Source: Thermodesulfovibrio aggregans (lineage in GTDB: Bacteria; Nitrospirota; Thermodesulfovibrionia; Thermodesulfovibrionales; Thermodesulfovibrionaceae). From it: a stretch of DNA of 41,496 bases. The stretch spans positions 253,580 through 295,075 of the forward strand of contig NZ_BCNO01000003.1 in the NCBI RefSeq assembly GCF_001514535.1, in the 5' to 3' direction. Positions 1 through 41,496 of the stretch are shown in pieces. The notes beneath the pieces were generated by a model. It had not been told where the DNA came from, ran no database searches, and saw nothing but the letters and a program-made list of their open reading frames with translations. Numbering within the stretch: the stretch's first letter is position 1; each line of letters starts with the position of its first letter. The position numbers were made by a program, and so were the translations under genes.

Positions 1-330
1 ATATATAGTGCAGAGAATTTAAAAGAGGCAAAGAGAAATTTTCAGTTATGGGAGAGCAAGTGGGGCAGACTTTATCCTAAAGCAGCAGAGTGTATAAGGA
101 AGAACTGGGAGCAATTGACAGCTTTTTACAAGACACCTAAGGCATTATGGAAGAAGTTAAGGACAACAAACATAATAGAGAGGGCATTTAGGGAAGTAAG
201 GCGAAGAACGAGAACTATGAGTTGTTTTAATAATGTTGAAAGTATTGAAAGAATAGTTTTTGCAGTGATAAGCCATTTAAACGAAAAATGGAGGAATACA
301 CCTATTTATGAATTTACACAAAGTTATTGA
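1..330 (+). pseudogene. IS256-family transposase, C-terminal part (cut by window edge)
   Basis: An open frame runs from base 1 to a TGA at 328-330 with no in-window start, giving the last 109 residues of a transposase. The segment TTNIIERAFREVRRRTRTM followed by CFNNVESIERI matches the conserved C-terminal end of IS256 (Mutator-like, DDE) transposases: an ER.FREVRRRTR.M core, then F.N..S..R. The enzyme cuts and joins the element's own ends. Whether the full transposase is intact cannot be judged, because its N-terminus lies outside the window, so 'partial' is more exact than 'broken'. A TTG at 115 could be mistaken for a start but is internal. The element's terminal inverted repeat follows immediately. 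Confidence 0.88.
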
Positions 331-2257
331 CATTACCATTTTTAATCTTTTGGAGCAGAAATATGGTAAAGTTAAATTTGATTTAATAATAGTCTCGGAC
401 AACGATGCCCTGTTATTTACAATTAAATATTATCACAGGTTATTTTACAGAGTGCCTGTTGTTTTTTGTGGAATAAATAATTTTAAAGATAGTCTGATAG
501 AAAAATACAGAAAATGGTTTACAGGTATTGCTGAAGAAACAGATGTAGAAGGTACGATTAATATAGCCCTTAGGCTTCATCCGGATACAAAGAGAGTTTA
601 TGTTATAAATGACATTACAACAACAGGCTTGGCGATGAAAAAGAATCTTCTTGAGATATTTCCAAAATTTTCAGATAAAGTAAATTTTATCTTGCTTGAA
701 AACCCTGATATGAAAGAATTACAGAAAGAGGTAGAAAAAATTCCTCCAAAGAGTATAATTCTTCTTTTGCTTGTAAATAGAGACAGAACAGGCAATTTTT
801 TTGCCTACGAGGAAAGTCTTGATTTACTTTATCCTCATAGCAAATCTCCCATATACAGTGTATGGGATTTTTACCTTGGCAGAGGAATTGTTGGAGGAAA
901 ATTAACAAGTGCTTACCTGCAGGGCAAAAAAGCTGGTGAACTTGCTATGCAGATTTTGCAGGGGAAATCTCCATCTGAGATTCCAGTTATTAAGGAAAGC
1001 CCGAATGAATACATGTTTGATTATAATGAACTCAAAAGATTCCATGTTTCTTTAAATAAGCTTCCAAAAGAAAGTAGAGTTATAAATCTTCCTGAAAGCT
1101 TCTGGGTAAAGTACCGAAAGACATTGATAGGGATTACTTTAATTTTTATTGGATTATCACTTGTAATAATTGTTCTTTCAATAAACATTTCAAAAAGAAA
1201 AAAAGTGGAAAAAGAGTTGAGAATCTCAGAAGAAAAATACAGAGACCTCTATGATAATGCTCCTGATATGTATCACTCTGTTGATAAAAATGGAATTATT
1301 ATTGAATGCAATGAAACAGAGGCAAAAATGCTGGGATACAAAAAAGAAGAGATAATTGGCAAACCTATTACTTATTTCATGACAGAGGAGTCAAGAAAGG
1401 CTCAAGAAGAATTTTTCCCGAACCTTGAAAAATACAGCTTTATTCAAATTGAAAGGGATTTTGTCCGTAAGGATGGCTCAGTTTTCACTGCAGCTTTAAA
1501 TGTTTATGTTGAAGTAGATGAAAAAGGAAATTTCATTAAGACAAAAACAATAGGAAGAGATATAACATACAGAAAGAAAATTGAGGAAGAACTAAGAAAA
1601 TCCAAAGAAGCATTGAGAAAACTTTCAGTATACTTGCAGAATGTAAGAGAAAATGAGAGAAAAGAGATTGCTAGAGAAATTCACGATGAGCTTGGTCAGC
1701 CTCTTACAGCATTAAAACTCTCACTTTCGTGGATTAAAAAACGTATTGATGATGAGATTCTTAACAAAAAGTTTGATGAAACCATAAATATTGTTAATTC
1801 ACTAATAAAACAGGTTCAAAACCTGGCAAACAAATTGCGCCCCTCTCTCCTTGATCATTTAACACTGGAAGATGCCATAATGTGGCAGATTAAAGAATTT
1901 GAGAGAAATACTTCCATAACATGTCATGTTGATATTGCAGACAATAACTTGAAACTATCGAAGAATCTTGCATTAAATATCTTCAGAATATTTCAGGAAG
2001 CCCTCACAAATATTGCAAGACATGCGAATGCAACAGTTGTACATGTTAAAATGTTCAGGTCTAATGGGAGTATTTTGCTGATCATTAAAGACAACGGCGT
2101 AGGCATATCAGAAGATAAGATAAAAAGTCCAGAATCATTTGGATTGATGGCAATGAGAGAGAGAGCCTATTCTATAAATGCAACTTTTGATATAAGAAAA
2201 AGTTCAGAAGGGGGAACAGAGGTGATTCTCTCAGTCCCTTTGAAAGAAAATGTATAA
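308..2257 (+). CDS. Sensor histidine kinase (ABC-substrate-binding-like sensor, PAS, HisKA_3, HATPase), 5'-truncated by IS
   Basis: This is a membrane sensor kinase of the NarX/DegS-like class. Residues about 11-245 resemble the second half of the ABC-type substrate-binding sensor family (VSDNDAL, VVFCGINNF, GGKLTSAYLQGKKAGELA). One membrane helix lies at 272-292, a PAS domain at about 306-420, and the HisKA_3 phosphoacceptor H459 sits in EIAREIHDELGQ. The ATPase has an N box at 562-573 (FQEALTNIARHA), DNGVGI at 595-600 and a G2 region FGLMAMRERA. A full-length protein should start about 80-100 residues earlier with a signal anchor; this part is absent because the IS256 element ends at 337. 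Codons 1-10 (ATG at 308) lie within the IS, with GGAGGA at 290-295, 12 bases upstream, as a possible binding site. It overlaps the response regulator by 8 bases, so the two form a pair. Without its signal anchor the sensor half is probably not exported, so sensing is likely lost. Confidence 0.85.
   Translation: MNLHKVIDITIFNLLEQKYGKVKFDLIIVSDNDALLFTIKYYHRLFYRVPVVFCGINNFKDSLIEKYRKWFTGIAEETDVEGTINIALRLHPDTKRVYVINDITTTGLAMKKNLLEIFPKFSDKVNFILLENPDMKELQKEVEKIPPKSIILLLLVNRDRTGNFFAYEESLDLLYPHSKSPIYSVWDFYLGRGIVGGKLTSAYLQGKKAGELAMQILQGKSPSEIPVIKESPNEYMFDYNELKRFHVSLNKLPKESRVINLPESFWVKYRKTLIGITLIFIGLSLVIIVLSINISKRKKVEKELRISEEKYRDLYDNAPDMYHSVDKNGIIIECNETEAKMLGYKKEEIIGKPITYFMTEESRKAQEEFFPNLEKYSFIQIERDFVRKDGSVFTAALNVYVEVDEKGNFIKTKTIGRDITYRKKIEEELRKSKEALRKLSVYLQNVRENERKEIAREIHDELGQPLTALKLSLSWIKKRIDDEILNKKFDETINIVNSLIKQVQNLANKLRPSLLDHLTLEDAIMWQIKEFERNTSITCHVDIADNNLKLSKNLALNIFRIFQEALTNIARHANATVVHVKMFRSNGSILLIIKDNGVGISEDKIKSPESFGLMAMRERAYSINATFDIRKSSEGGTEVILSVPLKENV
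311..337. repeat. Putative terminal inverted repeat (right) of the IS256 element
   Basis: These 27 bases overlap the last codons of the transposase and end in TTGACATTACC, the outer end expected of IS256-type repeats. The hexamer TTGACA at 327-332 is a perfect -35 box pointing outward. No convincing -10 lies 16-18 bases further on, so a hybrid promoter is possible but not shown. The matching left repeat is not in the window. Confidence 0.6.
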
Positions 2258-2891
2258 GAAACTTAAAATTTTAATTGTTGATGATCATACTCTTTTCAGG
2301 AAAGGATTAAAGGAAATTCTTCTTGATATCCCCCATATTGAGGAATGCAAAGAAGCAAAAAGTGGCAGAGAGGCTATTGAGATTCTCTCGAAAGAAAAAT
2401 TTGACATAGTTTTTCTTGATATTGCCATGCCTGACATGGACGGAATAGAGACTCTAAAAAAAATAAAAGCAGAGCATCCTGACACAAACATACTTATGCT
2501 CAGCATGTATCCTGAGGAGCAGTATGCTATGAGATCGCTAAAATATGGAGCTTCAGGTTATCTGACAAAGTCTGCGGATCCTGAAGAACTCTTGAAGGCA
2601 ATTGATAAGATTATTAAGGGTGGTAAATACTTACCAAAGGCTTTTTCTGAAAAATTGATTGACTATATTGAAAAAACAAAGGAAATTCCACCTCATGAGA
2701 AGTTATCAGAAAGAGAATTTCAGGTTTTTTTGATGATAGCCAGAGGAAAAAGTCTTGTTGAAATTTCCAGGGAACTTTCAATAAGCATAAAAACTGTAAG
2801 TACATACAGAGCAAGAATTCTTGAAAAACTTGAATGTAGAAATAATGCTGAGATTATAAACTATGCAATCAGACACGGTCTGATAGTTTAG
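2250..2891 (+). CDS. NarL/FixJ-family response regulator
   Basis: This two-component regulator of 213 residues is the expected partner of the overlapping kinase upstream. The receiver domain spans about 5-122, with acidic pocket D11-D12, phosphoacceptor D57 (FLDIAMPDMDG) and conserved K107. A LuxR-type helix-turn-helix follows at about 148-210 (KLSEREFQVFLMIARGKSLVEISRELSISIKTVSTYRARILEKL, residues given in part by position). Its start ATG at 2250 lies inside the kinase's last codons, implying translational coupling. Its 3' end overlaps the convergent MFS gene by 23 bases. The regulator itself is intact although the kinase has lost its N-terminus. The target genes are unknown. Confidence 0.93.
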   Translation: MYKKLKILIVDDHTLFRKGLKEILLDIPHIEECKEAKSGREAIEILSKEKFDIVFLDIAMPDMDGIETLKKIKAEHPDTNILMLSMYPEEQYAMRSLKYGASGYLTKSADPEELLKAIDKIIKGGKYLPKAFSEKLIDYIEKTKEIPPHEKLSEREFQVFLMIARGKSLVEISRELSISIKTVSTYRARILEKLECRNNAEIINYAIRHGLIV

Positions 2892-4017
2892 ATATAGTAA
2901 AAGAGCTTGCAACTACTAAAATAAACAGGCTTATAATAAAACTTAGCCATCCAAAATTTTTATATACAATTCCTGGTAAATAGGAACCTAAAACTCCACC
3001 AGAATAATAAAAAGCTATGTATGCTCCATTTATAAGACTTTTTCGCTCTGTTGCCATCTTATTCAGATAACCGGAAGCAACTGAATGAACAAGAAACATA
3101 CCAGAACAAAAACCAAACATTGTGATAAATATTAGAAAGATATTGGGAAAACTCAACATTAAGAGAAAAAATCCAAAGATAGAAAAACCAAGAAGCATTG
3201 TTTTTGTCTCATCACCGATTAATCTTATGATTTTTGTTGCAATAAAAGACATAAAAATACCTGTTATATAACCTGAATAGATAAATCCTATAAGCATTTC
3301 GCTGGCTTCCTTATTAATACTTTTTATTCTGAATGGTAAAAAGTTAGTTATTCCTGTAAAAACGAAAAATAGACAGAAAACAGAAATGTAAATATATAGG
3401 TTCCTTTTATGAAGTATGACCTTAAAATTCTCTAAACTGAAATACTCTGGTTTTTCCTTTTTAGGTAACTTTAAATCTTCCATAAAATAATAAACTATGG
3501 GAAGAACCAGAATAAGGCTTAATGACATTATTTGAAAACAGGCTCTCCATCCAAAATAATTGGCTATAATACTGCCAAGCACTCTTCCAAGAAGTCCTCC
3601 AATGGTAGTAAAAGCAATATAGTAAGACATAAAAAACTGAATTCTCTCCTTTACAGATTTTAATGCAATATATGTGGTATTTGAAGTAAGAATTGCAGAG
3701 ATTAAAAAACCCTCTATAAATCTTAGAAATATAACTAACGAAACATTTACTGCCATTGATATTGAAAATACAACCAAAGAGTGTACTGTCGCAGCAAGAA
3801 GGATCATCTTTCTTGGCGATAAAAAATTTAGCAGAATTCCTGAAATTACTGGAATAAATGTAAGTGGAATGAATGTGGCACTCATAATAAGCGATATTGT
3901 ATCCATCTCTACATTAAAAGAATTTCCAAGCAGAGGTAAAAGGGGTTGTGGCATATGTAATGCTGAGATTGTGAGGATAGTCGTATAAATTATAGCAAGG
4001 AAATCCCTGATTGGCAT
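2869..4017 (-). CDS. MFS transporter
   Basis: This protein of 382 residues consists almost wholly of hydrophobic helices, about 12 by eye, which fits the major facilitator superfamily. The N-terminus (SALHMPQPLLPLLGNSFNV) resembles YnfM-like or arabinose-efflux-type permeases, where a .PQPLLP motif follows the first helix. A loop with SPRKM after helix 2 corresponds to the MFS motif A position. The substrate cannot be told from sequence. It is the last gene of the long minus-strand run, 77 bases after glpX, and ends inside the convergent response regulator gene. The spacer upstream has a long U-tract in the transcript but no stable hairpin, so read-through from glpX is possible. Confidence 0.88.
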   Translation of the reverse strand: MPIRDFLAIIYTTILTISALHMPQPLLPLLGNSFNVEMDTISLIMSATFIPLTFIPVISGILLNFLSPRKMILLAATVHSLVVFSISMAVNVSLVIFLRFIEGFLISAILTSNTTYIALKSVKERIQFFMSYYIAFTTIGGLLGRVLGSIIANYFGWRACFQIMSLSLILVLPIVYYFMEDLKLPKKEKPEYFSLENFKVILHKRNLYIYISVFCLFFVFTGITNFLPFRIKSINKEASEMLIGFIYSGYITGIFMSFIATKIIRLIGDETKTMLLGFSIFGFFLLMLSFPNIFLIFITMFGFCSGMFLVHSVASGYLNKMATERKSLINGAYIAFYYSGGVLGSYLPGIVYKNFGWLSFIISLFILVVASSFTISKLSDRV

Positions 4018-4094
4018 TTGTTATGATCCCTTAAAAAATAAAAAAAACCCCTCTCTCTTCACCCTGTATCAGTAACGATAATTAAATCCTTTTT

Positions 4095-5060
4095 TTACAA
4101 TGTTATCTTCACTAATTTATCAAATATATGAATGGTGTCAACAAATCTTATAATTTTCTGATGAGACTCTATCACAATTGAATGGGTTCTTGCACCTCCT
4201 CCAAAAAATCTTACTCCATTTAGAAGGTCACCTTTTGTTACTCCTGTGGCAACAAAAATTATATTGTCGCTTGGAACAAGATCATCAAGAGTATAAACTT
4301 TATCCTCACTTATATCCATACCATACTGAATTGCTCTTTTCTTTTCCTCTTCATTTCTCCATCTAATTCTTGCCTGCATCTCTCCGCCAAGACACTTAAC
4401 TGCTGCTGCTGAAAGCACTCCTTCTGGAGCTCCTCCAATTCCCATTAAAGCATGAATACCTGTTCCTTCAACTGTGGCTGCAATTGCTGGAGTAATATCT
4501 CCATCAGAAATCAGTTTAATTCTTGCACCGGCAGCCCTTATTTCTTTGATTAAGTTTTCATGACGGGGTCTGTCAAGCACAACTACCACAAGATCATCTA
4601 TATCTCTTCCAAGAGCTTTTGCAAGGGCTTCAAGATTTTCTTTGACAGATTTTCTTATGTCCACCATTCCCTTTGCCTGAGGACGAACAACAAGCTTTTC
4701 CATGTAAGTATCAGGACAGTAAAGAAGTCCGTTTTTCTCTGTTACAGCCATCACAGTTAAGGCATTTGGCATTCCAGTTGCACATAGATTGGTTCCTTCA
4801 AGGGGATCAACGGCTATGTCAACCTCAGGACCTGTTCCACTTCCTACCTCCTCACCAATATAAAGCATCGGAGCTTCATCTCTTTCACCTTCACCAATTA
4901 CGATTCTTCCTTTGATTGGTATATCATTAAGGGCTTTACGCATTGCTGTTACAGCAGCCTGATCTGCTTCCTTTCTGTTTCCTTTTCCCATCAATCTTGC
5001 TGCTTCAATTGCTGCAAGCTCGCATACTCTCAAAATTGCAGGAGTTAGTGAACTATTCAT
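4095..5060 (-). CDS. glpX: Class II fructose-1,6-bisphosphatase GlpX
   Basis: The 321 residues match GlpX along their whole length. The enzyme hydrolyses fructose 1,6-bisphosphate to fructose 6-phosphate in the cytosol for gluconeogenesis. Diagnostic segments are GEGERDEAPML (metal binding), VDPLEGTNLCATGMPNAL, DRPRHENLI, SDGDITPAIA, GIGGAPEGVLSAAA and FVATGVTKGDLL. The start ATG is preceded by AGGAGG at a good distance. It sits directly after a small FmdB-type zinc-ribbon gene, 15 bases apart, and is probably co-transcribed with it. No other FBPase is in the window. Confidence is high. Confidence 0.96.
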   Translation of the reverse strand: MNSSLTPAILRVCELAAIEAARLMGKGNRKEADQAAVTAMRKALNDIPIKGRIVIGEGERDEAPMLYIGEEVGSGTGPEVDIAVDPLEGTNLCATGMPNALTVMAVTEKNGLLYCPDTYMEKLVVRPQAKGMVDIRKSVKENLEALAKALGRDIDDLVVVVLDRPRHENLIKEIRAAGARIKLISDGDITPAIAATVEGTGIHALMGIGGAPEGVLSAAAVKCLGGEMQARIRWRNEEEKKRAIQYGMDISEDKVYTLDDLVPSDNIIFVATGVTKGDLLNGVRFFGGGARTHSIVIESHQKIIRFVDTIHIFDKLVKITL

Positions 5061-5075
5061 ATTAATTTCCTCCTA

Positions 5076-5237
5076 TTATTTTTTTGAAGTTATTGAATAA
5101 AAGCCTGAAATGACCTTTTTTACCCTTTGAGACTTACACTTTGGACATCTTACTTTTCTTTTTTCCATTTCGCTTATGCTCATTCTCTTTGTAAAAGTTT
5201 CATTGCACTTTTGGCATTGAAACTCATACAAAGGCAT
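5076..5237 (-). CDS. FmdB-family zinc-ribbon protein (53 aa)
   Basis: This small gene reads MPLYEFQCQKCNETFTK at its N-terminus and has two CxxC knuckles, C8/C11 and C31/C34, the hallmark of the FmdB or CxxC_CXXC_SSSS regulatory-protein family. The start ATG has AGGAGG seven bases upstream. The family name comes from a formamidase regulator, but the function of most members is unknown; single-zinc nucleic-acid or protein binding is only an inference. It lies 15 bases before glpX and 38 bases after the DUF4405 gene, in the same direction. Confidence 0.85.
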   Translation of the reverse strand: MPLYEFQCQKCNETFTKRMSISEMEKRKVRCPKCKSQRVKKVISGFYSITSKK

Positions 5238-5275
5238 AAGCCACCTCCTAAATTTCTATTTTTATATATTATATT

Positions 5276-6199
5276 TTATCCTTTAACTTTATTCTCGTTT
5301 ACAAGAATTTCTATAAGCACTTCAATAGGACTTGTATTGTTTCTGTCAGCTATCTGTCTTAGTGTCTCCCCTTCCCTTGCCTCAATTCCTTTATTTTTAA
5401 GTTTATGGATGGCTGTTTTAATATCAAGTCTATTTTCTTCACAAATCTGTTTAAGGGTTTTCTTACCCAATCCCTTTCCCTCAAATTCTCTTATAATTTC
5501 ATCTTTTGTCCACCTTGAGCTTTCAGTTTGATGAACAATTTTTTGTTCAGTCTGATAATCTGACTTTCTATCAATCTGATTTTGTTTCCCCTCAAGAGGT
5601 TTAAGGATTTCATAAATTTCAAGAGGACTCAATCCATTTTTCTTGGCTATTAAACCAAGGCTTTCTTTTGTAGATTGAAATTTTATGTCTCTTTGTTTCA
5701 AAGCTAAAACTGCCTGTTCAAGGTCTATGTTTCTTCTCTTAGAGAATTCTTCAAGGGAGAGTAGTTCCGCATGTCCGAAAGGAGGTTCATAATCAGGTGA
5801 TTTTACCCAAGACTGCTTAAGATACTCGCTTAAATCAATAATAAAGCTGAAGGGTGGGAAAGGCTTTAATGAACCAATAAAGCTTAGAATAACGATAATG
5901 CTTACAATTGCAAGCTCTTTCTTTAAATTGAAGGCTTTTTTTACTTTGCTGTAGATATAGTTTAAAAGCACATTCCAGTTATAGTAGATATGAAAAAAAG
6001 CAGCGGTCATAAAGAATATGCAGAAGACTATGTGCATATTTGTCCAGTCTGTTTTGGTAAGTCCAAGAAATTTCCAGTTTATCCAGTAGGCAATTCTACC
6101 TTGAGGAGTAAAATAGAGAACAATACCTGATATGAAAACAAATAAAAAAGAAAAAGCTGTAAAAAGGCTCACAAATCCTCTAAAATTGAACTTTTTCAT
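5276..6199 (-). CDS. DUF4405-type membrane protein with duplicated C-terminal repeat
   Basis: The protein has 307 residues. Three membrane helices lie at about 10-31, 52-75 and 97-115, and the second carries H56 and H70, spaced as in small cytochrome b-like DUF4405 domains where paired histidines could ligate haem b. The soluble C-terminal half contains two copies of a 52-residue unit, S148-L199 and T248-L299. They share a hydrophobic pattern and the endings SPLEIYEIL and SPIEVLIEIL, joined by a charged linker. The repeat looks helical, like a small helix-turn-helix. RBS AGGAG precedes the ATG. It follows radC by 16 bases. Function is unknown; a redox or membrane-anchored binding role is inference. 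Confidence 0.75.
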   Translation of the reverse strand: MKKFNFRGFVSLFTAFSFLFVFISGIVLYFTPQGRIAYWINWKFLGLTKTDWTNMHIVFCIFFMTAAFFHIYYNWNVLLNYIYSKVKKAFNLKKELAIVSIIVILSFIGSLKPFPPFSFIIDLSEYLKQSWVKSPDYEPPFGHAELLSLEEFSKRRNIDLEQAVLALKQRDIKFQSTKESLGLIAKKNGLSPLEIYEILKPLEGKQNQIDRKSDYQTEQKIVHQTESSRWTKDEIIREFEGKGLGKKTLKQICEENRLDIKTAIHKLKNKGIEAREGETLRQIADRNNTSPIEVLIEILVNENKVKG

Positions 6200-6215
6200 T
6201 GCTTGATCTCCTACT

Positions 6216-6890
6216 TTATAGTATTCCTTTTTCCTTCATGCTAAAATATCTTTCTCTTCCTATGATTACATGGTCAAGTATGGGAATTTCAAGTATCTCC
6301 GATGCTTTTTTCAATTTCTTTGTTATTTCTATGTCCTGTTCACTCGGTGAAGGATCACCACTTGGATGATTATGAACAAGTATCACTGCATAGGCAGACT
6401 CTTTCACTGCTTCTTTGAATACTTCTCTTGGATGAATCAGAGACTGATTGAGAGTGCCCTCTGAAACTTTAACTTCCTTAATTAGTTTTAGTTTTGTATC
6501 AAGCAGTAAAGTAATGAATACTTCCTTTTTAAGTCCTTCAAGCTTTGGAAAGAAGCAGTCATAAACAGTGGAGGCGGAGCTGAAAACTTGTTGATTAGCT
6601 TTCTGACTTAGTGCTCTTTTGCCAAGTTCAAAAGAAGCTCTGATCTGGGCAATTTTGGCAGTGCCAAGTCCTTTGAACTTTTTAAGCTCAGCTATGGATG
6701 CTTCCTCAAGACCTCTAAGACCTCCAAAGTTTTGAAGAAGTTCAATTGCTGTATCCATTACGCTTTTCCCATTTGAGCCTGTCCTCAATACTATTGCAAG
6801 TAGTTGAGCATCGCTTAAAGCCTCTGCACCATATTTTATAAGCCGTTCTCTTGGTCTTTCAGTTTCTGGCCATTCCCTAACTGAGCTCAT
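6216..6890 (-). CDS. radC: RadC/JAB-domain DNA repair-family protein
   Basis: At 224 residues this is the usual RadC length. An N-terminal helix-hairpin-helix region (about 20-95, with FKGLGTAKIAQIRA) precedes a JAB1/MPN-type metalloprotease-like domain with the JAMM signature H173-x-H175 ... S177 ... D186 (VHNHPSGDPSPSEQD). The biochemical role of RadC is unsettled despite its name. Its start ATG overlaps the metG stop as ATGA, indicating translational coupling. It has all the metal-ligand residues, so it is unlikely to be degenerate. Confidence 0.94.
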   Translation of the reverse strand: MSSVREWPETERPRERLIKYGAEALSDAQLLAIVLRTGSNGKSVMDTAIELLQNFGGLRGLEEASIAELKKFKGLGTAKIAQIRASFELGKRALSQKANQQVFSSASTVYDCFFPKLEGLKKEVFITLLLDTKLKLIKEVKVSEGTLNQSLIHPREVFKEAVKESAYAVILVHNHPSGDPSPSEQDIEITKKLKKASEILEIPILDHVIIGRERYFSMKEKGIL

Positions 6891-8797
6891 TTTACTGTGG
6901 CGCCAGGATTTACCTCTCTGTCAACTGTAAGTATTGATATTGTTCCATCAGAGCCTGTTGCTGCAAGAAGCATTCCCTGAGATTCAACTCCCATAAGCTT
7001 TGCAGGCTTCAGATTAGATACAACCACAATTGACCTTCCGATAAGTTCCTCTGGTGTATATTGCTCACCAATACCTGCAACAATCTGCCTTTGTTCCCCT
7101 ATATCAACTATAAGCTTTATAAGTTTCTTTGAACCTTTAACTCTCTCTGCTGAAAGAACTTTTCCAACTTTCAGTTTTATCTTCATGAATTCTTCAATTC
7201 CTATTAGTTCTTCCATCTTTTCCTCCTTATGTTCTACTTTTGCTGATTCTTCCTTGATTAAGTCTATCCTCGGGAAAAGCTGTTCAATTCTTTCTGTTTT
7301 TATATCTTTGAGATCAATTTCCCACTTAACCATTTTGTAATCAATTTCCAAATCTCTCAATCCAAGAGCTTTCCATATTTTCTCCGCTGTTTCTGGCATG
7401 AAAGGATGTATAAAAAGTGTAATTACCCTGATAGCATTCCATATATTAAAAAGTATTATGGAGACTCTTTCAGGGTTTTCTTTTGCTACTTTCCATGGCT
7501 CTGTTTTTGCAATGTAGTTGTTTGAAAGGGAAATAGCAGTCCATATCTTCTCAAGGACAATGTTCAGTTTAAATTCGTCCCAGAGTGTTTCATTGTCTAT
7601 CTCTTCAATCAATGTTTTAAAGGAAAGAACAAATTCACCATCAGAGGTATTATTTTCCCAAAAAGAAGGCTCTATTTTTACAGCACCTTTCATATACTTT
7701 TCATTCATCGCAAGAAAACGATTGACCAGATTGCCGAGGTCATTGGCAAGGTCATTATTTATTCTTCTGACAAGTGCCTCTTCTGAAAAATCACCATCAA
7801 GTCCGAAGGATACCTCTCTAAAGAGAAAGTATCTAAAAGCATCTACACCATATTTTTTTATCACCTCTGAAGGGTTAACCACATTTCCAAGAGATTTTGA
7901 CATCTTTTTGCCCTTTACTGTCCACCATCCATGGGCAAAGATATTTCGTGGCAGTGGAAGTCCAAGTGCCATAAGCATTGTAGACCAGTAAACAGCATGG
8001 GTTGTAAGGATATCTTTACCTATAAGATGATGATCTGGAGGCCACCAAAGGGTTTCAGAAGGTGCAAGATATTTCAGGGCTGAATAGTAATTAACCAGTG
8101 CATCAAACCATACATAGGTTGTGTAGTTTTCATCAAATGGGAGAGGAATTCCCCATTCAAGTCTATGTCTTGGACGGGAAATACAGAGATCACCGAGAGG
8201 TTTAGTTTTAAGAAAACCTAAAACCTCATTCTTTCTCGATTCTGGGAGAATGTATTTTGGATTTTTTTCTATGTATTCAATTAAAGCCTGCTGATACTTT
8301 GACATAAGAAAGAAATAGTTTTCCTCTTCAATACATTCAACCTCTCTTCCGCAGTCAGGACATTTTCCATCTATCAAATCTTTTTCTGTCCAGAATCTTT
8401 CACAGGGCGTGCAATACATACCACAGTATTTTCTTTTTTCAATCTCACCTTTATCATAAAGTTTTTGAAGTATTTCCTGGACAACTTTTTTGTGCTCTTC
8501 ATCGGTTGTGCGGATAAAAGCATCATTGCTTATATTTAGTTCTTTCCATAGTGTTTTAAAATTTTCTACCATTATATCCGCATGCTCCTTTGGAAGTCTT
8601 CCACGCTCACGAGCTGCCTTTTCAACCTTTTGCCCATGCTCATCTGTTCCTGTAAGGAAAAATACTTTTTTATCTTTAAATCTCATATATCTTGCAAGTA
8701 TATCAGCAGCTACGGTGGTATATGCATGTCCAATATGGGGAATATCATTAACATAGTATATGGGGGTTGTTATGTAAAATCCCTTATTTTGATTCAT
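6887..8797 (-). CDS. metG: Methionyl-tRNA synthetase with C-terminal tRNA-binding domain
   Basis: This class I synthetase charges tRNA-Met. Counting from the upstream ATG at 8809, HIGH is at 25-28 (PHIGHAY), the zinc knuckles are C133/C136 and C150/C153, and KMSKS is at 302-306. A C-terminal Trbp111/EMAP-type OB fold covers about the last 100 residues (IKLKVGKVLSAERV ... LKPAKLMGVESQGM). I prefer the ATG at 8797 over that at 8809: GGAGG lies inside the first five codons of the longer form, exactly placed to serve the second ATG. The gene overlaps the 3' end of ricT and, through ATGA, the start of radC. The domain order fits the bacterial MetG2-like form. Confidence 0.96.
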   Translation of the reverse strand: MNQNKGFYITTPIYYVNDIPHIGHAYTTVAADILARYMRFKDKKVFFLTGTDEHGQKVEKAARERGRLPKEHADIMVENFKTLWKELNISNDAFIRTTDEEHKKVVQEILQKLYDKGEIEKRKYCGMYCTPCERFWTEKDLIDGKCPDCGREVECIEEENYFFLMSKYQQALIEYIEKNPKYILPESRKNEVLGFLKTKPLGDLCISRPRHRLEWGIPLPFDENYTTYVWFDALVNYYSALKYLAPSETLWWPPDHHLIGKDILTTHAVYWSTMLMALGLPLPRNIFAHGWWTVKGKKMSKSLGNVVNPSEVIKKYGVDAFRYFLFREVSFGLDGDFSEEALVRRINNDLANDLGNLVNRFLAMNEKYMKGAVKIEPSFWENNTSDGEFVLSFKTLIEEIDNETLWDEFKLNIVLEKIWTAISLSNNYIAKTEPWKVAKENPERVSIILFNIWNAIRVITLFIHPFMPETAEKIWKALGLRDLEIDYKMVKWEIDLKDIKTERIEQLFPRIDLIKEESAKVEHKEEKMEELIGIEEFMKIKLKVGKVLSAERVKGSKKLIKLIVDIGEQRQIVAGIGEQYTPEELIGRSIVVVSNLKPAKLMGVESQGMLLAATGSDGTISILTVDREVNPGATVK

Positions 8798-9548
8798 CTT
8801 TTCCTCCATGACTTTCCTCTATTAATTCATCATCCGCTTCTTTTATAATTAAAGAAAACTTTTTAAATTCTGGCTCTTTTTCTTCCTGAGTGAAAATTTC
8901 CTCATCAGTGATTATTTCCTCTATTTCACCATAATATTCATGTCTGAGACAGCATTTCAATCTTCCGCAAACTCCTGAAAGTTTGGATACATTGAGCACA
9001 ATTTCTTGATCCTTAGCCATTTTTAAGGAAATTGGCTTAAAAAAACTAACAAAAGTTTTACAGCATATTTCTCTTCCACAAACTCCTATTCCACCAAGAA
9101 ATTTTGCTTCATCTCTCACACCTATCTGTCGCATCTCTATTCTTGTTTTAAACTTTGCTGCAAGGTCTCTAACTAATTCTCTGAAATCAATTCTACCTTC
9201 AGCAGTAAAATAAAAGATTATTCTCTTTCTATCAAGAGCAGCCTCAACTACTAAAAGTTTCATTGGCAACTGTCTCTCTTTTATTCTTTGAAGACAAAAA
9301 TCCCAGGCTTCTTTTTCGAGAAGGAGATTTTTCTGAAAATCATCCATATCTTCGTTGGTAGCTTTTCTAATAACCGGTTTGAAAGTATTTTCACTGTCAA
9401 AGGAAGTTTTAATAACATATCCTAAGGTCAATCCAAAATCACCTTCTACAACAACAAAATCACCTTTTTTTAGTTCTATCCCCAGATTATTTAAATAACG
9501 ATAGACCTTCCCAAAGGGTCTAACTCTTACATGCACTACATTGTTCAT
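8784..9548 (-). CDS. ricT: PSP1-domain protein (RicT/YaaT family)
   Basis: The 254 residues match the PSP1 family: GDFVVVEGDFGLTLGYV near the N-terminus and a cysteine set C157, C162-C163, C194, C199-C200 (GVCGREICCK, GVCGRLKCCL). In Bacillus subtilis RicT is part of the Ric complex, which carries iron-sulfur clusters and promotes RNase Y-dependent mRNA processing. All the relevant cysteines are present. No RicA or RicF partner is seen nearby. The acidic C-terminal tail overlaps metG. RBS AAGGAG precedes the ATG. A location between holB and metG is common for this gene in other bacteria. Confidence 0.9.
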   Translation of the reverse strand: MNNVVHVRVRPFGKVYRYLNNLGIELKKGDFVVVEGDFGLTLGYVIKTSFDSENTFKPVIRKATNEDMDDFQKNLLLEKEAWDFCLQRIKERQLPMKLLVVEAALDRKRIIFYFTAEGRIDFRELVRDLAAKFKTRIEMRQIGVRDEAKFLGGIGVCGREICCKTFVSFFKPISLKMAKDQEIVLNVSKLSGVCGRLKCCLRHEYYGEIEEIITDEEIFTQEEKEPEFKKFSLIIKEADDELIEESHGGKDESK

Positions 9549-9570
9549 ACTAACTCCTTGGTGTTCTCTC

Positions 9571-10521
9571 TTAATGCTTTGCTATCAAACTGCCAAATAA
9601 CGAAATTACATAATTCCACACTATTGATTTATTTAAATTCAAATCAATGCTTCTTTTTATATTTTGTAACTCTCCATATAGCTCAAACAAATGCTCTAAA
9701 GAAACACCTTTTTTTAGTTTAAAATCTGTAGGTAAAATTGAGCAATAAGCACTAATGAAATTTCCATTTGAGGACTCTTTAAGAAAAATTCTAACAATAC
9801 AGTCTCTTAGAAAAATACACAAAAGATCTATCCACCATTTGACCTCTTCATTGTCTTTCCAGGGAGATTTTTTATTTTTTTCTATGATATTTTTTAATGT
9901 ACTGTTGAACCACTGAATTTCTTTTAGTATATCCCTGGATGTAAAAAGTCCTGGTTTCCCCATAATGATTCTGATTACACCATCTTCAACATCTGGAAAA
10001 ATCTCCTTTACTTTTTTTGTTGGAAGAGGTGTAAAGTATAATTTAAAACATCTTGAAATTAAGGGCTCTGGCAAACCGAATATGTTCTCACATATAAGAA
10101 TTATTACCGTATCTATTGGAGGTTCTTCAACTGTTTTAAGAAATGCATTTGCTGCTGCATTATTCATTTTATGAGCTTCTTTTATAATAACAACCTTGTA
10201 TTTTCCTTCAAGAGGGCGAAAAGAGACAAATTCCTCAACTTCTCTTATACTATCTACTGTGATTGTATTCTTTTCAGGAGCTAAAATTTTAACATCTGGA
10301 TGTATTCCCTGTTCAATTTTTTTACAGGATATACATATATCACATGCATCTATCTCAGAATTATAACAATTCAAAGCCTTAGCATAAACAACAGCTGCTC
10401 TCGTTTTTCCAATATAAGGGTCTCCTATGAATAAAAAGGCATTTGGAATCCTTTTTGTTCTTAATGTCCCTTGCAGAACTCTTAAAGCTCTCTCCTGAGA
10501 TGTAATTTCACTAAAACCCAT
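9571..10521 (-). CDS. holB: DNA polymerase III subunit delta' (HolB-like clamp loader)
   Basis: This 316-residue protein is an AAA+ clamp-loader subunit. It has a P-loop-like GDPYIGKT at 33-40, a zinc module with C60, C63 and C66 plus C52 (CDICISC), the Walker B-like region VVIIKEAHKMN, the sensor-1-like stretch AFLKTVEEPP, and the SRC motif (LISRC). The delta' subunit works with DnaX and HolA to open the sliding clamp. It begins one base after the tmk stop codon, the classical tmk-holB order. Its C-terminal third is divergent, as usual for delta'. Confidence 0.9.
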   Translation of the reverse strand: MGFSEITSQERALRVLQGTLRTKRIPNAFLFIGDPYIGKTRAAVVYAKALNCYNSEIDACDICISCKKIEQGIHPDVKILAPEKNTITVDSIREVEEFVSFRPLEGKYKVVIIKEAHKMNNAAANAFLKTVEEPPIDTVIILICENIFGLPEPLISRCFKLYFTPLPTKKVKEIFPDVEDGVIRIIMGKPGLFTSRDILKEIQWFNSTLKNIIEKNKKSPWKDNEEVKWWIDLLCIFLRDCIVRIFLKESSNGNFISAYCSILPTDFKLKKGVSLEHLFELYGELQNIKRSIDLNLNKSIVWNYVISLFGSLIAKH

Positions 10522-10522
10522 T

Positions 10523-11149
10523 TTAGAGAGATTCTATGATAGATATTACTTTTTTGTATATCTTTTCAGCTACTATCTCTGTAGGCTCTGTAGCATCTAA
10601 AACAAAAAATCTTTCCTGACTTCTCTTTGCAAGTTCAAGATAACCGTTTCTAACTTTTTCGTGGAATGAAAAATTTTCTATCTCAAATTTATCTTTTTTA
10701 TTAATCTTTCTGTTTCTTCCAAGCCCAATCTCTACAGGGCAGTCAAGTAACACTGTTAAATCAGGCATGAAATCATTAAAAAGCTCTCTGTTTAAGTTTT
10801 GAATTAAATCAATTGATATACCCCGTGCATATCCTTGATAAACTATTGTTGAATCAGTAAATCTATCGCATATTACAGTAAACCCAACTTCAAGATATGG
10901 CTTTATTTTCTCTTCAATATGCTGAGCCCTGTCTGCAAAATAAAGAAGAAGTTCGCATAAAGGAGTTATTTTAATTTCTGAATTAAGAAGAAGTTCTCTT
11001 ATATGCTTTCCAGCTTCTGTATCTCCTGGTTCATAAGTGTAAACAACATCATATCCCTGTTTTTTTAGTGATTCAAAAAGCAGTTTTCCCTGCGTAGTCT
11101 TTCCAGAACCTTCTATTCCTTCAAAAGTAATAAAAATTCCTTTAGCCAT
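10523..11149 (-). CDS. tmk: Thymidylate kinase
   Basis: The 208 residues phosphorylate dTMP to dTDP. The P-loop FEGIEGSGKTTQG is at 9-21. DRFTDSTIVYQGYARG carries the DR(F/Y/H) catalytic motif, and VLLDCPVEIGLGR leads into the lid region. The start overlaps the stop of the MetE-like gene (ATGGCTAA) and the stop is followed after one base by holB, so the three genes are translationally linked. Confidence 0.95.
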   Translation of the reverse strand: MAKGIFITFEGIEGSGKTTQGKLLFESLKKQGYDVVYTYEPGDTEAGKHIRELLLNSEIKITPLCELLLYFADRAQHIEEKIKPYLEVGFTVICDRFTDSTIVYQGYARGISIDLIQNLNRELFNDFMPDLTVLLDCPVEIGLGRNRKINKKDKFEIENFSFHEKVRNGYLELAKRSQERFFVLDATEPTEIVAEKIYKKVISIIESL

Positions 11150-12134
11150 TTATCATTCTGCTTTTTAACTCTTTAAGAACTCTGCAAATTCTCTCGGAGT
11201 TTGGAATATCAAGAGACCCCATTCCACAGGATGGGGTAAGAAGTGAGTTTTTTCTTATTAAAGGTAAAGTTTTAGATATCTCATCAATTTTTATTAAAGA
11301 CTTTTCAATTATCTCTTCATCACGAAGAGCATTTAAATCATCTGTTGTCGGAACAAATCCCCATGCTATGTAGCCATTTCTATCAAGAAACTCTGCTATT
11401 TCGTCTCTATAGATTTTAAAAAAGTCAAAAAAAGAAAAGGCATCAAAACTTAGAATATCAATGTCAAGAGCAAGCACTCTTTTCCAATCTGTCCTTCCAC
11501 AACAATGAATTCCTGCTTTTGCATTAAGTGATTTAATAAATGAGACGAGTTCCTTAATCAATCTTGTTGCTTCATCCTGTTCAACGGAGATATATGCAGA
11601 AGTACCAACTGCCTGAAGAATTGGCTCATCAAGAAAAATTATTATATCTTCAGCAAAAGTTCTCAAAAACTCTATCTGCCATCTTACTTTTGCCTTAAGA
11701 TGCATAAGACAGAGTTCTCTTAAAGTTTCATCAAAATAAACCAATTTACCATCTTCGTCTTTCAAAGATAAAGTAAAAGTAACCGGTCCTGTAATCTGTC
11801 CTTTAAAAATCTTTAGCCTGTCTTTTATCAACTTCTGCATACCATAAAGCCCAACTGCAAAACTTTCACTCATAGGAGATACCATTTCATCGTGATAGTT
11901 ACTTAACCACTCAACAATAATTTCTTCATCTTTTCTGATATAAACTTTGTCTGAATCAAAGACTACACCTGGCAATCCCTCAGAAAACTGCGGAATCATC
12001 TGTTCATTAAAAGAATATTTAGGCATCTGAGGCCAGAAGGGAATATCAAAATGTTGCAATATAAGTTCACAGGCAGACAAAACCTCAGTATGGGGCATAC
12101 TTCCTATGCCTGTAGTGCTGAATGGTCCGAGCAT
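11142..12134 (-). CDS. Core-MetE-like (cobalamin-independent methionine synthase C-terminal domain family) protein
   Basis: This TIM-barrel protein of 330 residues resembles only the catalytic C-terminal half of MetE. The N-terminus (STTGIGSMPH) is the family's opening motif. The zinc/thiol site can be read as H210-x-C212 (GIHCCGRTDW) and C303 (TPSCGMGS); the third ligand, Glu in MetE, may be D231 here (LSFDAFS). FLDEP is at 168-172. Full MetE is about 750 residues with a folate-binding N-terminal half, which is missing. Known single-domain 'core MetE' enzymes take methyl groups from corrinoid donors rather than folate; applying that here is inference. It starts two bases after the small coiled-coil gene and overlaps tmk. 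Confidence 0.8.
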   Translation of the reverse strand: MLGPFSTTGIGSMPHTEVLSACELILQHFDIPFWPQMPKYSFNEQMIPQFSEGLPGVVFDSDKVYIRKDEEIIVEWLSNYHDEMVSPMSESFAVGLYGMQKLIKDRLKIFKGQITGPVTFTLSLKDEDGKLVYFDETLRELCLMHLKAKVRWQIEFLRTFAEDIIIFLDEPILQAVGTSAYISVEQDEATRLIKELVSFIKSLNAKAGIHCCGRTDWKRVLALDIDILSFDAFSFFDFFKIYRDEIAEFLDRNGYIAWGFVPTTDDLNALRDEEIIEKSLIKIDEISKTLPLIRKNSLLTPSCGMGSLDIPNSERICRVLKELKSRMING

Positions 12135-12136
12135 AA

Positions 12137-12352
12137 TTACTCCATTGAGCTGAGTTTTTTTAATATATCGGGATACTCTTTTTTAAAATCAGGGAAAACC
12201 CTCTTTAAAAACATCTTGATTGCCTTGATTTCAATTTCAAGTTCATTAATTTTTTCTAAATTTTTATTAATGTCGTCAATTTTTTCTGATATTACCTTTA
12301 TTTCAGCTTCTATCAAGGCAATCTTTTCTTTTAAACTCATCAGATCCTTCAT
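12137..12352 (-). CDS. Small coiled-coil protein, unknown function (71 aa)
   Basis: I do not recognise this family. Residues 5-50 form a clear heptad pattern rich in I, L, K and E (EKIALIEAEIKVISEKIDD and onward), which suggests a parallel coiled coil. A short basic/aromatic segment (KRVFPDFKKEYPDILKKL) follows. There is no signal peptide and no cysteine. AAAGGAT precedes the ATG, 11 bases downstream of the bS22-like gene, and its stop lies two bases before the MetE-like gene, so it is almost certainly translated. A partner or scaffold role for its neighbours is speculation. Confidence 0.7.
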   Translation of the reverse strand: MKDLMSLKEKIALIEAEIKVISEKIDDINKNLEKINELEIEIKAIKMFLKRVFPDFKKEYPDILKKLSSME

Positions 12353-12363
12353 AGTTTTATCCT

Positions 12364-12459
12364 TTATTTATTTCTTCTTTGTGCTCTCATTTTTTTACGG
12401 AGCTTTCTGTATTTGTGCTTCTTTATCTTTTTCTTCCTCCACTTAAGAACACTGCCCAC
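12364..12459 (-). CDS. bS22-like / AURKAIP1-COX24-domain ribosomal protein (31 aa)
   Basis: A 31-codon gene begins with GTG at 12459 and reads MGSVLKWRKKK at the N-terminus and LRKKMRAQRRNK at the end. Nineteen of its residues are K, R or H. The pattern MGSV.K.RRK.M.KHKH.KL.K..R.QRR is that of the tiny AURKAIP1/COX24-domain proteins. Actinobacterial members were seen as bS22 on mycobacterial 30S subunits and are related to mitochondrial mS38. An excellent RBS (AAAGGAGG) lies 8 bases before the GTG. It sits 17 bases after the activase stop and is easy to miss because of its size and start codon. Confidence 0.85.
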   Translation of the reverse strand: MGSVLKWRKKKIKKHKYRKLRKKMRAQRRNK

Positions 12460-12476
12460 TCAATTCACCTCCTTTT

Positions 12477-15400
12477 TCAAGTTTTGATTGTCTCTATAAA
12501 GGCTTCAAGCCATAGTTCATTGACAGTAGAGTTTGTGCCATCGTAGGCAAGTGATATCACAGGAATATTATAATCCTTGTGAATGAATCTTAACAAAGCA
12601 GTTACAATAGCTCCTGGCATACATCCAAAAGGCATTGCATTGACAATACCACTTACACCTTTTCTAATTAAATCAACGCTTTTCCCAATACTCAAAATAG
12701 TCTCTCCCTCAAAACTGTCTGGAACATAAGGTGATGCAAACTTAAAAATCTCCTTTATGGAGGGTTCATGTAAAAATTTTAACCTTCCTCTTAAAACTGA
12801 TGAAAATTTCTTTTCTACCCTCCACTGGAAAAATTTATTAATAAGAATTTTTATAATAGCAGATTTGTCCTTTTTTATCAAGGCTTTTCTCAAAGCCATT
12901 TTATTTACATAGTGAATCCACTCTTCAATCGGTGTAAGATAGACCTCTGCACCTAAGGCTTCTAGTCTCTTAATCAAATTCTCATTAGAAAATGAATGAG
13001 AACGGACAAATATTTCTCCCACAATTCCCACAAGAGGCTTTTTATCCCTGTATTTAGGGATGTTTTCAAAATCTCTTCTCATGTTTTTTAATAACAACTC
13101 TATAGAGCCATTTCTATTCTTTAATGTATCGTAAATTTTCAACAGATACTGCTCATAAACTTCTTCAGTTTCACCTTTATTTTTTTCATAGGGTCTTGTC
13201 TGTAAAAGCAATTTTGTAAGCAAGCCATAAGCAACAACTCCCTGCCATGCCCTGAGAGAAAACTCTCCTCCTGCAATGTTTAAATCTTTATAAAATTGAG
13301 CATCCTGCTGGGGTGAATAAACAGGAACACTTTCAAATCCCAATTTCTTAAGCATCATCCTGTGTGAAACATTATACTGACCAAATCTGCACGGACCTGC
13401 ACCTGAAGGCATGAAAAAGGCTGTTCTCTGAGGATTAAAATCTTTTGAAAATACAATCTTCAACATATCACCAAGTGTTACAACATAGGGAAAGCATTCT
13501 CCTCCTGATACATATTTTCTTGCAAGCTCAACTGAGTCTTTGTCAGAAGGGGGCATTACTTCTGCATCAATTCCACAGTAGTTAAAGGCTGCTTTTAAAG
13601 CAAAGGCATGGTCAGACATTCTTGGAATAAATATAGTTCTTTTTGATAAATCTGTATTTGAACTCTTGATTAATAGAGGTATGAACTTTTTAAATCTCTC
13701 TCTTTCTGTTCTATCTTTTACGCTATCTATAAAAGCTTCAAGTCTTGTAACAACTCCTGCATCAGCGCTGTGTTCATCAATCTCAAGAATTAAATAGGGT
13801 CTTTCAGCCATCTCTTCTTTAAAGTAATTTATTATGAATGAGTCAGGTCCGCAGGAAAAGTTGGTAATAAACACAGGATATACTCCATCAAGCTTATGAA
13901 TAAACTTTGAAGCTTTTATAATTCTCTGTCCTGAACGCCAGTAAAGATTACTCCACTCCTCTTTTATGTTTATTCCCTCAATGGGTAACATGTCCATAGG
14001 AATTGGTAACACATTGAGACGGGTAAGTTTTCCTGAAATATCAAGGCTAACTGCCTGATCAAAGGAATTGTATGACCTGCCAAGAATAACAACAGTAGAT
14101 TGCTGCCCAAGTGATTTATCTTTTGCTGTTTCAAGAAGTTTTAACCCTTCCTTTTGCAGTTGCTTAACAAACTCTCTTTGCTTTTGCCGTGCAATTTCTA
14201 TTTTTGAATCAAGGTTTTTTATAGGTGAAACTCCTTTAAAAGCTTGATTCAGTTCCTTTTTGAGATAATCAAATCCTCTTGAAAAATCTATTCTCGGTAT
14301 GAGAAACTTTGCTTCTTTAAAAAGCTTTCTGCTTACATATGGAATTGTCTGCACAAGAGGACATGCAAGACCTTTTTCATACTCATCATGAATATTAAGA
14401 TTTATAAAGCTTGGAAGAAAGATTAAATCAACACCCTTTTCAATCAAATCTGCTACATGTCCATAGGCAACTTTAAGAGGAAAGCATGCCTCAGATAAGA
14501 CCTTCTCAACTCCCTTGTTAATAATCTCCTTGTTTGTTTTATCTGAAACCCTTACATTAAAACCGAGTTCCCACAGAAACGTACTCCAGAATGGAAGTTG
14601 GTCATGAAAGAAAAATATATAAGGAATTCCTATGACAGGAGCTTTTCTGTCTTTGTATGTGCTCTCATACTCTTTATGTGCCTTCCATAGCAGTTCCTCT
14701 CTCAGTTTTACAGGATCTGGAAGTCTTGAAGTGTTGTCCTGTTTTTCGTATCTCTCGCATCTGCCTCCATAAAAGAGCTGAGTTTCCTCACCTTCTATCT
14801 TAACCCTATTTATTTCACAGTAGTTGGGGCATCCTTTGCACTCAAAAGAATAAATACTGTATTGTCTGTCTTTAAGAGAAAATCCTTTGAATTTGCTAAC
14901 TTTTCCATTTTTCATAGAATCCCTTGCAATCAAGGCTGCACCAATTGCACCCATTACCTCATGATGAGGTGGAATAATTAACTCTATTTCGCTGTCAACT
15001 TTAGCTTTTAAAAAATTCTCAAATGCTGCCTGAACTGCCTTATTGAAGGCAACACCACCCTGAAAGAATACTCTTTTACCAATCGGTTTCCCGGCTACAA
15101 CTCTGTTTATATAGTTTTCTACAATGCTGTAACAGAGACCTGCCACAATGTCCTCTTTGCGTGCTCCTTTATGAAGATTTATGACAAGGGAGTTTTCCAT
15201 AAAAACAGTGCATCTCTCACCAAGTCTGCATGGTCTTTTAGATGCAAAGGCAAGACTCTGAAACTCTTCAAGGCTTATACCCAGTTTGTCAGCCTGTTCT
15301 TCAATGAAAGAGCCTGTTCCTGCTGCACAGGCTTTGTTCATCTCAAAATCTATGACTTCACCATTTTTAATCCTTATGTATTTAGAATCCTGACCACCAA

Positions 15401-16631
15401 TTTCAAAAATTGTGTCAATGTTTCTGTCATAATGAACAGCACCTCGTGCATGGGCTGTTATCTCATTCTTTACCACATCGGCACCTACAAAATCAGCAAT
15501 CATGTAGCGACCAGAACCTGTTACACCAACACCTTTTATCCTTATATCAGGGAATTCCATGCCTATCTCACTCAAACCTCTTTTTACTGCATCAATTGGC
15601 TTTCCAGCAGTAGGAAGATATCTTTTTGTGATAAGCTCTCCATTTTCATCTATAAGAACAATATTTGTGCTTACAGAGCCCACATCAATACCAAGATAAG
15701 CCTGCTCTGGTGCAATAGAAATTTTTTCTTTGTATAAATCTTCCTTTTCACTTCCTGAAACAACAGAGTTTGAAAGAGGTGGAAGTCCATATTCTATCTC
15801 TGCCTTTATCGTTCCCAGTTTTTCAATGATTTCATCATTTAAAAACACTTCGCTACTCTGAGCTTTCAGGGCAGCACCAATTGCACCGGTTACCTCAAAA
15901 TGCTCTGGTATGAGTATTTCATCTATGCCCAAAACCTTTTTAAATGCCCTTATCATTCCCTTATTTGCTGCAACACCACCCTGAAAAGAGACTTCTTTCT
16001 GAAGAGCTCTACCTTTAAACATTGTTGCCTTGAAGTTTCTTGCAAGGGCAAAACACAAACCTGCAATTATGTCTTCTACTGGAGTTGCTATCTGCTGAAG
16101 ATGAATCATGTCTGACTTGGCAAATACACTGCATCTGCCTGCAATCTTTGAAGGTCTTTTTGATTTTAAAGCGAGCTCGCTGAACTCTTGTATTGTAAGT
16201 CCAAGTCTTTCTGCCTGTTGCTCAAGAAAAGAGCCTGTTCCTGCTGCGCATATGCTATTAAGGGAAAAATCTCTGATTCTTCCTCCTCTGTCAAGGAAAA
16301 TGAGCTTTGAATCTTCTCCACCAATCTCAATAATTGTTCTTACCTGAGGATAGAAAAATGATGTTGCTGTTGCCTGTGACAAAATCTCATTTACATAAGG
16401 CGCACCAACAGTTTTTGCAATAAATCTTCCTGATACACCTGTAAAACAAAGCTTTATGCTTCCATATCGGGAAAGTATTTCTTTGAGTATTTTTGAAACA
16501 ACCTCAGCGGGTTTTCCTAAATGTTTTAAATAGAGCTTTTCCCGAATTCTGAAATCGTTATCAAGAACTGCTATCTTGGCAGTTTCGCTTCCTACATCAA
16601 TACCAAGATAAAGCTCAGAAGCCATACTCAC
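12477..16631 (-). CDS. Fused acyl-CoA dehydratase activase / HgdB-like protein (1384 aa)
   Basis: Two ASKHA ATPase domains of the BadF/BadG/BcrA/BcrD (HgdC) type come first, at about 5-265 and 310-580. Each has a phosphate-1 motif (YLGIDVGS) and the two cysteines that hold a [4Fe-4S] cluster in HgdC (SICAAGTGSF with GRCSVF; KACAAGTGSF with ERCTVF). A cysteine cluster follows at about 610-640 (CKGCPNYC ... GGRC), then a DUF2229 region (SEACFPLKVAYGHV) and HgdB-like segments (NFSCGPDSF, GGECFPYVVTLGDML, GAGPCRFGQY, MPFGCMPGAIV). Enzymes of this class use ATP to push electrons to very low potential for 2-hydroxyacyl-CoA dehydration or double-cubane-cluster reductions. The true substrate is unknown. 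The start is GTG 16631 or ATG 16625; it overlaps the ubiD stop. Confidence 0.88.
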   Translation of the reverse strand: MSMASELYLGIDVGSETAKIAVLDNDFRIREKLYLKHLGKPAEVVSKILKEILSRYGSIKLCFTGVSGRFIAKTVGAPYVNEILSQATATSFFYPQVRTIIEIGGEDSKLIFLDRGGRIRDFSLNSICAAGTGSFLEQQAERLGLTIQEFSELALKSKRPSKIAGRCSVFAKSDMIHLQQIATPVEDIIAGLCFALARNFKATMFKGRALQKEVSFQGGVAANKGMIRAFKKVLGIDEILIPEHFEVTGAIGAALKAQSSEVFLNDEIIEKLGTIKAEIEYGLPPLSNSVVSGSEKEDLYKEKISIAPEQAYLGIDVGSVSTNIVLIDENGELITKRYLPTAGKPIDAVKRGLSEIGMEFPDIRIKGVGVTGSGRYMIADFVGADVVKNEITAHARGAVHYDRNIDTIFEIGGQDSKYIRIKNGEVIDFEMNKACAAGTGSFIEEQADKLGISLEEFQSLAFASKRPCRLGERCTVFMENSLVINLHKGARKEDIVAGLCYSIVENYINRVVAGKPIGKRVFFQGGVAFNKAVQAAFENFLKAKVDSEIELIIPPHHEVMGAIGAALIARDSMKNGKVSKFKGFSLKDRQYSIYSFECKGCPNYCEINRVKIEGEETQLFYGGRCERYEKQDNTSRLPDPVKLREELLWKAHKEYESTYKDRKAPVIGIPYIFFFHDQLPFWSTFLWELGFNVRVSDKTNKEIINKGVEKVLSEACFPLKVAYGHVADLIEKGVDLIFLPSFINLNIHDEYEKGLACPLVQTIPYVSRKLFKEAKFLIPRIDFSRGFDYLKKELNQAFKGVSPIKNLDSKIEIARQKQREFVKQLQKEGLKLLETAKDKSLGQQSTVVILGRSYNSFDQAVSLDISGKLTRLNVLPIPMDMLPIEGINIKEEWSNLYWRSGQRIIKASKFIHKLDGVYPVFITNFSCGPDSFIINYFKEEMAERPYLILEIDEHSADAGVVTRLEAFIDSVKDRTERERFKKFIPLLIKSSNTDLSKRTIFIPRMSDHAFALKAAFNYCGIDAEVMPPSDKDSVELARKYVSGGECFPYVVTLGDMLKIVFSKDFNPQRTAFFMPSGAGPCRFGQYNVSHRMMLKKLGFESVPVYSPQQDAQFYKDLNIAGGEFSLRAWQGVVAYGLLTKLLLQTRPYEKNKGETEEVYEQYLLKIYDTLKNRNGSIELLLKNMRRDFENIPKYRDKKPLVGIVGEIFVRSHSFSNENLIKRLEALGAEVYLTPIEEWIHYVNKMALRKALIKKDKSAIIKILINKFFQWRVEKKFSSVLRGRLKFLHEPSIKEIFKFASPYVPDSFEGETILSIGKSVDLIRKGVSGIVNAMPFGCMPGAIVTALLRFIHKDYNIPVISLAYDGTNSTVNELWLEAFIETIKT

Positions 16632-18060
16632 GCCATCTTTTTGTTACAAGCTCTTTTATCTCTTCTGCCTGGATTATTTCCTCTGGCCAGTCTCTCATCA
16701 TGCCTTCTTCACGGCTTTTTCGAGTTGCATCAATCCCCATTTTACCGCCAAATCTCGGAAAGCTTGCTGAATGATCAAGCTCATCCACAGGACCCTCTGA
16801 GATTATCACATCTCTACGCCAGTCAACATTATTAAGCACCTTCCATGCAGTAGTTGACAAATCCTGAACATTAACATCTTCATCAACCACAATTATAAGC
16901 TTTGAAAACATCATCTGTCCCATTCCCCATAGCCCGTGAATAACTTTTTTGCCATGTCCTGGATACTGCTTTTTTATTGAAACTATGGCTGCATTATGAA
17001 AAACTCCTTCCATGGGAAGGTTCATATCTACAATTTCAGGAAACTGCATCCTGAGCAAAGGCAGAAAAATTCTCTCAGTTGCCTTTCCCATATAGCAGTC
17101 TTCCATGGGAGGCTTTCCAACAACTGTGGCAGGATATATGGGATCTTTTCTATGGGTAATGCATGTTACATGAAAAACAGGAAATTTATCTACCGGAGAG
17201 TAAAAACCTGTATGATCACCAAAAGGACCTTCATCTCTTAATTCATCGGGCTCTACATAACCTTCAAGAACAATCTCAGCATTTGCAGGCACCTCTATGT
17301 CACAGGTTACACACTTAACCATCTCAACAGGACTTCTCCGTAAGAATCCAGCAAATACCATCTCATCAACTCCGTACGGAAGAGGCGCAGTAGAAGAGTA
17401 AATAACTGCCGGGTCAGAGCCAATGGCAACAGCAACAGGCATTCTTTGACCGAGTTCCTTATATTTTCTGTAATGAGTTGCACCATCTTTATGAATGTGC
17501 CAGTGCATTCCTGTTGTCTTCTCATCATAGACATGCATGCGATACATTCCACAGTTTTGCTTTCCTGTTTCAGGGTCACGGGTAAAAACCATTGGAAAGG
17601 TAATAAATCTTCCGCCATCCTTGGGCCATGTTTTAAGGATAGGAAGTTTGTTCAGGTCCGGCTCATGATTTACTATTTCCTGACAGGGTGCTTTGTTTAC
17701 TCTTTTTGGCAGGTATTTGCTTACCTCAATTAATTCAAAAACAGCCTTTATCTTTTCTTTAAAACTTTTAGGTGGTGTCTGATTTAAGAGCTTTTCTATT
17801 CTTTTTCCTATATCATCAAGGCTTTCAACTTCAAGGGCAAGGCACATTCTTTCAAAAGAGCCAAAAATGTTGGTAACAACAGGGATTGATGAGCCTCTGA
17901 CATTTTCAAAAAACAAAGCCTTTCCGCCATTTGGTGACTTGCACATTCTGTCAGTTATCTCAGCAATCTCAAGAACAGGGTCAACCTCTACTTTGACTCT
18001 GTGAAGAAGCCCTTTGTTTTCAAGAACTTTTATAAATTCTCTTAAATCCCTGTAAGCCAT
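16615..18060 (-). CDS. ubiD: UbiD-family (prenylated-FMN) decarboxylase
   Basis: The 481 residues match UbiD-type reversible decarboxylases, which use prenylated FMN made by UbiX. The conserved Arg-Glu-Asp catalytic set is visible: R174 (MYRMH), E277 and D282 (DEGPFGDHTGFY). A cofactor/metal region TGMHWHIHKDGATHYRKY is at 183-200. The natural substrate may be a quinone precursor or another aromatic/unsaturated acid; sequence alone does not settle this. No ubiX is in the window. It is the first gene of the minus-strand run, overlaps the activase by 17 bases, and has no Shine-Dalgarno sequence. The promoter places the transcript start within about 2 bases of the ATG. Confidence 0.92.
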   Translation of the reverse strand: MAYRDLREFIKVLENKGLLHRVKVEVDPVLEIAEITDRMCKSPNGGKALFFENVRGSSIPVVTNIFGSFERMCLALEVESLDDIGKRIEKLLNQTPPKSFKEKIKAVFELIEVSKYLPKRVNKAPCQEIVNHEPDLNKLPILKTWPKDGGRFITFPMVFTRDPETGKQNCGMYRMHVYDEKTTGMHWHIHKDGATHYRKYKELGQRMPVAVAIGSDPAVIYSSTAPLPYGVDEMVFAGFLRRSPVEMVKCVTCDIEVPANAEIVLEGYVEPDELRDEGPFGDHTGFYSPVDKFPVFHVTCITHRKDPIYPATVVGKPPMEDCYMGKATERIFLPLLRMQFPEIVDMNLPMEGVFHNAAIVSIKKQYPGHGKKVIHGLWGMGQMMFSKLIIVVDEDVNVQDLSTTAWKVLNNVDWRRDVIISEGPVDELDHSASFPRFGGKMGIDATRKSREEGMMRDWPEEIIQAEEIKELVTKRWREYGF

Positions 18061-18061
18061 A

Positions 18062-18098
18062 TAAAGTTATTATCTCTGCAAATGCCACATTATGTCAA
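18062..18098 (-). promoter_or_regulatory. Putative sigma-70 promoter for ubiD (near-leaderless)
   Basis: On the minus strand a perfect -35 TTGACA (18093-18098) and a -10 GATAAT (18069-18074) are separated by 18 bases. The expected start of transcription is near 18062, only one or two bases before the ubiD ATG at 18060, so the mRNA would be essentially leaderless. This fits the missing Shine-Dalgarno sequence. Confidence 0.6.
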
Positions 18099-18123
18099 TT
18101 GATGGAAAAAGATAGATATCTTG

Positions 18124-18153
18124 TTTCCAAAAGCAGAAATAAAAGAGTATAAT
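18124..18153 (+). promoter_or_regulatory. Putative sigma-70 promoter for cheW-MCP
   Basis: A perfect -10 TATAAT lies at 18148-18153, with a weak -35 TTTCCA at 18124-18129 (18-base spacer). The downstream leader of about 38 bases contains GGAGG at 18186-18190 before the GTG start of cheW. It is divergent from the ubiD promoter; no flagellar sigma-28 consensus is seen. Confidence 0.45.
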
Positions 18154-18197
18154 TAGAAAAAAGTTATTAAAACTCAAAGAAAAATGGAGGTGAAAAA

Positions 18198-18716
18198 GTG
18201 GAAACAGCATTGATAGCAAAGGAAGGTAAAATCTCTGAAAAAATGCGGGTGCTTCAACTTGTCACATTCACTCTTGGTGAAGAAGAATACGCCGTTGATA
18301 TTCTAAAGGTGCAGGAAATAAACAGAATGAAGGAAATAACAAAGGTTCCAAATGCACCTTACTATGTTGAAGGAGTTATCAATCTCAGAGGCAAAGTTAT
18401 ACCTGTTGTAAGTCTAAGAAAGTTCTTTGGACTTCCTGAGGAAGAAGACAGAACAAAGCAGAAAATAATGATAATGGATATTCAGGGAACAACAATAGGA
18501 TTAATAGTTGATACTGTATCTGAGGTGCTTCGTATATCATCAGACATTGTTGAACCACCACCTTCAATGACCTATTCTGTGAACTCAGAATTTATCTGGG
18601 GAATTGCCAAACTTGAAGACAGGCTAATTATACTTCTTGATATGGACAGGCTGATAAGCAAGGAAGAATCACAGAGCATGTTAGGAATAACAGAAAAGGC
18701 TGCGATTGAAGAATAA
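18198..18716 (+). CDS. cheW: CheW chemotaxis coupling protein
   Basis: CheW couples chemoreceptors to the CheA kinase. The 172 residues show the CheW fold: LVTFTLGEEEYAVDILKVQEI, the receptor-contact motif VINLRGKVIPVVSLRKFFG, and LIVDTVSEVLRI. A 17-residue leader precedes the domain and a short tail follows. The GTG at 18198 is preceded by GGAGG (7 bases); the ATG at 18184 is in another frame. It is followed 28 bases later by an MCP gene; cheA and the other partners are not in this window. Confidence 0.95.
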   Translation: METALIAKEGKISEKMRVLQLVTFTLGEEEYAVDILKVQEINRMKEITKVPNAPYYVEGVINLRGKVIPVVSLRKFFGLPEEEDRTKQKIMIMDIQGTTIGLIVDTVSEVLRISSDIVEPPPSMTYSVNSEFIWGIAKLEDRLIILLDMDRLISKEESQSMLGITEKAAIEE

Positions 18717-18744
18717 ATAATAAAAAATAGGGAGGGGTGTAAAG

Positions 18745-20364
<1,620 letters not shown>

Positions 20365-20367
20365 TTA

Positions 20368-20395
20368 TTGACAGCTTTGACAATAAATTTATAGA
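20368..20395 (+). promoter_or_regulatory. Putative promoter of the thiSGEC operon
   Basis: TTGACA at 20368-20373 and TATAGA at 20390-20395 are 16 bases apart. The predicted start at about 20402 falls just at the first base pair of the TPP riboswitch. A second TTGACA at 20377-20382 has no good -10. No terminator separates it from the MCP gene, so some read-through is possible. Confidence 0.5.
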
Positions 20396-20403
20396 ATTAA
20401 TTA

Positions 20404-20495
20404 ATCCCTGGGGGAGGTCAGCAGGACCTGAGAGTTCCCGATAAGGGAAGACCCCTTGAACCTGATCCGGGTAATGCCGGCGTAGGGAAAGGGAG
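20404..20495 (+). promoter_or_regulatory. TPP riboswitch (THI element)
   Basis: The region holds the conserved thi-box parts in order: GGGGGAGGTC, then GACCTGAGA (20425-20433, pyrimidine-sensor side), ACCCCTTGAACCTGATC and GGGTAATGCCGGCGTAGGGAA (the last two in the J2-4/P4-P5 pyrophosphate-sensor side). The P1 stem pairs CCCT near 20405-20408 with AGGG near 20483-20486. Thiamine pyrophosphate binding switches off the downstream thiamine biosynthesis genes. The terminator that follows shows that control is at the level of transcription. Confidence 0.96.
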
Positions 20496-20511
20496 AGACT
20501 GAGCTAAAACC

Positions 20512-20546
20512 AGCCTCTATCCTTCAGGGATAGGGGCTTTTTGTTT
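20512..20546 (+). terminator. Riboswitch-controlled intrinsic terminator
   Basis: An 11-base-pair stem (AGCCTCTATCC with GGATAGGGGCT, one G-U pair) closes a 5-base loop and runs straight into TTTTTGTTTT. It lies just after the TPP aptamer and before the thiS RBS (GGAGG from 20548). The segment GGGAGAGACTG at about 20491-20501 can pair with CAGCCTCTATCC, an arrangement expected of an antiterminator when TPP is absent. Confidence 0.88.
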
Positions 20547-20556
20547 TGGAGGTTTT

Positions 20557-20754
20557 ATGAAGATAAGAGTAAATGGCAGTGAGATGGATGTTAAAGCAAC
20601 CACAATTGCAGAGCTATTACAGGAGCTTGAGATAAATCCTCAGAGGGTTGTTGTTGAGGTGAATCTTGAAATAGTCAAGAGAGATAAATTCAACGATTAC
20701 AAAATAAAAGAAGGCGACTCTATTGAGATCGTCAACTTTGTAGGAGGAGGATAA
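20557..20754 (+). CDS. thiS: Sulfur carrier protein ThiS
   Basis: A 65-residue ubiquitin-fold protein ends in the required Gly-Gly (IVNFVGGG). Its C-terminus is adenylated and thiocarboxylated to donate sulfur for the thiazole ring. It lies immediately after the TPP riboswitch terminator and one base before thiG. No thiF (the adenylating enzyme) is linked, so the activating enzyme must be elsewhere, perhaps a MoeB-like protein. Confidence 0.93.
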
Positions 20755-20755
20755 A

Positions 20756-21529
20756 ATGAATGATCCATTAATTATCAGAGGAATTGAGTTTAAGTCTAGG
20801 CTATGGGTTGGAACAGGTAAATATAAAAGTTTTGAGGAAACTGCCCGTGCAATTGAAGCCTCTGGAACAGATGTAGTAACAGTTGCAGTAAGAAGAGTAA
20901 ATATCATTGACCGCTCAAAGGAAAATCTTCTTGATTATATTGATCCCAAGAAATACAAAATTCTTCCAAATACAGCAGGCTGTTACACAGTTGAAGATGC
21001 CCTGAGATACGCAAGACTGGCAAGAGAAGCAGGTGTTTCAGATATGGTAAAGCTTGAAGTAATAGGCGATGAAAAAACCCTTTTCCCTGATGTATGTGGA
21101 CTTCTTAAAGCAACAGAAATTCTTGCAAAAGAAGGCTTTATTGTTTTTCCATATACGAACGACGACCCTGTAACAGCAAAAAGACTTGTTGATGCCGGTG
21201 CTGCTGCAGTGATGCCTCTTGGTGCACCAATTGGCTCAGGACTTGGAATAAGAAATCCCTACAACATAAAGATAATTCTTGAAACAGTTAATGTCCCTGT
21301 TATTGTTGATGCAGGAGTGGGTACAGCCTCTGATGTATCACAGGCAATGGAGCTTGGCTGTGATGCTGTTCTTGTAAATACTGCAATAGCAGGTGCAAAA
21401 GACCCAATAATGATGGCTCAGGCACTTAAGCATGCCTGTATAGCAGGAAGGCTTGCCTATAAGGCTGGAAGAATTCCTAAGAAACTTTATGCTTCCGCAA
21501 GTTCACCCATTGAAGGAATGCTTACATGA
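20756..21529 (+). CDS. thiG: Thiazole synthase ThiG
   Basis: The 257-residue TIM barrel forms the thiazole phosphate from deoxyxylulose 5-phosphate, ThiS thiocarboxylate and an imine of glycine. Key segments are LWVGTGKY at the start, [22 protein letters not shown], the Schiff-base lysine in [22 protein letters not shown] and [18 protein letters not shown]. The length is normal. It overlaps thiE by ATGA. No thiH or thiO, which would supply the imine, is present in the operon. Confidence 0.96.
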
Positions 21530-22131
21530 AGGTCTATCTCATAGGTGACAGAAAGCTTTTTCCCGATGAAAAAGCTTTTTTAGAGGCAGTTGAGACTGCT
21601 CTTAAGGCAGGAGTTAAGGCTTTTCAGTTAAGGGAAAAGGATTTGACTGTAAGGGAACTCTACTTTCTTGCAAAAAAATTGCGTGAGATAACAAAAAGAA
21701 ATGATGCACTGCTTTTCATAAATGACAGAGTTGACATAGCTTTGGCTGTTGATGCTGATGGAGTTCATCTTCCCAGTAGCGGTTTTCCCGCTCATGTGGT
21801 TAGAAAGGTCTGGAAAGATAGATTTATCATAGGTGTATCAACCCATTCACTTGATGAGGCAAGGGAGGCTTCAGAATGGGCTGATTTTATAACCTTCAGC
21901 CCTGTTTTCCATACTCCATCAAAGGGAAAACCACAGGGAATAGAGAAATTAAAAGAAGTCAAGGAATCTGTTAAATGCAAGGTCTTTGCTCTCGGAGGGA
22001 TTAAGCTTGAAAATGTCAATGAAGTATTGCCCTACTGTGACGGAGTTGCCATGGTAAGTGGTATTTTAGCTCAAAGAGACATTGAAGGAGTGGTGAAAAA
22101 ATTCAATGAAATTTTAGGAGAAAAGCCATGA
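21526..22131 (+). CDS. thiE: Thiamine-phosphate synthase ThiE
   Basis: This enzyme of 201 residues joins the pyrimidine diphosphate and thiazole phosphate to give thiamine phosphate. Motifs are [48 protein letters not shown] and FALGGI. The TenI paralogue is the main alternative, but the phosphate- and pyrimidine-binding residues and the operon context favour ThiE. Start and stop both overlap neighbours by four bases. Confidence 0.9.
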
Positions 22132-23435
22132 CAAGAGTTGAATTAGCAAAAAAGGGAATAATTACAGATGAGGTAAAAGAGGTCGCAAAAGAAGAAGGTA
22201 TCTCACCTGAAATACTTTCTCAAAATATAGCAGAAGGAAAGGCTGTTATTACGAGGAATATTCTTCACAATATAAAGCCTCTTGGAATAGGAAAGGGTCT
22301 CAGGACAAAGATAAATGCCAATATTGGAACATCCAAAGACAAAACAGACCTTAATGAAGAGCTTGAAAAGCTTGATATAGCTGTCAAATACGGCACAGAT
22401 GCTGTAATGGACCTTTCAACAGGAGGACCTCTTACAGAGATGAGAAGGGCAATTATAAAACATTCTCCCGTAAGTATCGGGACCGTTCCCATTTATGAGG
22501 TTGCTGTAAGGGCAATTGAAAAGTATGGAAGCATTGTGAAGATGACCGCTGATGATATATTTGATGTAATAGAGGAGCATGCAAAGGATGGAGTTGATTT
22601 TGTCACAGTTCACTGTGGTGTTACCATGAAGATTGTTGAGATGCTTAAATCTGGTGAGAGAGTTTTACCAATTGTAAGCAGAGGAGGTTCAATTCTTGCA
22701 GACTGGATATGCTATAATGGCAAAGAAAATCCTCTTTATGAGTATTTTGATAGACTTCTTGCGATTGCAAAAAAGTATGACCTCACCCTCAGTCTTGGAG
22801 ACGGGTTAAGACCTGGCTGTCTTATGGATGCAACAGACAAATATCAGTTGCTTGAACTCATAACCATTGGCAAACTAAAGGACATTGCTGTATCAGAGGG
22901 TGTTCAATGCATAATTGAAGGACCTGGGCATCTTCCCCTAAATCATGTGGAGACAAACATTAAACTACAGAAAAGCATATGCAAGGAAGCTCCTTTTTAT
23001 GTTCTCGGTCCTCTTGTAACAGATTGTGCTATGGGTTATGACCATATCGCTGCTGCAATAGGTGGTGCACTGGCAGGTATGTACGGAGCAGATTTTCTAT
23101 GCTATGTAACACCATCAGAACATATAAGACTTCCAGATAAAGAAGATGTAAAGGAAGGTGTAATTGCTTCAAAGATTGCTGCCCATGCAGCAGACCTTGC
23201 AAAGGGGTTACCGCAGGCATGGCAGAGAGACAACAAAATGGCAGAAGCAAGAAGAAACTTTGACTGGCAGAGTCAGATTGCCCTATCATTTGACCCTGAA
23301 AAGGTGAGATCTATGCGTTCTGAAAGACCTCCTGTTGAAGATGAGAGAGTATGTAGCATGTGCGGGGAATTCTGCGCAATAAAGATCTCAAGAGAGGCAA
23401 TTGAGATAGATGTCAGTTTAAACAGGAATGCCTGA
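22128..23435 (+). CDS. thiC: Phosphomethylpyrimidine synthase ThiC (short form)
   Basis: This radical-SAM enzyme of 435 residues turns aminoimidazole ribotide into hydroxymethylpyrimidine phosphate. It is the short form that lacks the N-terminal domain of the 600-plus-residue proteobacterial type. Recognisable segments are INANIGTSKD, DAVMDLSTGG, PIYEVAVRAIEKYG, FVTVHCGV, SLGDGLRPGC, IEGPGHLPLNHVE and ITPSEH-like VTPSEHIRLP. The C-terminal cluster motif reads CSMCGEFC, that is CX2CX3C, one residue tighter than the common CX2CX4C. It is the last gene before the terminator at 23521. Confidence 0.95.
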   Translation: MTRVELAKKGIITDEVKEVAKEEGISPEILSQNIAEGKAVITRNILHNIKPLGIGKGLRTKINANIGTSKDKTDLNEELEKLDIAVKYGTDAVMDLSTGGPLTEMRRAIIKHSPVSIGTVPIYEVAVRAIEKYGSIVKMTADDIFDVIEEHAKDGVDFVTVHCGVTMKIVEMLKSGERVLPIVSRGGSILADWICYNGKENPLYEYFDRLLAIAKKYDLTLSLGDGLRPGCLMDATDKYQLLELITIGKLKDIAVSEGVQCIIEGPGHLPLNHVETNIKLQKSICKEAPFYVLGPLVTDCAMGYDHIAAAIGGALAGMYGADFLCYVTPSEHIRLPDKEDVKEGVIASKIAAHAADLAKGLPQAWQRDNKMAEARRNFDWQSQIALSFDPEKVRSMRSERPPVEDERVCSMCGEFCAIKISREAIEIDVSLNRNA

Positions 23436-23520
23436 TCATTTCTGCAGTTGGTTTTGTAATGATTAAATTCATAAATGGAGAAAGAGTAAATTCTGGCTCT
23501 GAAACTTTAAATTAAAAACG

Positions 23521-23553
23521 AGGGGCTAAAACAGAGCCCCTGTTTGATTTTTT
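23521..23553 (+). terminator. Intrinsic terminator of the thi operon
   Basis: AGGGGCT (23521-23527) pairs perfectly with AGCCCCT (23535-23541) around the loop AAAACAG, followed by GTTTGATTTTTT. It lies 86 bases after the thiC stop. Confidence 0.88.
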
Positions 23554-23612
23554 AAGAAAACATCTACTTTTACTCTTTATGATAAAATAATAAAAACAGC
23601 GGGGGAAGACCA

Positions 23613-23813
23613 ATGAAGGAAATTAAAATTTTTATTGAAGGTATGAGCTGTGAACACTGTGTTAGAAGAGTTTCTCAGGCTCTTGAAAAAGCTGATGTAA
23701 CAGAAGCAGATGTAAAAATCGGAGAGGCTACTATTGTGTTTGATGAAAATAAAACAAATCTTGAAAGAATAAAAAAAGCCATTGAAGATGCGGGGTATAA
23801 ACTTAGAGATTAA
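23613..23813 (+). CDS. Heavy-metal-associated (HMA) domain protein, CopZ-like
   Basis: This single HMA domain of 66 residues binds a soft metal, probably Cu(I), through the GMSCEHC loop (MxCxxC). The rest follows the ferredoxin-like fold, ending in IKKAIEDAGYKL. It probably acts as a cytosolic copper chaperone; no copper ATPase is nearby, so the metal is inferred from the family. GGGGGAAG lies before the ATG. Its stop codon overlaps that of the convergent pheT at the sequence TTAA. Confidence 0.9.
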   Translation: MKEIKIFIEGMSCEHCVRRVSQALEKADVTEADVKIGEATIVFDENKTNLERIKKAIEDAGYKLRD

Positions 23814-25885
23814 GTCCTGAGAGAAGCTCCTGTTTCAGCAATGAGCTTTTCAATCAATCTTTTATGAAAGCTTTCAACTTCCTCTGTGGTTAATGTTCTA
23901 TCAAGAGCTCTGTAGGTAATTCTGAAAGCTATGCTTTTCTGACCTTCAGGAATCCCTTTACCTTGATAGACATCAAAAATATAAACATCTTCAATAAATT
24001 CGTTACCGCTGGAATTGATGATGTCAAGCAGTTTCTGTGATTCAAAATCAACTGGCAGTATCAATGCTACATCTCTTTTGACTGGAGGGAATGTGGAGAA
24101 AGGTTTATACTTAATCTCATTCTGAACAGACAAAAATATTCTGTCCAGATCAATCTCTGTCATACAGATGAAAGGCTTTGTTTTAAAATTAAGCTTTGAT
24201 ATTAGTTTTGGTGAAATGACTCCAACAAATCCAATTTTTTCACCATTTAAGATAATATCTGCTGACTGTCCTGCATGAAGAAATGGTTCTTTAGATCTGA
24301 CATAAAAGACATTTTTTATTTTGAAGTGTCTGAAAAATCCATCAATCACTCCTTTCAAAGCATAGAAATCATAGGGGTCATCTTTAAATGGAGTTTTAAA
24401 ATCCTCTTTCTTGGCTATTATGCCAAGATGGACAGTTTCCTCTGGAAGGGATTTCCCTGCCTTTGCTATAAATACTCTTCCTATCTCAAAGAGTTTCAAA
24501 TTCTCTATGCCACGGGCTGTATTTTTTTCAACATTCTTTAGCAAATTGGGTAGGAGCATGGTTCTAATTATTGATTCTTCCTGTCTCAATGGGTTAAGTA
24601 GGGAGATAAACTGCCTTCGGGCGTCATTTTCTGGAATTTCAAACAAATCAAGGTCTTCAGCAGACATAAAGCTGAAGTTGATAGCCTCACTGTAGCCAAG
24701 TGAAATCATGTAGTCTCTGATTAAGTTTAAAAACTTTCTCTTTTGGGCAAGCTCATGGTTTTGCTCTACGTATCTAAAGGCACGAGGCAGTTGAGCAGGT
24801 ATTTTGTCATAACCATAAATTCTTGCAACCTCTTCAGCAATGTCTTCTTCAATTGATATATCCTGTCTGTGAGAAGGTATTTTAGCAATATAGCCTGAAT
24901 CCTTTTTTGTAACATCTATCTCAAGAAGCTCAAGGATTTTTAGTATCTCTTCATCAGTAATTGTGGCACCTAAAAAAAGGCGTATTTTTTCTGGAGTAAA
25001 CACAACCTCCTTCAGAGGAACTTTTACTGGATATATATCTATGGGCTCATAAATCTCTCCACCTGCAATTTGCTGAATAAGAAAAGCTGCTCTGTCAAGA
25101 GCTTGTTTAAGAGCCTCTATGTCAGTGCCTCTTTCAAATCTGTATGAAGCTTCTGTTGAAAGTCCAAGTCTCTTTGAAGTTTTTCTTATTCTTTCAGGTT
25201 TAAAATAGGCGCTTTCAAGAAGGACATTGGTGGTTTTGTCAGTAACCTCTGTATTTGCTCCTCCCATAATTCCTGCAATTGCAACGGGTTTTACTCCATC
25301 CCAGATTAAAAGATCATCAGAACAGAGTTGTCTTTTTACTCCATCAAGTGTGGTAATTTCTACCGAATCCATACCAAAATCTTTAGGAGTTCCTACTCTT
25401 ATTTGCTTTCCTTCAAGAAGGTCAAGATCAAAGGCATGAAGAGGATGCCCCCACTCGAGTAAAACATAGTTTGTTACGTCAACTACATTGTTTATCGAAC
25501 GAAGACCTGATGCCTCAAGTCTTTTTTTGAGCCAATCTGGTGATGGACCAACCTTTACATTCTTGATAATCCTTCCAGCATATCGGTAACAGAGTGCCTG
25601 ATTAATGATAAAAATTTTAAAGTCTGGCTCGGCTTTCTCATTTTGAATTTTGAAGGAAGGTTTTTTAAGTCTCAATCCAAATAGTGCTTTAATCTCTCTT
25701 GCTATTCCAATTAGGCTAAGACAATCTGCTCTGTTAGGAGTTATTTCAATATCAATAACCTTATCCCCATGAAAGTCCTCTACAGCTCCCACTTCAAGCC
25801 CTGCCATTGTTAAAGAATCAGTGAGTTTTTCTAATTCTATCTGTCCATCAATGTAGTCTTTTAACCAACTGAATAGAACTTTCAT
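23810..25885 (-). CDS. pheT: Phenylalanyl-tRNA synthetase beta subunit lacking the tRNA-binding (B2) domain
   Basis: PheT forms an alpha2-beta2 synthetase with PheS. The protein has 691 residues; most bacterial PheT have about 790-800. The N-terminus (MKVLFSWLKDYID...TMAGLEVGAVEDFH) jumps at about residue 40 straight to DIEITPNRADCLSLIGIARE. This skips about 110 residues that normally form the EMAP-type OB fold. The B3/B4 editing region (NNVVDVTNYVLLEWGHPLHAFD), B5 and the catalytic-like core are intact. The C-terminal anticodon-binding (FDX-ACB) domain is also present (FPPVKRDVALILP ... FRITYRALDRTLT). It overlaps pheS by one base (TGATG). Confidence 0.95.
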   Translation of the reverse strand: MKVLFSWLKDYIDGQIELEKLTDSLTMAGLEVGAVEDFHGDKVIDIEITPNRADCLSLIGIAREIKALFGLRLKKPSFKIQNEKAEPDFKIFIINQALCYRYAGRIIKNVKVGPSPDWLKKRLEASGLRSINNVVDVTNYVLLEWGHPLHAFDLDLLEGKQIRVGTPKDFGMDSVEITTLDGVKRQLCSDDLLIWDGVKPVAIAGIMGGANTEVTDKTTNVLLESAYFKPERIRKTSKRLGLSTEASYRFERGTDIEALKQALDRAAFLIQQIAGGEIYEPIDIYPVKVPLKEVVFTPEKIRLFLGATITDEEILKILELLEIDVTKKDSGYIAKIPSHRQDISIEEDIAEEVARIYGYDKIPAQLPRAFRYVEQNHELAQKRKFLNLIRDYMISLGYSEAINFSFMSAEDLDLFEIPENDARRQFISLLNPLRQEESIIRTMLLPNLLKNVEKNTARGIENLKLFEIGRVFIAKAGKSLPEETVHLGIIAKKEDFKTPFKDDPYDFYALKGVIDGFFRHFKIKNVFYVRSKEPFLHAGQSADIILNGEKIGFVGVISPKLISKLNFKTKPFICMTEIDLDRIFLSVQNEIKYKPFSTFPPVKRDVALILPVDFESQKLLDIINSSGNEFIEDVYIFDVYQGKGIPEGQKSIAFRITYRALDRTLTTEEVESFHKRLIEKLIAETGASLRT

Positions 25886-26889
25886 CAGAACTGCCTCAAA
25901 AATCTTATATCATTCTCAAAAAATAGTCTTATGTCATCAATTCCATATTTAAGCATTGTAAGTCTTTCTACCCCCATACCAAAGGCAAAACCTGTATATT
26001 TTCCTTCAGGATATCCTGCAAATTTGAACACATTAGGATGAACCATGCCTGCACCAAGAACTTCAAGCCATCCTGTGCCTTTACAAACCCTGCATCCAAC
26101 TCCACCACAGATAATACAGCCAATATCTATCTCTGTTGAGGGCTCTGTAAATGGGAAAAAACTTGGTCTAAATCTCACTGGAATATCTCCAAAGAGTCTT
26201 TTTAGAAAATAAACAAGCACACCCTTTAGATGGGAAAATGAAACATCTTCATCAACCATCAATCCTTCAACCTGATGAAACATTGGAGTATGAGTTACAT
26301 CAGAATCCCTTCTATATACCTTCCCTGGAGAGATGAATCTAAGTGGAGGCTTTTTCCTCTCCATCACTCTCACCTGAACAGGTGAAGTATGGGTTCTTAA
26401 AACAACTTCATCACTTACATAAAAGGTATCTTGCATGTCTCTGGCAGGATGGTCTTTAGGAATGTTTAATGCTTCAAAATTATAGTAGTCAAGTTCTACT
26501 TCAGGACCTTCTTCAACGGTGAAACCAAGTTCTCTGAAAATATCTACTATTTCAAGAAGTGTTTTATTTACTGGGTGACTTCCACCAAAGTAAAAATCCT
26601 TACCTCGCAGGGTTATGTCAATTAACTCTTTTTTTAATGCCTCTGATATCTCTTTCTGTTTTAGCTCTTGCTCTTTGTTCTTTATTGTTTCTTCAATAAA
26701 GTTTTTAATCTCATTAAGAATCTTTCCCTGAGCTTTTCTTTCTTCAGCTGGAAGTTTTCCTAAACTTTTGATTCTTTCTGTAATAATTCCTTTTTTACCA
26801 ATATACTTTGCCTTGAGATTAACAAGCTCAGTAAAAGAGTTTATCTCACTTATCTCTTTAATGAAGGCCTGCGCTAAAGGGTCTTGCAT
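25885..26889 (-). CDS. pheS: Phenylalanyl-tRNA synthetase alpha subunit
   Basis: This is the catalytic class II subunit, 334 residues. An N-terminal coiled-coil arm spans about 1-90. The core starts at HPVNKTLLEIVDIFRELGF and carries motif 2 (SPGKVYRRDSDVTHTPMFHQVEGLMVD) and motif 3 (GMGVERLTMLKYGIDDIR). The ATG follows the rplT stop directly (TAAATG) with no clear Shine-Dalgarno sequence, so translation probably depends on ribosomes finishing rplT. Confidence 0.97.
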   Translation of the reverse strand: MQDPLAQAFIKEISEINSFTELVNLKAKYIGKKGIITERIKSLGKLPAEERKAQGKILNEIKNFIEETIKNKEQELKQKEISEALKKELIDITLRGKDFYFGGSHPVNKTLLEIVDIFRELGFTVEEGPEVELDYYNFEALNIPKDHPARDMQDTFYVSDEVVLRTHTSPVQVRVMERKKPPLRFISPGKVYRRDSDVTHTPMFHQVEGLMVDEDVSFSHLKGVLVYFLKRLFGDIPVRFRPSFFPFTEPSTEIDIGCIICGGVGCRVCKGTGWLEVLGAGMVHPNVFKFAGYPEGKYTGFAFGMGVERLTMLKYGIDDIRLFFENDIRFLRQF

Positions 26890-27252
26890 TTATGCTGCTT
26901 TTACAAATGGTTTTACCTTTTCTACCAGTTCTCCAAAGGCATTTATGTCATTATATGCAATATCAGCAAGAACTTTTCTGTTAAGAGAAATATTAGCCTT
27001 CTTAAGTCCATTAATGAACTGACTGTATGTAAGACCAAACATTCTCACAGCTGCATTAATTCTTGTAATCCAGAGTGCTCTGAAATCTCTCTTTTTAAGT
27101 CTTCTGTCTTTATATGAATGTTCTAATGCTTTCTCTACAGCCTTTGCGGCTACTTTATATGAGCGATGTCTACCACTGTAATATCCTTTAGCCATTGAAA
27201 GAATCTTTTTATGATATCTTCTTGTTTTAAATCCACCCTTTGCTCTTGGCAT
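26890..27252 (-). CDS. rplT: 50S ribosomal protein L20 (bL20)
   Basis: The 120 residues begin [16 protein letters not shown] and match bL20 throughout (AKGYYGSR-like [36 protein letters not shown]). It binds 23S rRNA early in 50S assembly and is a known autogenous regulator in other bacteria. The usual upstream genes infC and rpmI are missing: a tRNA-Asn gene lies 71 bases upstream. It leads pheS and pheT. RBS GGAGG precedes the ATG. Confidence 0.97.
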
Positions 27253-27284
27253 CTATTCCTCCATTAGTTTTTATCCATTTGTCA

Positions 27285-27299
27285 GGATGCAAAGCATCC
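27285..27299 (-). other. Small hairpin in the rplT leader
   Basis: GGATGC and GCATCC form a perfect 6-base-pair inverted repeat with a 3-base loop between tRNA-Asn and rplT. No U-tract follows, so it is not a terminator. It may be a processing site or a remnant of the L20 leader structure; this is weakly supported. Confidence 0.3.
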
Positions 27300-27323
27300 A
27301 ATTTCCTATATAAAAAATTTAAA

Positions 27324-27396
27324 CTCCTGGGGAGGGATTCGAACCCCCGACCAAGTGGTTAACAGCCACCCGCTCTGCCGGCTGAGCTACCCAGGA
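27324..27396 (-). tRNA. tRNA-Asn (GTT)
   Basis: The 73-base cloverleaf has a 7-bp acceptor stem TCCTGGG/CCCAGGA with discriminator G, D-arm GCTC...GAGC, anticodon loop CTGTTAA with anticodon GTT, and T-arm GGGGG TTCGAAT CCCTC. CCA is not encoded. It stands alone between rplQ and rplT. Confidence 0.97.
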
Positions 27397-27406
27397 ATTA
27401 TTTAAA

Positions 27407-27434
27407 ATTATCAAATTTTGGTAATCTATGTCAA
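27407..27434 (-). promoter_or_regulatory. Promoter for tRNA-Asn (and possibly rplT-pheST)
   Basis: On the minus strand TTGACA (27429-27434) and GATAAT (27407-27412) are 16 bases apart, giving a start near 27400, four bases before the mature tRNA 5' end. No terminator is seen between the tRNA and rplT, so rplT-pheS-pheT may share this promoter. Confidence 0.65.
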
Positions 27435-27444
27435 ATTTAAAACT

Positions 27445-27837
27445 TTACTGCTCTGATTTCTTTTCTTCTTTTTCAGGTTTTTTATAATCAACAAACTCAA
27501 GTATTGCCATTGGGGCACTATCTTTAATTCTGAATCCGGTTCTTACAATTCTTACATATCCACCATTTCTATCTGCAAATCTTGGCGCAATCTCGTTAAA
27601 CAACTTCCTTACTAACTCTTTATTTGGTAAATAGCTAAATGCAAGCCTTCTTGAATGAAGATCTCCTCTTTTACCAAAAGTGACAAGTCTATCAGCAATT
27701 TCTTTTACAGCCTTTGCCTTAGCAACAGTTGTTTCAATTCTTTCATATTTAATAAGAGATGCCAAAAGCCCTCTTAAAAGCGCCTTTCTCTGATTTGCTG
27801 TTCTACCAAAATGTCTTCCATCAACTCTATGCCTCAT
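27445..27837 (-). CDS. rplQ: 50S ribosomal protein L17 (bL17)
   Basis: This 130-residue protein begins MRHRVDGRHFGRTANQRKALLRGL, diagnostic of bL17, and ends in a charged tail (KKPEKEEKKSEQ). It lies at the polypeptide exit side of 23S rRNA. It is the last gene of the alpha operon, four bases after rpoA. Confidence 0.97.
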   Translation of the reverse strand: MRHRVDGRHFGRTANQRKALLRGLLASLIKYERIETTVAKAKAVKEIADRLVTFGKRGDLHSRRLAFSYLPNKELVRKLFNEIAPRFADRNGGYVRIVRTGFRIKDSAPMAILEFVDYKKPEKEEKKSEQ

Positions 27838-27840
27838 CCA

Positions 27841-28869
27841 TTACCCCCTCTGAGCTTTTTCATTAAGTTTTTCAAGCATTTCATTACTTATTCTCATACC
27901 TAATTTCAAACCCATTGAATTTAACACCTCTTTTATCTCTTCAAGGGAACGCTTACCAAAATTTTTTGTTTTCAAAAGTTCGTTTTCTGTCTTCTGAACA
28001 AGTTCAGCAATAGTATTTATTCCAGCACTCTTTAGACAATTATAAGCTCTCACAGATAGCTCAAGTTCTTCAATTGGTTTTAAAATATTTTCATTTAATT
28101 CATCAGATGTTAAACTCTCTTCTGTATTATCAATATGTTCTTCCTCTCTTTCTTGAGATTCGGATTCTTTAAAGAAAGTCAAATATTCAAAATGTTTTAT
28201 CAATATATCCGAAGCTTCACTTATTGCTTTTTCAGGAGTAATGCTGCCGTCAGTCCAGATTTCTAAAATTAATCTATCATAATCAGTAAGTTCTCCAACT
28301 CTTGTTTTTTCTACTCTAAAATTAACTTTTTTAATCGGACTAAAGATAGCATCCACTGTAATGGCATCTACGGGTAAATCCTCATCTTTAATTGCCTCTG
28401 ACGGAACATATCCTCTACCTTTGCTCACATAAAGAGTCATATCTAAAGAAGCATCCTGATCAAGGGAGCAGAGATACTGAGATTTATTTAAAACTTCATA
28501 TGTTCCATCTGTCTTAATGTCTGCTGCAGTTACCTCAGCTGGACCTTTTACTTTAATAGTAGCTGTCTTTTTATCAAAATTTTGAGTATGATATTTGAAT
28601 CTCAATTTCTTAACATTTAGAACGATGTCTAAAACATCTTCCTTTACTCCTTTTATTGAACTAATTTCATGTAAAACTCCGTCTATTTTTATTGCATAAA
28701 CTGCCACTCCCTCAAGTGAAGAAAGCAATACCCTTCTTAATGAGTTTCCCAGAGTTATTCCATATCCTCTTTCAAGTGGCTCTATTATAAGTTTCCCATA
28801 AGTATCTGTTAATGTTTCCTGTTCAAATGTAACTTTTTTGGGCATTTGAAATTCTTTATATAAATTCAT
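27841..28869 (-). CDS. rpoA: RNA polymerase alpha subunit
   Basis: The 342 residues contain the N-terminal assembly domain ([23 protein letters not shown], about 1-230) and the C-terminal DNA-binding domain (about 265-335; [36 protein letters not shown]). The linker between them (about 230-262) is long and acidic ([12 protein letters not shown]...). GGGAGG precedes the ATG by six bases. It lies between rpsD and rplQ as in most bacteria. Confidence 0.98.
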
Positions 28870-28894
28870 TTACTGCCTCCCAATTTATGTAAGA

Positions 28895-29521
28895 TTATTT
28901 TGAATAAAACTCTACAATCAACTGTTCCTGCACCGGAAGTTGCATTTCATCTCTTTCTGGAATTCTCACAAATTTACCTTTCATCTCTTCAATATTTACC
29001 TCTACCCATTCAGGAAAACCTCTTTGTTCAGCTAATGCAAGGCTTTCTTTAATTATTTCTAATTCTTTACCTGATTGGGTTAATTCAATTATATCTCCAG
29101 GTCTTACAAGGAAAGAGGGAATATCTACTTTTCTACCATTAACCATAAAGAATCCATGTTTTACTAGCTGCCTTGCCTGTCTCCTGTTTGTAGCAAATCC
29201 CATTCTGTAAACTACATTGTCAAGTCTTCTCTCAAGGAGTTTAAGAAGATTTTCACCTGTAACACCTTTCATCTTTGTAGCTTTTTCAAAGTAGTTCTTA
29301 AACTGTTTCTCCATTACTCCATAAATTCTTTTGACTTTCTGTTTTTCTCTCAACTGTAATCCATAATCTGATAATTTGCCTCTATTATGTCCATGCTGTC
29401 CTGGAGGATATTTTCTTCTTTCAAAGGCACATTTTTCTGTATAACATCTTGTTCCCTTAAGGAAAAGCTTCATGCCTTCTCTTCTACAAAGTCTGCAAAG
29501 TGGACCAGTATATCTTGCCAT
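28895..29521 (-). CDS. rpsD: 30S ribosomal protein S4 (uS4), zinc-binding form
   Basis: The 208 residues match uS4, a primary 16S rRNA binder, with an S4 RNA-binding domain ([22 protein letters not shown]). Four cysteines C9, C12, C26 and C31 near the N-terminus mark the zinc-containing form. It begins three bases after the rpsK stop. Confidence 0.97.
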
Positions 29522-29524
29522 TTT

Positions 29525-29911
29525 TTAAACCCTCCTTCTCTTTGGAGGTCTGCACCCATTATGAGGTACAGGTGTCACATCTTTAATTAAATTAATCTCA
29601 AGACCTGCTGCCTGTAATGCTCTTATTGCTGTTTCTCTCCCTGCTCCAGGACCTTTAATTAAAACATCTATCTGCTTCATTCCCATATCTATAACTCTTT
29701 TTGCAACTGTCTCTGCCGCTATTTGAGCTGCATATGGAGTTCCTTTTCTTGAACCTTTAAATCCACAACTTCCTGCAGATGCCCATGCCACTACATTACC
29801 ATTCGGATCTGTGACTGTTATTATTGTATTATTAAAAGTTGTCTGAACATGAGCTATTCCGTAAGGAACATTCTTTTTAACTTTTTTTATACCTTTCCTT
29901 TTTTGTGCCAT
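29525..29911 (-). CDS. rpsK: 30S ribosomal protein S11 (uS11)
   Basis: The 128 residues show [19 protein letters not shown], the [17 protein letters not shown] core and the C-terminal [13 protein letters not shown]. It forms part of the 30S platform near the Shine-Dalgarno helix. It lies in the alpha operon between rpsM and rpsD. Confidence 0.98.
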
Positions 29912-29937
29912 TAATTTATTTAACCTCCTTTACATTT

Positions 29938-30303
29938 TTATTTTTTCTTCATAATTTTTCTTCTTGGACCTTTTCGGGTTCTTGCATTTGTGCGTGTTCT
30001 CTGCCCTCTTACAGGTAAATTAGCCATATGCCTCAGTCCTCTATAACAGCCTATATCAATCAATCTTTTTATATTCATGGAGATTTCTTTTCTAAGTTCT
30101 CCTTCAACTTTATAATTTTTCTCTATTTCAGATCTTATTTTTACTATCTCCTCATCGGTAAGGTCCTTTACCCTTTTGTTAGGATCAACTCCTGTATCCT
30201 TCAGTATTTTATTTGATAAACTTCTACCTATTCCAAAAATTCTTGTAAGCCCTATTTCAACTCTTTCATTCTTTGGTATATCAACGCCTGCTATTCTTGC
30301 CAT
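29938..30303 (-). CDS. rpsM: 30S ribosomal protein S13 (uS13)
   Basis: The 121 residues start [20 protein letters not shown] and end in the basic tail [14 protein letters not shown]. The protein contacts the P-site tRNA and bridges to the 50S subunit. It follows rpmJ by 14 bases. Confidence 0.98.
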
Positions 30304-30317
30304 CTCATACTCCTTTC

Positions 30318-30431
30318 TTATCCTTGTCTTTGTTTATGTTTTGGATTTTCGCAAATTACTCTGACTACTCCTTTTCTTTTAATTATTTTGCACTTTGAAC
30401 AAATCTTTTTTACTGAGGCTCTAACTTTCAA
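30318..30431 (-). CDS. rpmJ: 50S ribosomal protein L36 (bL36), TTG start
   Basis: This 37-codon gene begins with TTG at 30431 and reads [15 protein letters not shown] at the start and [10 protein letters not shown] at the end. Zinc ligands C11, C14, C27 and H32 are all present, so this is the zinc-binding form. AGGAGG lies six bases upstream of the TTG, supporting the unusual start. It sits between infA and rpsM, the standard position. Confidence 0.96.
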
Positions 30432-30441
30432 TTTACACCTC

Positions 30442-30660
30442 CTATTTAAATCTGTAAATTATTCTACCCTTAGTAAGATCATAGGGAGATATCTCGACCA
30501 AGACCTTGTCTCCCGGTAAAATTTTTATAAAATGCATTCTCATCTTCCCAGAAACATAAGCAATTATAACATGACCATTTTCCAGCCTTACCCTGAACAT
30601 AGCATTAGGTAAAGCTTCTTCAATTGTTCCCTGCATTTCTATGTGATCTTCTTTTGGCAT
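30442..30660 (-). CDS. infA: Translation initiation factor IF-1
   Basis: This 72-residue OB-fold protein ([39 protein letters not shown]) binds the 30S A site during initiation. It lies between map and rpmJ. Length and sequence are normal. Confidence 0.97.
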
Positions 30661-30683
30661 AACTTGATAATATATCTATATTT

Positions 30684-31433
30684 TTATAATTTAGTCAAGA
30701 TTTCTGGTTCACCTTCAGTAATCGCAATAGTATGCTCAAAGTGAGCAGAAAGAGAACCATCCTTAGTAACAGCTGTCCATCCATCTGAAAGAATTTTTAC
30801 CTCATGAGTTCCTGCATTAACCATAGGTTCAATAGCAAGAGTCATTCCTTTTTTCAGTTTTGGACCAACTCCCTTTGAACCAAAATTTGGAATCTGCGGA
30901 TCCTCATGTAGAGACATTCCTATTCCATGCCCTACAAAAGCTCTTACAACTGAAAATCCATTCGCTTCAACATGGCTTTGAATGGCATTGGATATATCAC
31001 CAACTCTATTGCCAGGTATTGCCTCAGCAATTCCCTTATACAATGCTTCTTCAGTAACTTTCAGTAATTTTTCAGCTTCCTCTGAAATTTTTCCTACAGA
31101 ATATGTATATGCAGCATCTCCATAAAAACTATCGTATATGACTCCTACATCAACACTCACAATATCTCCTTCTTTAATAAAGACCTTTTCTGATGGTATT
31201 CCATGAACTACCTGTTCATTTATTGAAATACAAGCACTTGCAGGATATCCTCTATAACCTTTAAATGCAGGAATACCGCCCATTTTAATTATAAAATTTT
31301 CAATAAACTGCTCTATCTGTTTTGTTGTCAATCCTTCTTTAATATATATTTTAAGCTCTTCGAGAACTGTTGCCACTATCCGGCAGGATTTACGTATTTT
31401 TTTTAACTCTTCAGGACTTTTTAATATAATCAC
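30684..31433 (-). CDS. map: Methionine aminopeptidase, type I
   Basis: The 249 residues remove the N-terminal methionine from new proteins. All five metal ligands are visible: D95, D106, H169, E202 and E233 (SVDVGV, GDAAYT, VGHGIG, AIEPMV, EHTIAI), with H78 in the substrate pocket. It starts seven bases after secY; the adk gene often found between them is absent. Confidence 0.97.
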   Translation of the reverse strand: MIILKSPEELKKIRKSCRIVATVLEELKIYIKEGLTTKQIEQFIENFIIKMGGIPAFKGYRGYPASACISINEQVVHGIPSEKVFIKEGDIVSVDVGVIYDSFYGDAAYTYSVGKISEEAEKLLKVTEEALYKGIAEAIPGNRVGDISNAIQSHVEANGFSVVRAFVGHGIGMSLHEDPQIPNFGSKGVGPKLKKGMTLAIEPMVNAGTHEVKILSDGWTAVTKDGSLSAHFEHTIAITEGEPEILTKL

Positions 31434-31440
31434 TATTTAA

Positions 31441-32748
31441 TTAGTCCTTCCTGCCCTTTATTCTGAATTTTTTGAAAAATCCTTCGTAAGATCTACTTAT
31501 CATGTGAGTTTCAATCTGGGAAACAGTATCAAGAGCTACACCAACAGCAATAAGAAGAGATGTTCCACCAAAATAAAAGGGAACTTTAAATTTGGCAATA
31601 AGAATTTCAGGCAAAACACAAACAACACTCAAGTAAAGAGCACCAATGAATGTTAGACGAGAAAGCACACGATAAATGTATTCAGAAGTTTTCTGCCCGG
31701 GTCTTACTCCTGTAATGTATCCCCCATTTTTCTGGAGATTTTCAGCAATTTCCACAGGATTATAAATCACAGCAGTATAAAAATATGTGAAAAATATTAT
31801 TAACCCAACATAAAGTATTATATGAAGAAAACTTCCTGGAGCAAGCTGTTTTGCTAATGCCTGTACCCAGGGAACAGCTATAAATCCTGCAACAGTTGCA
31901 GGAAACATCAATACTGACGATGCGAAAATTGGTGGAATAACTCCAGCAGAATTAATCTTAAGAGGAAGATATGTGGTATATCCACCATACATCTTTCTTC
32001 CAACAACTCTCTTTGCATATTGGATGGGAATCCTTCTCTGACCTCTCTCAATAAATATAATTCCTGCCACAACACCAACCATAACAACAATCAGAATTAA
32101 AACAAAGAATATTGACAATTCACCTGTTCTGACTAAATTATATGTATAAAAACAGGCATTTGGAAACCTTGCAACAATTCCTGCAAAAATAATTAAAGAT
32201 ATACCATTTCCTATTCCCTTTTCAGTTATCTGCTCTCCAAGCCACATTAAGAAAGCTGTACCTGCTGTAAGAGTTATCATAGTCACTATTCTGAAAGACC
32301 AGCCTGGCTCCTGAATAAACTGTCCACCACCCATACTTTCAAGTCCTATTGCTATTCCAAATCCCTGAATAGCTGCTATTACTATAGTTGCATATCTGGT
32401 ATATCTGGTAATCTTTTTTCTTCCTTCTTCTCCTTCTTTTGCAAGCTTTTGTAAAGAAGGGATTACAACAGTTAAAAGTTGAAAAATAATAGAGGCACTT
32501 ATATAGGGCATAACACCTAATGCAAAGATGGTAACCTTTGAGAGAGCTCCGCCTGTGAAAATATCAAAAAAGCCCATGACAGCACCACCGCGCTCAAGTA
32601 AGAACTTGCTCAATGCTTCACCATCTATGCCTGGTGTTGGAATATGAGCTCCAATTCTGAATACAGCAAGCATTGCAAGAGTAAATAAAACTCTTGCCCT
32701 TAGCTCAGGTATTTTTAAAATATTTCTAAAGGCTGTAACTAGTCCCAC
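31441..32748 (-). CDS. secY: Protein translocase subunit SecY
   Basis: This membrane protein of 435 residues with ten helices forms the Sec translocation channel with SecE and SecG. Typical segments are HIPTPGIDG, FDIFTGGALSKVTIFALGVMPYI (in part), and NGGYITGVRPGQKTSEYI in the cytosolic loop before helix 9. The GTG start overlaps the rplO stop by one base (TAGTG). The position after rplO is standard. Confidence 0.98.
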   Translation of the reverse strand: MGLVTAFRNILKIPELRARVLFTLAMLAVFRIGAHIPTPGIDGEALSKFLLERGGAVMGFFDIFTGGALSKVTIFALGVMPYISASIIFQLLTVVIPSLQKLAKEGEEGRKKITRYTRYATIVIAAIQGFGIAIGLESMGGGQFIQEPGWSFRIVTMITLTAGTAFLMWLGEQITEKGIGNGISLIIFAGIVARFPNACFYTYNLVRTGELSIFFVLILIVVMVGVVAGIIFIERGQRRIPIQYAKRVVGRKMYGGYTTYLPLKINSAGVIPPIFASSVLMFPATVAGFIAVPWVQALAKQLAPGSFLHIILYVGLIIFFTYFYTAVIYNPVEIAENLQKNGGYITGVRPGQKTSEYIYRVLSRLTFIGALYLSVVCVLPEILIAKFKVPFYFGGTSLLIAVGVALDTVSQIETHMISRSYEGFFKKFRIKGRKD

Positions 32749-33194
32749 TATATGACCTCTACTTTACCACCGATTGATTCAATTTTTTGAAGAGCTGTTT
32801 TACTTAAGGCATGAGCCTTAATAGTGACTGGTTTCTTTAATTCACCATCTCCAAGAATTTTTAATCCATCTTTTAGTTTTTTTATTATACCTTTTTGTAA
32901 GAGAATTTCTGGAGTAATAACATCAACCTCGTCTATGATTTTATTTAAATCGCCGAGATTTACTACTGCGTATTCCTTTTTAAAGGGAAAATTCGAGAAT
33001 CCTCTTTTGGGAACTCTTCTTTGAAGTGGCATCTGTCCACCTTCAAAACCAGGACCCTTAGCTCCTCCTGAACGAGCTTTCTGTCCTTTAAGTCCTTTTG
33101 TTGCATATCTACCGTGTCCTGAGCCTAATCCTCTTCCAACTCTTTTTGGTCTTTTTTTACTACCAGGAGCTGGTTTTAACTGATTTATTTTCAT
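32748..33194 (-). CDS. rplO: 50S ribosomal protein L15 (uL15)
   Basis: The 148 residues begin with the Gly/Lys-rich extension [20 protein letters not shown] and continue with the uL15 core ([19 protein letters not shown]). It assembles late into the 50S. Its ATG overlaps the rpsE stop (ATGA), leaving no room for rpmD. Confidence 0.97.
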
Positions 33195-33733
33195 GAGACT
33201 TTTTCCTCCTCTACTGTTTGATTTTCTTCAGAAGATTCTAATTCAGAGGGTTTCATTCTGAATTTTGTTACTGTCGAAGGTTCCTTTAAACTTCTTAATG
33301 CTCCTATTGTTGCCTTAACTGAATTGAAGGGATTATGACTTCCAAGTACTTTTGCAACTACATCCTGTACACCTGCTACCTCAAAAACAGCTCTTGCAGG
33401 ACCGCCTGCAATTATACCAGTTCCTTTTGGAGCAGGATTTATTACTATAGTTGTAGCACCATATTTATATTCCACACGATGGGGAATTGTGGTATCTTTC
33501 AAAGGAAATTTTATAAGATTCTTCTTAGCTTTATCTATTGCTTTTCTTATGGCATCAGGAACTTCTGCTGCTTTTCCTTTACCAACGCCAACAATACCTG
33601 CTTCATTGCCTACAACAACCAGGGCGCTAAAAGAAAAGCGTCTGCCACCTTTTACAACCTTGGCAACTCTATTTATGTAGACTACTTTGTCTTTTAAATT
33701 CAGTTCCTGAGCATTTATTCTTTCCTGCTTCAT
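33191..33733 (-). CDS. rpsE: 30S ribosomal protein S5 (uS5)
   Basis: The 180 residues contain the S5 double-stranded RNA-binding domain ([21 protein letters not shown]) and the C-terminal domain ([19 protein letters not shown]). The protein helps decoding fidelity. An acidic tail ([15 protein letters not shown]) extends it. It lies between rplR and rplO. Confidence 0.97.
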
Positions 33734-33742
33734 TGCTCCTCC

Positions 33743-34102
33743 CTAGAATTGTAATCCCTTCTGCCTTGCAGCATCTGCAAGAGCTTTAACACATCCATGA
33801 TATTTATAACCTGCTCTGTCAAAAACAACCTTTGTTATTCCTGCTTTAAGAGCTCTCTCTGCAATTAGTTCTCCAACTTTCATAGCAAACTCTTTATTGC
33901 CCTTATGACCTGGTAATTCTCTTAATTCTTTCTCAAGAGTTGAAGCAGATACAAGAGTATGTCCCTTCGTATCATCAATAATCTGTGCATATATATGATT
34001 GAGACTTCTAAACACACAAAGTCTTGGTCTGTCAGGAGTTCCAAAAACTTTTTTTCTGATTCTCTTACGTCTTCTTTCCCTTAATTCCACTTTAGTGCGC
34101 AA
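33743..34102 (-). CDS. rplR: 50S ribosomal protein L18 (uL18)
   Basis: The 119 residues match uL18, a 5S rRNA-binding protein ([41 protein letters not shown]). The start at 34102 may be GCG-preceded in sequence; the residues [14 protein letters not shown] fit the family N-terminus. It lies 14 bases after rplF. Confidence 0.95.
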
Positions 34103-34116
34103 TGTTAACCCTCCCC

Positions 34117-34659
34117 CTATTTCTTTCCTGTCTTTCCGGGTTTTAATTTTAAAACTTCATCGGCATATCTAATTCCTTTACCCTTATAAGCATCTGGCGG
34201 TCTTACAGCTCTCAGGTTAGCAGCTACCTGTCCAACAAGCTGTTTATCAATACCATATAGAGTAATTGTTGTTTGCTTCTCATCAACAGTAGCTTTAATA
34301 CCCTCTGGAAGAGCAAACTCTACTGGATGAGAATATCCAACATTAAGTATGAGCTTATTTCCACTTATCTGAGCTCTGTAACCAACACCATGAATTTGAA
34401 GAGTTTTGGTAAAACCCTGTGAAACTCCTATAACCATATTGGCTATTAAGCTTCTTGCAAGTCCATGCAGAGCTCTTTGTTTTGAAATATCGGAATCTCT
34501 TGTAACAACTACTGTCTTATTATCTATGGTTACTCCTATTCCTTCGGGCAGTTCATAGCTTAACTGTCCTTTTGGACCTTTAACAATTACTTTTTTATTT
34601 TCTAATGTTACATTTACTCCATCTGGTATTGTAATTGGTTTTCTTCCTATCCTTGACAT
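34117..34659 (-). CDS. rplF: 50S ribosomal protein L6 (uL6)
   Basis: The protein is [17 protein letters not shown]... to a GKTGKK end, 180 residues with both L6 repeats; it sits near the sarcin-ricin loop. A longer frame starts at 34686, but the ATG at 34659 is preferred. It has AGGTGAAAGG just upstream, begins with the universal SRIGRKPI, and avoids overlapping rpsH. Confidence 0.96.
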
Positions 34660-34670
34660 CCTTTCACCTC

Positions 34671-35066
34671 TTACCATACATAGCATATTACTTCTCCACC
34701 GACTCCTCTACGTCGGCATTCCTTATCAGTCATAACACCTTGCGATGTGGTCAATATAGCTATACCAAGCCCTCCCATAACACGAGGAATCTCCTCCTTA
34801 CTGACATATACTCTTCTACCAGGTTTACTGACACGCTCCAAATTTGAAATTACAGAATCACCATCTGGAGTATACTTCAAGTTTATTCTTATGATACCCT
34901 GTTTTTTGTCTCTGTTAATCTTATAAGATTTTATAAAACCCTCTTCTTTAAGGATTTTAGCAATCTCAATTTTCATTCTTGAAGCAGGGATATCAACCTT
35001 ATCTGCTTTTACTCTTATTGCATTTCTAATTCGAGTTAGCATATCTGCAATTGGATCTGTCATCAT
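34671..35066 (-). CDS. rpsH: 30S ribosomal protein S8 (uS8)
   Basis: The 131 residues begin (M)[15 protein letters not shown] and end [11 protein letters not shown], both uS8 signatures. S8 binds central-domain 16S rRNA and represses the spc operon in E. coli. Two ATGs are adjacent at the start; the second is equally possible. Confidence 0.97.
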
Positions 35067-35077
35067 AGTACCACCTC

Positions 35078-35263
35078 TTACCAGCTTGCTTTTACAACTC
35101 CAGGGATTTTCCCTGAGTTGGCTAAAAATCTAAAACAAATTCTGCAAAGACCAAAATCTCTTAGATATCCCCTTGGACGTCCGCAAATTTTACAACGATT
35201 TCTCACTCTTACTTTAAACTTTGGTGGATACTTTGATCTTTCTATTTTACACTTCCTTGCCAC
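35078..35263 (-). CDS. rpsN: 30S ribosomal protein S14 type Z (uS14)
   Basis: This is the short, zinc-binding 61-residue form with C24/C27 and C40/C43 ([20 protein letters not shown]), as in thermophiles and Gram-positives. It sits 10 bases after rplE, its usual place. Confidence 0.97.
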
Positions 35264-35273
35264 AAACTCCTCC

Positions 35274-35834
35274 TTATCTTATTGGCATTCCAAATTCTTT
35301 CAATAATGCTAAAGCCTCTTCATCAGACTTAGCAGTTGTACAAATAGTTATATCAAGCCCGTGTATCATCTCAACTTTATCATAATCTATTTCAGGAAAT
35401 ATAAACTGCTCTTTAATTCCAAAAGAATAATTTCCTCTTCCATCAAAGGATTTTGGAGAAATTCCTCTAAAATCTCTTATTCTCGGTAAAGCAAGAGAAA
35501 TTAATCTATCTAAAAATTCATACATTCTTTCTCTTCTTAAGGTGACCTTACAACCTATAGGCATTCCTTTTTTAAGCTTGAACGCTGCCAGTGCCTTTTT
35601 AGCCTTTGTTATAACAGGTTTCTGACCGGTAATTAAAGCCAGTTGTTTTTCTGCAGCATCAAGAAGCTTTATGTTCTGTATTGCCTCTCCAAGGGTCACA
35701 TGAACAATTATTTTTTCAAGACGTGGAACCTGCATCACATTTTTATAGTTGAACTTCTTCATTAGTGCTGGAACAATCTCTTTCAGATATTTTTCTTTAA
35801 GACGAGGTACATATTTTTTTGCTTCATCGTTCAT
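35274..35834 (-). CDS. rplE: 50S ribosomal protein L5 (uL5)
   Basis: The 186 residues contact 5S rRNA and the P-site tRNA. Characteristic are [37 protein letters not shown] and [19 protein letters not shown]. It starts at the rplX stop with a one-base overlap (TGATG). Confidence 0.97.
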
Positions 35835-36151
35835 CAGTCAATAACCTCCTTGCACTTCTTGCAAATCCTCACCTTTCTACCATCTTCTAAAATTCTTGCC
35901 CCTATACGGGTAGGTTTATCACATTTTGGGCACATAAGCATTACTTTTGATATATGAACCGGATTTTCTCTTTCAATAATTCCACCCTGTGGATATTTAC
36001 GAGAAGGTTTCTGATGTTTCTTTACAATATTAATACCTTCTACAATAACTTTTTCATCCTTAGGGAGAACCTTTAAAACTCTTCCCTTTTTATCCTTATC
36101 TTTTCCTGATAAAACTAAAACTGTATCTCCTTTCTTAATCCTTAAACTCAC
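35834..36151 (-). CDS. rplX: 50S ribosomal protein L24 (uL24), zinc-ribbon form
   Basis: The 105-residue protein has an N-terminal KOW motif ([20 protein letters not shown]) and a C-terminal zinc ribbon with C74/C77 and C97/C100. I place the start at GTG 36151: GGAGG lies six bases upstream and MSLRIKKGD fits the family. The ATG at 36184 would overlap rplN by 20 bases and add an unlikely leader. Confidence 0.95.
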
Positions 36152-36164
36152 TTTATTCCTCCAT

Positions 36165-36533
36165 TTAAATGACTTCTGGAGCAAGTGAAACTATTTTTGT
36201 AAATTCTTTCCATCTCAGTTCCCTTGCAACAGGTCCGAATATTCTTGTACCAATGGGTTCAAGCTGATTATTTACCAGTACAACAGCATTCTGATCAAAT
36301 CTTATATATGAACCATCAGGTCTCCTTACAGATCTGCGCAATCTCACTATTACAGCTTTTACTACCGAACCTTTCTTTATATTACTATCAGGTAGAGCTT
36401 CTTTAACACTTACCACAATAATATCCCCTAAACTTGCGTACTTTCTATTTGAACCTCCAAGTACTCTAATGCATTGTACTCTCTTTGCTCCTGAATTATC
36501 AGCAACCTCAAGAATGCTTCTTGGCTGAATCAT
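36165..36533 (-). CDS. rplN: 50S ribosomal protein L14 (uL14)
   Basis: The 122 residues ([33 protein letters not shown]) match uL14 at the subunit interface. It overlaps rpsQ by four bases (ATGA). Confidence 0.98.
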
Positions 36534-36781
36534 TGAACATCACCCTCCTTAAGAATTCTTAAAACCTTCCATCTTTTTGTTTTGCTAATTGGTTTAGACT
36601 CAATTATCTCTACCCTGTCTCCCACTTTACACATATTTTCTTCATCATGGGCTTTGTACTTTTTTCTTGTCTTAATAGTTTTTTTGTAAAGAGGATGCTG
36701 AAAAATTCTTTCCACAGAAACAACAACTGTTTTATCCATTTTATCACTTACCACTGTGCCTCTTAATATCTTTTTAGGCAT
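36530..36781 (-). CDS. rpsQ: 30S ribosomal protein S17 (uS17)
   Basis: The 83-residue OB-fold protein ([39 protein letters not shown]) binds 16S rRNA. It starts four bases after rpmC. Confidence 0.97.
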
Positions 36782-36785
36782 CTCC

Positions 36786-36986
36786 CTAACTCCTTATTCC
36801 TTTTTGTTTCTCTGTTATAATAGTTAAAATTCTTGCAATATCTTTTTTTACTGCTTTAATGCGTTTTACATTCTGAAGCTCACCCTTTGCAAGTTGAAAT
36901 CTCAAATTAAACAACTCTTTACGTAACTCCTGTTCCTTTTTTTTCAGTTCTTCTATTGAAAAATTTCTTAATTGTACTGCCTTCAT
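36786..36986 (-). CDS. rpmC: 50S ribosomal protein L29 (uL29)
   Basis: The 66-residue two-helix protein ([39 protein letters not shown]) is near the exit tunnel, where trigger factor and SRP dock with uL23. It overlaps the rplP stop by four bases. Confidence 0.97.
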
Positions 36987-37402
36987 ACGAAGCTCTCCTG
37001 TCTTTTTACAAATTTAGTCTTAACTGGAAGTTTATGAGATGCCAATTCAAAAGCTTCTTTTGCAACCTCTTCTGAAACTCCTGACAATTCAAAGAGAATT
37101 CTACCAGGTTTAACCACTGCAACCCAGAATTCAGGATTACCTTTTCCCTTACCCATTCTTGTTTCAGCAGGTTTACGAGTAATTGGCTTATCAGGGAAAA
37201 TTCTTATCCAGAGCTTACAGCCCTTTTTAGCATGCCTCATTATAGCCACTCTTGCTGCTTCAATCTGCCTTGCTGTAATCCAAGCTGGTTCTAATGCCTT
37301 AAGTCCATATTCACCAAATGAAATTGAACTACCTCTGTAGGCAATTCCTTTCATTCTGCCTTTTTGCATTTTACGAAATTTAACTTTCTTCGGAGCTAAC
37401 AT
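36983..37402 (-). CDS. rplP: 50S ribosomal protein L16 (uL16)
   Basis: The 139 residues ([42 protein letters not shown]) match uL16, which organises the A-site tRNA elbow region. The length is normal. Confidence 0.98.
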
Positions 37403-37421
37403 AATCTATTCCTCTCCATTT

Positions 37422-38069
37422 CTATTTTAAATTTACATATTGCCCAGGTTGCACTTCACCTTTAAAAATCCAGACCTTAACCCCAATTACTCCATAAGTA
37501 GTCTTTGCCTCTGCAAAACCATAATCAATATCAGCTCTAAAAGTGCTGAGAGGAACTCTTCCTTCCCTGTACCACTCAGTTCTTGCTATTTCTGCTCCTG
37601 CTAATCTACCAGCACAAGATACCTTAATGCCTTTCGCTCCAAACCTCATTGAAGAAGCAACAGCTCTCTTCATTGCCCTACGATAGGCAACTCTTTTTTC
37701 TATCTGAAGAGCTATATTTTCAGCGACAAGCTGTGCATCTAACTCTGGTCTTCTTACTTCCTGTACATCAATAGTTGCCTGTTTACCTGTAATTTCCTCA
37801 ACTTCTTTTTTTAATTTTTCAACTTCTGCACCTTTTTTACCAATAATAATTCCTGGTCTTGCTGCAAATATTAAGACCTTTATTTTTTCTCCAACTCGTT
37901 CTATTTCAATTCTTGATATGCCGGCATGATAAAGCTTTTCTTTTAACATTTTTCTAAGCTTCAGATCCTCTATTAACTGATCTGCATATCCTTTCTTAGC
38001 AAACCATCTGCTTTCCCATGTCCTTATTATCCCTAATCTATTACCTATCGGATTTGTTTTCTGCCCCAA
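37422..38069 (-). CDS. rpsC: 30S ribosomal protein S3 (uS3)
   Basis: The 215 residues begin [20 protein letters not shown] and carry a KH domain ([20 protein letters not shown]), part of the mRNA entry channel. It follows rplV by 14 bases. Confidence 0.98.
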
Positions 38070-38083
38070 ATCAACACCTCCAG

Positions 38084-38425
38084 TTAGTTTTCTTCAATTC
38101 CAACATATATGGTAATATGTGAAGTTTTCTTTTTAATAATATTTGCTCTTCCCATAGCTCTATGCTCAATTCTCTTCATCATAGGACCCTGATCCACATA
38201 AGCTTTGACTATCTTTAATTCATCAATATCTAATCTTGGATTTTTTTGCTCTGCATTTGCCAGAGCAGATCTTAATATCTTTTCAATTATTCTTGCACCT
38301 CTGTGAGGCATATATTTAAGCATGAGCAATGCCTCACCAGCTTTTTTCCCACGAATTAAATTTATGACTCTTCTTGCTTTAGTTGGAGTTATACGTGCAT
38401 ATCTTAATATTGCCCTTGCTTCCAT
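38084..38425 (-). CDS. rplV: 50S ribosomal protein L22 (uL22)
   Basis: The 113 residues ([38 protein letters not shown]) match uL22, whose beta-hairpin lines the exit tunnel. It starts three bases after rpsS. Confidence 0.97.
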
Positions 38426-38428
38426 CTT

Positions 38429-38716
38429 TTATTTCCCCTTAGCCTTTTTCTTTTCTTCAGAGCCAGCATGACCTTTAAAAGTTCTTGTAGGTGCAAACTC
38501 ACCAAGTTTATGACCAATCATATTTTCAGTCACATATACAGGAATAAACTTCTTACCATTATGTACCGCAAAGGTAAGACCAATAAATTCTGGAACAATT
38601 GTAGACCTTCTTGACCAAGTTTTTATTGGCTTTTTATCTCCTGTTTCCAGTGCTTTTTTTACCTTTTCCATAAGTTTGGCATCAACAAATGGACCTTTTT
38701 TCAGCGATCTTGCCAC
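38429..38716 (-). CDS. rpsS: 30S ribosomal protein S19 (uS19)
   Basis: The 95 residues ([54 protein letters not shown]) match uS19 in the 30S head. Confidence 0.98.
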
Positions 38717-38728
38717 TTTTAACCCCCT

Positions 38729-39547
38729 TTACTTCCGCCTCTTTATTATAAACTTATCAGTTCTCTTGTTCTTTCTTGTTTTGATTCCTTCAGGTTTACC
38801 CCATGGTGTGCACGCAGGTCTTCCTCCAGAGGACTTACCTTCTCCACCGCCAAGAGGATGATCTATAGGATTCATGGCAACACCTCTAACTGAAGGTCTT
38901 CTGCCCATGTGCCTCATTCTTCCCGCTTTTCCAATAATGACATTTTCATGTTCAATATTGCTTACCTGACCTATGGTAGCAAAACAGTTAAGATTTATCA
39001 GTCTCACCTCTCCTGATGGTAGTTTTATATGTGCATATTTACCTTCTTTCGCCATGAGTTGAGCCGCAGTTCCTGCACTACGAACAAGCTTTCCTCCCCC
39101 TCCAGGATAAAGTTCAATATTATGAATCATTGTTCCCAGAGGTATTTCTCTAAGAGGTAAACTATTACCAACTTTTATCTCCACTCCTGAACCACTCATT
39201 ACCTTATCACCTACTTTTAATCCATCAGGTGCAAGAATATATCTGTACTCACCATCTACGTATTTTAATAGCGCTATTCTTGCTGATCTATTAGGATCGT
39301 ACTCAATGCTTTCTACTGTTGCTGGAATTCCGTGTTTATTTCTTTTAAAATCTATAATCCTATAGAGTTTTCTATTACCTCCACCTTTTAACCATGATGT
39401 GATTCTACCCTGATTGTTTCTACCTTTTGCCTTTTTAATACATACTGTTAAAGGCTTATAAGGTTCCTCTCTTGTTATTTCGCTAAAATCAGAAAATGTT
39501 ACAAATCTTCTACCTGGTGATGTTGGTTTGCATCTTTTTATACCCAT
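38729..39547 (-). CDS. rplB: 50S ribosomal protein L2 (uL2)
   Basis: The 272 residues match uL2 near the peptidyl-transferase centre ([38 protein letters not shown]). The conserved histidine of the MNPIDHP loop is present. It overlaps rplW by one base. Confidence 0.98.
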
Positions 39548-39834
39548 TATGCACCCTCTATTAGATCTAATTTTTCCCCTGGCTTCAGGGTAATTATTGC
39601 TTTTTTAGCTTTATTTGTTTTTGTAAAATAAAAACCTACTCGTTTAACCCGAGGTTTAATATTGATCACATTTACTTTGTCAACCTTTACCTTAAATAAT
39701 TCCTCAAAGGCTTTCTTAATCTGAACCTTATTTGCTTCTGGATGAACTTCTACAACAACTTTATTCTGTCCCTCTTTAAGATTTAAAGCTTTTTCTGTGA
39801 AAATAGGCTTTTTTATTATACTATAAATATCCAT
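39547..39834 (-). CDS. rplW: 50S ribosomal protein L23 (uL23)
   Basis: The 95 residues ([39 protein letters not shown]) match uL23, a docking site for trigger factor and SRP at the tunnel exit. Confidence 0.97.
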
Positions 39835-40466
39835 TAGGAAACCCCCTTGATGTCAAGCAACTTATCAAGTCCTGCAACTGTGAATATTACCTTATCAAAC
39901 ATTACCACATGATAAGCATTCAGGTCTTCTGCCCTTACAACACCTACATATGGAATATTCCTTGCCGAAAGAAGTATCTTTTCATCTTTTTCTGGAAGAG
40001 CTATAAGCACAGATTGTCCTTGCAGTTGCAAATTCTTTAAAATCTCTACCATATCTTTAGTCTTTATTCTTTCAAGTGATAGTTTATCAAGTAACAAAAT
40101 TTCATTATCTTTATATTTCATCGTAAGAGCTTTAAACAAAGCTGTATCCTTCATCTGCTTTGGTAGCTGTACATAGTAATCTCTTGGCTTAGGACCAAAT
40201 ACTATTCCACCTTTTCTCCACAGAGGAGACCTTATACTACCATGTCTTGCTCTTCCTGTATGTTTTTGTCTCCATGGCTTTCTTCCACCACCAGATACTT
40301 CAGCTCTTGTTTTTGTAGAATGAGTTCCCTGTCTCTGATTAGCCATGTAAGCAACCACTACTGTATGAACTACAGATTCATGAGCAGGATTGTCAAATAC
40401 AATCTCTGGAACTTCTTTTTTCCCAACTATATTATTATTGATATCTCTTATCTCAATCTCCATCAT
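39834..40466 (-). CDS. rplD: 50S ribosomal protein L4 (uL4)
   Basis: The 210 residues include the long tunnel loop ([40 protein letters not shown]). In E. coli L4 represses the S10 operon. I prefer ATG 40466, which overlaps the rplC stop as ATGA like its neighbours, with GGAAGG upstream; the ATG at 40481 lies inside rplC. Confidence 0.95.
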
Positions 40467-41080
40467 GCCTCTACCTTCCATATTTCTAAGATTCCATTTT
40501 CACCACCCGGAACAGCACCTTTGATAAGTATCAAATTCTGTTCCGGAATAACATCAACAACTTTTAAATTCTTTACTGTTACTGTCTCATTTCCCATGTG
40601 ACCAGCCATACGTTTGCCTTTCCATACTCTTGAAGGGAAAGAGCTTGCACCAATAGAACCAGGAGCTCTGTTAAACATAGAACCATGACTGTCCGGTCCA
40701 CCTGCAAAATTATGTCTTTTCATAACACCCTGAAATCCTTTTCCTTTTGAAGTTCCCCTTACACTCACCACATCTCCCTTTGTAAATATCTCCACAGTAA
40801 CTTTATCCCCTACATTAAATCCTGTCATTCTAAACTCTTTTAAAACTCTGCAAGGAGGAACTCCAGCTTTCTTAAAAATTCCAAGCAAAGGTTTAGGAAC
40901 ATTTTTTTCCTTCTTTACTTCCTTAAAACCAAGTTGAACTGCCTCATAACCATCTTTTTCCTTGCTTCTTACCTGCACAACCCAGCAAGGTCCTGCTTCT
41001 ATCACAGTCACAGGAATAACCCTGCCTTCTTCATCAAATATTTGAGTCATTCCTACTTTTCTACCTAAAATTCCCTTCAT
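40463..41080 (-). CDS. rplC: 50S ribosomal protein L3 (uL3)
   Basis: The 205 residues ([50 protein letters not shown]-like [20 protein letters not shown]) match uL3, an early 50S assembly protein. Both ends overlap neighbours by four bases. Confidence 0.98.
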
Positions 41081-41382
41081 AGCTTTATCTCCACATCTAC
41101 CCCTGCAGAAAGCTCTAACTTCATTAGAGCTTCCACTGTTTCGGGGGTGGGATCATGTATGTCTATCAATCTTTTATGCACTCTTATTTCAAACTGCTCT
41201 CTTGATTTTTTGTCCTGGTTTGTAGATCTCAAAACTGTATATCTACTTATTTTTGTTGGCAAAGGAACAGGACCAGAAATTCTGGCACCTGTCCTTTTGA
41301 CAGTATCAACTATCTCTTTAACAGACTGATCTAAAACTCTATGGTCGTAAGCTTTTAATTTTATTCTAATCTTTTGGTCCAT
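41077..41382 (-). CDS. rpsJ: 30S ribosomal protein S10 (uS10)
   Basis: The 101 residues ([55 protein letters not shown]) match uS10 in the 30S head, also a NusB partner in antitermination. It begins two bases after tuf. Confidence 0.98.
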
Positions 41383-41384
41383 CT

Positions 41385-41496
41385 TTACTCCAGCACCTCT
41401 GTAACTACACCTGCACCTACTGTTCTTCCACCCTCTCTTATGGCAAACCTAAGTCCCTCTTCCATTGCTATCGGTGCTATCAACTCCACTGTCAGA
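41385..41496 (-). CDS. tuf: Elongation factor Tu, C-terminal end (cut by window edge)
   Basis: The last 36 codons read [20 protein letters not shown] and then [16 protein letters not shown] before a TAA, the conserved C-terminus of EF-Tu ([15 protein letters not shown]). EF-Tu brings aminoacyl-tRNA to the ribosome. The rest lies beyond the window. It is upstream of rpsJ, the usual str-S10 junction. Confidence 0.96.

Follow-up and report, generated by a model that had tools for sequence, protein, structure and literature searches.

Introduction

MesB (Dehalococcoides mccartyi cbdbA481; Deobald 2020, Price 2021) is a core methionine synthase composed of one catalytic domain of about 340 amino acids, and is associated with AcsCD. 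The zinc ligands of the Dehalococcoides enzyme are given as His215, Cys217, Asp236 and Cys312 in the available text of PMC7005905. An Asp at the position of MetE Glu665 is compatible with activity according to the accessible part of Price et al. (PMC7857596), and in the parts available the MesB descriptions report that the region around Trp69, which occupies the Glu484 position, is variable. An HxxG motif, conserved in Dehalococcoidia, was proposed for B12 binding in MesB by Deobald et al. in the excerpt available. The published phmmer thresholds for MesB against DET0516 are 130 or 173 bits.

MesA of methanogens, together with split MetE, and MesC of archaea are further core enzymes, the latter in organisms with CoFeSP. 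MesD is a single-domain protein with MesX (DUF1852) encoded next to it, and tandem-repeat MetE is folate-dependent. A related single-domain protein of M. tuberculosis, Rv3015c, has a function termed unclear in the available text of PMC4428469.

Here a protein designated P0001, encoded in the window (the whole 41,496-nucleotide stretch of Thermodesulfovibrio aggregans DNA that was analysed), is compared with these enzymes. Among the papers available for searching, none was found that links methionine synthase with the Wood-Ljungdahl pathway in Thermodesulfovibrio, or methionine synthase with a corrinoid in Nitrospirota.

The gene and its neighborhood

P0001 is encoded at 11142-12134 on the minus strand and is a single domain of 330 amino acids. 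The host genome is 2.0 Mb in three contigs. A preliminary description of this DNA gave the same span exactly and left the strand unstated; the plus strand of the interval has stops throughout. Orthologs in four named Thermodesulfovibrio records are syntenic and 57-73% identical, which indicates that the ORF is a real gene. The ORF call, the orthologs and the predicted fold mark it as a core methionine synthase-like coding sequence. The preliminary description held that only the catalytic half of MetE is present, and P0001 does lack the folate-binding N-terminal half.

The four records share the gene order UbiD, a 1384-amino-acid activase, the P0001 gene, tmk and holB, with names taken from a domain scan of the window neighbors, followed by genes that we take to be ricT, metG and radC. 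The string homolog-tmk-holB-ricT-metG is repeated throughout the window's class, and tmk-holB-ricT strings presumably occur also in bacteria without a P0001-type gene. A functional meaning of the tmk-holB linkage was dropped for these two reasons. The preliminary description had called this linkage uninformative, which is correct within the window's class and does not extend to other phyla, where the neighbors are informative. Neighbors of homologs in Nitrospirota families f18, f20 and others (aminotransferase class IV, MgsA, Nramp, TonB, NrpR, LptD) have no shared theme.

Several other features lie nearby. A probable coiled-coil ORF of 71 amino acids (12137-12352, minus strand) ends 2 nt before the P0001 ORF, has counterparts directly upstream of the homolog in all five other Thermodesulfovibrio loci checked, and gave no match above the cut-off in a Pfam scan. 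A basic ORF of 31 amino acids with a GTG start (12364-12459, minus strand) matches COX24_C (PF08213) at 41 bits (cut-off 23). It is near-identical in eight of the nine Thermodesulfovibrio sequences searched, was not seen in L111, and is perhaps a small ribosomal protein like mitochondrial mS38. The 1384-amino-acid protein (12477-16631, minus strand) has two BadF-type ATPase domains and DUF2229, as in activases of acyl-CoA dehydratase type, and its gene keeps its place upstream of the P0001 ORF in each of the four named Thermodesulfovibrio records. A TPP riboswitch (20400-20506, plus strand; 78.1 bits) precedes the genes at 20756-23435.

Fold and recognition by sequence libraries

P0001 is poorly recognized by sequence libraries. 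A Pfam search at E 0.01 finds no match for it, and its orthologs in G030, G022 and G101 score 21-27 bits with PF01717 (Meth_synt_2), over the cut-off of 21 bits. The sole NCBIfam match of P0001 is the methionine synthase model NF002119, at 35.9 bits with a cut-off of 258, and 12 of 18 family members match this model below threshold at E ≤0.01. Neither P0001 nor the family profile A1 gave more than chance or repeat-protein matches when solved structures were searched by sequence. The hhalign probability for the P0001 profile against MetE is only 17% (E 0.0015), and the sequence similarity is weak.

The AlphaFold model of P0001, built from a 13-sequence input, has a pLDDT of 88.3 and a pTM of 0.90. 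MetE structures are the top Foldseek matches of this model, above uroporphyrinogen decarboxylase (UROD). In VIA-align the catalytic half of T. maritima MetE (residues 400-731) gives Z 24.2 with an rmsd of 3.5 over 285 residues, and single-domain MesD (3RPD) gives Z 23.7. The highest Z for a UROD structure is 20.0, and that for the M. mazei methyltransferase 4ay7 is 19.8. This ranking of the predicted model indicates that P0001 is a MetE-type catalytic domain; a fold match is by itself no proof of function. That P0001 is instead a UROD-like protein without zinc chemistry, the alternative named in the preliminary description, is a negligible prospect: UROD folds do match with Z up to 20.0, but MetE and MesD rank above them in VIA-align, as MetE does in Foldseek, and P0001 has an H-x-C...C site with four invariant zinc ligands.

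Active site residues

Residues were counted in 64 non-redundant rows of the anaerobe type (58 Nitrospirota, P0001, four anaerobic Actinomycetota and one Desulfosarcina) and in a separate set of seven aerobic Actinomycetota rows, 71 rows in all. The partial homolog L010, rows below 100 bits and duplicates were left out before the counts and the tree. MetE residue numbers are those that we take to belong to the local motifs.

Four residues of P0001, all encoded on the minus strand, are predicted zinc ligands. His210 (11505-11507; E. coli MetE His641, to which it aligns), Cys212 (11499-11501; MetE Cys643) and Cys303 (11226-11228; MetE Cys726, MesB Cys312) are invariant in all 64 rows and in the seven aerobic ones. 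Asp231 (11442-11444; MesB Asp236) is invariant in the 64 rows, which argues against a chance change, and is Pro in all seven aerobic rows. The profile alignment places Asp231 on Glu665 of E. coli MetE ('DILSFDA' versus 'DVISIEA'), and the spacing from Cys212 to position 231 is 19 residues in 71 of 71 rows, the second residue being Pro in the aerobic seven. The preliminary description had noted the H-x-C and the late Cys as kept and the Glu ligand as seemingly replaced by D231, and the alignment agrees on both points. The zinc site that it called altered is not unusual: the characterized MesB uses Asp236 in the available texts of PMC7005905 and PMC7857596, and the Asp-for-Glu substitution was therefore already known.

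Two further residues are predicted to contact homocysteine. Ser12 (12099-12101, minus strand) would contact the carboxylate as the counterpart of MetE Ser433, as the mapping of the TTxIGS motif suggests, and it is conserved in every row but the Desulfosarcina plasmid copy. Asp169 of DEP (11628-11630, minus strand), aligned to MetE Asp599, is invariant and would contact the amino group. Gln36 (12027-12029, minus strand) belongs to a WPQ triplet that is invariant in 64 of 64 rows and is the putative equivalent of MetE Glu484, on a by-eye alignment (DIPFWPQ versus MetE DVLVHGE) made without structural superposition. In 59 of the 71 rows Ser12 and Gln36 are 24 residues apart, versus 51 for the MetE pair. 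Gln113 in KGQxTGP (11796-11798, minus strand) is at the His position of HxxG, and motif and spacing suggest that it corresponds to MesB His122. Residue 113 is His in 35 of the 58 Nitrospirota rows, Gln in 21, as in P0001, and Ala in two.

Comparison with known core methionine synthases

P0001 and MesB both consist of one catalytic domain with the same H, C, D and C ligands and the same 19-residue spacing (MesB Cys217-Asp236, P0001 C212-D231), and the association of MesB with AcsCD is common to the P0001 family. HxxG is found in part of the P0001 family only. Where MesB has its variable region around Trp69, the P0001 family has an invariant WPQ at 34-36, and the short Ser12-Gln36 distance is a hint of a separate family. 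The P0001 family ranges over Nitrospirota and anaerobic Actinomycetota, and is set beside MesB by description only.

The other types differ more. MesA and MesC resemble P0001 in having Gln where the counterpart of Glu484 is inferred to be. P0001 is set apart from MesA and split MetE by its Asp ligand in place of Glu, by an NF002119 score well below that model's cut-off, and by a host that is no methanogen. MesC has mostly His for Cys643, whereas Cys212 is present in every anaerobe-type row. The zinc ligand of MesD is Glu rather than Asp, and MesX was not among the four P0001 neighbors scanned. Tandem-repeat MetE shares the catalytic-half fold and the zinc-site geometry but has the N-terminal folate half and a Glu ligand. 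Actinobacterial single-domain MetE homologs of the type that we take to include Rv3015c have a homologous domain; the aerobic ones compared, which do not include Rv3015c itself, have the Pro described above.

Distribution of the family, MetH, MetE and CoFeSP

The P0001 family and MetH largely exclude one another. Among 148 Nitrospirota genomes that are at least 90% complete, 71 have the family, as called with the A1 profile (which includes the distant aerobic rows), and 78 have S-methyl_trans, the MetH homocysteine domain. The family alone occurs in 68 genomes, S-methyl_trans alone in 75, both in three and neither in two (G146 and G152); this exclusion is strongly clumped by descent, and the genome counts are not counts of independent events. 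Among the three genomes that carry both, the MetH of G046 is full-length, in an open frame of 1231 amino acids, and the frames of G122 and G129 are only about 350 amino acids. PF01717 is found in 12 of the 148 genomes and is a full MetE in seven. Six of the 68 family-only genomes have a full MetE, and the family is the sole methionine synthase found in the other 62.

CdhD (PF03599) is present in 75 of the 148 genomes: in 70 of the 71 with the family, G133 (99% complete) being the sole exception, and in five of the other 77. CdhD and MetH occur together in three f19 genomes that have no family member, which makes the absence of MetH the better predictor. One clear and recent swap is seen between congeneric genomes, with the family and CdhD but not MetH in G092, and MetH without either in G158.

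The 41 genomes nearest to the window's agree with this pattern. The family, called with the same profile, is in 38 of the 41, including all 36 of the good ones, CdhD is in 38 and MTHFR in 40, and the MetH homocysteine domain is in none. Full MetE is in seven, all Thermodesulfovibrio and the window's genome among them. That genome has AcsD, AcsC, AcsB and a separate full MetE of 743 amino acids, and lacks MetH; the preliminary description had pointed to metE, metH and corrinoid proteins as the genes of interest. A profile search of 1.65 Mb of its 2.0 Mb found no second family member, with MetE scoring 8.4 bits, and a scan of about 1.65 of the 2.0 Mb, part of it N, with a CODH motif found no match. 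The presence of MetE means that methionine could be made in this organism without P0001.

The metE riboswitch

All seven Thermodesulfovibrio metE loci have a cobalamin riboswitch, at 76-88 bits (gathering score 31.5). It lies 31 bp before the metE ORF in six of them, and the start is called differently in the seventh. The gene after metE in the window's genome encodes the class III, B12-independent ribonucleotide reductase NrdD, which bears an intein; the intein-type interruption is seen in NrdD at L082 2415-6635, directly after the riboswitch-controlled metE. Riboswitches of this kind generally shut off B12-independent isozymes in the presence of cobalamin. A B12-dependent methionine synthase is thus to be expected in these organisms, and with MetH absent P0001 is the candidate for it, as far as genome content can suggest.

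Thermodesulfovibrio strain TK110 was isolated with vitamins and cysteine and without yeast extract, according to the available text of PMC12501866, which indicates that the genus can make methionine. Strain N1 is reported to lack CODH/ACS in the accessible part of PMC5165239, and AcsC and AcsD matches are present in G008, taken to be this strain. One may speculate that retention of AcsCD without the full pathway fits a role in methionine synthesis.

Homologs outside the Nitrospirota

Three anaerobic Actinomycetota loci (L006, L007 and L008) have the cluster acsC-FAD oxidoreductase-hdrA-metV-metF-hdrC-hdrB-homolog, in three of three such clusters, and in L006 and L007 genes of the CbiA-type ATPase and NuoE types come after the homolog. 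In a fourth, L005, the homolog is preceded by the homocysteine-synthesis gene HcyBio. HcyBio was found in none of the 41 nearest relatives of the window's genome, and its linkage in L005 is therefore not transferable to Nitrospirota. No MetH domain was found in the five anaerobic Actinomycetota genomes (L005-L008 and L010), for which completeness is not given. Among Nitrospirota, G129 has the homolog on the same contig as a Pterin_bind gene (AcsE-like), acsD and acsC.

The homologs of aerobic Actinomycetota are distinct. The seven rows are 25-29% identical to P0001, form a separate clade in the tree and keep H, C and C, and the locus scanned has the gene between iscS-mnmA and ligA. MetH is in four of the six genomes with such homologs, whose completeness is not given. 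These proteins probably have another role. The copy at L013 5241-6320 and its relatives are conserved, yet the Asp/Glu ligand is lost. The homolog in L014, a record titled as a Bifidobacterium breve MAG, is near-identical to those of Acidimicrobiia-type MAGs, which suggests that the record is mislabeled.

A search of viral contigs found no P0001 relatives, and a search of plasmids found only Desulfosarcina ovata and Tsukamurella homologs. The D. ovata plasmid copy (L065 7983-9011) is annotated 'hypothetical protein' and is clustered with norR, hcp and an A-type flavoprotein, an NO/hydroxylamine cluster. It keeps H, C, D and C and has Val at Ser12.

Discussion

To judge from sequence, predicted fold and genome comparisons, P0001 is probably a corrinoid-dependent, folate-independent core methionine synthase whose methyl donor is most likely CoFeSP. 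The preliminary description had suggested a core MetE that may take its methyl group from a corrinoid protein, and the fold, the ligands, the exclusion with MetH, the co-occurrence with CoFeSP, the Actinomycetota operons and the metE riboswitch all speak for that suggestion. In the proposed mechanism, zinc held by His210, Cys212, Asp231 and Cys303 would bind homocysteine as the thiolate, as ligands and fold suggest. The thiolate would accept the methyl group of a methylated corrinoid protein, most likely CoFeSP (AcsCD), which would be charged from methyl-tetrahydrofolate made by MetF; co-occurrence and operons point to both steps. An enzyme of this type would replace MetH in the window's lineage. 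In those Thermodesulfovibrio that carry MetE, B12 would silence metE via the riboswitch and P0001 would be the main route. What is new is the comparative case for this function and not the Asp ligand.

P0001 could, compatibly with this function, be an unlabeled member of the published MesB family. This is quite possible if doubtful: the shared Asp ligand and spacing, the HxxG in 35 of 58 Nitrospirota rows and the linkage to AcsCD are what such membership would predict, but the invariant WPQ, with Gln36 only 24 residues past Ser12, does not resemble the Trp69 variable region, and the MesB descriptions, in the parts available, name no Nitrospirota.

It is unlikely that P0001 is a core methionine synthase with a donor other than CoFeSP, such as free methylcobalamin or another corrinoid protein. 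CdhD, found in all but one of the 71 family genomes, and the Actinomycetota operons with acsC and metVF argue against it. G133, with the family and no CdhD, would fit such a donor, as would the use of free methylcobalamin in vitro by the characterized MesB (available text of PMC7005905) and the tandem copies of the homolog in at least one genome, G073 of family f20, which could serve different donors.

A zinc thiol methyltransferase with another acceptor, of the CoM type or an unknown thiol, is quite improbable. One of the 18 members matches a methylcobalamin:CoM methyltransferase model (E 0.0079), 4ay7 matches the fold at Z 19.8, and the aerobic homologs, with Pro at D231, the mnmA-ligA locus and MetH in four of six genomes, make it probable that some members of the wider family play other roles. 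The mutual exclusion with MetH, the retention of the Ser12 and Asp169 contacts, the HcyBio gene adjoining the homolog in L005 and a MetE fold clearly ahead favor homocysteine as the acceptor.

The function proposed for P0001, a corrinoid-dependent core methionine synthase, is ordinary enzyme chemistry in a poorly recognized family, and the indirect evidence for this role, on which annotation is now silent, is good. The family may also be a fifth family of core methionine synthases, a broader proposal to which we give slightly less than an even chance. Such a family would be defined by an H-C-D-C site and an invariant WPQ loop, would have taken the place of MetH in anaerobes of the Nitrospirota and of the deep Actinomycetota, and would take its methyl group directly from the Wood-Ljungdahl corrinoid protein, with the metE-nrdD unit of Thermodesulfovibrio as a riboswitch-controlled, B12-independent backup. 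Thermodesulfovibrio species with MetE and others without it, together with a metE riboswitch that indicates which enzyme is intended for use in the presence of B12, are a genetic test bed, and annotation pipelines could, if the function is as proposed, name a gene that is now missed. The same function would fill the methionine-synthase gap in the 62 of 148 Nitrospirota genomes in which no MetH domain and no full MetE were found, and would tie methionine synthesis to CoFeSP in two phyla. The fifth-family reading, if true, would give a reason for CoFeSP to persist in lineages said to lack the complete pathway.
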